Origin: Dichotomocladium elegans
Lineage: Eukaryota > Mucoromycota > Mucoromycetes > Mucorales > Lichtheimiaceae
Length of the DNA stretch: 64,000 nucleotides
Direction: 5' to 3'
NCBI GenBank assembly: GCA_025716815.1
Contig: JAIXMN010000014.1
Span: 917,399-981,398 of the forward strand
Shown: positions 1 through 64,000 of the stretch, in pieces
Layout of the letters: the number at the start of each line of letters is the position of its first letter
How positions within the stretch are numbered: the stretch's first letter is position 1
Translations under genes and position numbers: made by a program
The notes under the pieces: generated by a model
What the model was told of the DNA's origin: nothing
Seen by the model: the letters and a program-made list of their open reading frames with translations, nothing else
Databases searched by the model: none

Positions 1-2127
1 GACGTCTCCAATTGCCTCTCCGGATACGTCAAACGAAGAAACGGCAATGAACGAAAAAGAAGGCGATCTGGATATCGAAACGCGGCCGAATGAGGAAGTG
101 GCAGCGGGCCCAGAAAAACAAGAAGACCCAGAAGATGGGATTATGGCATTCCCCGATCTCCGGGAGAGAAATGTGGAAAAGAGCAAAAACGAGATTGCGT
201 TGCTACGCAACATGGGTATCCCTGACTGGCTGCTTTACCCCAAAGTCGTCACACCTTCTGACACTACTCCTGTGGATACATTTTCTGGACTCTCGGATCG
301 ACTCAAAAGGCGGTGCCTTGAACTGGGAATTTCAAGTTTTTTCGCGGGTAACAGAAAAACGAGGAGAGAAAGAGAAAGGGAGAAAACTCATTGTGCGCGA
401 ATTTAAGTTCAAATGGCCGTGATTCCTGTGTTCCTCAGACGTCAAGCTCTTTATGATACCCGAAAATCACCCGGCGATTTGTGTGTTTCTGCACCGACCG
501 GAAGCGGCAAAACCATCTCGTATGTCTTGCCCATTGTCGATATCTTGTCTAAACGCGTTGTGACGCGGTTAAGAGCGCTGGTGGTATTGCCCACCCGTGA
601 GCTGGCTGTGCAGGTTAAGGAGACTTTTGATGCATTCACGAAGGGAACAAACATAAAGGTATGTATCAGAAAAGAGGGAACCGTAAAGAGGATACATAAT
701 ACCATATTGACGCGACCTGTTCGCACTACAGGTCGGCGCCGCGATTGGTCAAAGCGCATTTACCCGTGAGCAGCATGCGCTTGTCGGGAAGCATACAGAC
801 ACGTAAGTATGTGAGCTTGACACGAGACGTATCACGCAGGAATAATAGTATTAACGCAGAGTGAGGATGTGATCAGATTTCGAGGAGGACAGAGTGAGGT
901 GGATATCCTTGTGGCGACACCAGGACGCTTGACAGAACATTTGAAGGAAACACCCAATTTTACGCTGCAACATCTGCGGTTCTTGGTGATTGACGAAGCA
1001 GATCAACTTCTGAATCAGAGATACAATGACTGGCTTAACCAGATACTGGAAGCCACCCGACCCCGCCCCTGCGCACCTGGTACTCCATTATCCTATAAAA
1101 AAGATCACCATGGGTAAATGATAATTATCAGGCCTTGTGAGTGCCTCATATCAACGAACGCAATTTTCTCTCATAGTGTCATTGAACCCGACCTTATCGC
1201 GCCCTATTTCTTAAACTCGTTCTTTGATTTGCCACGAACAGACGTGGATCTTACCAAGGCCCCTACTGTAAGTCCTCATTGGCGTAGGGGAATGCCGACG
1301 TGTGCTGATAGACACACTCATCCTCTGCTTCTGCTTTCCTCTCAAGGTTCAAAAACTTTTGTTCTCAGCTACATTGACCAAGAATCCGGCCAAGATTGCC
1401 GGACTTCATCTGACTGAACCGGAATACATTGCTGTACAAAACCAAAAGGGATCTGAGGGCGATACAGGACCGGAATATACTACGCCAGAGGGCCTCAAGG
1501 AGTTCATGATGGTGACTACGGCGGAACACAAGCCATTGGTTTTGCTCTATGTCCTGCATCAATTCAGCATCAAGTCCTGTCTTTGTTTTACACGGTCTGC
1601 TGAGTCCACCGCAAAGCTAAAAGCACTGGTGGAGGCGTTTGAAGGCGAGGAAACTCAACAGGGCGATAGGCTTGTGGTGTCTGACTATTCCAGTGATCTG
1701 CCCATCGCTCGGCGAAAAGCGCTGCTGGAAAAGTTCCAGCATGGCGAAATCAACGTGTAAGCGGTCTTGGAGGGAATAAGAGAGAGGAAGAAGAAGACAA
1801 AAGACTCATGTGGATTGGATTTGAAGCCTCATATGTTCTGACCTGATTGGTCGTGGTATCGATCTGGATAACGTGGATGTGGTCATCAACTATGACATAC
1901 CCTGGTTCATGGACAAGTATATTCATCGTGTCGGACGGACAGCTCGTGCAGGACGTGAAGGCCGGGCCTACTCGCTCGTAGAGAATCAAGAAGCGCGAGG
2001 CTTCAAGGACATGTTGCGCAAGGCAGGACATTATCAACAAATTAAGACCTTGAAGGCAGACAAGACGAAGCTGGCTGAGATGGATGAGGATTATCAGAAT
2101 GCAATGTCAAAGCTGCAAGAACAATAA
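1..2127 (+). CDS. DBP6: DEAD-box ATP-dependent RNA helicase, Dbp6/DDX51 type (5' partial)
   Basis: Predicted nucleolar helicase for early 60S ribosomal subunit assembly (family role, not shown here). The frame is open to base 2, so the start lies outside the window. Seven exons: 2-347, 408-658, 732-802, 862-1113, 1177-1267, 1347-1756, 1827-2127; every junction keeps phase and gives 573 visible residues. Motifs in order: Q-motif region ending [13 protein letters not shown], Walker [24 protein letters not shown] (VIDEADQLL), SAT (LFSATL), [10 protein letters not shown], and [11 protein letters not shown]. The [14 protein letters not shown] stretch before TPGRL and the GIxxFFxVQ entry resemble Dbp6/DDX51 more than other DEAD-box groups. 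The C-terminal tail is short. Helicase call is certain; the Dbp6 subgroup is likely. Confidence 0.88.
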
Positions 2128-2422
2128 TAAAGGAATCTATCAGTATAGGATTTGTGTTACGCGCAGGTCATCCTGAGCAAAAAGTCTGGTAGAACTGCAG
2201 CGTCCGATGACATTCCTCGATAAGGATGAAAGTAACCACGAGGTGCGCGGGGGTCCACTTGACTTTACTGGAGGGGACAATGCATATCGTCATTGGCCCC
2301 AAATATCAACCATCTAAAGATTTTAGTCTTCTCTCTATCTCTCAGTATCTCCACCCACCTGTTCTCTTACTAGCGAAACCTTTTTCTGTTACCGAACTCA
2401 CATACACTTGTCTACTACCGCG

Positions 2423-5400
2423 ATGAAGTTATCGTCATCGGGTACCGAAAGCGCATCGCGATACGGTGCTATCAATGGCGAAGAACCCATACGCCAGAAG
2501 CTAAAGAAGCGGGCCACCTTCCAATACGAGTGCGACCGCTCCGTCGAAAAAGATGACGAAGAGATCAGCACCGAAGACAATGACGAGTGTTCCGACTCTG
2601 AGAGTCCCAAAATGGCGCGGTTCGCCGAGAACCAAGATGACAGTGACAACAACATGTCCATTGACAGTCGGGGAATGACCCTGAAGGATCGACAAGAGGT
2701 TTGCCACAAGCACATGCCGCACTACCCAATTTAAATTCCCCTCCGTCTCCCCTCCAGCTTTCCCCATACTCATGATCGTCTGGCGCCTCCCACCTTTTCA
2801 TTTTGTCAATGCCTCTTTCTAGCAAATGAACAAACGGCACCCATTCGGCTTGCCCATATGGAAGCCGGCCCTTTACAAAAAGTCGCGATCAGTCGTGAGG
2901 AAGGCGAACAAGGCACTCCATTCATACCCATCATCGTCTCCAGAACTTTTTCTGAACCCAGGCAATGCTCTATGGCTGCTCGTCTTTGGGTGGTGGCTGG
3001 CTCTTATAATGATAACTATCTCCATTGCCCTTATTCTTGTACCACCTGATGGTTATGCATACAGCCGTGTCACGCGTGAACTTGCATATTATCTCTTTTG
3101 GCCCTTTGGGCGGTATGTCGAATGTCATGGAGAGCCTTCTATCCTTTCTTCATCATCCGGCAGCAACAAGACGGCGGTGAGAAGCGATACGGGTTCGATC
3201 TACGATGACGGCGAGACCGAGGATGAGGAAGCAGGAGTTCTTGGCGGTAGCAGCAGTAGTACCCACACCAGCACAGGCGCCAAAACCAAAAGACGAAAAG
3301 AGTTTACACGTTCCATCCTCCAAGTGCTCAAGACAGGACCAGCAGGATGCACCTATTACGTTTTGTATTTCACTGTCATCAGTAAGCCCTGAACCTACTA
3401 ACGTGACGGAGAATGGCCTTCGGTTTTGATTTATTCTGACATGTAGCTCCTGTCATGTTCACGGTCTCAGCAATCTGCTGGATGTGTGTGATCACGATAC
3501 CCATGTCCAAGCTAAATTTCTTGTTGCTACGGCATCTCCGACGCTATCCTCTGAGTCTTCGCTTCAAATCAAACCCATCGGGCCAGACAGAGCGCCCGGC
3601 TAGAATTTTGCTATGCACCTATCAAGCCATTGGATTTCAGTATTACAAGTATACCTATGACGGAATCAACATCCTGTTCATCAACCTTATACCCCTCGTC
3701 TTCTTTGTCATTCTTGACGAGTTCCTGCTCAAGCAACGCTTTCCCGACAGTGTTATAGCTGCACCTGCCACAGTCTTTGCCCTCTCACTCGCGTCGGTAA
3801 TACCATTATCCTATTTTATCGGAATGGGCATCAGCTCCGTTTCAGCTCAGTCCAGGATGGGTATTGGTGCCTTCCTCAACGCCTCATTCGGCAGGTAAGA
3901 CGAGTCTTTTGAACTAGTGCTACCGACCGTGACGTAATTGAGTGCTACAGCGTTTTTCCTTCTTTGTAGCATCATCGAGATCATCTTGTATGCCGTCGCA
4001 CTTATGAACGGCAAAAGCACCTTAGTTGAGGGAGCATTAATAGGATCGCTTATGGCCGGTGTCTTGTTGCTACCTGGTTGCTCGATGGTGAGCGGTAGTG
4101 TCAGACGGAAGGAGCAGAAGTTCAATGCAAAGAGTGCAGGTGAGATTTACACTCCACACACCTCACCCACAGACAGACACACACGGTTCAGACCTATATA
4201 CATTGGATGTTGATACGCAGCATGTAGAGGTCACATCTACGATGCTAATTATGGCTATCATCGGCGCCCTGACGCCAACACTCTTCTACCAATTGTTCGG
4301 ATCGGTAAGAGACTGCAAAGCATTCTAAGATGGCTCCCTCTAATTATCAGCAAATAGTTTGAGCTTCGATGCAATGGTTGCTCTGACATGGTTAAGGGAG
4401 ATTCTATCACGTGTTCTCGGTGTCACTATGATCAGATGAATCCCATCAACGACCCTGTTTATCAAAACAACGTGAAACCACTCATGTACTTTTGTGCCGC
4501 GATCCTGCCGTCTGTATGTATGCCGCTTAACCCCCCGCCCAGCGCTTCTCGTGTCTGTGCTAATCTATACCTTCCAAGGCCTACGTGATCGGGATTGTCT
4601 TCAGTCTTCGAACACACGTAGATATGGTTTGGAAGAAACCGATTCAACATGGCTCTGAACAGGCCCTATCGTACTATCAGAAACTCATGCCGGGTCATAT
4701 CATATCCCAACTCATCCATTCTCACCACCTAAATATGAATTTCTCCGCCCATGACAGCCAGGCGCTTAAGGGATCAGTAAAAGGTAAGTCACATGTCTCG
4801 TACTCGGACCTTCATAAAGAAAGGAGAAGTTGATACATCAACAGCTGTGTGTGACCCATGTTCAGGCCCAGAATCTGTCGCGCCCGCGCCTATGCCTGCT
4901 GGAGATCCATTGACATATGGCTATTCACGATATCCCAAAGATGATCCGAGCAGACGTGACGGCCAAGTCAGTCCTACAGCGATCGTCCGTCAGTCGCTGG
5001 GGGCAGCGTACGTGCGCGTCAATGATCCGAACGAAGACGATGAGGATGAGGACGAGGGCGTCGGGCATGACTCCCCCAACTGGAGCAAGGCCAAGAGTTT
5101 CACTGTTCTCTTTGGATGCACTCTTCTATATTCGATCATTGCTGAGGTTTTGGTGGACACGGTGGACGAGGCGATGGGAAGTTTGCCTATGGATGAGAAA
5201 TTCCTGGGCCTAACACTCTTTGCGTTGGTAAAAGAAAAGAAGAGACTCTGTTTGCTCAGCCAAATAACCTAAAAATGCATCCTGCCGTTCACAGGTTCCA
5301 AACATTACTGAATTCATGAACGCTATGTCTTTTGCAATGTACGGAAACATTGTCCTCAGCATGGAGATCGGTTCAGCATATGCTCTTCAGGTCTGCCTAC

Positions 5401-5759
5401 TTCAGATTCCTGCCATGGTTGCCTTCTCATTCTGGTATAACTGCGGAAAGGACGAGGTGTCTCGCTACAGTTTCAGGTACGCAACAAGGCTTAGCCCATG
5501 TTTATCATCGAAGATAGCATGTAACAAAATATATTATATTGTTTACATTAGTCTTGTTTTCCCCCGATGGGATGTCATATGCGTCATTTTCTCGGTTTTC
5601 TTATTAACCTACACATACCAAGAGGGTCGATCCAACTATTTTAAAGGCTCCATCTTAATTTTGAGTTATTGCGTCTTGATGGCTGGCTTCTATTTCACGC
5701 CTCCATATACCGAAAAGGGGACGCTCATTGGAGTTAATCAGAACAAGTCTGTGCGCTAG
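2423..5759 (+). CDS. VNX1: Vacuolar monovalent cation/H+ antiporter, VNX1-like (CAX superfamily)
   Basis: Predicted Na+/K+-H+ exchanger of the vacuolar membrane. Ten exons: 2423-2698, 2823-3381, 3447-3894, 3970-4139, 4228-4304, 4358-4513, 4579-4783, 4866-5227, 5295-5476, 5552-5759; all phases agree and give about 880 aa. After an acidic, Ser-rich N-terminus there is a YccF-like membrane module (NALWLLVFGWWLAL, YLFWPFGRYVE). Two Na/Ca-exchanger halves follow, with the CAX signatures GAFLNASFGSIIEIILYA and LVPNITEFMNAMSFAMYGN joined to LSMEIGSAYALQ. YccF plus a long hydrophilic insert is typical of Vnx1 rather than Vcx1. A CNGC...CSRC pair of cysteines (about 4373-4420) looks like a small metal-binding loop. 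The ATG at 2423 is the first in frame. Ion specificity cannot be read from sequence. Confidence 0.87.
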
Positions 5760-6310
5760 CGATATAGTGTGTCTCTCTCTCTTTCTCTCCGTGTGTGGTC
5801 TTATTTCTAATGTACAGTCCACTTTATCAGCACATGATAATAACCTCTTGACCATCAGATTAGTATTAGAAAGACGATGCTCTAACAGAGTAAGCTACTC
5901 ATTAAGGACTTGCAGCGTAGATGTACATCATGGTACGGTAGTTTTAGTATGGGAGCTGTGGAAGGGTGTACTCGGCCAAGTATAGCCAAGTGTTTTTGTT
6001 GTTGTTTTGGCAGGTCTAATAAGGTGATCATGCCAATGCATTGATACTATCTCCCCCTTTAAAGACAAGTATGGCAGCTATCTGCTTTTTGAAGGCTATA
6101 GGTATCTCTCAAGATACCCACATTATAGGAATGAGCGGGAAGGGTATATACCAGATATATACATTTTCGTGTTGATGAGCTTGGGGTCAGGTCAGGTGCG
6201 GGTTAGGATATCTACGGGTTACATTGTCTGGAGCCTAAGCCGAAGCTATAGCCGAGCTTAGAGCATTGTTGTTATCTGCGCTTTGTAAAATTTGCTGTGT
6301 ATGCAAGAAA
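5760..6310. other. Intergenic, convergent genes
   Basis: About 550 bp between the 3' ends of the antiporter (+) and the LEA-like gene (-). It holds a short CT-rich tract near 5770-5790 and no ORF, RNA gene or repeat that I recognise. Confidence 0.5.
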
Positions 6311-7322
6311 TTAGCAACGGGCTTTGGTTGGGTTAGGTTCCACACTTACAGACACAGGGCAGTCGAAATTGGCACTGTTCGAGATGGTGAAGGAAATGGG
6401 TATACCCGCGATTCGGATGGTAGGAATAACATCATAATCGACTGTCACTTTTTGCTGGGCAGATCCCGTAAGGCCGCATTTGTTGAACAGGTCGAATACG
6501 ATGGCCTGACCGGCCGCACTGGAGCCGTCCATGCTCAAGCCGAAAGGAAACTTGATCTCGGTCAGGCCCTTGCTTCTGATATGAACATCATCCAGTTCGC
6601 CTCCACCAATCTGCACATCACGGTGACCGGGATAGAATGCCTGATCGGATAAGACCGCCAACAACAACAAAGTCCGGGTCATGTCAGCAGGGCCAGTCGT
6701 ACTGCGCCTCTTCCCCCCACCAACCACACAATGCTCTTTGACCCAAAATCTACCATACCTTGGCTTCGATCTTTTCAAATGTAACCGATTCCACATTTGG
6801 GTTGTCGACCGCGATATTGAGTGTAAAATTCATGTTGATGGTGGATCCTACCCGGCTGACGGTCGGTTCGCCGTCCAGGCCGGTCATACTGACTGTCGGT
6901 TTCTTAAAGAGAGCCACCAGCACGCCCACCGCAATCAGCAAACCGAGGACGAGGAGACCAAGAATGCAACAGAAGTATCGAGCCCAGCGAGGATAGCATG
7001 TGCAGCATCCGCAACAGACCTTATCCATACACGAGCGGCGTTTCCGCCGCTCAAGCGGAATCATCATGTCCTCGTCGTCCGAGTCGTAGTGACCCGTGAG
7101 CTTAACGTCCGACATACTAGCCCGCTGTCGAGAGCCATGCCAGCCCATGGCCCGCTCAGTTTCGGTGATATCCTCAAGGGACTGACGGTTGTAATCAAAG
7201 GGGCTGGGTGGGTACGGCGACTGTTGGTGAGAAATCATGGGTGGCGGTGTTGAGTGGTGCGGTGGCAGGGGTGGTGGGGACGCTTTGTATTCCTGGTCTG
7301 TACTGAAGCGGTTTGATGCCAT
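6311..7322 (-). CDS. Single-pass membrane protein with LEA-2-like extracytoplasmic domain
   Basis: Two exons on the minus strand (7322-6759 and 6640-6311), joined in phase 0 and giving 297 aa. Residues 1-100 are hydrophilic and Pro/Ser/Gln-rich with an acidic SDDED patch, then comes a cysteine cluster (KVCCGCCTCY) next to one hydrophobic helix at about 114-139. The rest is a beta-rich domain starting GSTINMNFTLNIAVDNPN, which matches the LEA-2/NDR1-like pattern of type II membrane proteins. The cytosolic cysteines beside the helix are plausible palmitoylation sites (inference). A GTAAGTG sits shortly before the stop, so a further 3' exon replacing the last residues is possible. The molecular function is unknown. 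Confidence 0.65.
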
Positions 7323-7717
7323 GTTGACACGCCAAAGGGAGGATAGAAAGAACAAGAAGAACGGAAAAACAAACGCCCCTCTCACTTTTTTTTTTATCAA
7401 CTCTCCCGTAACCCCCCCCCCATCTGACTTGGTTTAGTTGACCGCTTCCGGGTCCCGAAGGTTTTTTTTGGGGGGGAAAAGGAAGAAGAAGAGGGGCGCA
7501 GACGGGCTGTTGTGCCGGGTAGTGTGGATTGCGGCTGGTAGCAGGGTTTTTTTTTTTTGTTGCTTAGCCGCCTAGAACAAAAATAGATTGTGACTAAAAT
7601 AGAAAATGGTTTGTTTGTTTCGCTTCTGGGCACGGACTCCGATCTTTGGGGGGGGTTGTATTGTGTCGGCCTCGCTCGAAATTTTACGTTGCATTGTTTT
7701 CCCATCCTATCTTTCGC
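7323..7717. other. Divergent promoter region with homopolymer runs
   Basis: About 400 bp between two divergent starts (7322 minus, 7718 plus). It is rich in G and T runs (7461-7478, 7546-7558) and CT/GA tracts. ORFs across it on the minus strand are low-complexity and not convincing. Confidence 0.45.
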
Positions 7718-8290
7718 ATGACGCTCACATCCTTGAATTTCATGTCCATCGGTAATCAGAAGCCCACCGCTCGCAACATACACACACACATATATATATA
7801 TGCAAACTCACCCCATTCTACTATATAGTAATCGGTGGAGCATTCCTCTACATCACCAATATTCTGATGCACTATGGTATCGTCGGCGAGCAATGGAGCA
7901 GCGCAATGAATGCTGACAAAGGCGAGCCTACGTGGTGGCGAAAGCATTCCGAGCGACGTCCGAGAACATGCGACCAACTGATCGAGTTTGGCATCTATGC
8001 AGTCCAGGTAAAATACCGTGTTTTGGCACATTACGTCCAAGCGGCTAAAAAGAAAAGGACAGACGTTCTTTGTGATGGGGATGATGAACCTCGCCGAGGT
8101 CGAGTCATACGCCCATGCTTTCCAAATGGGTATTTTCTTCTTCATTGCCCATGTCATACCAGATGTGTACCGCTCGCACGTCTGGGAAGCTCGACCATGC
8201 GATCTCTTGGCCATCAAGCTCCTCCATGGATTCCTGAACACCGTTGGTCTGACGGTATTACTTCAGCACTTTGGATCCACCATCATCTAA
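7718..8290 (+). CDS. Small multipass membrane protein, DUF1761-like
   Basis: Three exons: 7718-7751, 7829-8007, 8063-8290, all in phase, giving 146 aa. Four hydrophobic stretches are visible. Helix 1 leads into ILMHYGIVGEQW, and the last two helices flank HVWEARPCDLL. This layout (small residue-rich first helix, 'GxxW', then 'WExR' between the last helices) is like bacterial and fungal DUF1761 proteins. An alternative start is the ATG at 7742, eight codons downstream. The first intron contains an (AC)n(AT)n repeat (7779-7801). No function is known; the family assignment comes from memory of the pattern and is moderate. Confidence 0.55.
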
Positions 8291-8534
8291 ACCTCCCCAT
8301 CCCATTATCATATCTTGAATAAATCATCCGAAACAGAAAATGGGCACACACACACACACACACGCCCGATATGTATATTTCATGTCAAAACAATACTGAA
8401 TATTCATTGTTCAAACAAACACGATCTAGCTATTACGAAAATAGTACTGTACAATGTGTGTATGCGTAAGGGTGTAGGAAGTTGAGGAGCGGGGAACGTG
8501 AGAAATAGAACTATTACATACATCATTTTTTGTG

Positions 8535-9666
8535 TTAAAAGCGGATAACAAGGATGCTGACGTTATCCGTGCTAAAGTTCGCAAGAGCGTAATCTAACAG
8601 TTTCTGGCTGGCCTCTTGAGGATCCTGGATACCCTTGACCATATCCACTGCATCCTGATCTTCGCACACATCCCAGAGCTATGAAGAAGGGCGAAACGGA
8701 TGTGTGTGTGAGCGGCATCCATTTCCCTTGCTTAACATCCCCCCCCCTCTTCTGGACTTACTCCATCGCATGCAAGAATCATGAAATCATCGTCGGGTGA
8801 TAAACATGTTTCAGTTGTGTATGGATTACCAACAACAAACTCCTTCATCACGCAATCGCCTAGCGATCGCGTCACTGCCAGAACGCCATTCACACGATTG
8901 TTCATGATAAAACCTCCAAGATCCATGATGCGTTTTGCCTCCTGCCGGTCAGAACCCTTGTGATCATATGAAAGACGCACCGCTTTGCCTTGGCGGCTAA
9001 CAGACGAAAAAAAAAGGGGATTAGCGCCTCCTTTCTGTCAGTTCATCCACACACATACACACAAAGAGAATGACACAAGAACAGGCGTTCTCTTCTCACT
9101 TACCAAAGAACGGCGCGTGCATCACCCACATTGCCGGTATATAAGATACGCTAAATTAATCATCGTTCCGTTAGGAGAATGTAACGATGGCAAAATCGAA
9201 TTATGACAAACAACACAACATACCTCGTTCCCCTTGACCTGCGCAAACGCAACGGCCGCTGTGCAGCCTGACGACTTGCCTGGACCCTCATTAACCCGCC
9301 GATCCGCTTCAAGGAATGCCAAATTCAAGATCTCCGGAACTGCCTTGTCTTTGTGTTGCTCTAGACATTCTGCTAGCACCTATGACATGGGGTGAGAACT
9401 CATATTCTCTCCTTCACCCTTTCCACCCTCTCAATGTGGGATGAAACATTGCTTGCCTCATGGAAATGAAGACCACACCATTCAGCTGTGGCTTTTCCGG
9501 CGTGTCCGTCAAAGATGGCAAAGAATCCTTGCCTTGGGACAGACAAAAAATTAGTTACGTAGCAGTGGGCGTCTTCCATTGTGCGGCGACATCGGCGATT
9601 TCTATCCTCTGAGATGCCAATGGCAAAACCGGGAGCGATGATGGCTTTTTTGTTTTCGTTTGACAT
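8535..9666 (-). CDS. PTC1: PP2C-type Ser/Thr protein phosphatase, Ptc1-like
   Basis: Metal-dependent protein phosphatase, 263 aa. Five exons on the minus strand: 9666-9457, 9379-9224, 9150-9104, 8996-8762, 8678-8535. PP2C motifs in order: [27 protein letters not shown] (metal-binding D/G), [38 protein letters not shown]. Acidic metal ligands in motifs 1, 2, 8 and 11 are all present. The size is close to yeast Ptc1 (about 280 aa), which acts in the HOG and cell-wall pathways; that role is inferred. Intron 1 (9456-9380) begins GC (gcaagc), a GC-AG intron, and the join restores the HFHEVLAECL reading. Further downstream, 8350-8365 is a short (CA)n repeat beyond the stop. Confidence 0.9.
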
Positions 9667-10681
9667 TATAGCAGATAATAATACAAGTAGCGATGAGAAA
9701 AACGCAGAGCGAGATAGAGAAGAGTGAAGGGGAAAGGGGGACGAGAGGATTGGGGGGTGGGCGTTAAATTTCTTGAGGGAGACCGGGTTACACTCGGACG
9801 CGGGGGAGAGGGGAAAGGGCTATTGGAGTTTTCTCAGCTATTCAGCAAAATGATTTTGCATTGTGCCTTGCCATCATTGCTGCCAGCCGCCGCTGGCTAC
9901 GTCGTCGTTATCATGACATCAAGAGAGGCATCAAAATCACCGCACGCTTCAGAACGCATCACTGTCAGCAGCGAGGGCAGTGTTTCTTTGTGCTTCAATG
10001 ATATGCTTTATGAATAGGAACATTGCCAGCTACTATGCCCGCACCCCACAAAACAAAGGCTTTCCTCCATGGATGGCGATTGACGCGAGTTCCAACGCAG
10101 GAAGTTCTTCACTGTGTAATACTGTACTGGGCTTGGGATGGTACTTCGCTCATAAGTGACATATGCTGGCTATTGATCCAAGTCATATGCTGCTCAACTT
10201 GTTGCTCGATAAAGACAGAGACTACGGGCGGGATTTTCTCGCTGGCAACCTGTTGGCAGGGGAAGGGAACTAAACACTCTATGTGCTAAGAAAATCGCAG
10301 TATGAGGACTCATGATTTCTCTGTTAATAATAAGCCCATTGGAATGCTTAGCAGAAGGTCGATCACCAAAAATGGCAGGAGGAGTGTTATCATTTGTCTA
10401 GTAGCTTCTGTTTTGAAAAGATGCTCAGGCTGGTCGCCAGCAGCATCAGTAGAAGCGTTGTTTTTTTGATCCTCGACCCACCCAGCATACCTCTTGCGCC
10501 TTATTTACGTAATCTCAGCAAACTCTTCTCTACGTTGCACAGAACCATTATTAGACATGGACAAGGAAATGCATAAATAGTTAATGAATTTATGAGCTAT
10601 CAGCATAAATATAAGTTGTCTGAGGTGCTCTTTCCTTTTTATTCCAACTCAATACTTGCCAAACCCACTACTAGATCGATA
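9667..10681. other. Intergenic, no gene recognised
   Basis: About 1 kb between the PP2C start and the Fanzor relic. It has GA-rich sequence near 9700-9830, which is likely the PP2C promoter. Several short ORFs show no family resemblance. Confidence 0.45.
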
Positions 10682-12530
10682 ATGGCCGAAGGCAAGGACC
10701 GCGTTGTCAATACCTCTTTGAAATCTGTTGGGTGGAAGCAGGAGTACCAGGAGAACCTGGAAAAGCTAGTACCGACTACCCAGTTTCTTACCACTCACAC
10801 ATACCAGTTGTCGCGCTGGATCCTCCTCCACAAGCTGGACCACAACCGCGACTTTGATTCCAGCGAGCTCCTCGGCCGAGCATTCTTTTATAAAGTATTC
10901 CTCAGTCTAGCCGGGAGAAAGGTCATGCGCGAGAAAGTTAAACCGTCGACCAAGGCCATTAGGACGCTCATACAGAGACACCTTGAAGATTACACGAAAT
11001 CTGCCGACATTGAGCCTGGGCAACACCGCAACATATCCCAGGTAGCGGCCTATGTCAGCACTGACATCATGACAGCCTACAAAGTAATGTTCAGCTGCAA
11101 TTTGGCGAGTGTTTCCGATGCGCTATCGACCCTCTGTTGAACGTATGCCAGCGGGAGGAAGCGACGCAGAAACCCTAATTTGAATAGCCTCCAGTCGGAA
11201 GCCCAGCACATCCTCGCTGAGTTATCATTGATCCTCCAAGCATACGGCGATACTGATGCGTTCGCAGAAGATGATATCTACTATGACATCAAGAATTCTT
11301 AGAGGCAAGAGGGGCAAAGTCAATCCAGTGCTTCCCTCTCCAAACTTCCTGGGTGCCGTCCCATAGGCACATCTACACGCGAATCCTCGGCCAGCATATA
11401 TCAAGGCATGCATCCACAAAAGCACCATCGATCGAAAGGGCATGGGGGAAGGTACCTGACCTCAAGTCCAAGCCATTCAAGGATAGGCATGGTAGAAGGC
11501 TCTTAGAAACGGTACAAACGGATGGAGTATCTATATCAATCATACTCAAGACTCTTGACGCAAAGAGGAACCTTAGTCGCAAGCAAAATCGGGCTAATGA
11601 CGATAGTACGAGGAGCAAGGACACTCGGAGGAGGCAGAGCAAGCTCGATCACTCTGCAGACTCTTCCTACATTCACGCCATCCCACAAGACGAGTCCAAA
11701 GACACCGAGGGAAAATGTCTTCTCATTGACTCGGGAGATCGATGTTCTTTATGGGATGAATGAGTTGAGCATGCCCGAGCTCCCCAAAATGCACCGGTAT
11801 ACGCGCAACCAGCGGGCCCGAAAAACAAGGGTGGCGCGCTTTCGGCAGATACGTGATATCGCCAAGGATCGTTATGATGACGAAAACACTATCCGGGGAG
11901 GCAGAGGCTAGACTTGCACAGATATCCCACAGCACCGTCAATGCCACCAGGTAAAAGCTCTTCGTCGAGACCCGAGGAATGGAATGGTCACTTCTCAGCA
12001 ACTTTTATAGCAGTACCACCATTACCCATACGGTATCAACGCACGCCGTGCACAGAAAGTATGGGCCGACAAGGAGCGACTGGGGGAAGCGTCGAGCTCG
12101 AAAAATGCATCCATATACTACTGATCATGAGGCGCACAACTACCCGCTCCATCGGAAATTGCGTCTCTCTGCTTATATCCACCAGAGACAGGCCGATGCT
12201 AGATGAGTGCGGACGATACGACACAGATTCGGAAGGGACACCATACTTGTCAGGGGAAATTGGGCTGCACCCATGGCCCGTTAGCATGAGCCTATACCTG
12301 CGGCAAGGATTGGCGGGAAATGTTCAAGAGACACGCGTTCAGGGTTTATTTGATTGACGAGTACAGCACCTCCGTGACCTGTCCCGAATGCTCCAGCCGC
12401 CCGGACTCCTTCAAGCGTGTCCCCCCAATCGGCGACCATGGCAGCAAGCAAAGCGTCCTGAAATTAAATGCCATGGGCTTCTAAGGTGTACAAACCTAAA
12501 TTGTTTGAAGTCCATGGAAGAGGTTACGGG
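10682..12530 (+). pseudogene. Degenerate Fanzor (eukaryotic TnpB-like nuclease), copy 1
   Basis: Broken relative of the intact Fanzor at 52,970. The N-terminal part (10682-11140) is readable and aligns with the intact copy (DRVVNTSLKSVGWKQEYQ against GRIIGVKSSIRGISWRQQY). It then breaks into shifted frames: DDIYYDIKN near 11265-11300, TDGVSISIILKT near 11520-11555, a degraded RuvC-I (LLIDSGDR, the Asp kept but the PGRRD context lost) near 11722, and LIDEYSTSVTCPECSS near 12352-12400. The last recognisable piece, GLLRCTNLNC (about 12475-12510), is continuous DNA with no intron, although the other two copies have an intron inside that Arg codon. The C-terminal RuvC-III part was not found. Clearly inactive. 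Confidence 0.8.
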
Positions 12531-12554
12531 ATTGTTTCGGCCGTGGTCGTGGCG

Positions 12555-12560
12555 TATACG

Positions 12561-12596
<36 letters not shown>
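12555..12596. repeat. (TA)n(TG)n microsatellite
   Basis: An alternating TA run passes directly into a TG run just after the dead Fanzor. Simple sequence repeat. Confidence 0.9.
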
Positions 12597-12599
12597 GCC

Positions 12600-13411
12600 G
12601 GTTCGTCGATAATACCGACGCTATCGCTTGGCCCTTCTGGAACTTGTTCCACACAACACTGCTGTCTCCTACATACCCAGCGCGAGGATTTGAGTGTCCT
12701 CAGGCCAGCTTGTGTCAAGCTGCAAACTCAAACGAGAGATTCTCTGGACATCCCAAATCGTGTCATTATCGACCTCGTTAGCCATCAAAACTATTGACGG
12801 TGGTTGCACATGGGAGATCAGGATAGAAATACGTATCTCACGGAATCAGCGCTTGCTCTGCGCTGGGTAGCCCGTTGAACATCATATCCAAATGAAATTG
12901 TGGATTTCAATTGCCCTTCCCCCCTTTATACACTTTGACTCACCAAGCCTGCACATACCAAGACGTATCCTGGTTAGCACATGGCGATAACCAGGACAGA
13001 GAACGGCTGGTGCCCCCGCGTAAGCAAACAGCAACTAAGTCCCGGCCCCACCGTGAGGCAGGCATCCCTTTTGAGCTCTTTCCCATAGATTCGATTCGAA
13101 TTAAAAGCAAGTCGATATAAAGATTCATCATCATGCTGTAAGATTTCTGGGCAAAACCCAACTGCGATTTTGGTGATCCTGCGACTTCACCTCTGGAAAA
13201 CGGTGTATATCAACAGTAGAGTGAGCGGACGAGGCTGCATCACACGTCTATAAGCACTGATTACATGTTTTATTGACATTTTTTGTTTGTTTTTATTCTA
13301 GATGCAGAGAGGGAGGGAAGCCGTTTAAGCGGACTTGGCAAGCTCTGATAATACATAGGAAAGAACCGCAAGTTAATCAATTGGCACAGCCGATTCGCAG
13401 GTTCCTTTTCT
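12600..13411. other. Intergenic with a transposon-end remnant
   Basis: No gene recognised. Bases about 13138-13212 match the terminal sequence of the Tc1/mariner-like family seen intact near 44,600 and 51,500; see the separate repeat entry. Confidence 0.5.
13138..13212 (+). repeat. Solo terminal sequence of a Tc1/mariner-like family
   Basis: Contains gatttctgggcaaaa, then gatcctgcgacttc, then a stretch ending gtgtata. The same blocks in the same order occur at 44,625-44,660 joined to 46,245-46,300, and inverted at 51,490-51,590. At those two sites they lie upstream of transposase fragments. Here no transposase follows, so it is a solo end or a decayed MITE. Confidence 0.65.
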
Positions 13412-14500
13412 TCACAACTTACTCTCAACATCAGCAACGGCCTGATCCAAGATCTGCTGCTGGATAGACGGATCCTGGAGATCCTTGTGGATCTTTTCAA
13501 TCAAGTAAGCAGCCAACTGCTTCTGCTCACGGTCGCGAAGCTGAGCCTCATGGCGGACCCATGAGTCGAGAGTGGTCTTGACCTCGTGCGCAACATCAAC
13601 TTTCTGCTTCAGCACAAATGCCTCAGCCTCGAGCTGTGCAGTCTCGCGGGAGAGCTCGAACAGCGCCTTGGTAACATCGACAAGGTCCTTCATTTGACCA
13701 GCCTCGTTGATGCGCTCCTGGACAGTAGCTTTGTGCTCCTCACGAGCCTTGTTCAGGATGCTCTTGATGCGCTGTTTACACACATATATATAGATATTTA
13801 TACAAAAGGTCAGTCATTGCGCTGCATAGACCAATCACGCGGAGAACACAAAAGAAAATGACGATGCATACGTTGATATGGTCGTTAGCCATGTTGGTAT
13901 AAGGCTCACGAAGGTACTTGAGAAGGACACCCAAGAGACCAGCAGTGGCAACGAGAACAAGGGTTTCCTCATTCAAGATGTAAATTTCCTTGGAAATCAA
14001 TGCAGTAGCAGCACCGGTACCAATGGTCAGATAAGCAGCCTTGGCACCCATAGAGTCACCGGGAAGATTATCGAGGATGCTAGACTTCTGAGGAGCGGCT
14101 ACCAACGTCCTTATTTCAGCATTACGAAAAATCACAATGGACCTAGACTCTCTTCTTCTTTCTCGTTACCTTCAGTTTGCGTGCTGTAAAGGCGGGCACT
14201 AAAGAAAAATTCGGGCGATATTAGCAAACAATGGTGGAGTTCTCGAAAGTTAACAACAAAAAAGTGTTTTCCGCTGTACATACGCGGCCGCGACAGTAGT
14301 ACGGCGAGAAGCAGTTGTGATAGCAGGGCGAGCAGCGGTAGCTAAATGACGCGTGAAACTGGAGTTAATTCTCATCCGGATCAGTGGAATGGGAGAAATT
14401 TGATGAGGGGCAATAACAACAATAACAATAACAAAAAAGAAATAACGAAATCGGTAGAATGCGTACCAGCGGCGCTCTTGATCAAAAGTCGGAAGGCCAT
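13412..14500 (-). CDS. ATP4: Mitochondrial F1Fo ATP synthase subunit b (Atp4)
   Basis: Peripheral-stalk subunit linking F1 to the membrane sector, mitochondrial inner membrane. Five exons on the minus strand: 14500-14467, 14341-14284, 14198-14170, 14098-13872, 13771-13412; all phases agree, giving 235 aa. The first 35 or so residues are Arg/Ala/Ser/Thr-rich with no acids, a mitochondrial presequence. PQKSSILDNLP begins the mature part, followed by two hydrophobic segments (AYLTIGTGAATALISKEIY and LVLVATAGLLGVLL). A long charged helical region then follows, ending EKIHKDLQDPSIQQQIL. Size and layout fit fungal Atp4. The ATG at 14500 starts the presequence, and the small exons 1-3 encode it. Confidence 0.9.
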
Positions 14501-15404
14501 ATTTGCCTAGACGAGCAATTCGGTTAGCGTCATCCTCGGGATTCTCTGCTGTGTTTCGTGAAGAAAAAAAAATATCTCACACACAGAAAACGTCTCTAGG
14601 TTAAAGCACAACCCCTGTGGGTAGGAAGGCCTGCACCCGAAGTTTTGTTCAGCTCAAATCATCCACCCACCCCCGGGGTGACGTTCACACCTGTTTCAAA
14701 TCCAGCCCTTTTTTTTCTCTTTGGCCACTTGAGGAAGTCGCTTAAAAAATTTAAGCTCGCACACACGCAACGCAGCAATCTCCGTCCTTGCATAAGAGAA
14801 CCTGTCAGGTGTTCAGCATGGGGAGTGAGCCTATGAAATCTATTTATCAAGCCTCGAAATTAATCTCATGCCTTTGAAAGCTACTGATTAGTGTGCTCAC
14901 TTTTTACGCGTGTCGGGAGTAATTAGAAAAAGGGGACAATGTAACAAAACGCACAAGCAGCTAAGCGACGCTATCGAAATACTCATGAGCGTCTGGCTTA
15001 CTGGCTAGTGATGCTGGTATCACGATTATTCTTGCCAATCTTATTATTATTCGCTACTGTAGAAGAAGTTGATATTGCTTCGTTCGGGGAGGAAATTTCA
15101 ACTGGCAATGTGCTTTTCACCCAAGGAACAATCGAGCAGGTTGCCCTTCTCGTCTTCCTCCACGATTTGATAGCAGCTTCTACAATTGGTTGGGGAACTT
15201 GTCTTCAATGAGAAACGTCTGTTTCCACCGACAGACGGGGCCAAGCGATGAAGAGAGAGATACGTAGGGACTTTGACAGCTTTCAGGCAGCGGGGCTCAT
15301 GCCTCATAGGGATGTCACCACTGATTGGCCGAGATTTAAATGGCAGAACGGTGGTACGGGAAACTGTTGAACAAGTCTCAAGCAGCCAAATACATCGCTT
15401 TCCG
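14501..15404. other. Divergent intergenic region, ATP4 / IMP1
   Basis: About 900 bp between divergent starts. Short A and T runs occur near 14560 and 14710. No ORF here resembles a known protein, and no RNA gene was seen. Confidence 0.45.
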
Positions 15405-16063
15405 ATGGGACTCTTCCACTTTTTTCGGCAGCATGGCGGGAAAATTGCACGAGGAGCAACCTATGCGGTCCAATTTATGTGTTTTACCCATGTGTTCAAT
15501 CAATATGTAATGGAAGCGACTTTTGTAAGTATCCCTCCATATCAGGCTGCTGCGATTGCCGACTCAACAAGTGTGATTCTCAGTGCATGGGGCCATCGAT
15601 GCTTCCCAACTTTAACATGACTGGCGACATTGTCGCTGTTGAGCACATCACAAAACACTTTCGTGACTACAGATTGGGAGACGTTGTGGTTTGCATATCA
15701 CCTGCCGTCCCAGGTCGCGCTGTGCTCAAACGGATCCTTGGTTTGGTATTTTTAAAAGCATAACTTATGTCTTATGTTCCTGATATGCTGATGTGGCAAA
15801 TGATATACATAGCCTGGAGACAATATCTGCGTCGACCCTACAGCTGCAGAGCGGAAATATATTGATGTAAGTTGGAGACCGTGGATATGAGATTATGTAA
15901 AGAGCTCTGGAGTGAAGAGGGAATAGCTATTAACGAAGATACCCAGGTTCCTGAGGGACATGTATGGGTGATGGGCGACAATTTAAGTAACTCGACAGAC
16001 TCACGTATTTATGGCCCTGTGCCTATGGGTTTGATTCGAGGACGTGTCTTTGCCAGGGTATAA
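15405..16063 (+). CDS. IMP1: Mitochondrial inner-membrane signal peptidase, Imp1-like
   Basis: S26-family Ser/Lys protease that removes inner-membrane sorting signals. Four exons: 15405-15524, 15584-15745, 15813-15866, 15947-16063; in phase, 151 aa. A hydrophobic N-terminal segment (residues about 17-37) is followed by [11 protein letters not shown] with the nucleophile Ser45 and by [11 protein letters not shown] with the general base Lys89. The conserved box [17 protein letters not shown] with YGPVP after it completes the fold. Length fits Imp1 (about 160-190 aa). The last codons run to GRVFARV and stop; a GT lies in that final segment, so an extra short 3' exon cannot be excluded. Confidence 0.88.
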
Positions 16064-16576
16064 GAAAAAGGCAATGGGATCATTGGAATTAGCATGTTAC
16101 TGAACCATCTTATACATAAATCTATAGCTATGGCCGGAATGTCGCTGGGTCCCAGAAGCGCTCTTGCCAGTGTCCTTCGAAGATTACATGAAATAGTATG
16201 CATGGTCTTTGCCGTAACCTCCATTATCCTTCCTTTCTTCTTTCGCTATGAGTTCCTTGATTATAATAAGCATGGCTTTGCAACCCGAATTGTTGTATTT
16301 TTCCCCTCTTTACTATATGTCCTTAGTCAAGATTCTTTCAATGTGGCTTTTGCCATAGTGTCTCTAGCTACAGAAAAAGTGCCACTTTTCAACAGGGCAA
16401 ATGAGCGCCCCGTGATTACCTCTCAAATCCCAGCCAGCGAAAAAAAGCGCCGAGTCGTTGCGCGGTGCCATGGGAATATTATTCAGCCGCAAATTCAATC
16501 CGGAAAAGGTTCCTAAAACGAACTGGATACTGTAAATTAAGCCCTTTGTTTTCCGTGTGCCAGGTTCACGACGTCC
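16064..16576. other. Intergenic, probable 5' region of the Zn2Cys6 gene
   Basis: A 140-codon frame (16094-16516) with one hydrophobic stretch crosses this interval, but it shows no family resemblance. I treat it as upstream region of the transcription factor gene rather than a gene. Confidence 0.4.
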
Positions 16577-19500
16577 ATGACCGAGCAGAATCGATACCTT
16601 TCCCAAAACTACGGGCGGCCTCGCCCACCATTGACCACTAGCCCTAATGACAAAATCTCTCCGTCCGCATTCTGGCGTAATCCTGCCTTTAACGCCGACT
16701 TTCCTCGGATGCGTGAGGGCCACTCGGCTTCACCGCCGAATTTCAACAGGGAAGAAACATTCAAGCCCTCGGAATCAGCAGCGCCGTCTAGCGTTAATGG
16801 TCCCTCCCGTCAGGCATATATTTCCCCTCGCCCCTTATCTAGGCCTTCCGCCAGTATCGGTGAAGTGGAGGAAGGATCGACAGCACAACACTATCAGCAA
16901 CAGAACATCCAGCTGGGCTCAGGAGCCAACACCACGCCACCTCGCCGAACTCGGATCACACGTGCCTGTAAGTACTTCAAAATGAAGGGGAAGGCATGCG
17001 TACCCAAAGAACGCATACCAGCAAACTCACAGCAAATTTACTCTTCTACATCTCTTACACAAATGCGTGTCTGTGTATCTCTCTCTCTGTGTGTGTGTGT
17101 GTGAACGCGCAGGCGATACTTGTAGGCGAAAAAAGATTAAGTGAGCAAGAACTTTAATAGTTCGCGGTGACACTAAAGTAGATTCTGGTGCTCTAAACGT
17201 GATTTCTATATAGATGTGATGTCGATACCGCTTTCCCGTGCACAACTTGCAAACAATACGACTGGGAATGCACCTTTAACGATGTATGTTGGAAAAAAAT
17301 ATAAATCTAGAAGCATCAAAGACTGACATGCTGATTATGACATCCATCCTCTCTCTTTCTGCTTTTTGACAGACAGCCAAGAAAAGAGGTCCTCCCAAAG
17401 GGTAAAGATGGAGGAAAAACTCTTTCTGGGACAAGCTCACAAAACCTCCTTTATTAGCTATATTGAAAGTTTGGAGACTCGTCTAAAAAAAATGGAGGCG
17501 CTACTTGAACAGATGCAATCACGCAAACAGCAGACCGATTCGGTGCTACCGCCCGAAACGAGTTCCGTCCCCAGCCACAAACGGAAGCGATCGCTGGAGG
17601 GCGTACAGGTCGTCCGAAGCAGGGAAGATGGAGACAATAGCTCTTTTGACAGCAGCAACCGTAATAACGACGATGGCGAAGAAGACGATGATGACGACGA
17701 CGCGGAAGGAACGAACAAGGTTGTGCGCTATCATGGAAGCTCTTCGGGTTTTTATCTCATGCGAAACATGCTGCCTGAAACCGTCAAGTCTAAAGAACGT
17801 GGTATCACCATACGACCTCTTGGTACCGGCCCAGTTCCTTCAGACGGAGGCAATCCTTCGTTTCGCGTCCGAAAACTGGGTGGCTTTGATGAAGATTTAG
17901 TACTTGTGCGTGATGCACTGGATTCGGATAAGAACGAGGCAGAAGAAACAGAAGAATTGGTGCCTCGTAAGATTATGGAAACATTGGTTCATGTGTAAGT
18001 GAAGAGATACAATATAAAGTTTTTTTGGCTAATGGACAGACGCTATAGATATTTTGACGTACAAAACGCCACATTACCTATCATCAGCAAACAAGAATAC
18101 ATTAATGCGTTTGAAGGGCGAACTTCGCCACCGCCTTCACCACTACTGACATACGCTATATGTACCTATTCATGCTTTGTGATCAGCTCTGATGACCCGG
18201 TTTTTAAAGAATGCGGAATGAGCTGCGATCAAGTCTTCCACACGCTTAGCGATCGTGCAAGCCACCTTATACGGCGGGACTATTTAACGTCTGGTATTTC
18301 GACCATCAAGGCTCTCGTTATTTTGTGTAGCCAACCGACATACTCCACAAGTTCCTATCGTAACTGGATCTTGGCGGGCATGGCTGTGCGAATGGTAAGC
18401 GAGAAAAATCAACCTTGCGATCCTGCTACAAAATGTTCCTCTAACGCAGCGACTCTGTGCACCCCTCCCACTCCCTCTGGATTTTTCCGTCCCATTTCTT
18501 CAACTCGAAGGCTCAAGACCTCGGTCTGCACCGGACTGTTCGAGGCGAAGAAGCATCCAAAGAAAAGATAGAGGCAAGCAAACGACTTTGGTACAGTGTA
18601 TATGTTACCGATCGATGGTGCTGCGCTGCAATGGGACGTCCGTTGGCTATTGCCGATTCTGACTGTGATGTGGATCTTCCGGACATGGTCGGCGCAGACA
18701 ACAAAGATTACAGCATCTTTGTGAACTTTATCAAACTCTCTGGTATCCTTGGTGAGATATTGCGACGCATCTACTCTCCCAAAGCCAAGGCAGCTGGGTA
18801 CCGTGGTCCAGCAGCAGAACAGACAGTGGCAAATCAACAAAAGATGTTGAGTGATTGGTTCGCCCAGCTTCCTGACGACTGCCGGATAACCGAAGAAGAT
18901 CTAGCAGCAATCCGTCAGAATCCAGACCAGTTTTTAAATACCAAAAAGCTAGAGCAAGGTGGTCCTCTCACCGTCTGCTATCACTCAGTAACTTTGCTTT
19001 TGCATCGGCCGTTCATTGTTTTTGAAGGCGAAGGCGCGGCAGAACAGCAACAGCAGCAAGAGAATATTTACATTGATGCAGCTCGGCGATGCATGGATGC
19101 AGCAAGAATGACAATAGAAATCGCGCGGGTCGTGCCATCCGCAAGCATTGCTCGCTTCGGATGGAACTTTTCAGGTATAGACGGCGTAGTCTGAGAAGGA
19201 GAAAAACATCATCTTGCTGACGCTGCGCATTAGTCTATTCTGTTTTCCAGGCAACCCTTATCCATGTATATAATTGCACGAGCAACGATCCTAACGTTGC
19301 CAGGGCCGCACAGGAGTATGTCTGGATAGGCAAAGATTGTCTGACAGACTTGACTTGCGACATCCCCTATGGCCCTCCCATCATCCCGTTTCTTGAGAAG
19401 TTGATTGCCCTTCTCGGTACTGACTCGTTGAAGTCAAAAAAGGGCAGTAATGATCCTGATGAGATGTCTGACGCTAGCGCCACAGCAGCTGCATCGAGTA

Positions 19501-19908
19501 GCAGCGCGAAGAACGATGCAGGTGCTAGTTCCGCTTCAGCGACCGCGTCTGTTCCTCTCCATCAAAATCAAACGCAAGCATCAATGGCAGGATCGTCGAT
19601 AAACTTACCCAATGCAGCTCCTGGTAATGCCGGTGTCGGTGCCAGTGTCAGCGCCAGTGCAGGTCCTAGTGCTAGTTCGAGTGGCAGTTACGAACCGCAG
19701 GCGCAAGCAACTTGGCAGCAACTTTTTTCTTCGGCAGGCACCCCATTTACCAACGACTCCACGGGCTTTGATTTGCAAGGTAAACATGGAAGGAGAGAGA
19801 AAGAGATCGTCCTGATGAGCAATGGAACTGATTTGCCTCTTTGGTTTAGCTTGGACCAACTTTCTCTCCGGAAGTCAATCCACCGATCCCTTATATTTCA
19901 TGCCATAA
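16577..19908 (+). CDS. Zn(II)2Cys6 transcription factor with fungal_trans domain
   Basis: Nuclear DNA-binding regulator, about 889 aa. Nine exons: 16577-16967, 17113-17140, 17214-17283, 17373-17401, 17458-17994, 18049-18394, 18511-19174, 19234-19779, 19850-19908. The zinc cluster is split over four exons: ACDTCRRKKIKCD joined to CTTCKQYDWEC, with six cysteines correctly spaced. YIESLETRLKKMEALLEQM forms the dimerisation coiled coil, followed by an acidic low-complexity linker. The middle-homology region contains ASKRLWYSVYVTDRWCC and the GRPLAI box. A Ser/Ala/Gln-rich tail ends WTNFLSGSQS...LYFMP. Exon 9 depends on the intron 19780-19849 (GTAAAC...TTTAG); read-through would give a less likely tail. 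The exon 6 acceptor could also be at 18039. Target genes are unknown. Confidence 0.85.
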
Positions 19909-20063
19909 AAAACGCTGCTTGTAGAAGACGGGAGTAATCAGTTATTTTTTGTAAAATAAAAATGGAGCATTATGTTGCAATCGAGAGAAATATCTTGGAT
20001 CACGGCGAAAAGCTTTGCTGAGTTGCTCCGAACGGGAAGCATAAGTTATTCCTAAATCGATTT

Positions 20064-20116
20064 TGTGTGAGCGTGTCTGTGTGTGTGGGTGTGCGTGTGT
20101 GTGTGTGTGTGTGTGC
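20064..20116. repeat. (TG)n microsatellite
   Basis: Imperfect TG repeat with a few interruptions, about 70 bp upstream of the CDC16 start codon. Confidence 0.85.
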
Positions 20117-20184
20117 TTTTGTGGTTTTTTTTCTTTACCCCTCTCTCCCTCCCGCACTTCTTTCTATCAAAAACTGTACATACG

Positions 20185-23100
20185 ATGCAGTCTGACCGAA
20201 GCAACAGATCGACTCCGGTCCGCCCAGGTGACCTAGCTTCCGATTCCATGACATCACCTTTCCGATTCACTGAAGGCAGCCCCATCGACAATGCGTTTAT
20301 TCACTCGTTTGGTGCACGCGGTACTTCGCTTTCGCCCATTGTCCACCAGAACACGAGCGGCATTGGAAACGCTAGTTTTGCCCATTATGGTGATAACTCT
20401 GATTTGGCGATCTCGACGACACCACTGGCAGCATCTCGATCAGCCGTCTTCATGCCTCCACTAGGCGATTCCTTCTCAATCACCACTCGGCCGCCTCTTC
20501 TCTTTCCGGCAGACACGTCTGCGAGTATGCTCCGAACCGATTCTCGTGAAGATCGGCTACGGATTATGCGGTACGATGCACAACAGATGCATCTAACCAA
20601 AGCCGCGATATTCTACGGCGAAAAAATAATGGCGATCACAGGTACGTCTCTTTTTTTTTCCCCCTTCTCGTTTTAATCTTTTGCGAATGGTACCAATCTG
20701 TATTCTTTGGAATGATATGGATCCATTTGAAAGACGACACGAACGATATATACTGGCTGGCGCAGGTGTATTACGACTCGAACCAATTTGAACGGGCACT
20801 CGATCTCTTGAATAAGAAAAACACATTGAACAAGAGCGTCCAATGTCGATACCTAGCAGGTCTATGCGCCGTAAGCAAAGAGACTGGGGAGTGGAAATAA
20901 AGAAGAAAGGGGTGGGGGAAGTAACATGGATTGATTCTTCTTCTGCGATTAGAATGCGTTAGAGAATTGGAGAGACGTCCTAGACTATCTGGGCCTTGAG
21001 AACCCCTTCGCGGATAAAGGTATTTTCGTATCAATTCATGCATCAACTGAATCCTAATTTCATGCAAAATCTAGAATTCAAACACGACGTGGACATGGAC
21101 GGGCGGATAAAGGTATTATTGGTTTAGTTATCTATCCTGAAGGCATTAACCGGGATCTTTCATTTCACACACGCATATAAAGCTTGAAGCAAGTATGTGT
21201 TACGTCCGAGGAACTGCATATCTTCATCTCAGAGATATCGAAAAGGCGAAAAGGTGTTTCAAAGAAGCTCTCTTTGTTGATGTCCGCTGCTATGATGTAA
21301 GCCGCTATTTGATCGGGGAAAAACAACCATATTTTGGTAGTAATCCGGTATATACTATATGCATGAAGGCTCTTGAGGCGCTTGTGCAGTACAACATGTT
21401 AGACGAAAGAGCAGGTAACCATGATGAGTTTCGGCGGTTATCATTGCTTCTAAATAGAAGGCTTTTGCCAGAGTGGGAGTTCATTATGACATTGCCATAC
21501 GATGAACATTGCGGAGCCGACGCCGAATTCTTTCGATCTCTTTACATTCTTCACTTGAAGAAGGTAAGGATTAAATATCTTTAATATCCTCTTGCATGAA
21601 TGATCTGATATCTATACGGTATGTTAGTATTCGCATATCAACGAAGTCCAGGAAGCTCAGAAAAAAGCGCAGGAAGAACTACATTTGAAAAACAGTCTTG
21701 ATGTACTGAATAGTACTGCTGAATCACTTCTAGCAGAGTCCAAGTTCAAAGAATGTCTGAAGATATGTGAACAGTATGTAACTGCTGGATAAACAGCATA
21801 TTATTTCATCTAATCACTCCTTCTTCTTCATGACAGGATTCAAGAGCAAGACGCGTTATACGTAAAATCTATACCGGCGTACCTTTCATGTCTTTACGAA
21901 CTTGGAGAGAAAAATCGGTTATATGAGCTGGCACAGGAATTGGTAGACAAGTTGAATGACGAAGCAGTTACTTGGCATGCAGTTGGGATGTATTATCTTT
22001 ATATCAAGAAGTATTCGGACGCTCGACGATATTTTAGGTAAGAAACACACATGATGCATCCGACAGCGAGAATTTCCCTGGCATTCATTTATGGCCAGTC
22101 AAGCCACGGCCATGGACCCCTACTTTGAGGCATCATGGTTAGGATATGGTCATGCATTTGCTGCAGAAAACGATCACGATCAAGCTATCAATGCCTATCT
22201 GAGCTGTAGCAAATTAATACCAGGGTACGTCCGTATAAAAATTGAATCCATTCGTAGGTATTACTCATCCTTTATCTCGCAGCGCGCATCTGCCTTACAT
22301 GTACATTGGCATGGAATACATGAAACAAAATCTGATGGATACTGCGTACGAATATCTCAGGAAGAGTCTGAGCAAAAGTGCCAGTGATCCTTACCTACTC
22401 AATGAATTCGCTGTATACCACTATCAAAAGAAAGAGTAAGATCCGAAGCCATCGTGATGAAACACGCTCTTTAACAAATTTTACCCAAAAGATACACCAA
22501 GGCTCTTGAATATGCTCGGACGGCTCTGAAACTTGCAAAAGGACGATATAGCATGCAGAGCTCGATATGGCCGCTGATATGGGCGAACCTTGGACATGTA
22601 TATCGGAACTTAGGGTAAGAGCAATAACAATAGACAAATCGCTCGCCGGATTTCATGATATAGACTGACCGAAATTAGCGAGTACGATCGGGCCCTAAAG
22701 TGCTTCCATCTTACTCTGATTAGGGATCCAACTAATTCAGATGCTCGCGGAGCTATTGGACTCATATATTATCTTCAGCGCAAATATGCATTAGCTGTCA
22801 CGGAGTATCAAGAGGTGTGAGGAGTAAGGAGGAGATTTGATTGAACCGAGTGCTTATCAGCGTTACTCTCAGGCATTACGAAACGCAAAATCGGATGGTC
22901 TCTTGCTCCAACTTATTGATCGAGCGCTTTTGAGTGCAGCAAAGGAACCGCTGGTGGCAATTACAAACCAAAAGCATAGCTCGGATAACTTGTTTGCCCC
23001 GGGGTACAAGGAAGATGACCCAGATGTGTTTCTAGATGAGGAGATAGCGGCGCTGGATACCAATCAATTAACACAGTTTGATGAAGAGGTCATGGATCAT

Positions 23101-23190
23101 GGCGATGTACTCGACGATAATATGATAGACGAGTCCATATTGATCGATGATGGAGACCTTCGACCAAACATGTCAAGAGAATGGCTATAA
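20185..23190 (+). CDS. CDC16: Anaphase-promoting complex subunit Cdc16/Cut9/APC6
   Basis: TPR scaffold subunit of the APC/C ubiquitin ligase. Fourteen exons: 20185-20641, 20734-20870, 20953-21019, 21075-21112, 21183-21296, 21369-21414, 21472-21563, 21628-21773, 21837-22037, 22099-22224, 22283-22435, 22492-22614, 22679-22814, 22873-23190; all phases agree, giving 717 aa. About 150 Ser/Thr-rich N-terminal residues precede a chain of TPR-like repeats, such as DIYWLAQVYYDSNQFERALDLL, WHAVGMYYLYIKKYSDARRYF, ASWLGYGHAFAAENDHDQAI and PYMYIGMEYMKQNLMDTAYEY. The tail is acidic (DDPDVFLDEEIAALD). The segment AKRCFKEALFVDVRCYDALEALV is Cut9-like and requires introns 21297-21368 and 21415-21471, both with good signals. 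Confidence 0.88.
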
Positions 23191-24101
23191 GCACTATGCG
23201 AAGTGATGTATCTATAAACATACTTCCTCTCCGACCATCATAGCCTTTTTTTTTCATCCGTATCCTTCCTGTTTGCCGTTGTCGATTTTTTTTTCGCAGC
23301 CATATACCTCATCTAACCAGTTTTTTTTTTAAAAAAAAAAAAATAATAATAATAATAATAATAATTGGATCAGAGCGTTAATAATAAACTCAAATGTAAC
23401 TATAATGCAAATAAACTCTTCTTTGGTCCCAAACAACGTTAGAAGCGTAGACCTTCCCAGCCCAGCGCCCTCTGCATATTTATAGCACTGTCGATCGGGA
23501 TACAGCCCTAGTGACCATCATCGAATTACAGAAAGACTGTAATAGGAAACCCTCTTCGGCTGGTTGCTTGAGAGGATATATTGAAGAGCTACCGAGGCTG
23601 GTATCGTTCGACAGCCAGGCGATGTTGATGAGCATGTCCCCTGACTTGGGACTACAGCGGAGTCATATGCGACGTGAACTTTGTAAGATAGAGTGTACTG
23701 GTACTACGGTACCACCTATATGGCACAGGAAGAGACATTACTTGGAACACATCAATCGCTCCAGCGCTGCATCATTAAATCATCAGCTGGTCCGGAAAAA
23801 TCGGTTGATGTGCATATTTATATATAGTATATATACGGTGATGACAGGTGAATCCGAAAACTGAGATACGCGTATAATGCGCGGTATTGTTTGAACATTT
23901 TGCTGATATTAACTCCAGATGCGTGTATATCCTCGTCGAAGGGGCTGATATCAATCTTGTTTATTTTTATTATGGCAAAAAGGCACGTTCACCGACCGAG
24001 TATATTTATGTATATGCCGCGCAACCCTAACAAACATTTAACAAGTGTGTTTACGCGTCTCACAAAGCATCCGTTAGTTATTCAAAAGTTCGACGACTTT
24101 A

Positions 24102-24134
<33 letters not shown>

Positions 24135-24462
24135 TTTTCAGGCGATAAAATGGAAAAAGCGTTCTTTTTTCTCTGATTCATCCGTCGAGGATATGAATGT
24201 GGTATGTGAATATCAAAAAGGCTGATGGGTTGTACGCTAAACAACGCTAGCAACAGAAGCATTAGACAAGAGTCTGTAAAATAAAATACTGTCATCTTTT
24301 TGACGAGAACTTGGTTCTGTGGTAACACCAGACCGTGCAGTTTCACATTGACATCGAACCTTAAATGGCTGAGGTTACTCAGAGAGCGCATGTTTTTTTT
24401 TTCTTTTTTTTTTTTTTACAACCCGTAGGACCTTATTTTTTTTATAAGGTCCCTTCATATTT
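23191..24462. other. Intergenic with simple repeats and a promoter hairpin
   Basis: Holds an oligo-T/oligo-A boundary followed by (TAA)n at about 23320-23365, a (TC)n(GC)n tract at 24101-24134, and T runs near 24390-24418. A perfect 9-bp inverted repeat, GGACCTTAT...ATAAGGTCC with a 7-nt T-rich loop, lies at 24428-24452, ten bases before the methyltransferase ATG. No gene recognised; ORFs at 23511-23864 and 23891-24148 have no family resemblance. Confidence 0.55.
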
Positions 24463-25403
24463 ATGAGCATTTTCAACTTCTTTCGCTTGTGGGGGAAAAG
24501 GTCAAAAATGAGCTCTAACAACGAATCAGAAACTCCTGGCATTAACAGCGCGGCGGCCAATACACATCCTCATGCTGACTCAGCCAAAGACACTACGCCT
24601 TATCGTGTCGAAGGCGGTCGAGAATTCCATACCGACGAATCAGTGCCGTATTTGCTGCCGAGCGATAGTGAAGGTAGAAAAGGGGGGAGGATGGAATAGA
24701 AATTGCCAGGGACAAGCAGCCATCCCTTATACGATTTTGGTTATACTGCAGAGAATGACCGAGTTCACCGACAGCATTGGCTCATTCGGCTCGCCTTTGG
24801 ATCGCACTTTGATGCTCCGGTGCAAGAAAGCCTCGAGGAAGGAATTAATGTGCTTGACTCTGGATGTGGTAAATATACATCAAAGTCCGGGTGGTGTGAT
24901 TCTCAATCCATTTCTCTTCCCTCCCCTCTCTACAGGTCCTGCTACATGGACCCTGGAAATAAGCAAATCGTATCCCAACTCCCATTTCATCGGTACTGAT
25001 ATTTCGCCTCGATTCCCCGAAGCCATCAAGCCAGCAAACTGCGAATTCAAGATCCATAACATTACCCATTCTCCGCCCTTCCCAGAAAATTATTTTGGGT
25101 ATATCCATCAGCGTCTTCTTACCCTTGGTCTTCCGGCCAAGGACTGGCCGCAGGTCCTCAAGTACCATTTTGAGACGCTCAAACCAGGCGGATGGATTGA
25201 ATTGACTGAAGTAAGTGGTGTTTTGCCATTTGTCTGGAAAGAGCGCAACGATAGCGTTTTGTGATTGATATTCATGTCCATACGTATGTGTGTGTCTTTC
25301 TTTATCTATCTGTACAGGTGTCTTACGAGTCGTTGCTTGATCATGCAGGACCCAACTTGACCATTGCTTACGAGACATGTAAGTTTCCGCGAATAATAGC
25401 CTT

Positions 25404-25500
<97 letters not shown>

Positions 25501-25978
25501 ATATATATATATATATATAAGTGGAACGGATCCGCTCTAACCCAGCCAATTTGAAATGCATAGCCAAACTGGTAATGGGCGCAGCGGGGCTGGACACCGA
25601 TCTTGCCAATCATCTTGCTCCTTTGCTCAAAGATGCTGGATTTATCAATGTTCAAACACGAGCCTTTGAGATGCCCTTTAACCACGGAGGAAAAATAGGC
25701 GAGCTCTTTTGGTAAGACATGGGGTATTATATTTAGGAAAAAAGACACAACCTCACAGCGTTTGAGATAGGCAAGATTATACAGAAGTCCTCCATGCTGG
25801 AAAATCGCACTGGGTGAAAATCCACCCGCAGTTCGAGGTGCCTGGTGCTTTCGAACAATATATTGAGGAGATGAACAAGGAATGCCAGGAGAACAAATCT
25901 ACCGTCGTCTGGACCCGCGCATTTGCTCAGAAGCCGTTGACGGCTGACGAGGCCGCGCCAGAGCAAGCATCCGAATAG
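24463..25978 (+). CDS. Class I SAM-dependent methyltransferase, paralogue 1
   Basis: Six exons: 24463-24673, 24752-24868, 24936-25210, 25318-25378, 25522-25711, 25771-25978; in phase, 353 aa. After a variable Ser/Asn-rich N-terminus comes DRVHRQHWLIRLAFG, then SAM motif I VLDSGCGPATWTLEI (split by intron 2), the acidic residue region FIGTDIS, motif FPENYFGYIHQRLL and LKPGGWIELTE. Near the C-terminus are MPFNHGGKIGELFW and a terminal region ending AQKPL plus an acidic tail. The substrate is unknown; the family resembles the LaeA/UMTA-like fungal methyltransferases. Intron 4 contains a long (CT)n then (AT)n repeat. It shares intron positions with the paralogue at 33,790. The start could also be the ATG at 24508. 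Confidence 0.82.
25406..25519. repeat. (CT)n(AT)n microsatellite inside an intron
   Basis: About 46 CT units followed by about 10 AT units, ending directly at the AG acceptor of methyltransferase intron 4. It therefore forms the polypyrimidine tract of that intron. Confidence 0.95.
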
Positions 25979-27215
25979 ACAGAGCCCTCGATAGACAGCT
26001 CCCTATGTTCCTGTTCTTGCATCTACAGGAATCATAATAAAAAAACAGAGGCCCAAATGCTCTCTGAGACATTCTGGAAAATGTAATTATGCGCCCGCGC
26101 CCTTAGCCCTCTCTCTACGGCACCATAAATCGAGTCGTACTATACTTTTCATAGTGCTTATAACAGTTTGACACCTGAGAACACTCGGTACAAGTCTGTA
26201 TGTAAACATTATCGCGGACGGAATACCCACACCATGCAGGCAACCCAAGAAAAAACATCATGTGGACAGCACCTACAAGTGAGGAACGACGTGTGGTGCA
26301 AGAATAAGGCCGCTGTATACATTGTATAGTCTGCTCTAATGATTCCCTATAAACAATGGATAACCAAGAAACCTGGTATTCTCATGGGCTTCGGTCTGAC
26401 CCTCTCTCTTTCTATGCACTCATCCGGCAAGATAATACTACTACTTAACTATGGACGGGATACTGAATCTATGTAGACTATTATTCTATTACAAGGACTA
26501 ATCACAAACTATTTATACGATTTTGACAAACAAACCAGTAACAGAAGACGATCCTGATAAAGAAAGATCATTGTCGTGATCGTCCCACCGGCGCATTGCG
26601 GTATGAGAAGGCTTTCGCAGCCGTCCCTTTCGAACAATTGCTTGCTTGGAAAACAGCTCAACCCAATGGACATGGATCAATTAGGAATATGATCATGGAG
26701 AGGGACCTAGATAGACATGAAGGGGAAAACGTGAGGTGACGCCATTGTCATTTGATGTGCATGGAGTGGATAATAATTTCCTCCCTACACTAAACTATGC
26801 GCTGTTTAACGGATTGGGATAAAGGATGGCTATCGCCGTAATAAAGGAGGCTAGTGCGTATACTCCCCCAAAAACAGCGTGGAAGCGTTTGACTCTGTTT
26901 CAACAATGCCATTTTACTTCATGAAAAGGCGTCTTAAGCAAAACTTCTCGTTAAATACAGTCATTTCAGAAAGTAAAAGTCGCTGATTTTGAGTTTGATG
27001 TCGTGTAAAAAAATTGCATGTTCAACGATGATGTCGTGACTGATCCAAAATAAAGTCGTGCTCACGTGTCATGAACTTCACTTATTTTTACTTGTCGCTT
27101 AGTAATTGCCCAATAAAGTTTCTAGACATGAATTGCTGTTATAAAAAAGGGACGATTTTCTGTGTCCATTTTACTTTCTTCTTCCTATTTACAATTTATT
27201 TTACAGACATTGGAG
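25979..27215. other. Long intergenic region, no gene recognised
   Basis: About 1.2 kb. No convincing ORF, RNA gene or known repeat. The last 250 bp, AT-rich and next to the transposase relic, may include its decayed 5' end. Confidence 0.4.
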
Positions 27216-28415
27216 ATGAGTATGCAATATTTTTATGAAGATGGACAAGGTCATGTTGTTGATGAAAATGGAGTTGAGCTCATGGATCTTGTTGTTGACG
27301 AGGAGTTATTCGCTATCGAAACAATAAGTTCTCGTACTCAATTCCTAGCGAATAAACCTCCTGAGAGTCCTCATAATCCTGTAATGCGTGCCGTTGCGGA
27401 TGAGAGGAGTAGTTAGAATGTTTGTATGGAGCAATACAATAAGCGCTGCTATACAGTTTATTCTGATAACGATAAACCTCGACTCTTTCATTTATTTTTC
27501 AGCAAATGCTTGAATGCTTCTGCAGCTGCGAGACAATTGGGTATTCATGTCCGAGCAGCACAGAGATGGGTTAAACGTTATTACGAAGACCTTGAGAGCA
27601 TCTTCGAAAAGAAGAGAAAGTCAGGTCAGCGTCGTATTCTTGGAGAAGGTCATAAACAGTTTCTTTTAAACTACATTGATGACAATCCTTCTGCTGTTGT
27701 ATTTGAAGTGGCAGAAAGTCTAACACAAAATTTTGCGGATCTTGATGCTTCTCGTAGCACTATTTATAACTTTATGACAGCTGAGTGCAATCTATCTATT
27801 GAGCAGGCACAATTCCAACCTGTAGAAAGAAACAGCGAAGAAAAGATTCAACAAAGATACCATTGAGTACAAAAGTGGCAGCAAACTGACTTGGATTTCT
27901 CAATAAATTGCGTCTTTCTTGATGAGTCAGCCTTTCATATCAATTTGAAACGAGTTATGACCTGGTCAAAGAAGGGAACTCCCTCCGTAATTACAGTGCC
28001 TACAACTAATGCGAACGCAACATCGATTTTAGGTGCAATATCTGCAACTGGTTTAATCAATGTCAGCTTCAGAGTTCCAAAACGCATTAAAAAGAGAAAG
28101 ATTGGACATTCAACTGATGGTTATAGCATAGGAACAGTGACAGGGCATTATCTGAGCTTTTTAAAGGCTACTCTTGATGAAATGGACAAGTATCCCGATA
28201 TGAAGGGACATTACCTTGTCATGGATAACGCTCCTATCCACAGCTCAAGTGATATAGGTAAGTGTACCAATTCTCGGGGATATAGGTACGTACATCTTCC
28301 CCTGTATTCTCCCAAACTAAATTTAACTGAGCAGTTCTGGTCAGTCGTCAAGAGTAAAGTTAAGCGAAATAAGTACTCAAACCGGCTGATCTCAGCCTTC
28401 CACCAGGTCGCATAA
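27216..28415 (+). pseudogene. Tc1/mariner-like DDE transposase, copy A (two nonsense mutations)
   Basis: A single frame from the ATG at 27216 to the stop at 28413-28415, interrupted by TAG at 27414-27416 and TGA at 27864-27866. The TGA replaces a Trp kept in the 59-kb copy (RYTWVAEW there). A short acidic N-terminal leader (FYEDGQGHVVDENG) is shared with the fragments at 44.5 and 51.7 kb. Then come a helix-turn-helix (AAARQLGIHVRAAQRWVKRYY) and the DDE catalytic core: VFLDESAFH (first Asp), YLVMDNAPIH (second Asp) and LNLTEQFWSVVKSKV (Glu). The core is complete, so decay is recent compared with the other copies. Terminal repeats were not resolved. Confidence 0.82.
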
Positions 28416-28960
28416 TTGGGCCAATGAGTGATAACTGGCTCGCTCCAACCTCCTGGGCACAATGAAATCATGATTCTTCTCATCTTTCAATTTCTCGAAC
28501 CATGGGAGACGCATTTTTGTTGATTGACTTTGCCCTTCACCGAGGGTTCCCAACCTTCCAGTCCAGAAGGAGCAGCCCCAGACCATTACCGAGCCTTCCG
28601 TTCATACTTTACAGTGAAATAATATGGCTGGGATTGGATTCTTTTTGACTTACTTGCTGATAGCCCTCGAGACCTCCACACTCCCCGTCATTATGTCTGA
28701 GGGCAAGGCGAGGTTTGTCAAATCTTATTAGTTTGTCCTCCCTTGGATCCTTCTCTTGCGATGCTTAAGGCTCAGAAGGGGCTTTTTCAAGGGAAAAAAG
28801 CCCTTCCATTGCAAAGTATCACGCATCATGGCTATACTGATTCTATATAGCCCATTTGTGTGAATGCCACGATGAGCGACCGAAGGATCGAATGACGGTC
28901 TACGGACCACAGAGAGCCGAATTTGGCAAGTCGCGCTCCCTCACATTACATCAATTAAAT
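28400..28960 (-). pseudogene. Second Tc1-like transposase remnant, antisense
   Basis: Minus-strand fragments with Tc1/mariner character: ISIAMMRDTLQWKGFFPLKKPLLSLKHRKRR (shortened match: KKPLLSLKHRKRR, as in the AKKPxLSxxHRxxRL block) at about 28728-28880, and MVWGCSFW...GRLGTL at about 28530-28586. The latter matches the common VMVWGCFS box of Tc1 elements. The frames are shifted and contain stops. It differs in sequence from copy A and is inserted back to back with it. Extent is approximate. Confidence 0.55.
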
Positions 28961-29367
28961 CGATCAATTATTTCTTATAAAGGAAGGTGTGCCATTTATG
29001 GACACAGATGAAAAAAGCAAAATTTCCATTTTTGGAATTTCGAAGTTAAACATGATGCACTTTTTAGGACATCTCGATTCCCCATCAAGCGCACTTTTTT
29101 CAACCACCAAGGATGACTTTTCCACCCACCAGCTGTGAAAAGACAACCACCAGCTCAACTTTTTCAAGCAACTTGGTTCGTCAAACACCAGCCAGAAAAC
29201 CCATTTCAACCGGCATCAAAATTCTTTTCACACCGTCCCCAGCTTCTTCCACCACTGCTGCCTCCTCACCAAGACACTATCAAGGGGAGATGGAAAACTT
29301 TTACTGAAAAGACCTGCATCAATCCAGCCAATCTGAGCGCTCTCTCTCCCCTGCTTTATCCCAGGTC

Positions 29368-32230
29368 TTGCTTCCTGCTCGAGATGTCGAGTTGCGCCAT
29401 TGCTCTGGGTGTCGTAACGATAAATTTGCGGTTCATTTCTTCGGTAGAATCGAAGATTGCCATACCTGCGATGGCTGTTGTGCGCGCCAGAGCACTGTTG
29501 GGCAAGGTGCTCCTGAGGAAGGCCGCATTTCATTTGACGAGTTCGTCGAATCTGTTCCATCGCGTTATAGAATTGATAGCACAGATGCGGGCGAGGTGGA
29601 TGTTCAATACTCGTTTCATGCGTACATATCCATGGACGCCGAGATGGCCGCAATGGGAAGGTTTTGCTATCATTAACTCCATTTGCTCCTGCATCGAGTC
29701 TGCTGGTGATTATCCTACCACCTCATTATGTAGCCCGTCCATTGAAGAAAAATGCGGTTGTTTTCTTCCTTGGTTGTGCGCAGGGCAAACCTATACAACG
29801 GCCGGTGACCGGTCGTCAGCGCCTAATAAGCTGTATGGTGACCTTCCCTTGCGGTGGACGTTTGACAGGAGAAATCGGCCGTCGCAACCACCAAATCATG
29901 GTTGACATTCAGCATGATCCTGGTCAATGCCGGTATGCCGTTGAGAGCCGAGCTGTCCCGCATGGTGTCAGAGAATTCATCCGCGATAGTGCGCTAAGCT
30001 ATGATGCCTAAGCGTTGTTTAGTCGGGTTACGTTGTAATTCCCCTAGGAATCCCGTGATGTGACCCAAGCTCAGGCATGCCTTTTTCTTAGAGTATTAGT
30101 GATGTGCAAAAATAATGATAGATCTACTATTGGTAGGATAACTCCACAACACAAGTATTCCGCCGTCACGAAGACCAGTTGGTCTTCTCGAACTTCCTTC
30201 TACAGGAAGCATCGCCTCGCGGTTTTAATAAGATACGTACTATTCACCTACGCAGCATATGATGTGCAAGTGCTGTCAGATCTGCCATATGTGCCAGGGT
30301 ACATCGTCTGGATAGGATAAATTCTTAGACATTTCTCAAATAATAAACAGATATCTGAGGTTAATGCGACTGATATGTCAGCGGTAGGATTTATTGTTTT
30401 GGTGTTTGAATTATCATGCCGGGCTCCTCTTGTGAACAGATTCCATGTCGATCCGACTTTCAAGACGAATCGATTTGGCTCTGAGCTGTTCTCCATTGTT
30501 GCATCATCAATGGAGCAGGTTTTCCAGCTGAGCGCCTGCTTCTTGACATCAGCTCTGAGATGGTTGCCCCTTCGTACGAGAAGAAGCATATACTGCGCCG
30601 CTTCTTCCTCGACCTCCAGCAGTCGCGTCTCAGCCCAATGTTTATGTTTTCAGATAAGGATGCGGCGCCATCAACAGCGTCTGGGGAGACCATGTCCTTG
30701 GGCTCTCTTTGTGGCGACTTGACCACTCGGTCAAGCTCAAGCGTGCCCAACAGAAGCTCATCAACCCGCCGTGCGATCCTGTCAAGTTCTACTTTATTGA
30801 TTTGATTTCTGTCCAGAGCCAAATGATTGCAGTTGTCAAATTTGCTCACTTGAAAACCGAATGCTAATCGCGAAAATGATGAAGAGACACCGTATTGCAC
30901 ATCCCTTCTTCAGTTGTGCGTCCTTTCCACTACCCTAATAGGAATTATAGAAAGCGTATAGTCATGTCGATATTTATGGTATCAGTGATCGCTGCAGCTG
31001 GCCGATCAATCCACGAGGTGTGCACTAAGGAGGTTATAAGATCACTGTTGTGCATATTATCTACCAGATGCGTGGGTATATCTACACATGCACTGGTATA
31101 CCTCTGCGTAGTGGAATCTATGGGCGAGAACGAGCAGATCAAAGCATGATGATCGAGGCGCAGTAGAAGATGCTGAAGTGCAGCTTTCTTCTACGCCAGA
31201 ATTGCCCTCGGCTCGATGCTCCGGTGTACACTATCATCTCGCACGTAGCGCCCGAGTCAAATGAAGAGTTCCAGATGTCAATCATCAACAGGCGAACTAC
31301 ACTACTTAGGGAAACTTCGTTTGCCAAGGAATGGAGCAAATGCATAACACGCTCCTGTAGATCGAGCGCCAAGATGACCATTTGACGTCCCTAAACACAA
31401 GACTTGCGGGTGCGCAGTATTCCATGCGAGCAGATATATGTTTTCCGGTCATCTAGTACAGCGGTATTGCCTCCAACAACACCAGCAACCATTTACTGTT
31501 TTGGAGATGTATATCTACAGAGAGATTACACCACCCATGTGCGCATCTTGTCGGTTAGAATAAGGAATAATGATATGGGAACGAACTATGTCCCGTAATT
31601 ATACCCATATGCGCTTATTCCTCTTCGGTATATCTGCTCAGCAGTGAGTGTTATGGTGATGCATCAATAATTGATTCAACGAGCGGCACAGTCAACCATC
31701 AGTTCATGAACCTCAGCTGCTGTAAAGCCTTTAAGCAATAAGTTTTCATTCGTTATTTTTCTAACCATCGGTAACATTTCTTTAATCAGGACAAGGACGA
31801 AGGTGAGCATCGGCAAGAGGAAGTTGAAAGAAGTATTAGCGGGCTCTGTTCCAGACTTTATGAGAACCAAAAAATGAAGGCTGAGCTCCAGTCAACAGGA
31901 ATTGGACTTCTTTCCAGAGCGGCCGACCTACTGTCAAGAGATGATAACGTTGGCTCGAGAATTGATGGAATAGAGTCTACTGCAGTCGGTCTTGCTACGG
32001 AACTGAACGATACTAGCGATATCGATGCACAGCCTTCGCGGGTACCCCAACATCAAGTGTTCAATCGCGTAAGGACTCACAGAACTCTTCCGGAATATAT
32101 TGCCGCTGTCTCTGCGTACAGTAACAGGCGAGCGATTGCGAGATCGCTCGTATATAGATTTTTGTTGAGTATACTTGCGATTTGCCGTAAATCCTGTATT
32201 TTCCTTTTTTTTATATTATTGTAGTAGTTC
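29368..32230 (+). pseudogene. Mutator-like (MULE) transposase with SWIM zinc finger, degenerate
   Basis: Disordered frames that line up into one long protein. It starts with a cysteine-rich zinc-ribbon region (LRHCSGC...CHTCDGCC, about 29390-29490) and ISFDEFVESVPSRY. Next come a GGRLTGEIGRRNHQI segment (29850-29900) and the MULE core block NRFHVDPTFKTNRFG (about 30440) with the first catalytic Asp. DKDAA then NSVWGDHV and LKRAQQKLINPP follow near 30655-30780. MMIEAQ-stop-KMLKCSFLLRQNCPRLD lies near 31150, with TAG where Trp is expected. A SWIM-like CGCAVFHASRYMFSGHL (about 31410) comes next, where the third Cys is lost, and a C-terminal tail ends near 32230. Several stops and frameshifts make it non-functional. 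Family call from block order; host MULE ends not identified. Confidence 0.65.
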
Positions 32231-32877
32231 TTTTTGTCTTTAATCGCATAATCCTCCTTGTACTTTGGTAACTAATCACAGTTTAGCTTGTCTTTCAATG
32301 ACTGGAAAGATTACAGAAAGGCCAGAGTGGTCTACAGAGGCGGGAGGTCCATTTTTTCGATTTGAGGAACGGCCTTAAAAAAATCAAGCACGTGACATGC
32401 GGTCGGATTGACGTGAAATCTCCCCCGCAATGAGCGGAAAATGAAATAAAGTCACATGAAAACTGTTAACGGCTAGGGCACTTCCTCCCCCCCCCACTGG
32501 AATCCGATGCGCTGGAAAGTTTGTGAGACCATTTGAGAGTTTCTTTTTCTGGGATGGCGGACACAGTAACGTTTCCAGATTAGAGATAGAAGTATGCACA
32601 CTTACTATTGCTGAGTCTTATCCCGACATGTCTTTCATGCGTGGTCTAATTTCCATCACATCGAAGGATAATGTCCGCTATGTCTCGAAGCAGATCGCAC
32701 ATCTGTCTATCGCCAAGCAACGCTATCTAAATCCATCGTAGTTCCCGTCAGTGTAACATTGGAGGATATTTTAGTGTTCCTATACGGATCTGCGCATTGA
32801 CGAAAGTATAAGACAGCTATAAATGTGAAATCCAAGTGATCCATATAGAATTGAAAGGAACAGTTATACAGACGCGT

Positions 32878-32912
<35 letters not shown>

Positions 32913-33789
32913 GAAGTAGATGAACCCAATCCGCTGGACATCAGGCAGTAGAATGTGTCTTTGAGATCTAGTTTGTTCAAGGAGAACATTTACACGTGGT
33001 AGTGCTTAGTTTGGGGTCCACCTATTACGCTTGGCCTTCCGCGACTTTACACAAACCGTAATGTCGCGTACAATAGGATCCATCCTCGTGGAAGCATTTC
33101 AATTCGACGTACCAAGGTAGCGGAGATATTGCTGTAAATGGCTCTCGAAGAAGACGGTCTTGGATGATGGAAATCGATAGGGAATGAATAAGGTTGAGAG
33201 CGCAGAATTTGAGTTGAATCCTTTTCCAGCAGCTAGCCTGCCATTCTTCGTTCTAGATGTCCGGTATTGCAACACATCCGAACGAAAAATACTCTTGGCG
33301 ATGAGCAATGTGGTTAAGCAGGTCTAAGGAACAAAAAAAAAAGGTCGGGTGATTGGTACCGACGCTGCACGGACAGACAGAGGCATCTTTGTCGAATGAC
33401 TTTTTTTTTGGAACTTTTGACACGCTGAATGAGTTTAGCGGGGTATGTTCCAAGGGCTTTATGCCTCTATTGTTTATTCGGGGGAAGGAGGAGATAATAG
33501 GTAAGCAGGCACATACGTACACGCTCATTAACTAATGCAGTTAATTAAAACGCCTCCATCTGACAATAAAGGAGTAGTGTGCACCATGAACTCTGTCTGA
33601 CAGCCTCCATAGGTTAGTCAAAGGCGTCTTCTGTATCACGTTCCGTTCCCTTGTTCGACGGCGCTGGCGGGTTCCTTGCGGGATTTGGGCGCCGCTCCAC
33701 GCGCGGATCCTCCCTTCTTTCCTTCCTGTATAAAATGCCCTAATGATTTTCTTCGTTCGCTCTTCCTTTGCTTTCGACCTCGATCCGCC
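32231..33789. other. Intergenic with microsatellite
   Basis: About 1.5 kb without a recognised gene. A (CG)n(AG)n tract lies at 32872-32913. The last 100 bp before 33790 are CT-rich on the plus strand, as expected for the promoter and leader of the next gene. Confidence 0.45.
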
Positions 33790-35246
33790 ATGAGCCGTTC
33801 ACCGTGGTACCTTCGATTCTTACCCTTGTCAAATAAACCCAAACGATCTTCGTCCTCATCGACACGCGAGAAAAACGAGCCAATACCAACACCCTCTCAG
33901 AGCGAGACACTGCAGTCCCTCCATATCTACAGCCTCGGACGTCGATACCATAATCGAGCCGATGTCCCTTCTGTTCTGCCCGATGACGACGAAGGTATAT
34001 AAGTAGCACAAGCTCTCTCACTCTGTCTGAACGCGCAATTGAATGTTCAACATGCATAGAGCACGAACGGATCCATCGACAGCATTGGACACTCAAGTAC
34101 GCATTCGGAAACAACTATCTTTCGCCCATCAAAAACCAGCTCGAACAAGGGATTACTGTCCTTGACTCTGGCTGTGGCAAGTGCTCTTTCTTCGTTTTCT
34201 TTTTTTTCTAGTCAACGCCATTCGTCTATTCTACTTTTCTCTCTCACACCATACGATATACAAAGGCCCGGCAACATGGGTTCTTGAGATGGCAAATGAA
34301 TATCCCAATTCACGCTTTCACGGCACGGATGTTTCCTCGGGCTTCCCGGATATGATCAAACCGAAGAACTGTACATTTCACGTTCACAATATTCTTGAAC
34401 CGCTACCCTTTCCGGAACAATCTTTCGATTTTGTTCATCAACGGCTGTTGATACTGGGCTTGCTTGCATCCGATTGGGAAAGGGTAAGATTCTTTTCCCT
34501 TTTATAATAATGGGAAAATATACTCACGTTTCCAATATTTTTTTTTAAAAAAAAGACCCTCGATAGTCTGATTCGAGTCCTGAAACCTGGTGGGTGGATC
34601 GAAGTCGTTGAGGTAATTAGAAACTCCTCCTAATTCCAGAACTGCACGTGATGCGAGTATGCGGGTGGGGGGTGGATAGCCACAGTGCATAACCAACTTT
34701 TGCTTAGGTCGGTTTTGCAGACTATCAAAATGCTGGACCCATGTGCGATACAGTTATCGATGCATGTATGTATATATCTGTATGTATGCTCATCCATCAG
34801 TTCTGCTCACAAAGATATTATCCAGCCCGAATACTGTTTAGCGAAAGGAACATGGACATAAATATAGGCAAGAAGCTTGGTAAGATGTTGGGAAAGGCCG
34901 GCATGATTAATGTACACACGGTGCCTGTACCTGTACCATTAAACCACGGAGGAAAAGTTGGCCAGCTTACGTGGTAGGTCGTTGGTGGAGAGGGGGTGGC
35001 GGCGTGCGTATGTGTGTATATGTGCGTGCGGATGACAATATCTGGTTCTCTTGCCTCATGTACTTAAACTGACAACGACTGAATTACAGGGAAGATTATC
35101 GGGATATCTTCACCGCCCTGAAGCCCTTTGTATACAAGACGCATCCCATCTTTAACGAAGAATTCGTAAGGCAGTTTGGCGAAGAATGCAAACAAAACAA
35201 GACGCATATGATATGGTATAGGAATTACGCGCAGAAGCCTTTATGA
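33790..35246 (+). CDS. Class I SAM-dependent methyltransferase, paralogue 2
   Basis: Seven exons: 33790-33994, 34060-34176, 34266-34483, 34556-34612, 34708-34765, 34826-34973, 35090-35246; in phase, 319 aa. Same layout as the gene at 24,463: ERIHRQHWTLKYAFG, motif I VLDSGCGPATWVLEM, FHGTDVS, FPEQSFDFVHQRLL, VLKPGGWIEVVE, PLNHGGKVGQLTW and the terminal YAQKPL. Exons 3 and 4 together (275 nt) equal the single 275-nt exon 3 of paralogue 1, so this copy carries one extra intron. Intron 2 begins GC (gcaagt) where paralogue 1 has GT. The N-terminus is Ser/Arg-rich and unlike that of paralogue 1. Substrate unknown. Confidence 0.83.
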
Positions 35247-36430
35247 GAGAGAATTGTTCATCAGAACATGATCAACCACGCACCCACCCACCCACCCAAA
35301 AAAAAAACTCATACCCCACCCGCTGCATACTTTTTTGGTTAACGTCAAACAATGAAAAAGAAAGATTCATAATGTTGTAACTACGATTAAATGTTCCTAA
35401 CAGATGCAATACTCAAAAGATGCGCTCCAGAAAAAGGAGACGAAAATCCATGGGAGAACATAGAAGGAACGGATAGGAGGCCATGTGAACTAGCATCATG
35501 CTAGGATGCCAGGGGCAAGAGAGCCAACATTTTTACTTTTTTTCCATGACACTTTCGAGGAAAGAAAATCGACATCCGAGCAAGGAAGAGTCTGTGCTTT
35601 CTCAATCGGGATGATTTTATCGGCACGAAAATACCCCCACCGCATAGACCTGTCTCATGGCACATAATACCATAGGAATCCTCCGTATTAACCGTCTTTT
35701 GCAACGATGATCATATTCGGAAGAGCCTAACCGTTATCTCAGGCGGTATGCACACCGATCCACAAACATCTGATAGATACGTTTTTCCAAATATGAGGAA
35801 GCCGCGTTTTGCCCAGAAATATTTATGCGTGATGACAAAGCACGGAGAACGATGATGAATCTTTATAACGGCTTGCTTTTTATTCGAATCTGACGCCTTT
35901 GTGTATTGACCAATCGCACCTGTACTTGATGAGCCATGGGAAGAGAGGGTCAAAAAGGATATCTCATTACCTGGTGGGGTCGCGATTTGGCGGCCTTCGG
36001 GCACGGCCTACCACTCTTTTCTTTTTGCTTCCGGTGGGGTTAACATTTTCTGTTGGCAAACGAAATCATCTTAACGATACGACCGTTTCCTATAATTTTA
36101 TTTTGGGGAAAAAATAACGGAGGTTCATCAAATCAGTGGCGTATGACTTCAAGCTTCACGCCTCCCCTCCCATCCCCCCACCTCCCAGCGGGTTACCAAA
36201 ATAAGAAAAATTGGTTTCCTACATTGTTCCACAAAATTAGACGGTTCATTGTTTCCCATTTGCATGGCCTTGTGTCACCATGCTTGCAAAATGCGGGGGC
36301 CTCCTTTGCCCACATTGGCATCACTCATAGATAACAAGGACTTTTGAACCTTCCAGGTTAGTGCATTAATATTCCACCGTAATTGAAAATTTCGCATCAT
36401 TAATGATTCTTAATGTAATCTAGCATTGCT
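35247..36430. other. Intergenic with a transposon-end remnant
   Basis: About 1.2 kb between convergent genes. Bases about 35805-35850 (minus-strand sense) match the Tc1/mariner-like terminal block, with tttgcccagaaatatttatgcg read on plus in two parts and catcacgc on the other strand. A CCCACCC repeat lies at 35280-35295. No ORF convinces. Confidence 0.45.
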
Positions 36431-39193
36431 TCAAGGCTCATTTTCGCCCTCGTCGCTTAAGACAAAGCCTCCAGCATGTTGCTCGTCGGTTACGAACCCT
36501 CCTCCAGCAATATCCTCCACCGCAGATTCCCGATGACGGTCTTTAAGAAAGCTTTCCCAGCGAGTGTTAGCCGATGATCCCACTGAATTTTCCGGGTTCG
36601 CCTTTCCTGGTATGCCATAATCCCGATCCAGCCGTGATTTAATAAGCACCCCAAGTATGAGTTTTCGCCAGCGTTCGTACACCTGCTTCTCATGCTTCTC
36701 TATAGCCTTATTGCTTTCTGCATTCTCGTATTCGTCCCATGCCTACAAAGATAGTATCAATGTTCTGTAGTACCATGAGCCTGATAACCATCTAGTTTAT
36801 ATACATATATACCTCCATTAGCATCTCTTTGTTTTCTTGAGCAATTACTATTCCGTTTGTCACAGGAACAGACCGGTGTCGAACAAATTCAAAGTCGACC
36901 ACTGCTTCTGCATAATCGATACCAATTTTTCTCGCGATTTTCGCGATGCCATTAACTTAAAAAAAATATGCAATCATGAGTCGGCTTTCTTGATAACCAA
37001 ACAGAACAATAACAAACTTGGAATATGTGCCCCGCCTTTGGGTAGCATATCTGCCGTAAAAAGATCAACACGGCCATAACTGTTTCTTGGGACAATACCC
37101 TAACCAGTGCGATTAGAACAAGAAGAAAGTTACCCAGCTTTCCAGAAAGAAATGAGCGACCCACATTGATCACAGGAGAAGGTCTGAACGCCTCAGTCTG
37201 CCATTCGCCGTAGCATGCTACTTGTAAATCGTGCCCTTCCTGTTTAGCAAGCTCTTTTATCCGCTTCTTCTCAAGGGTGACGGCCCTTGCATTGACATAT
37301 TTCATAGGCTCCTCGCCAGACCGGATCACGCGCCCCTTTTTCATCCATGTCTCCGGTGTATGCACCATCTTGACGCACGACCGCGGATAGATCGTTTCTC
37401 CTTTGATATGTCCAAGAATCGGCTTCTTAGGATGCAACACTTCAAACTTCTTTAGATGTCGCTCGAGAGCATAAAGAGGGTGGTTATTAAAAGCGGAAAT
37501 GGATGTTGGCATAGGCTCTCTCGTCTCCAATTTCTCCATTTCTTCTTGCTCTTGGATTTCACGTCGACTCCAATTTTTTCTTTGGATGCAATTATAGAAT
37601 AAAGTCCACCATGACCGCATTCCTGCATCCTTCTCGCGTTTGGTGAGCTCCCGTTCACGTAGCCTTAATGCCTTGGTAATGTTATTGGTATACCGACGGG
37701 TGACGTCAATACAGCCGTCTCCATCCGGAAAGAAAGATAGTACACATGACATATTGATGCGCCTATCGCCATTACTGGGTTGCATCGCCCTCGGCAGATC
37801 ATAAAGCCCCCGAATTGGGTCGACGCAGATCCAACGATCTGTATGTGGATTGTAGACTTCTGTCCAAACAGTAGGAGGCTTCGCCTTGGGTAATTTAAGT
37901 TCCTCATCTAACTCCTGTCCTGGTTGTAGTTGTGGCCGCGGTGTTCGCAACGGAAACTTCAGCTTTTCGGCTGGCATGTCATCAGTTTCTGAAAGAATGT
38001 CACATCAGTTAGGAAGCCAGAACTCCGCTACTTGGAATACTTTTATACCATCACAGTCTTCCTCAACTGATCGCTTGGTTGGAATACGGTAGGGAACTGG
38101 CTGCAGTGAGACCACTAGCCTGGCTTCAAAAGAGAGAGCCCGCAAAATGGCAGTAAATAGTTCAGCGGATGTATCTCGAAACCCCGCCTTTTCAGTCAAT
38201 TTCTGCATAAGTTGCAAACTACTCGGTATGCTTTCTGCATCGAGCACGCCGAATTTCTCTAACTTCTCTTGGGTAGGCTGTGGTGGGATAATACAAGTCA
38301 AGGTTAGACGGACAACATGGAGCAGATCGATCATCGCTCACAGCGATAAATTACATCATCCTCCGAAGTCCAGTTATTATCGTCGGTCTTGTCAAGAAAC
38401 TTGAACTCATCATATGCTCGTGTTTGAGGTCCCATTCCTGTCAACCTAAAATACTCCTTCCACCAAGTCAAAAGCCATTTGATGGATGTCTTAAAGTCCT
38501 TGTCAGAATCCTCCTTTTTGGAACAAAAGTCTTGTATGTGGTTTGGAACACATGAAAGACAAACGCTCTGGAGACCTCCGTTAATAAGTCGGTCTGAATT
38601 TGGAACCAACTAATCCAAATACCTGGACACCTGGTAGAGAGCACCATGCATTTCGAATTTGAAAGTGCGCAACAAGAAGTACTATATGGCTATGATTGAG
38701 CCACTCGCGCATATTCCGTTGGTAGGCCTGCTCCCATTTGGACTTCCTTCATAGACATGGTATCGTAAATCAAACTCCCGGATCGGTGGTGTAGCAGCGT
38801 GTCTTACTTTAGAACCGCTCGGGGTGCCTCGAAAGTTACTTCCACATCCCGGTACACTGGTGGAGGATCGTGCTGCATCTCTTCCGGTGGCTCATTAGGC
38901 TGGATAGGAACATCGACCTGCTCCCAATCAAAGCTGTCATTATCGTCGTCATCACTGGCCGGCTCATTGAGAATGTCTTCAGCCCTTTGATCATCGGCGT
39001 CAGCTGTTCGGCCCTTTTCAGTTAGCGCGTACTCCTTGTGGCTTTTTGTCATGTCAGTTGCTTTACTGCTCGAGGCAAAAGTGGATTGCAGCTCTGTCTC
39101 TGTTTCTGATTTCGCACGCAGGTCAGATCGAGTCGACCTACGTTTAGGGGCTGGTGGATTAACAGAGTTGAACTTTTGCGATCGTTTCGGCAT
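36431..39193 (-). CDS. RAD4: DNA damage recognition protein Rad4/XPC
   Basis: Nucleotide-excision repair factor that binds distorted DNA and opens it. Eight exons on the minus strand: 39193-38808, 38746-38631, 38575-38355, 38277-38049, 37988-37165, 37099-37018, 36955-36813, 36742-36431; all phases agree, giving 770 aa (yeast Rad4: 754). An acidic N-terminus is followed by the transglutaminase-like domain (HIVLLVAHFQIRNAWC, DTSAELFTAILRALSFEARLV, VWTEVYNPHTDRWICVDP). The beta-hairpin domains come next: BHD1 (FNNHPLYALERHLKKFEVLHP), BHD2 (GEWQTEAFRPSPVING) and BHD3 (SYGRVDLFTADMLPKGGAHIP, AEAVVDFEFVRHRSVPVTNG). Intron 37100-37164 uses a GTGGGT donor, needed to restore the BHD2-BHD3 junction. 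The C-terminal tail is acidic. Confidence 0.92.
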
Positions 39194-39328
39194 TGGGAGG
39201 AAATGAATAAAAGAAGTTCATTTTTGCGCAGCAGGTGAAGCCCCCCCCATAAAAAATCGCGAAACCCTCCCCCCGCATCTCACTTGCATGAACGGGAAAA
39301 TTAATATCTTTTTGCGGCAAATGCAGAT

Positions 39329-40855
39329 TTACTCAAAATCAAATTCGTATAGAACTTGTGGCCGTAAAGGCCACTGATCAAACTTCATTGCAACCTCGTC
39401 GAGTTGTTCAACAGTCATTTCACCGACGTTGATGTTGGGATCAAAAGAAAGTCGACCTAAAAGAATTTCGGCACCGGGAGCCAATGTCCTTCGGAAAACA
39501 GGGAAATGTCAACGTGCTTGATAAAATTCATCCGGATTGTACCCGGCACTTACTTGATCATTTTTGATAGCGGCTTCCGCTGCATAACCATGAGATGCTT
39601 CAGAACGTATACAAAAACATCCCAGTCCGCTAAGTACGTCATTGGCTTTTAGTAAATGATCCTATTGAGCGTCAAGACCACAGCATTCTTTACCTTTTAT
39701 CTTGCTCTTTTCCAGCGGTGTGATATTGGCTAAGCAATATTCGGTCTGGCTCTACATTGAATATCTCGTTTGATAGTATATATTAGGTGGCACTTACCCG
39801 CGGGTAAACATCCATGATATCAGTAGTGTGGACCTTTTCCACCTTCGCACATGATTCGAGAACGACGCTCATCTTGCACCGAGCGCTTGATCCCGGAGGA
39901 GCTGTAATTTTCTATCATCCCAACACTACTTAATGTTCCATCTCTTCCTGCATTAGTTCCTCCTGATCAACTTACCGAATAGAGTGCCTCTTGCATCCAC
40001 ATTAGCATCTGTATGCGGCCGTTTGAATGCATCGCCATTTTATTGTTAATATACGTTGCGAATTGTGCAATCAGCTGGTCGCCTTTGACAGTCTTTGGAA
40101 TAGTGCCAGTGAATAGAATGTGTGGATGCACTATGCCCCCGCGCGGGTTATGGTTTCTTCTTCATAAGGCGTCCAACGCTCTCATATCTTCGGCTCCATA
40201 CCTCGTGACCAGTCATTGTCGATCAGACTGCCTAGATACTCGGGTTTTTTCAGATCCACATACGTCTCCCAATCGTACCCGTCTTTTTTGACCAGCTCAA
40301 TGACACCATTAGAACAGTCGGCCACACTCTACATTGTTATTTAATAGGAAAAGCTCAATCACCGGTGGTTTTGCGTCAAAATTCGGCTCTCCAAGCTCTA
40401 CTTACCGCCATCCATTTAGCATACTTTGGATTGTTCTCCACAGCAAGCACACGGTTGCAACCTGCATTCACCAGCCCAGCTGCCCATACACCAAGCCCTG
40501 TGGGATATTCATGAAGCAGGTAAACAAATTGATTCGATATTTTTTTCCACAGCGCGTTTCCCTCAACTTTCTATCCCCAACGCAGTACCAGGATATATAT
40601 CTACAACGGTCATGTCCTGCAGGTTGTCGATCTTGATTTTAGACAACGCTGACTCTACATTGATCGATCCATGAAAATTCTATCCCATTGCGATCCTTTC
40701 AATTTCTCTGTAAACTTGCCTACTGCGCCGACACTCGCGATCGTAGCTCGCGGCAGTTGTATCGCTCCTTTGGACTTGAATTGCGTACTCCATTCGGCGA
40801 AAGTAGGTAATTTAGGAAGTTTGAGAGCGGGTCCTAGTTTATGTAAGGCAGGCAT
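39329..40855 (-). CDS. Mitochondrial transcription factor B / Mtf1-like rRNA-methyltransferase fold protein, apparent frameshift
   Basis: Multi-exon gene starting at 40855 (MPALHKLGPALKLPKLPTF) and ending at 39329. The methyltransferase-like fold is visible: MTVVDIYPG joined over an intron (donor after 40582 region) to GLGVWAAGLVNAGCNRVLAVENN, then KYAKWMA, ILFTGTIPKTVKGDQLIAQF, and GRIQMLMWMQEALYS near the RNA-binding helix. This pattern (weak SAM motif, late insertion, helix-rich end) resembles fungal Mtf1/TFB, the mitochondrial RNA polymerase specificity factor, more than 18S Dim1. The frame shifts by one base near 40655-40665 (KGSQWDRIFMDRS then INVESALSKIKIDNL) with no splice signal to explain it. 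That is either a real lesion or a sequencing error. Internal exon limits are approximate. Confidence 0.6.
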
Positions 40856-41228
40856 GCTTTTGACAGTTGGGGGCTTGCAGAAAAAGGGCGGGGTTTTGGA
40901 TTGAATGAGAGGGATTTTTTTCCCTCTTCTGGGTTTACTAAACTATTCGAATTGTAACCCCTTCTGCATAGCTCTCTCGCAAGGCAGTAATAAGCTTGTA
41001 CGATATGATCGATAATAGTTCTAGGTCAACAAGAGCTTGTTATCATGCATCGTACGGATAGAGACACCAAGGACACCGACGCACTTAGCTAAAGATATAT
41101 TTACAACCTAGTCCGTCTTTATTTTCAGTCCACAAAAGATGGGAGATGCTTATGAGCCCTTGTACCACTCAATATGTTTCTTAAATATTTTTTTGCCAAT
41201 AGCCATCACTACAAAATTACATATTTCA

Positions 41229-42691
41229 GACGTCATTAATGCTCTCGGGATATGTATCGACGTCCCTGAAGACCCAGCTTATCTTCAGGAAGCTTTCGAC
41301 GCCATCCGGCCAATTTTCGATGCCTACACCAGTACCCACGCCTTTGACAACAATAGCATCTACTATGATGCAAAGGTTCGTCCAATGCAACATATGGCAG
41401 CCTTTTACCAGCTCGCTCTCCTTTTTGAGCGACTTCAGTTGCCTGCATTTGCCTGCTTCCCTCTTCGTCGGTCATTCTCTCGGTCATACATAATGATTGA
41501 CGCAAAGATCATATGGCAAAACATTCTGGGTCGCTCATGGACCGAAAAGGTTCCTTATCCTGGCGGATGGGATGAGGTCATCGATGTCCATTCGAAAGCT
41601 CTCAAGCCTGCAGAGAATGGAGTACTTTCGATTTCGTGGTACACTTGAAACGGATGGCGTAGGAGTCTCCATTATCAAGAAGAGAAGGGACAGGGACGCA
41701 CTCCCAAGAACCGCTGCAGCTCCGAAGGTGGAGCAGTCTCCATACGTAGATAGTTTGACCGCTGAGAAGCATCGAGAAATTGCAGGCCGATGCGTAACGG
41801 TGGATCCAGGGCGTAGAGATATGCTCTACTGTGTCCACGAGCGCTTGACTTCGCTTGAGCCTGTCAAGTTTCGCTACACCAAGCAAGAGCAAGACAAGAT
41901 CAGGAAGACGACGAAGTACCGACGATTGATACAACGACTCAAGGACCAGGACGAGGAAGTTGTGCGTGCTGAACTCGATCTCTCGGGATTCCGGAGCAAC
42001 ACTTTGGAAGTCGATGATTACTCCCGCTTCCTCGTTGCTAAGGCTGACGAAACTGCTGAAGAACAGCAGTTTTATGGATCAACAGGAACGACCTCATAAC
42101 CCCGGTCGCTTTTTGATGCGCAAACTTCGTCTGTCATCAACCTTCAACAAGCACCGTGCTGACCTCAAGCTCATCACCGAACTGAAAAGAAAATTTGGAG
42201 AAACCGCTGTGTTTGTGATGGGAAACTGGTCGGCTCCCCATGCCATATATCAGGAGCCCATCCGCGGGAAAGGGTTTAGAATGCTACTGCGGAAGAACGT
42301 GTTTGAGGTGTTCCTCATTGACGAGTACAAGACGAGCAAGTGCTGTCCAACCTGTCTCAATGAGAGCTTATCAACATATAAGCGGGTGCCAAATCCACGA
42401 CCAGCCCGTCGAGGAAGGGAAGAAAGATGGCGTTCGGAGGTTATATGTTATGGTCTCCTAAGGTAAGAAGTTTTCTCTCACTTTGAATGTGATAGTAATA
42501 TTTTCTGCAGATGCAGTCACCAAAACTGCAGTCCTCAGCGCCGTGTGTGGAACCGGGATTTGGCGGCATATCTCAACATGCACCACATCATCCGCAGCCT
42601 TCGTTCTGAAGGCTCAGTTCCCCAAAGATTTCGCCGAAGAGCCGTGACGGCTGCCAGGATCCAGGAACCAGAGCCTGACCAGCAAACGTAA
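41229..42691 (+). pseudogene. Fanzor (eukaryotic TnpB-like nuclease), copy 2, 5'-truncated and frameshifted
   Basis: Starts at the equivalent of about residue 215 of the intact copy (PAYLQEAFDAIRPIFDAY) and runs to a natural stop at 42689-42691. Recognisable in order: NNSIYYDAKVRPMQH, CFPLRRSFSRSY, RGTLETDGVGVSI, RuvC-I VTVDPGRRDMLYCVHE, VFVMGNWSAPH, and the zinc-finger region DEYKTSKCCPTC. Intron 42463-42511 (GTAAGA...CTGCAG, within an Arg codon) comes next, then CSHQNC and RuvC-III RRVWNRDLAAYLNM. Frame changes occur near 41615-41630 and 42060-42095, and the N-terminal third is missing. Catalytic residues are kept, so decay is more recent than in copy 1. Confidence 0.85.
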
Positions 42692-43400
42692 GATCACGAG
42701 GACCACGGGGCCCACATGGGCCACAACCTCTGCATTAGATCCTTCTACCAAATTCATTCCCCTATCCCCCATGCCACTTTTATTTTATATTTATCTATGT
42801 ATTACCTGCCTCAGAATAGCAAATATTGTTGACTTTGATGACATTTCTTTAGCCAATGTCTCAGATCTTCAGCCCACGTCTTGCCTGAGGGGCACCTGGC
42901 TAACGACATGAATGGACAAGTTAGAAACGAAAGGTAGCTGGATCGTCTCTTTTCCATGGCATTTGGGGGGTGTAAAAACTGGTCAATGTACAAAAGACAG
43001 TAGGTGTTAAATTTGGATGAAAAGAAAGTCAATATTATGAAGATTCATATCAGCTAAGATGATGGAAGAGAAGCTGAGGATGGGTTTAATAAACAAAAAC
43101 CAGTTACCTCAAATATCCATTATACAGGAAACCAAGCCAGGTAATGGCCAACAAAACCTATTATGATCCCACGAAGGGAACGTCCTCGATAGATCCAATT
43201 CTTATACGCATACACTTCCTTTCTAACCTATTTATACCGTGTGATCTGTGTAGAATTATCCCAAGTCGGATCACATTTGTTCCCCATTACGGCAGTTTAC
43301 TAAGCACATATGAGAATGAGAAACGAAACCTTCGAAATCACTTAGCTTTAAGCTATTGGATGCTTCGCTGGTTCGTGTCATCAACATCTCGTTTTCCAAG
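42692..43400. other. Intergenic, contains a short palindrome after the Fanzor relic
   Basis: A perfect GGCCCA-CA-TGGGCC inverted repeat lies at 42709-42722, 18 bp after the Fanzor stop. The rest holds no recognised gene. Confidence 0.45.
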
Positions 43401-44660
43401 AACCTATTGGGCTTTACTTTGCTCTTAACAACTGACCAGACTGCTCAGTTGGATTGAGTTCAGGAGAGCATGGTGGAATATAAGCACATCAATACCCTCG
43501 AGACTCGATGTATTTAGAGATATCCTGAGCCTTATGGATAGGTGCATTATCCATTACCAAACAATGGCCCTTCATATGTTCACGCTTATCCATCTCGTCC
43601 ATTATTGCCTTAAAGAAGCTGAGATGATGTACTGCTGTAGTTCCTCTGCTCGCAACTTCAGATTGACCTGCCCTCTTCTTTTCTTGATTGGTGGCTGCTG
43701 GAGTCTCAAGCTGCATTGAATGATGCCTGATGCTGAGATTGCTCCCACGATTGCGGTTGTCTTCGGTATTGTAACCACTGCAGGGGTCCCTTTGTTGGAC
43801 CACACCATGCTGCATTTCATGTTAATATGGAATCCGGACTCATAAAAAAAAAAAACGCAGCTTTTGAAGTCGATGTTGGTCCTATCCCATCTGCATACTC
43901 AGTCAAGGTGCTCTTGGATCTTCGCAGCACTATTCCTGTCTATAGGCTGAAACCGAACCATCTTTAACGACAAGTTACATAAGTTTTCATAAATCGATGG
44001 AGCATCATTTTAGATGCTTTGAGACTCTCAAGTCGTTGGAGCAGCTACTCTAGGACAATGGATGGGTCTTCATCAACGCATTCTAAAATAATGCGCTTAT
44101 GCTCTTCATTGAGAATACGCGAACGATCCCCCCGTGTTAGGTTTCTTAAAGATGCTGTCAGGGTCCTTCTCGTACTGTAATGCCCATCGCTGGGCTGAGC
44201 GTATATGGAGTCCTAGCAGCTGGCGCACTCAAGATCTTCTCAAACATCCGTTTGAAGAATCCGACCTTGTCTTGGTCAGTTTATGCTGTGTAACTGCGCT
44301 TGATCCCAGCTTCTTTTCATCCGAATGTCTGTATTCTTTCGCTGGGGAATGTGTGTGAGAGTAAGCTCAGGGTTATCTTTGCACAATATGCTACGCAGAT
44401 ATTCAGTGTGAGAACAAACGGATTGAAATGAGTACATTTCCTCATCAATGGCATAGTCCATAGGTTCAAAACAGCCACGCTCATCAACAACGTGAACTTG
44501 GCCATCTTGATAGAAAATTAGGTTGCCCATTTCAGAATGGGAAAATGTATAAAAGAGAAAGCTTTTTCTTTTATGCGACATCTTTCCGTGTATGTATGTG
44601 ACATTCGATTTGTCATCACGCGTAAAGATTTCTGGGCAAAATGCAATTTGTATTTTTGCG
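43400..44660 (-). pseudogene. Tc1/mariner-like DDE transposase, copy B (degenerate, split by a LINE at its 5' end)
   Basis: Minus strand. N-terminal leader FYQDGQVHVVDERG (44,581 downwards) matches copies A and D. Central pieces include WSNKGTPAVVTIPKTTA and IMDEMDKREHMKGHCLVMDNAPIH, which holds the second catalytic Asp. The end reads SPELNPTEQSGQL with the Glu kept. Frameshifts and stops occur throughout. The element's outer terminal sequence continues at 46,245-46,310, on the far side of the inserted LINE. Confidence 0.75.
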
Positions 44661-46244
44661 GCCGGTCTGCTGAACCAGTGATGTACCTCGGCTTCCCGCT
44701 CTGTTCTTCACAGGCACAACTTGAGTTCTCTGAGGCACAATTGCTCGAATTCGTGCGCAACGGATGCCAGCTCCATGTGCGACGCAATTTATCTGTACGG
44801 GATCGCGCCACCGTGCTTAACTGCTTACTTCTCTCCAGGATTTGGCATGTTCTTCGCGTCACAGCTTTTCCCAAGACCTCTTTCATGGCGAAGCTCCAAA
44901 CCATTTGCAGCACTTTCTTATTGCATCACATGTATCCTCCGGTTCGGTTTTCCATTCTTTGTCGCCCTCGAGACACTGGTGGTCTCGGGATCCTGGACCC
45001 CTCACTCAACAAAATGCTCTACAGTTACGATGGCTCCTCCCTCTCCTATGCTGCGAACCTTCTCTGGTTACTTCATGCTTGACTCACCATACGATGGCCC
45101 TTACAGAAGTTCCAAATGACCATCGACTGGCCTTCCGGTTTCCTCTCCTTCGACGGGGTATCACTGAGGATTTGTCGTCTTCGCTGTGCCTCCTCTTCCG
45201 CGCCTTTGACAGTCTTCCAGTCTCCGCCTCCAGTCCTCTTATCTCCTCGGCCACCGCGCTGGCGTTACCTCGCACTTCGGCTTGGTTTCCTGCTCCCGGT
45301 TTCCTGCCTTCATGCCCCAGCCTCCGGCGCCTCTGCGTTGGTGACATGTTCGCTTTCGATCCGACACTTCAACATCTGCGCCTGAAGACGCCAACTGAGA
45401 CCTCCCATCCTCGCCTCACCTCCTTTTTCCACGCCGGCCTTACCTCTGGACGCATTGTTCTCCTTCTTTTCTTTCTCCCGCTCTGCCTCCAGAGACCATC
45501 GAATGCAACGCCTCCTGACTCATTGGGCATTGTAGATGCCTCTCCTTTCCTGGAACCATTCCTCGATGACGACACTCATCCGCCGCTCACGACTCGCCGC
45601 TTTCGTGCTCTGGTGGGAGCGGCCGCTTCAACCTCTGCCCTCGCCTCACCGTCGACCCCTGCTGCATGGCGCTTATTTTGGTCCTTCCCACTCTCACCCG
45701 GCGTTCGCAATATCTGGTTTCGTGTTCTCTATGGCACCCTTCCGACGTCCAAACGGCTGCATCTCTTTAACCCGACCCTGATGCCCTCTCCGGCTTGTCA
45801 AATTTGCGGGGCTCCCCAAGACACCACCGAGAATTTCCTCTTCCTGTGCCCTCCCAAATGGCAAACGTGGCAGAACCTATGGGCCCGGTATACTTAGCCG
45901 ACCCTGACCATGCGGCTGTGCTGACCGCTCTCAAGACAATGGATTTTCTTTTGGACTCTTTAGCCCAGCGCAATCGCCGGGTCCGTCTCATTTCCGCCAT
46001 CCTCCAGGCCGTCTGGGCTGCCCATTGGGCACACATATTCAACTCCACACCCATGACATCAACTGCAACGACCCATTTTGCCGCAAACTCTGGCACCGTT
46101 CTCTTCGCGAACAGCCAATTCACTAAGTAGCAGATAATTTAAATTTTATTTCCTTTTCCCCCTTAACTTGGTCTCACTCCCAGCTCACCTCTGCATAGCA
46201 CGTGTGTCTGTTGTAAATAAACTAGGCTTTCGCTCATAAAAAAA
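44661..46244 (+). mobile_element. 5'-truncated non-LTR retrotransposon (LINE, Tad/L1-like ORF2 3' part)
   Basis: Codes for the C-terminal end of a LINE reverse transcriptase protein. First comes the region after the RT core, with MYLGFPL, the motif RNLSVRDRATVLNCLLLSRIWHVLR split over two lines of frame, and TGGLGILDPSL. Then comes a C-terminal part with FWSFPLSPGVRNIWFRVLYG and a CQIC...FLFLC zinc knuckle near the stop at 45,897. The frame shifts once near 45,010. The element ends in AATAAACTAGGC...A7 at 46,244. A 14/15-bp duplication (tttgtatttttgcg at 44,647-44,660; one extra T at 46,245-46,259) flanks it, as expected for target-primed insertion. Dead on arrival because of truncation. Confidence 0.82.
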
Positions 46245-46310
46245 TTTGTATTTTTTGCGATCCTGCGACTTTGATCTTGAAAAAGAGTGTATAATACATT
46301 TTTAATACGC
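46245..46310 (-). repeat. Outer terminal sequence of Tc1/mariner-like copy B
   Basis: Reads tttgtattttttgcgatcctgcgac then cttgaaaaagagtgtata on plus, the same order as at 13,138-13,212. It is the part of copy B cut off by the LINE. Confidence 0.7.
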
Positions 46311-46595
46311 CACAATCCTCACGCTAAGCAACCGCAACTTAACATCTTATCTACCTGCCTCATCATCACGTCCGCAGCAATACTCGTATACACTCTAACA
46401 TTAGAGAACAGTATAAATATCCCAACCTCTTGATATAATGAAAGATTGAACTCCTACAACTATTTTCGTGGTTACCTTCATGGTCTCCTCTCTTCGTGGC
46501 TGTCTACTTTTCTACCCGTGGTTTATCCGGTGTAATCATTCCTTCGTGGAATAAATACATAAAAAAAGGACGCAACACATAGCCAATTTCTGCTG

Positions 46596-46642
46596 TATAC
46601 AAAAAAGGAGAGCGTCACATGTGACGCTCTCCTTTTTGTATA
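46596..46642. repeat. Near-perfect 47-bp palindrome
   Basis: Eighteen perfectly paired bases around the centre ACATGT (46,617-46,622), then a single unpaired A, then five more pairs (TATAC/GTATA). Both arms contain GGAGAGCGTCAC. No gene overlaps it. Confidence 0.9.
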
Positions 46643-46956
46643 TACCGGGACTTGACTATGCAATAGGTTTTGAAGGCAATAAACAGGCTCACGAAGTAAA
46701 CGCCTGAGGGATCACGAAGTAGATGATAGGCAAAAGGTCTACTTTATTCCTATGCATAGTATTACCTATTTATAATTTGTTTCTTTCTAGTTCCTTCCAT
46801 TCTTTTGGATGTTTCAGACATTCATGTCATCGAGATCGATTATAAGCGCCCAAAACAATAAAAGGAAATCTAGAATCGGGTCAAAATGATTGGCTATTGC
46901 CCGATGGGTCAAGACACATGAAAAATTAATGCTTCAAAGCCTTGACTGCAAATTAT

Positions 46957-47029
46957 TGGAGAAGCTGGGCGTCGATCCCAGTACCTCTCGCATGCTAAGC
47001 GAGCGCTCTACCATTTGAGCTACATCCCC
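46957..47029 (-). tRNA. tRNA-Ala (anticodon AGC)
   Basis: 73 nt on the minus strand and without an intron. It forms a full cloverleaf: GGGGATG acceptor, D-arm GCTC...GAGC, anticodon stem CTCGC-TTAGCAT-GCGAG with anticodon AGC, and T-arm CTGGG-ATCGACG-CCCAG. The discriminator is A73. The G3:U70 pair that defines alanine tRNAs is present. Odd points: a U6:U67 mismatch in the acceptor stem, and A instead of T at position 54 in the B box (GGATCGACGCC), both unusual for an active gene. CCA is not encoded. It lies inside a transposon-rich stretch and ends 170 bp before transposase copy C. Confidence 0.9.
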
Positions 47030-47195
47030 TTGTACGTTTTTTCTTGGGAAATACATTATTTTCTTAGTACTCTTGAGTATTATTTTGCACAAATTGAACT
47101 TTGCCTATTTGGTAAGAACGTCTTGGCACACCTGAATTATTATATTTTGCGCTTGTCATTGTCACTGAAACCCAATCTTCTCCATCTCGTACTTA

Positions 47196-48330
47196 AAATG
47201 ACCTCGTTCATCCTTTCAGATGGCCTCCGAAATCTGATCAACGAAATTGGGAAAGACGTCGTCATGTCAGAAAGCGATAGCACCTGTTTCCGGTGGATGC
47301 GAGCAGGGATTATGACCAATACATGGACAGGAAGCCTCCCGATCAAATGATCATTGCAGGTCCTGAATCAGATGGTGACGAAGTGGAGATTCCTGCAGCA
47401 CCAACATGCGAAAGCATTCTATCACTGTTACAACGACGACGAAAAAGAAAGCTCTTCTTTTTAGTATACGAGAGGGGCATGTCAGTGTGATCCGCAGCTC
47501 TGCAGTTGCAAATAAAGCCTCGCACAGCCCAATATTGGGTGCAGCAGAATCATATCATGAGGAATGTGTCCAGTGGCTGACCATGGGGACGACCACCGAA
47601 GCTAGTTGAAGAGCACCAGGAATTCTTGGTTGGTTTAATTGACGAAAACCTTCGCTTGTGTTGGGGGAGATCATGTCAAGTTTGACAGAAGCTTCGCCGA
47701 CCTTAACAACCGGAAAGCCGCCTTGTACAACTTTATCACAGAAAAAGCAGAATAAGTCTAAAGCGAGCTCATTTTCAAGCAGCCAAAAGAAATATCCCTG
47801 GAAAAATTGAAGCTCGATATGCTTGGATGGCAGAGTGGCTTCAAACTGACATGAACCACTCGAGCAACTGCGTGTTTGTAGATGAAGGAGCGTTCCACAT
47901 CAACATGAAGCTTTTGTATGCATGGTCGACCAAGGATACCAGGGCAACTGTCAAAGTACCAATAACGAGGGCGGTAACGACAACTATTCTCGGTGCGATT
48001 TCTCCTTTTTGGGTGGTCAATGTATATGTGAGGCGTCCAAAGTCAGTTGCTGCATCGAAAAAGCGTAAGACAGCAGGCAGCAACGAATCTGCAGAGAAGA
48101 CTACTGGCAAGCGCGGTACTGTCACTGGCCATTACCTTAATTCCTCTCGCAAACCATGGACGTGCCAGACCGACACAAAGTCTTCAAAGAGAACTATATC
48201 CTGATGGATAATGCGCCTATCCACCAACACGACGACATCAGCAAGTACGCATAACACCGTGGCTATCGCTGTGTATATCTTCCTCCTTATTCACCAGAGC
48301 TGATCCCGATCGAACAATTCTGGTCAGTTT
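47196..48330 (+). pseudogene. Tc1/mariner-like DDE transposase, copy C (shares lesions with copy E)
   Basis: Second subfamily, starting MTSFILSDGLRNLINE and containing MSESDSTCFRW, EWLQTDMNHSSNCVFVDEGAFH (first Asp), AWSTKDTRATVKVPITRA and GTVTGHYLN. A frameshift at GHYLN (about 48,140) is followed in another frame by YILMDNAPIHQHDDI (second Asp). A TAA comes next in KYA-stop-HRGYRC (48,250-48,255), then PPYSPELIPIEQFWSV with the Glu. Both lesions recur in copy E. The 3' end is cut off at about 48,330, where it joins a fragment of the multicopy gene family. Confidence 0.8.
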
Positions 48331-48440
48331 TGCATCCACTGTTATCATGTCATAAAATTGGCAATTCTTGGAAGAAGAACTGGTTCAAATTTATCACAAA
48401 ACGAAGGCTCTACAGAAAGAGTATGACGCAGAGGGAAACC
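48331..48440 (+). pseudogene. Fragment of the multicopy gene family (see 56,201)
   Basis: About 105 bp closely matching 57,180-57,290: LSCHKIGNSWKKNW against LSCHKVGNSWNKNW, and the KALQKEYDAE segment in a shifted frame. It is joined directly to the truncated transposase on its left and to unrelated sequence on its right. Confidence 0.75.
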
Positions 48441-48741
48441 CCGTTATTTACATGCTGCTGTTATTGATCATCCATTCTTTCTGGCCGACGTTAGATTTTT
48501 CGTGGGTCCCTGACCATATCCGGTATTCGATGCGTTCTGCAGCTCACCTTAATGGTATGTGTGTCGACAAAGCTGGCCAAGAAGCGTGTGCCGCTAAAAC
48601 CGATGAAGAAACGCGCTTACACACATGTGCCTGATCTCATCCTCGGCGCTCACAATCCTCTTCTTGTATTTCTTACGACAAGTGCGAGATCCTGCGTTTT
48701 ATGAGCATGTATTTATAGACTGATCACTGCTCCCCACACTT

Positions 48742-49405
48742 CTAGTCATACTCTTACTTTTGGGTGCCTGCGAAATCGCATTTAATCGGGTACGGAAAAC
48801 TTTTCATGAATTGGTACAACATTAGCAGATGAAAAAAGGAAGGCCCCCTCTTTCTCCTGGAAGCGCATGTGCTTATACATTGGCAAATGTATTTCGCGAC
48901 AATGTTCTTTATTCTTTTGATCAGCAACGTCTTTATCCCCATCACTGAGTCTGGCCCTGCTCTGAAAGAAGATCCTTTTTGGGGACTTTCGAAATTTGTG
49001 CCTACTATTGGCATGCTCTTTGGTAATTCCATGGGCAGCGTGACTATGGCTACAGAGCAGTGTCTCGACAACATGGGACAAGTAGCATAAGCTGTACCTT
49101 TTTCCCCATGTAGAACCTGGTTAATTATCTTTATCTTCTGTTTGTCACATCAGTGACTAAACACTTCTCCTGGAGGCCTGGTTAGCATTTGGTGCAAGTC
49201 GTTTCGAGGCCGCTAGGCCCTTTGCAATTGAGACAATCCGAGTATCTCTCGGCCCGATCATAACACAGCTCAGTGTAATTGGCCTGATCAACATTCCACG
49301 GATGATGACCGACCTGCTGATGGCAGGGACGGCCGTGAAGTCGCCGTTATCTACCAGCAATACATCCTGTTCATGATTGCCGCCTCAAGTACTCTGAGTG
49401 TGTAC
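48742..49405 (+). pseudogene. UPF0014 / FetB-like ABC transporter permease, decayed
   Basis: Fragments in order match the UPF0014 family of metal-export-type permeases: LLLLGACEIAFNRVRKTFHE (48,755-48,815), MYFATMFFILLISNVF, KFVPTIGMLFGNSMGSVTMA (about 48,985-49,050, the typical PxxGMxxGN box), then LEAWLAFGASRFEAARPF (49,165-49,220), SVIGLINIPRMMTDLLMAGT (typical LPGMMTGQxxAG box, first Gly changed to Arg) and YQQYILFMIAASSTLSV in a shifted frame. The N-terminus is absent, and stops and a frameshift lie between pieces. It looks like a host gene whose 5' part was replaced by the transposon mosaic to its left. Confidence 0.65.
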
Positions 49406-49684
49406 GTGCCTTTACCCCAATCCTTCGTTTCCCCTCCCCAAGATGAAAAGTTCGAAATAACCCTCCTCATATCCTTGAAATTATAGTGTCAACAGCGTAT
49501 TCCACCGCCCAAGGCAAACAGTATAGAAGAAAAGGGAAGACATTGCGGCGTGTTATTATGCCCAGTGCTGTTGGTCCTTTAAGCCGGTTGTATTAAAACA
49601 TCAGATAAGCTTGATCATCAATCCGACTGGCTGGATTTAATGAAAACCTGTTTCTATAAATATGGAATGACTGTATGAGGGGAG

Positions 49685-50110
49685 TACTAAACGATAATCG
49701 AAACGAAAAAAAACAAATGGCCTGTTGGAGATTCCATTAGAGTATAAAGAGTCGGGAGAGCACAGTGAGCAGTGACAGAAGAAAGGAATGAGGGCATGGG
49801 GTGGTTCGAAAAGCGTCCAAAGCATCGAGAGAAAGAAGGAGAGGAAGAGAGCTGAGAGCAGCAAGAACTATACGACTGTTATAAACTAAGGAACAATAAT
49901 CGCATCTACTGCCAGCGCCCATAATATCTCATTGTGTCTCATTTTGTGCTTCTTTCTCTTAATACAATGGACGATTATCCAACCCACCATACCCTGATTC
50001 CTGTCTTCTGTCACTGCTCACTGTGCTCTCCAAACTCTTTATACTCTAAGGGAATCTCCAACAAGCTATTCGTTGTTTTTCGTTTCGGTTATCGTTCGGT
50101 CTTCGAAGCA
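49685..50110. repeat. Long imperfect inverted repeat
   Basis: Left arm about 49,685-49,835 and right arm about 49,960-50,108 are reverse complements at high identity, sharing ctgtcactgctcactgtgctc and gaatctccaaca on opposite strands in split form. The spacer is about 125 bp. No protein is recognised on either arm. Confidence 0.75.
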
Positions 50111-50205
50111 TTTTACTGGATGATGTGTAATAAATCGTATTTCTCCAACAAGAACAGTTGATCGCCGAATCGGGTTTAAAATTCTTTCGTCTGGCCGGAG
50201 TCCCA

Positions 50206-51230
50206 GTTAAACTGTGCATGGTATGTGGAGTATACAGTTTCTGTCATGATCTGATGTATTGCAAGCGTTGCATGCTGGACAAGGAGATTATATACTTCCT
50301 TATGGCTAGTGATGGGCATCTACTAGCAAGACTGTTTTGCTGGCAGCCGGCTGTATCGACGTGGGAATGCCTTTGGTGCAAATACTGTAAGTTACGATAG
50401 TGGAAGATTACGTCATGAATGCGAGTGTACTCATTCTTTTTTATTTTCTTTGCATTTCTTTCTGTTTTGGCGGTTGTAGACATATCTTGCCATGCTTTAG
50501 TCTGGCCAGACTTCCAGCTGAACTGAGCAGCTGCACTTGTTCCACTGATCACGGTGTGGGAGGTGGCCAAGTAGTAATGGCAATTACAGAGTGTCTACAA
50601 CTGCCGTGTTTGGCGTCGGTCCGGACTGTCTTCATCTGATGCAATGGAGCCGTTGCATGCTGGATAAGGAGCTCGTGTTCTACCTTAAAGTTAGCCTTTC
50701 CATTGTTTGGCGAGGCTGCTTTGCTGACAGTTGCCTGTATCGACGTGGGAATGCCTGTGGTGCAAATACTGTAAGTTACGGTAATGGAAGGCACGCTATG
50801 GATGCGAGTGTACTCATTCCTCTTTATTCCTTCTTTGCGTTTCTTTCTGCTTTGGCGGTTGTAGACATATCTTGCCATGCTTTAGTCTGGCCAGACTTCC
50901 AGCTGAACTGAGCAGCTGCACTTGTTCCACTGATCACGGTGTGGGAGGTGGCCAAGTAGTAATGGCAATTACAGAGTGTCTACAACTGCCGTGTTTGGCG
51001 TCGGTCCGGACTGTCTTCATCTGATGCAATGGAGCCGTTGCATGCTGGATAAGGAGCTCGTGTTCTACCTTAAAGTTAGCCTTTCCATTGTTTGGCGAGG
51101 CTGCTTTGCTGACAGTTGCCTGTATCGACGTGGGAATGCCTGTGGTGCAAATACTGTAAGTTACGGTAATGGAAGACACGCTATGGATGCGAGTGTACTC
51201 ATTCCTCTTTATTCTATCTTTGCGTTTCTT
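50206..51230. repeat. Tandem repeat, 385-bp period, about 2.7 units
   Basis: Units at about 50,206-50,590 (diverged), 50,591-50,975 and 50,976-51,230 (partial; units 2 and 3 almost identical). Each unit has a conserved GTAAGTTACG and a following pyrimidine tract ending TTGTAG, like an intron. The first unit reads VKLCMVCGVYSFCHD and CKRCMLDKE, a cysteine-pair pattern, so the repeat may derive from duplicated exons. No intact ORF spans it. Confidence 0.8.
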
Positions 51231-51249
51231 TCTTCGGTCCTTGTTCTCT

Positions 51250-51488
51250 CTTTTCTACTTCAGCAAACATGAGCGACAATGAGCCAGTAAATGTTCTTTG
51301 AAGCTTGGAGAAGTACTACCACGACTATTTCACGGAGTGCCTCTCGACAAATATCAAGAAGAAGAAGAAAAAGTTGGTGATCGTCGAGTATGAGTTGAAT
51401 GAAGTAGTTTGACAAAGGCTTCGAAAAATCCCAAAATTAGGGCGGCCGCAACTGGTATAGCTAACTCACACCTCTCTGAAGAAGTATA
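51250..51488 (+). pseudogene. 5' fragment of the multicopy gene family, cut by a transposon
   Basis: Matches 56,185-56,425: ATGAGCGA start, intron-like GTAAATGTTCTTTGAAG, then KKKLVIVEYELNEVV and the GCGGCCGCA-T/CTGGT block. An in-frame stop follows NEVV. Sequence identity ends at the exon 2 donor, where transposon copy D begins. Confidence 0.75.
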
Positions 51489-52130
51489 CACCATTTTTCA
51501 AAATCAAAATCGCACCCTGCCAGTTTTGAAGTCGCAGGATCGCAAAAATACAAATCGCATTTTTGTGCGGAAATCTTTATGCGTGATGACAAAGCAAAAG
51601 TCGCATACATACTCGGAAAGATGTCGCAAATCCATCTCATCCTTATGACTCTTTCTCTTTATAAACTTTTACATTTTGAAATGAGCAATCTATTATTTTA
51701 CAACGATGGCCAAGGTCATGTCGCTGATGAGGAAATGTACTCACTTCAATCCGTTTGTTCTTACACTGACTATCTGTGTAGCATATCGTGCAAAGATAAC
51801 TCTGAGTTTACTCTCACACACATTCCCAAGCGAAAGGATACATACATTCGGATGAAAGAAGCGGGGATCAAGGGCAGTTACACAGCATACACTGATCAAG
51901 GCAAGGTCAGATGTTTCAAACTGGTTTTTGAGGAGGTATTGAGTGCATCAGCTGCAGCAAAACAGCTAGGACTCCATGTTCGTTCAGCACAGCGATGGGC
52001 ATTACAGTAAGAAGAGGACCCTGACAGCATTTTAAGAAATGTAGAAGCAGAGGGCCGATCGTGTATTCTCAATGAAGAGCATTTATTGTTCTAGGATGCA
52101 ATTTTCGCTAAAAATAGCCGTACTCAAAAG
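51489..52130 (+). pseudogene. Tc1/mariner-like transposase, copy D (5' end and N-terminus only)
   Basis: Begins with a terminal sequence TACACCATTTTTC...gaagtcgcaggatcgcaaaaa, the reverse of the 13,138 and 46,245 ends. Then comes the leader MSNLLFYNDGQGHVADEE, the linker PKRKDTYIRMKEAGIKG and the helix-turn-helix ASAAAKQLGLHVRSAQRW, stopping at 52,008-52,010. No DDE core follows. It is inserted at a TA in the multicopy-family fragment to its left. Confidence 0.75.
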
Positions 52131-52536
52131 AATCCTATATCGAGAAGACTAAGTTTATTCTTGGAAAGAACAAAGAACTATGGGAGTGTGCTTCTTTGTC
52201 AATGAGCCATTTAGCCTGGGGATTGTAACTCCGAAGCTGATTATCAAATGGAATAATGAAGTAATAGCTTTCAGGAGACTCCTGTGTTCTCATTGTAATA
52301 TTCAGAGAAATTATTCATTATGTACCTACACTTTCTGAACGTATGGATAAGGATGACAGCAGTATCGTGTTTTGTTGTGTTGTAAGAGACTGAGAGAGTA
52401 CGAAAAGAAATACAATCTTCCTACACTACACAAGTGCCGGATATGTATCGGATTATTCTTGAGATGGTCTCTTGGAATTACTTGTTGGAATTGTTTGGGA
52501 TTTCATTGTTGATTTCAGACCTCCTTCACGTCGATA

Positions 52537-52724
52537 CAGTGGCCGCCCGTTATAGTGATACCCTCGGTTCCAGGAAATCGCATCACTATAATGAATTATC
52601 ACTATAATGAATTATCACTATAATGAATTGGAATAAGCCCTACCTGGCAATTTTGTCCTTCATAAAGTGTATCGCTATAACGAATTATCATTATAATGAA
52701 TATCACTATAACGAGCGGCCACTG
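52537..52724. mobile_element. MITE 1, 188 bp, TA target duplication
   Basis: Terminal inverted repeats of about 24 bp (CAGTGGCCGCCCGTTATAG and its mirror with one mismatch), flanked by TA on both sides (52,535-52,536 and 52,725-52,726). Internal tandem copies of tatcactataatgaat. No coding capacity. The CAGT ends, TA duplication and CGTTATA core point to a Tc1/mariner-pogo parent, which is not seen in this window. Confidence 0.88.
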
Positions 52725-52790
52725 TAAAACCTCATTAAAGAACCCAGTGGGAAAAAGAAAAACACTGTGGAGATGGATCATTGCTGACAC

Positions 52791-52800
52791 TATAAATAGT
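52791..52800 (+). promoter_or_regulatory. Probable TATA box of the intact Fanzor
   Basis: TATAAATAGT, about 180 bp before the Fanzor ATG and the best TATA-like match in that leader. Confidence 0.45.
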
Positions 52801-52969
52801 GATGCTCAAGCAAACTGTCCCTTTCCATTATCCACATACAAAAATAGAGCCCATACAGCCTACAGAAAATAACACAGCACCACATTTACGGTTGAAAGCT
52901 AATACGGCCGCTTTCATACTCGGCTCTGCGATACTAAGAAATAATATACCCTAGGTCTTCACCCACCAA

Positions 52970-55168
52970 ATGGCCCAACCCCACCGCCCCGTCATTCCCG
53001 AAGGCATGCGCACTGGCCACAGCATTGACCGCACTGGCCGTATAATTGGGGTGAAATCGTCCATACGGGGCATCAGCTGGCGACAGCAGTACCGTGAACG
53101 TCTGTATCAGTTGGTTGACCTTGTCCACAACACCACAACACAGGCGTACGCGTTCGCCAAATATATTTTCATCAACGAGGCAGCGCGCGATCCAACTTTT
53201 AACATCCAGGAAAACATCACGGAGAAGTTCTTTTCAGAAGTTTGGCTCTCCATGGTTAACAAAGCCGAACGCCGCACCCAAGGTGAAACTGCCCGCATCC
53301 GAGAACTAATTAATCGCCACAAGGATGAGTACCTTCGGATATCCGGATACGACAGGCCTGCGTTCCCTTATTCCCAGCAATGTTCTTCTTACGAAGGCAC
53401 CAAGATTTATACTGCTTACGTGAATAATGTCCACATGCTGTTCGGGCAACACCTTCGGCGTGTCATCAATGTCATCCTGAATCTTCGTCAGCGAAAAGCC
53501 GACCGCAAGCGAGAGTTAATCGCACAGGGCCTAAGCCCCGATCAAGTACGCCAGGACCTTTATGAAACCATCACCCGGCATGCCACAGGATTCAAGCTAG
53601 CAATTGCCCGTCGAGGTGTTTTGAGGGAAGACATTAATGCCGAACCTGGATTTCTTCGGGAAGCATACGATATCCTACAACCTGTCTTAAACGCTTACCC
53701 CCGAAACCACCAATTCCAACACCAGAGTATCTATTACGACGCCAAGGCCAATCCTGTTAAGCATTTCAATGCCTTCTTCCAGCTTGCACGCGTTTGTCAA
53801 CAGAACGGAATACGCGGATTCAACTGTTTTCCACTTCGTCGCTCGTGGTCACCATGCTACATGGAGATCGATACGAAAATCCTTTGCTACCATATCCTGG
53901 GCTGCAAAATGGAATCCCACACAAGCAATATGGAGTACTGGAGACGTGTTGTAAACCTGAAATCAAGAGCTTTCAAACCCCAAGAATCCGAGCTGCTCCA
54001 ATTCCGTGGGACTATTCACACTGACGGCGTCGGTGTTACTGTGTTCAAGAAGACAAATGGCCTTCAATCGGGTTTCGGACAGAGATTTGGCATCCAGAGC
54101 GAAGATATCGAATACGTCACCCCACAGATAGTCCGGAACGAAGACTATAGAGGACAATGGGTCACCATTGATCCTGGCAGAAGAGACCTGTTGTATTGCG
54201 TTCATGAGAACTCGTCACCCGACAACCACCAGACCTTCCGATATACAAAGCAGCTTCAAGATCATACACGGAAGATCAAACGGTACCGCAGACTCCGAGA
54301 ACGACTCAAGTTGGAGCGACCCGAGGTCGCGTTGGCTGAGCAGAATCTATCTCAATTTCAAAGTCATACGCTTTCCGTGCCCAACTACGACGGATACCTC
54401 GCCGCCAAGAATCGGGTCTCTGTAGTTCTCAAGTCTTTCTACGCGACAACCACTACGAACCACCCGAACCCGCAATTTCTTTTTCGAAAACTTCGCCTGT
54501 CAGCGTTTTACAAGAAGCAGCAAGCAGATGAAAAGCTTCTGGACTCTTTGAATGCGAAGTTTGGCAGTAGATCCGTTTTCGTGATGGGAAATTGGTCTGC
54601 GCCGCATACAAGATATCACGAGCCTATCCGTGGTGTCGGCTTCCGGCGGCTGTTGAAGAAGAACAATTGCAATATTTATTTGGTCTACGAGTACAAGACA
54701 AGCAAGTGCTGCCCTGTATGTGACAATGAAAGCCTTGCTACCTTTAAAATGGTTCCTAATCCACGCCCATATCGACGACCCGACAATCCGCTCACGATCT
54801 GCCATGGCCTGCTACGGTATGAAGGACGGGCATGTTGTGTTATACTTCCAAAAGATTATAATACAGTATTTTGATGTTTCAATAGATGCACAAATCAAAA
54901 CTGTACAGCAGGCATGGCAGAGGGTGTTTGTCAACCAAGGTTATGGAACCGGGATCTGGCGGCGGCTCTCAACATGCATCATATCCTCCGGGGTCTTCGG
55001 GAAGATGGTATCATCCCAGCAAGGTTCCAGAGAAGAAATGCTGCACAAGCATCCGCAGCTGGTGGAAGGCCACACTCACCTGAACCAGAGCAGCGCAACG
55101 TGAGACTACGACGGGCAAGGCCAGGAAGGCCACGAGGTGCACGCTCTGGCGGGTCGAGACGACCGTAA
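52970..55168 (+). CDS. Fanzor: eukaryotic TnpB-like RNA-guided DNA endonuclease (apparently intact)
   Basis: Two exons, 52970-54816 and 54886-55168, joined inside Arg616 (intron GTATGA...AATAG, 69 nt), giving 709 aa. The N-terminal half has helix-rich, Arg-rich segments and FFQLARVCQQNG. Then come RGTIHTDGVGVTVFKK and RuvC-I VTIDPGRRDLLYCVHE (Asp401). After a coiled region (RKIKRYRRLRERLK) come FVMGNWSAPH and VYEYKTSKCCPVC, where Glu574 matches the relocated glutamate of Fanzors and Cys581/Cys584 start a zinc finger. Cys617 and Cys622 (CTNQNC) close it after the intron. RuvC-III RLWNRDLAAALNM supplies Asp639. The tail is strongly basic and Arg/Gly/Pro-rich. Known Fanzors are RNA-guided nucleases carried on eukaryotic transposons. 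No partner transposase lies in the same unit. Expression and activity are unproven. Confidence 0.9.
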
Positions 55169-55330
55169 CCCCAACCAAGAATTTTCCGCGTCAGTTATCG
55201 CTGACGCACCCAGGATAACCACAGCCCTTCGCGGCAAGCCCCCTTCCTTTGGAAGGACGGTGTGTTGTAAGTCAACGGGATTGGAGAAGGCGTAGTGTTT
55301 TCTGCTGACTAACAGGGTTTCATCCATGGA
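55169..55330 (+). ncRNA. Candidate Fanzor guide-RNA (omega/fRNA) scaffold
   Basis: Directly after the Fanzor stop lie two perfect hairpins: GCGTCAG-ttatcg-CTGACGC (55,188-55,207) and CCTTCC-ttt-GGAAGG (55,242-55,256), with further GC-rich pairing between. TnpB and Fanzor guide scaffolds overlap or follow the 3' end of the nuclease gene, so position and structure fit. The guide boundary and transposon end are not identified. Inference only. Confidence 0.4.
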
Positions 55331-56200
55331 TGCGAAATCTTTTTACCTATTGATACGACAAATTTATATAATTCTATGCGACATTCTTCTTGTATTTTGC
55401 ACGACATTATTTTATCTTGTTTACGACATTTATTTTTGAAAATAAAGTATGCACTATTTCAAGAAACATTTTGCACGTGTAATCGGCGATTGTTTACTTT
55501 GCACAGTCAATATATTACACATGACCAATGGGCATACAAGTGGGCATTGATATATTGAAAATCGATAGCCCACTGAAAACGGTACCTCTGCTCCATACGC
55601 CTTAGCATAGCCTCATGTCCACGCAGTAAACCTGGTCTGTGCTGCCGAAAACCTGCATGGAAGGTCTATGGGATGGGGCAGAGCCAAATGCAAGTGGACG
55701 GGGGTGTCTTTGCTGAACAAACTGATCCCATGGTGGATTAAGCACTTTGGCCACTATAAGAGAATCAACGACAGACCACCGGCATGTGCAGCACAAAATG
55801 AAGACGGAAGTGCCCTTACCCAATGACTGCCCCACCCGGCAGGCCGGTATATGTCATAAGCTCTCTTCCATGGCGTTAGGCACGGGTAATATACCCAATC
55901 TTAAAAAATAGGAACGACTCTTAGGTGCGAATAAAAAGCAAGACAATATCATATGGGTTCATACAAAAGAGGTTGCTCGACTCTCGATTACGTGTAGGAA
56001 AGCAAGGCAAAGAAGTGGAGGATAAAACTCTCACTCTGTTGGAACAAAACAATTTCCGCTTATATCCTGCATATTCTCAAAATTAGTTGCGCGCGTCATA
56101 TCCACCTCTGAGTGCCAAATTTTTCCTTGCGGACAAATCTATGAGTCCGCATGAACAGATCTTACGCGTTCCGTGCTCCCTCTTTCCTACCTTTACAAAC
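55331..56200. other. Intergenic, no gene recognised
   Basis: Holds a short series of cgacat-type motifs (55,350-55,435) and AT-rich sequence. Short ORFs at 55,602-55,835 (-) and 55,376-55,558 (+) have no family resemblance. Confidence 0.4.
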
Positions 56201-58055
56201 ATGAGCGAGAATCATCAAGTAAATGTTCTTTGAAGATTGGAGAATTCATTAATAAGACCATTTCACGTAGGACCTCTCGATAAAATTGTTAGAAGAAGCA
56301 AGAAAAAGAAAAGAGCTGACGATCGTCGAGTATGAGCTTAACGAAGTTGTTGACAAAAAACTCAAGAAAGCTCAAAAAAAAGCGGCCGCAGCTGGTACAG
56401 CTATCTCACACGTCCCTGAAAAAGTATGTTTTTACTGAAATATATCTACCCATGCTGACTTGATGATTTCAAACTTGTAGGTCGAAGAACAAGATGGTGT
56501 TTTTATACCCGGCCTAGACTGCTCGGTTGGATCTCATATCAAGAACAAAGCTCTGGAATTGCATTCCTCCTTCAAATCGAGCGATACAAACAAGCAGACA
56601 ATAATAAGGTACAGGATTTTCAAGAAGAACTTTGCCATAAATTTTGGTTGTTCATATAGACCATCTAGGTTTTTCGTTTTTTTTGCTTCAAATTCGAATA
56701 CAAATTTTAGTATTTCGCTGCTATCCTTTTGTCAAATTTAAAGGCAATAGCAGCAAGAACATTTCAATCGAGACTATAGGTGAGTCTTCCTTCTCCTCTT
56801 TTTACACCAGAATAGTTTTGGGAGGCCAACCATTTATGTTTCATTCTAATTTCAAAGGAAGAAGAGAAACGAAATACTAAAATTTGTATTCGAATTTGAA
56901 GCAAAAAAAACGAAAAACCTAGATGGTCTATATGAACAACCAAAATTTATGGCAAAGTTCTTCTTGAAAATCCTGTAGTATGTTCGCCTGATTGTATAAG
57001 TACATCAAAAACTGACGTGATTTCCTCCAGTCTTGGTCTAAACTCGATTCTTAGCCTGACATTAAACTATCCAGAAGGCCAGAGCACGCTTTTTGACCCA
57101 GCTCAATGGCGTGATTTGAAAAGAAAATTCCCCAGAAGAAAATATGAGACGAGCCAGTACGATCATATCAAGTATAAGCTGCATCTTTTGTTATCATGTC
57201 ATAAAGTTGGCAATTCGTGGAACAAGAACTGGTACAAGCTGTATCGCATAACGAAGGCTCTGCAGAAGGAGTATGACGCAGAAGAAAACGGGGAATGCGA
57301 AGAAGAAGATTTCTGTCTTTTTTTCATCGAATCCATCCTGAAGCTCCAAAAACACCACGCGTACCTTTTCGATGATAACGTGGACAAGTCCAAATGGGAC
57401 TATATCTGCAAGTTGTGGTCGCCAATCATGGAAAAACTGTTCGCAGGCTCTAGCTTAAGGCTCAAGTGGTAAGCTGCTTTACTTGATTTCATATATCATT
57501 ATACATGGTTACTCTATTTACTTTTATCTATTGTAAGGGGAGATACAAAACTGTCTCTGGCTGACATTGAAGCAACGAACGATTTAAAGCCTGATTTAAG
57601 AATCTTGCAAGATGAAATCGTTCAGCGCTATAACCGAGAAACCGACATTGCAGCTTTTGAGGTGTCCAAAGAAGATCCTGGGGTCCAGAAGTTCCAATCG
57701 GACCATTGCAAGTTGATGTTGGAGTGTAAAACCATTATTGACATGTATATCAGCAAAGGATTTGACGTCGACAATGTTGACTGCATACAAATTTGCGGCC
57801 TAGACATTATTATTTCAAACCTTTGTCTTTCTGCACCAGGGCTGTATATTGGAAATGAGTTATTTTATGGGTCTATCGTCAATTCTCTTCCCCGGATGGA
57901 ACAAACGCTTGATATTGCGCTAAATCTTCTGGCTTTTAGGGTAAGCTGTTTGCCAGAAACAATTGATATATATTAATTTCTTTTTATAGGATGCGGTTAT
58001 GAAAGTCAAGAGCAACTACCGAGAGGAAAAGGCTACTATTAAGCAAAAAAAATAA
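56201..58055 (+). CDS. Member of a multicopy, uncharacterised fungal gene family
   Basis: Six exons: 56201-56218, 56271-56423, 56481-56608, 57031-57468, 57538-57940, 57990-58055; all phases agree, giving 401 aa. The sequence is charged and helical with no signal or membrane segment. Recognisable stretches are LTIVEYELNEVVDKKL, WDYICKLWSPIMEKLFAGS, WGDTKLSLADIEAT, DLKPDLRILQDEIV, CKLMLECKTIIDMYIS and LSAPGLYIGNELFYG. I recall similar large families in Mucorales genomes but cannot name the function. After the stop the original frame reappears (KKGWVRGTWIAYRD, ending LPPAPPNLVA at 58,198), so the protein probably once extended further and was cut by indels near an A8 run at 58,045-58,052. Intron 3 (56,609-57,030) contains MITE 2. 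Fragments of relatives lie at 48,331 and 51,250. Confidence 0.65.
56612..56975. mobile_element. MITE 2, 364 bp, 106-bp identical inverted repeats, TA duplication
   Basis: Arms 56,612-56,717 and 56,870-56,975 are exact reverse complements (start CAGGATTTTCAAG), with a 152-bp unrelated spacer and TA on both flanks. No coding capacity. Identical arms mean recent insertion or ongoing arm conversion. It sits at the start of intron 3 of the surrounding gene. Confidence 0.93.
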
Positions 58056-58840
58056 GTCTGTAAAAAGCAACAAGTACAACCGAGCTTCTGAAAAACTGCC
58101 CGAAAAGCACTAAAGAAGGGCTGGGTCAGAGGAACTTGGATCGCGTATCGCGATAGCAAGTCGAAGTTACCTCCTGCTCCTCCTAACCTTGTCGCTTAAT
58201 AAAAGGCATTTCTAATAAAAAACATTACATTCACCCTATACTGTACTTGGCAGGTGACTATTGTAGTATAGCCGGGCAATTTCATCTTGACAATACCAAA
58301 GTCTGACACCATGTGACCTACCGCTTTCTGCGTGTGTGATAGAAAGAGAGATTCTGCAGCAAAAGCAAACAGAGACTGGTGTGAGAATTTGGATAGACCA
58401 TGTAATTTCCACCTTCCTTTGCCTAGGGTACGTAACATATATAATAATGTCCTGCCTTCCAAAAGCAGTTGAGTATCTTTAACCGCATGCTTGAGGTTAA
58501 CAGAAAGCGGTTCAGGCGCTGGAATGCACAAGATACAAATAAACACATAGCATGAAGCCGCATCGGGGATTGATTTTAGGGCACCGGCAGTCAACCTCTT
58601 CTCTGCAGCTTGGCCGAGCGAAACTTGGTAGTCTTTCGGTCGAGTGCGTTGTTGCATGTAAGGATCCCGTTTATTGTTCGCCTGATACTTGGGTAGTTAA
58701 CCTATCCTTTATAGGCCAATCTCTCGTTTTTACTACTCGAAGCATTGAGGGGCTGGCGGTGGAACTGAAGCATTCAATACACTCTTTTCTGCCTTAGGTC
58801 CTAAACTTTTATTTGCGCAACCAAAGAAAAATCGTTTTCC
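58056..58840. other. Between the family gene and transposase copy E
   Basis: Starts with the decayed 3' tail of the family gene (to 58,198). A 153-codon minus-strand frame (58,196-58,657) is open but resembles nothing I recognise; it may be another remnant. Confidence 0.4.
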
Positions 58841-58849
58841 AACCCTCAA

Positions 58850-60004
58850 TTTTTTCATTTTGCCCACCTTCAAAATATTAACAATGCGCAAAACATGCAA
58901 AGGCGTTTTATTATATTGGCGTTCTATCCAAGCAATCATCAATTTTGGAAGTAGAGTATCTGCAGAATCCTCTAATATCTCCTATAAGAGATTGGTTGCA
59001 AGCCATCTGGATTCTGCTCGTCAAGGTCTCTTCTTCCAAAAGCTGTTCCAGTTGAGCTTACTCTTACACACTGACCAGAATTGTTCGATCGGGATCAGCT
59101 CCGGTGAATAAGGAGGAAGATATACACAGCGATAGCCACGGTGTTATGCGTACTTGCTGATGTCGTCGTGTTGGTGGATAGGCGCATTATCCATCAGAAT
59201 ATAGTTCTCTTTGAAGACTTTGTGTCGGTCTGGCACGTCCATGGTTTGCGAGAGGAATTAAGGTAATGGCCAGTGACAGTACCGCGCTTGCCAGTAGTCT
59301 TCTCTGCAGATTCGTTGCTACCTGCTGTCTTACGCTTTTTCGATGCAGCAACTGACTTTGGACGCTTCACAGATATATTGACCATACCAAAAGGAGAAAT
59401 CGCACTGAGAATAATTGTCTTTACCGCCCTGGTTATTGGTACTTTGACAGTTGCCCTGGTATCCTTGGTCGACCATGCATACAAACGCTTCATGTTGATG
59501 TGGAACGCTCCTTCATCTACAAACACGCAGTTGCTCGAGTGGCCCATGTCAGTTTGACGCCACTCTGCCACCCAAGTGTATCGAGCTTCGATTTTTCCAA
59601 GTATATTTCTTTTGGATGCTTGAAAATGAGATCGCTTTAGACTTATTCTGCATTTTTCTGTGATAAAGTTGTACAGGGCGGTTTTCTGGATGTCAAGGTC
59701 GGCGATAGAATGCTTTTGCATGCTGGTACTGCAGGAATCTCCACTTCGTCACCATCTGATTCAGGACCTGCAATGATCATTTGTTCGGGAGGCTTCCTAT
59801 CCATGTATTGGTCATAATCCCTGCTCGCATCCACCGGAAACAGGTGCTATCGCTTTCTGACATGACGACGTCTTTCCCGTTTTCGCTTATCAGATTTCTG
59901 AGGTCATCTCCAAAGATGAACGAGGTCATTTCGAGTACAAGATAGAGAAGATTGGGTCTCAGTGACAATGACAAGCGCAAAATATAATAATTCAGGTACG
60001 CCAA
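58850..60004 (-). pseudogene. Tc1/mariner-like DDE transposase, copy E (pair of copy C)
   Basis: Minus strand, same subfamily as copy C and very similar: SDSTCFRWMRAG, RYTWVAEWRQTDMGHSS, VFVDEGAFH, WSTKDTRATVKVPITRA, GTVTGHYLN followed by the same frameshift, then the same KYA-stop-HRGYRC and PELIPIEQFWSV. It also contains KHSIADLDIQKTALYNFI, with the position equivalent to copy A's TGA kept as Trp. The C-terminal end (to about 58,850) is present here but missing in copy C. Confidence 0.82.
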
Positions 60005-60799
60005 GATATTCTTAACAAATAGGCAAAGGTTATTTTTAGACTATAGCAAATCAAATATTTTCAATTTGTGCAAAATAATATTCCAGGATTGCGCAAATGA
60101 CGTATCATTGGCAGATCAAACCGTAGCCAGAAACAGACAAGTAAAAGGTATAAAGATAACTTGAAGCTACCCTTTATTGTTAGCAATGGGAGGGAATATT
60201 TATATGTTTCTAACCACTGTGGTAATGACACATATAAAATATCGGTTACATGGCATGCTAAGGAATGACTACGTGTTCAATGGCGAGGGGACTACATATG
60301 GATGGTAACGTGGATTAACAAGAAGCGGCTACGTGTTCGGACGGTACTAGAGGGGACGACGCCGACTGAGAGAATGACCGCGAAGAGATTACCACAGGGA
60401 GATAGAACCACACAGGTAATTGTCCAGAAAATGTCTGAGTATGTTTTATTACGATGAATATCACATTATTTACACTGTATCGACTCATAGGAAGTGAGTA
60501 CAATGCTGTCAGGATGGCTACCGGTGACTCATGTTTAGCAACATTGTCATTCGGTCTTTGTCTCAGAAGTGGTACGCTCCGGGGCAATGGGCAAGTACCC
60601 GGTAGTTATGTCGTGGACGGATCGTGCAAATCACGTGGCATGAATATACAGATTTTGCATCCTGCATATGCACGCTACAATGATCTGCTTCCATTGTCCT
60701 CAGACACATGCCCGCGGATACATACAGTATGTCACTATGGCCTGACAAGCTCTATATGGCGTGACATATCTTTTACACAATCTCTATGGATATCCAATG
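60005..60799. other. Intergenic, AT-rich, probable LTR debris
   Basis: No gene recognised. TTTATTG followed by a TATTTATATG block near 60,170-60,210 resembles the LTR motif seen at 61,680-61,730, but homology is too short to be sure. Confidence 0.35.
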
Positions 60800-60960
60800 T
60801 ATAACAGAATATAAACATCATGCAAGAAATATAGAATAAAGAGCATCTATTTCATCGATCACAATGCTCCGAATCATCTTAGTGACATTCAGTGTTCTGT
60901 GTGAACCCGTCGTTGTCCCCAGTAAAAGGATCTCAGTGACCTAGGCAACGACACGTAAAA
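60800..60960 (+). repeat. Solo LTR fragment, opposite orientation to the Ty3/gypsy element
   Basis: Plus-strand sequence aatataaacatc...gaataaagagcatct...cttagtgacattc...gatctcagtgacc parallels the reverse complement of 61,560-61,740. It keeps a TATA-like block and an AATAAA signal in the same order. Confidence 0.65.
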
Positions 60961-61559
60961 TAATCGACCAAACTGTACTATGTCGGGTTATAGTTTTGTG
61001 ATCAATTGAATACTAGCGACATCGGCTATGTTCACGGTTATCACCTCTTACTTTTATGCGGATTACCAACGCCCCCTTACTGCCAGTTACTACCAATGGA
61101 TATCTGTTCGTTTCCTTCCCATTTTCACAATTGTATCTCTCACATAGTTTATTTATTACATTATTATTATGATCCTCCCGTACCTTTTCTTTAGTAGCCA
61201 TCAAAGTAGTAGTATATACAGGCTCATCAATTCATACATTAAAACGGCATCTTCTCCAATTTAGTTGTCTCGACATTTGGCCAAGGTCTCTCCGCCAAAA
61301 ATAACGTCAACTACAACACAAAAAATCCGTCGTGCGTATATTTTGACGCTTACATCGTAATCAATAGCAATGACCAAACGTAACAGTAGAAGAAGGATAA
61401 CGAATAGATGGTGTTTATTGTACGGAACTACTTGGATATATATACAGTTTTGATATCTAATAATAATACATGGAACAATGGCCGTTTGTACAATTGCTGA
61501 GAGAAGCCTTCAGAAAAGGATAAATTAAAGGGCAACGCTGATTGGTTGAACAATTTGTG

Positions 61560-61740
61560 TCACGAAAAAATTTTGTCGTCGTCTTGGTCACTAAGATCCT
61601 CTTGCTAGAGACAACGACGAGTTCACTAAGAACAGAGAATGTCACTAAGACGATTCGGGAAGATAACGACAGATAGATGTCCTTTATTGAATATGAGTAA
61701 TCGTGATATTTATATGTACTGCTATTTTGGATGATAAGAT
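61560..61740 (-). repeat. LTR segment of the Ty3/gypsy element
   Basis: On the minus strand: tataaatatcacg, then tcaataaaggacatct, cttagtgacattctc and gatcttagtgacc. TATA and polyadenylation-type signals lie 3' of the pol ORF, where the 3' LTR should be. Exact ends (TG...CA) were not determined. Confidence 0.6.
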
Positions 61741-61850
61741 GAGGATATAAAATGGATAGTGATGATGTGGTGAACTGCAATGCGGCGCGCTGCAATACGA
61801 CGTGCTGCGAGGCGACGCGCTGTCGAAATGATACGATGAATGTTAATGCA

Positions 61851-64000
61851 TTAGTTTGTGTGACCAGCGGTATCTGGCCACGACAATACCCTCTCCCGAA
61901 ACACTTGGTCGTCCTCGAGCAATAACAATGCGTTCGTAGCAAGAGTGCGGCGATCGGCAGCACGTGAGGAGGCAGGATCGTACCAGCTGGATTGCGGGGC
62001 GGTGGGATGGTGTATGGGACGGAGGCGATCAGTATGGACCCAGGAATTATAAAGAGAACCGTTCATGTCGCGTAACTGGTAGATATCGGTATCGAGGTTG
62101 CGTGCAATTACCACAAAAGGACCCTTCCAGTTGTACTCAAGGCCAAGCTTATTTTCGTGACGCACTAGGACATGATCTCCAATAGCGAAAACCTGGGGCT
62201 TGAGCACGGCATCCCAGGTAGCTTTGTCCCGTTGAGCATTGGCGGAAAGTCGCTGGGCGGCAGATGCACGAGCTTCGCGGAGACGAAGTAAGGAGGGTTT
62301 GCGGTCAGCTAGGAGATCTTGCGGGGCAGGATCGGGATCTTTCGCTAAAAATGGGTGAAGTATGTCACCGGGTAGGCGGGGTTCCACACCATAAACCAAG
62401 AAGTACGGACTAACACCAGTTGTGCGGTGCTTTCGGATACGGCAGGCAAAAACAGCCGTGTCCAGATAATCGTCCCACGTGGATATTGCACCGTTGACGT
62501 ACTTGCGAAGCATTTGTTTCAGGATGCCATTAGTACGTTCGACCTTGCCATTAGTCCGTGGGTGGAAAGCGGATGTTGCTTGATGGTTAACCTTGAGACG
62601 ACCGAGGTATGTATTCAGCACCTTGGACATAAAATTTGCACCGCGGTCAGTAACCACTTCCACGGGGCAAGAGAATGGCATGACGATTTCAGTGAACAGA
62701 AACTCGGCAATCGCTTGTGCAGTGGCGTCCGGGATGGCTCGTGCGATTGTCCAATTTGTAGTGTAGTCCACAGCGACAAGAATCCATCGATTCCCGCGAA
62801 CGGTAGTGGGTAATTCGCCTATAAAGTCCAGATGCCACCGCGAGAATACTGGTGGTATTTCCTGTAACCGCATTGGGCCATGGTGGGTGTGGCGATCCGC
62901 ATTCGCAGCAAGTTGGCATTGCGGGCAGTTTTTGAGCCAGTCTTGAATGTCCGTTTTCATGTTTGGCCACCACCAACGTTTCTTGATCAAATCGAAGATG
63001 GTCTCACGGCCGGCGTGTCCGAACCCATTGTGGAAGTGCTGTACGATGTCTGCCCTTCGAGCAAAGAGGGCATAACGTACCTCTTCCTCTTGTCCATTGA
63101 TTTTCACCTTGCGAAATACCTGATTATTATGAACCGCGAATTGCTGTTGGTGTTTAAGCAGAATATCCTTGTAGATAACGGGCCATTCTTCTGCCTTGCG
63201 GGTATAGAAACGGGGCCAGTCGGAGTCTTGGATTGCTTTGACAGCGTACAGATACTCGGGCTCAAGTGGGGCTTCGGTTGTCGGGCATTGGGGACCGTCA
63301 CGTCGGGAAAGCAAATCAGGGACACGATTTTCTCGGCCGGGCTTATATTCGATGTCGGGATCGTAAAGTTCGAGTTCTGCCATCCATCGGGTAAGTCGGG
63401 GAGTGGGTCTGCGCTGTGTGCGGAAGTAACGCAACGGATGGTGGTCAGTGCGGACGGTGTACTTTCGCCCCTCAACAAAACAGCGCCAGGCACGCAGCGC
63501 CGTAAGGATTCCAAGCAGTTCTCGTTCTTGGGCAGGATACGCACGCTCCTGGAGGGAAAACTTCTTCGACTCGAATGCGACAGGATGTAGCAGCCCATCA
63601 GGACCTTCCTGCAGCAGTACACCCCCACTGGCATAGTCCGAAGCATCTGTCTCAATAATAAATGGCTTGTCCTGATTGGGTGGCTGTAGGACTGGAGCAC
63701 TGGCCATGCGTGACTTGAGTTCGTCAAAAGCGGCTTGGCAATGGTGAGTCCAAACAATCGCTCTTGTTTTTGCACCGGTTCCTTGCGTGAGGTCAGTCAA
63801 AGGAGCAGCAATGGACGCGAACCCACGAATGAAGCGACGGTAATGCGAGCATAGCCCGACGAATTGCCTCACCTCCTGGACGTTGGTGGGCTGCGGCCAT
63901 TCTTGAATAGCTTTTACCTTCTTGACTGACGGCAGAATATCTTGAGCGCCCAATTGGTAACCCAGGAACTCCAGCTCCGTTTGGAAGAAAGAGCATTTTT
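61851..64000 (-). mobile_element. Ty3/gypsy retrotransposon pol: RT end, RNase H, integrase (partial, intact frame)
   Basis: Open on the minus strand from the window edge to the stop at 61,851-61,853 (about 715 codons). In order: the end of reverse transcriptase (TELEFLGYQLGAQDI), the connection VGLCSHYRRFIRGFA, RNase H (FIIETDASDYASGGVLLQ, ERELLGILTALR, RTDHHPL), the integrase H2C2 zinc finger (HNGFGHAG...NCPQCQLA), the catalytic D-D-E core (WHLDFIGELP, VVTDRGANF, TNGKVERTNG), and a C-terminal domain with GDHVLVRHENKLG and YNWKGPFVV. No chromodomain. The gag and RT core lie beyond the right edge. No stop or frameshift, so it may be recently active. Confidence 0.92.

Follow-up and report, generated by a model that had tools for sequence, protein, structure and literature searches.

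The window, by which we mean the entire 64-kb stretch of DNA analysed here, contains a two-exon gene for a 709-amino-acid protein that is almost certainly a Fanzor1, and this gene lies inside a transposable element (Table 1). When rebuilt, the frame was unchanged from that of a preliminary description of the locus and ended in TAA; the residues listed there (D401, E574, D639, C581/C584 and C617/C622) were all exactly where it had put them, and the TATA-like box that it mentioned upstream was found. As to the gene itself, that single-gene view stands, but it missed that the gene is cargo of a recently multiplied transposon.

Table 1 Features of the Fanzor1 locus, in window positions
Feature	Position	Strand	Remarks
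Fanzor-bearing transposable element, ~3,965 bp (~3.97 kb)	51485..55449	+	Sharp loss of shared sequence on both sides; left outer TA may be flank
Left tip TATACACCATTTTTCAAAATC...	51485..51515	+	Inner TA (51487-51488) taken, by homology, as target duplication; 36/37 scorable copies have outer TA
5' part of Tc1-type transposon	51487..52081	+	75% identical over 664 columns to transposase-bearing L042
109-aa transposase N-terminus remnant with helix-turn-helix stretch	51681..52010	+	No DDE domain; HTH_23 below cut-off, E 0.093
Nested palindromic element in 5' leader	52535..52726		26-nt arms TACAGTGGCCGC..., 96% complementary
TATA-like box CTATAAATAG	52790..52799	+	170 bp upstream of ATG; identical in 16/16 copies
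Fanzor1 exon 1	52970..54816	+	Rebuilt frame; matches Fanzor1 chains: REC/WED (domain names taken from the literature), RuvC-I, relocated Glu, first cysteine pair
RuvC-I Asp401 codon	54170..54172	+	Asp in 64/66 homologues having a residue there
Residue 573 codon	54686..54688	+	Tyr in window copy; Asp in other 15 intact copies
Relocated catalytic Glu574 codon	54689..54691	+	Glu in 50/54 homologues having a residue there
Intron, 69 bp	54817..54885	+	GT...AG (GTATGA...CAATAG)
Fanzor1 exon 2	54886..55168	+	Second zinc-finger pair, RuvC-III Asp639, Arg-rich tail, stop
3' noncoding region and right end, candidate guide-RNA scaffold source by analogy	55169..55447	+	55267-55384 matches 56%-identical Fanzor element at 75%
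Right tip TTTATTTTTGAAAATAAAG+TA, short palindrome	55429..55449	+	Same 21 nt in diverged paralogous L041; TA read as target duplication
Flank outside right end, predicted guide of window copy	55450..55470	+	Inferred from SpuFz1 rule (PMC10432273)

Seven alternative GT–AG pairs in the stretch scanned also keep the frame open; the 54816/54886 junction alone gives the zinc-finger run CHGLLRC-x4-C, matching the majority sequence in an alignment of 40 proteins. As judged from the frames read, an intron falls at the same site in a 56%-identical paralogue (L041) and in a decayed second copy at 41–42.7 kb of the window. The intron is 69 bp long in all 16 intact copies identified below, with a GT donor in 15 of them (AT in L015), and unspliced exon 1 stays open to 54874, which would leave a product without RuvC-III. 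The window Fanzor contains a stop-free run of 639 amino acids that matches PpFz1, the Fanzor1 of Parasitella parasitica, at E 6.5e-118, which on sequence grounds is far beyond chance. Its reading as a chance ORF was excluded; copies of the element have different flanks, which likewise excludes an assembly duplicate.

The earlier identification as a Fanzor with a complete set of RuvC and zinc-finger residues is backed by sequence, homologues and predicted fold. In both sequence and predicted fold the closest solved relatives are PpFz1 and then SpuFz1, and solved Fanzor1 proteins resemble the window protein more than Fanzor2 or TnpB do; a Fanzor2 (IS607) identity was ruled out by sequence and fold. 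The published Fanzor1 motif, D-X(125,275)-[TS][TS]-X-X-C4 finger-X(5,50)-RD (PMC3627910), is found as D401, T577–S578, C581/C584/C617/C622 and R638–D639; the intervening spacers, D401 to T577 and C622 to R638, measure 175 and 15 residues, and the relocated RuvC-II glutamate is E574, adjoining the TS motif. In an alignment of the 67 of 108 homologues that are at least 500 amino acids long, the Asp639 column holds Asp in 33 of the 39 having a residue there and Asn in 4. Of the profile and fold comparison that had been proposed as a check, the profile half came up empty, with no Pfam or NCBIfam model reaching its cut-off, and direct sequence and fold comparison with solved Fanzors was decisive. 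The Pfam TNB domain appeared below cut-off only (E 0.18–0.26), NCBIfam had no model fitting the window protein, and PF26935, a precomputed annotation on 101 of the 108 homologues, was reported in none of the three proteins that we searched against Pfam. The fold was shown for the exon 1 part of the protein, in a predicted structure that is weak at residues 575–593 (pLDDT <50).

The preliminary description had also held that this copy could be functional, nothing in it being broken. The frame is indeed unbroken, but a private substitution beside the catalytic glutamate makes function less secure. Seven residues differ between the window protein and the majority protein of the 16 intact copies, and Tyr573, which directly precedes Glu574, is found in the window copy alone; the 54 homologues with a residue at this position have Asp (40), Asn (10) or, once each, Ser, Val, His and Gln, and never Tyr. 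That Tyr573 impairs catalysis in the window copy while its siblings are active is an evenly balanced proposition: its privacy and its place next to Glu574 speak for it, whereas the position tolerates Asn and the structural model is weak just after the residue. Judged by its sequence, the window copy may or may not be active.

The element, its copies and its relatives

Searching the genome (39.4 Mb, 122 contigs) returned at least 80 Fanzor matches, 17 of which cover residues 1–615 at 98% or more without a stop. We aligned 20 of the best copies with their flanks, ranked by Fanzor protein score, which favours intact copies. The coding sequence is unbroken in 16 of the 20 (L009–L024, that is, the window copy and 15 siblings); among the other four, stops interrupt L025 and L028, indels affect L026, and L027 keeps an open frame but with GC as its splice donor. 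Many further copies in the list are degenerate, being short or interrupted by stops. Over the element, the 16 intact copies diverge by 0.88% on average (0.31–1.57%). Sequence similar to the palindromic 192-bp leader element occurs in the aligned copies and also in the left flank of L019. Just left of the window element lie three tandem units of ~385 bp (50241–51176), and the two arms of a 119-nt inverted repeat, 97% complementary and 130 nt apart, lie at 56610–56728 and 56859–56977.

The left end of the element is that of a Tc1-type transposon, with element positions 2–597 matching 683–1320 of L042 at 75%, a likeness covering the left end only. The ORF of L042 is a 475-amino-acid Tc1-type transposase (DDE_3, E 1.8e-30), whose closest named relative among the best 120 of 534 matches is from Rhizomucor pusillus (Mucorales; 83%), a match that led us to regard the host as a fungus resembling the Mucorales. 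The window element is very probably a non-autonomous Tc1-type element, since its Tc1-type left 600 bp retains only the DNA-binding remnant of a transposase; an autonomous transposon was excluded, with no DDE domain found in the element beyond the 109-residue N-terminal remnant. Read by eye and unscored, its inverted terminal repeats are imperfect (TACACCATTTTTCAAAATC / TACTTTATTTTCAAAAATA), and among the loci read, no transposase-bearing element had tips identical to those of the window element.

Closest in organization is the paralogous element L041 (C79:1296000-1301800), which has a 56%-identical Fanzor, the same 21-nt right tip and a left end of the same family, but keeps a longer, decayed transposase upstream of the Fanzor on the same strand. 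The right ends of the two elements are identical over the last 21 nt and match at 26 of the last 30, and their left ends match at 21 of the first 30. A Fanzor of Rhizopus microsporus (RMATCC62417_10189) is followed in locus-tag order by a transposase of this family (RMATCC62417_10190), and the contigs given for the two are equal in length.

The window contains two further Fanzor1 relics. One, at 41112–42682 (+), is decayed by stops and frameshifts and lies tail to tail with a decayed Tc1-type transposase at 43263–46293 (−), in a transposon with its left tip at 46293 and a ~1.6-kb interruption; the other, at 10667–12522 (+), is strongly decayed. The facing arrangement of Fanzor and transposase is also seen in L042 and, from coordinates, at C57:1660083-1664698, and in it the 3' end of the Fanzor does not coincide with the element end. 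L027 (C79:408300-418200) couples a Fanzor of the window family to a left portion that is 97% similar to that of the transposase-bearing L042 type; by its sequence, left ends have been swapped between families. At C46:1029409-1030645, about 1.2 kb separates a left from a right end of the window-element family, too little to hold a Fanzor; this short derivative, here known from its ends alone, resembles the ghost elements of Spizellomyces.

Selection on the Fanzor and on the transposase remnant

Across the 16 intact copies, the Fanzor coding sequence has 46 synonymous (S), 38 missense (N) and no nonsense differences, counted as differing sites and not as events on a tree. With an expected N:S of 2.15 under the mutation spectrum of the coding sequence itself or 2.50 under the noncoding spectrum, the observed N:S amounts to 0.38 (p = 1.7e-5) or 0.33 (p = 6e-7) of the neutral value. 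Variants present in at least two copies (6 N, 12 S) give a ratio of 0.23, and singletons (32 N, 34 S) one of 0.44. When copies were instead picked by their left end, 12 of the 15 with at least 98% identity there yielded 26 N and 34 S (0.35, p = 7e-5); the 8 of these that rank among the 11 best yielded 17 N and 27 S (0.28, p = 5e-5). This lessens the bias from picking copies without abolishing it, because 3 of the 15, whose Fanzor was disrupted or gave only a partial match, were omitted. In three older or broken copies we counted 51 N, 58 S and 3 stops, a ratio of 0.41, so that constraint is seen in those branches too. On a longer time scale, comparing the window element with L041 shows differences at 32% of first, 27% of second and 56% of third codon positions.

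The transposase remnant of the same 16 copies, a small neutral control that offers 13 changes only, has 10 N and 3 S (ratio 1.2, p = 1.0), and no constraint was detected in it. Its frame is shifted or cut short in L010, L011, L013 and L016, its stop is lost in L012, and in L021 it is four residues shorter in frame. Gaps among the 16 copies are absent from the 2,199 gene columns and form 29 patterns in the 1,776 columns elsewhere; the absence from the Fanzor arises partly by choice, because copies were ranked by protein score, and N:S is less affected.

From these sequence comparisons we think it likely that the Fanzor gene is kept by selection, and a constrained Fanzor beside a drifting remnant suggests that a working Fanzor matters for the spread or persistence of the element. 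Selection acting through transposition only fits less well, as singletons, which would then be expected to be neutral, are constrained as well.

Target site, guide RNA and a possible role

In the window-element family, the dinucleotide before the inner TA of the left end is TA in 36 of 37 scorable cases (38 read). A script had called 35 TA, 1 GA and 2 undecided among the 38; L061 (TATGCACT) was then read as TA and the truncated L063 omitted. In 20 relatives read by eye, this dinucleotide is CA in 14 (12 CATA, 2 CATG), TA in 4 and other in 2, and as background, 9.2% of the TA dinucleotides in the window follow a TA and 7.7% follow a CA. The left TA sits before CAC or its variant in nearly every copy, and all 25 copies read have TA to the right of AAAG, which continues as TAT in 23 of them. 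The measured target-adjacent motif (TAM) of SpuFz1, CATA, matches the CA conserved before its left repeat (PMC10432273), and because of this match we predict by analogy that the TAM of the window-element family is TATA; that of PpFz1 is ATN (PMC11423790).

Joining 16 flank pairs and searching the genome for them revealed no clean empty site and one paralogous place, C35:678126-678292 (L085), which has unrelated sequence at the insertion point. Within the window, a 77%-identical repeat at 56167–56424 is suggestive of a paralogous site; by eye (56,300–56,430), its splice donor ...gaaaaagTATG at ~56,425 is consistent with an element inserted at TATG and having one TA in common with the target, an argument against a target that contains all four bases of TATA. 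A four-base TATA duplication was not adopted, because the left side is nearly fixed while the right varies. It is close to an even call whether the conserved TA (or CA in the relatives) is part of the element or a preference of the transposase and not a TAM. The right flanks, with their frequent TAT, show a preference too, and the paralogous exon–intron site fits an element that carries the extra TA; yet transposase preference alone is no easy explanation for TA in the non-autonomous family versus CA in its relatives, and the equivalent place in SpuFz1 is the measured TAM (PMC10432273). L022 and L024 share an unusual left tip (TATATAGC) and have right flanks that both start TATAGC, and L010 has TATATACC with TATACC; if left tip and right flank were coupled, this would be unexpected of cut-and-paste movement.

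A guide-RNA scaffold at the right end is proposed by analogy with SpuFz1, whose omega-RNA maps to the right end of its element (PMC10432273). Single-sequence folding of the 3' region was no better than that of shuffles (z 0.36 and −0.67), and searching the 64-kb window with Rfam at gathering thresholds found tRNA only, a gene at 46957–47029 (−). Four of 19 copies (L010, L014, L022 and L025) have lost bases from the terminal 70 nt of the right end, which is odd if the full scaffold sits there. Inspected by eye, copy L016 abuts, at its right junction, the left end of an older relative, to which its flank can be aligned beginning 32 bp out; the guide predicted for L016 would accordingly be transposon sequence.

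The explanation that we moderately favour overall is a young, high-copy, non-autonomous Tc1/mariner-type element whose only intact gene, the Fanzor1, has a retention role. A related autonomous element would supply DDE transposase in trans, allowing cut-and-paste movement of the Fanzor element between TA sites. An omega-RNA with flanking host DNA as its 3' tail would be transcribed from the right end, and the Fanzor–omega-RNA complex would recognize the just-vacated site, by its predicted TAM TATA followed by the flank, and cut it. Repair from a copy still holding the element could then restore the element at the cut site, in which case losing the Fanzor would cost copies. Such a cut-and-copy role falls a little short of an even chance. 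More tentatively, the Fanzor may be a selfish retention device, with the transposase discarded, only copies with a working Fanzor propagating, and the TAM shifted from the CATA of transposase-bearing relatives to TATA.

Two other accounts of the Fanzor bear on this retention role. It might be mere cargo, with a transposase recognizing the ends and the apparent conservation arising from a young burst and the picking of intact copies. The element does carry the left-end sequence of transposase-bearing relatives, the 16 copies are on average less than 1% apart and come from a ranking on protein score, many others on the list are cut short or carry stops, and the constraint on singletons hints at some picking bias. 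Nevertheless, we regard this as rather improbable: S exceeds N among left-end picks and shared variants too, the remnant of the same copies is without constraint, and youth alone gives no N:S bias. It is unlikely, in our view, that the Fanzor is kept for some other use, acting in trans on transposon relatives or foreign DNA or serving the host. The transposon-derived guide predicted for L016 and the short derivative without room for a Fanzor would suit such a use, as would GtFz1 and other Fanzors without repeats (PMC10432273), whereas the sharp ends kept by the copies count against it, and flank-derived guides that differ from copy to copy suit targeting of the element's own site.

Comparison with known systems

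Parasitella parasitica is a Mucorales fungus, and PMC11423790 associates Parasitella with that order. Its PpFz1 (PDB 9cf0-9cf3) is the best match to the window protein in sequence and fold, with 37% identity over the structural alignment and the same RuvC, TS and cysteine motifs. Unlike the window protein, it has the ~100-amino-acid FRI insertion that binds cyclophilin (127 residues, versus 26 in the window protein), and the window protein can be described as a PpFz1-like nuclease without the cyclophilin-binding insertion. In our search of the Mucorales literature, Fanzor was not named among the matches listed.

SPu-1 of Spizellomyces punctatus, which encodes SpuFz1 (PDB 8gkh), resembles the window element in being a many-copy Fanzor1 element, described in 2013 and 2023, with putative TA duplications, a conserved dinucleotide before the left repeat and, in the passages describing it, no transposase found between the repeats (PMC3627910, PMC10432273); it differs in being ~2.1 kb long, with a single ORF and CA as the dinucleotide (TAM CATA). 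The window element, by contrast, is 3.97 kb long and has an intron, a transposase remnant and TA. Two Mariner-type examples, PGv-1 and PUl-4, come presumably from other hosts, to judge from their name prefixes. PGv-1, of the Mariner superfamily, has a Fanzor1 together with a Mariner transposase, and PUl-4 has a Fanzor1 alone between Mariner repeats with TA duplications (Bao and Jurka 2013, PMC3627910). The window element therefore belongs to a known kind: mariner-type elements that carry a Fanzor1, whether together with a transposase or alone, were described in 2013 (PMC3627910).

The role of Fanzor in eukaryotes was stated as unknown by the paper that showed its activity (PMC10432273). At least 16 unbroken, near-identical Fanzor copies, an unconstrained passenger and older transposase-bearing relatives amount to a natural experiment in which sequence can ask whether the nuclease helps its own element, each copy having a predicted TAM and guide. 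What this genome adds to the systems already described is a constrained nuclease beside a drifting passenger within one genome, together with a family-specific tip.
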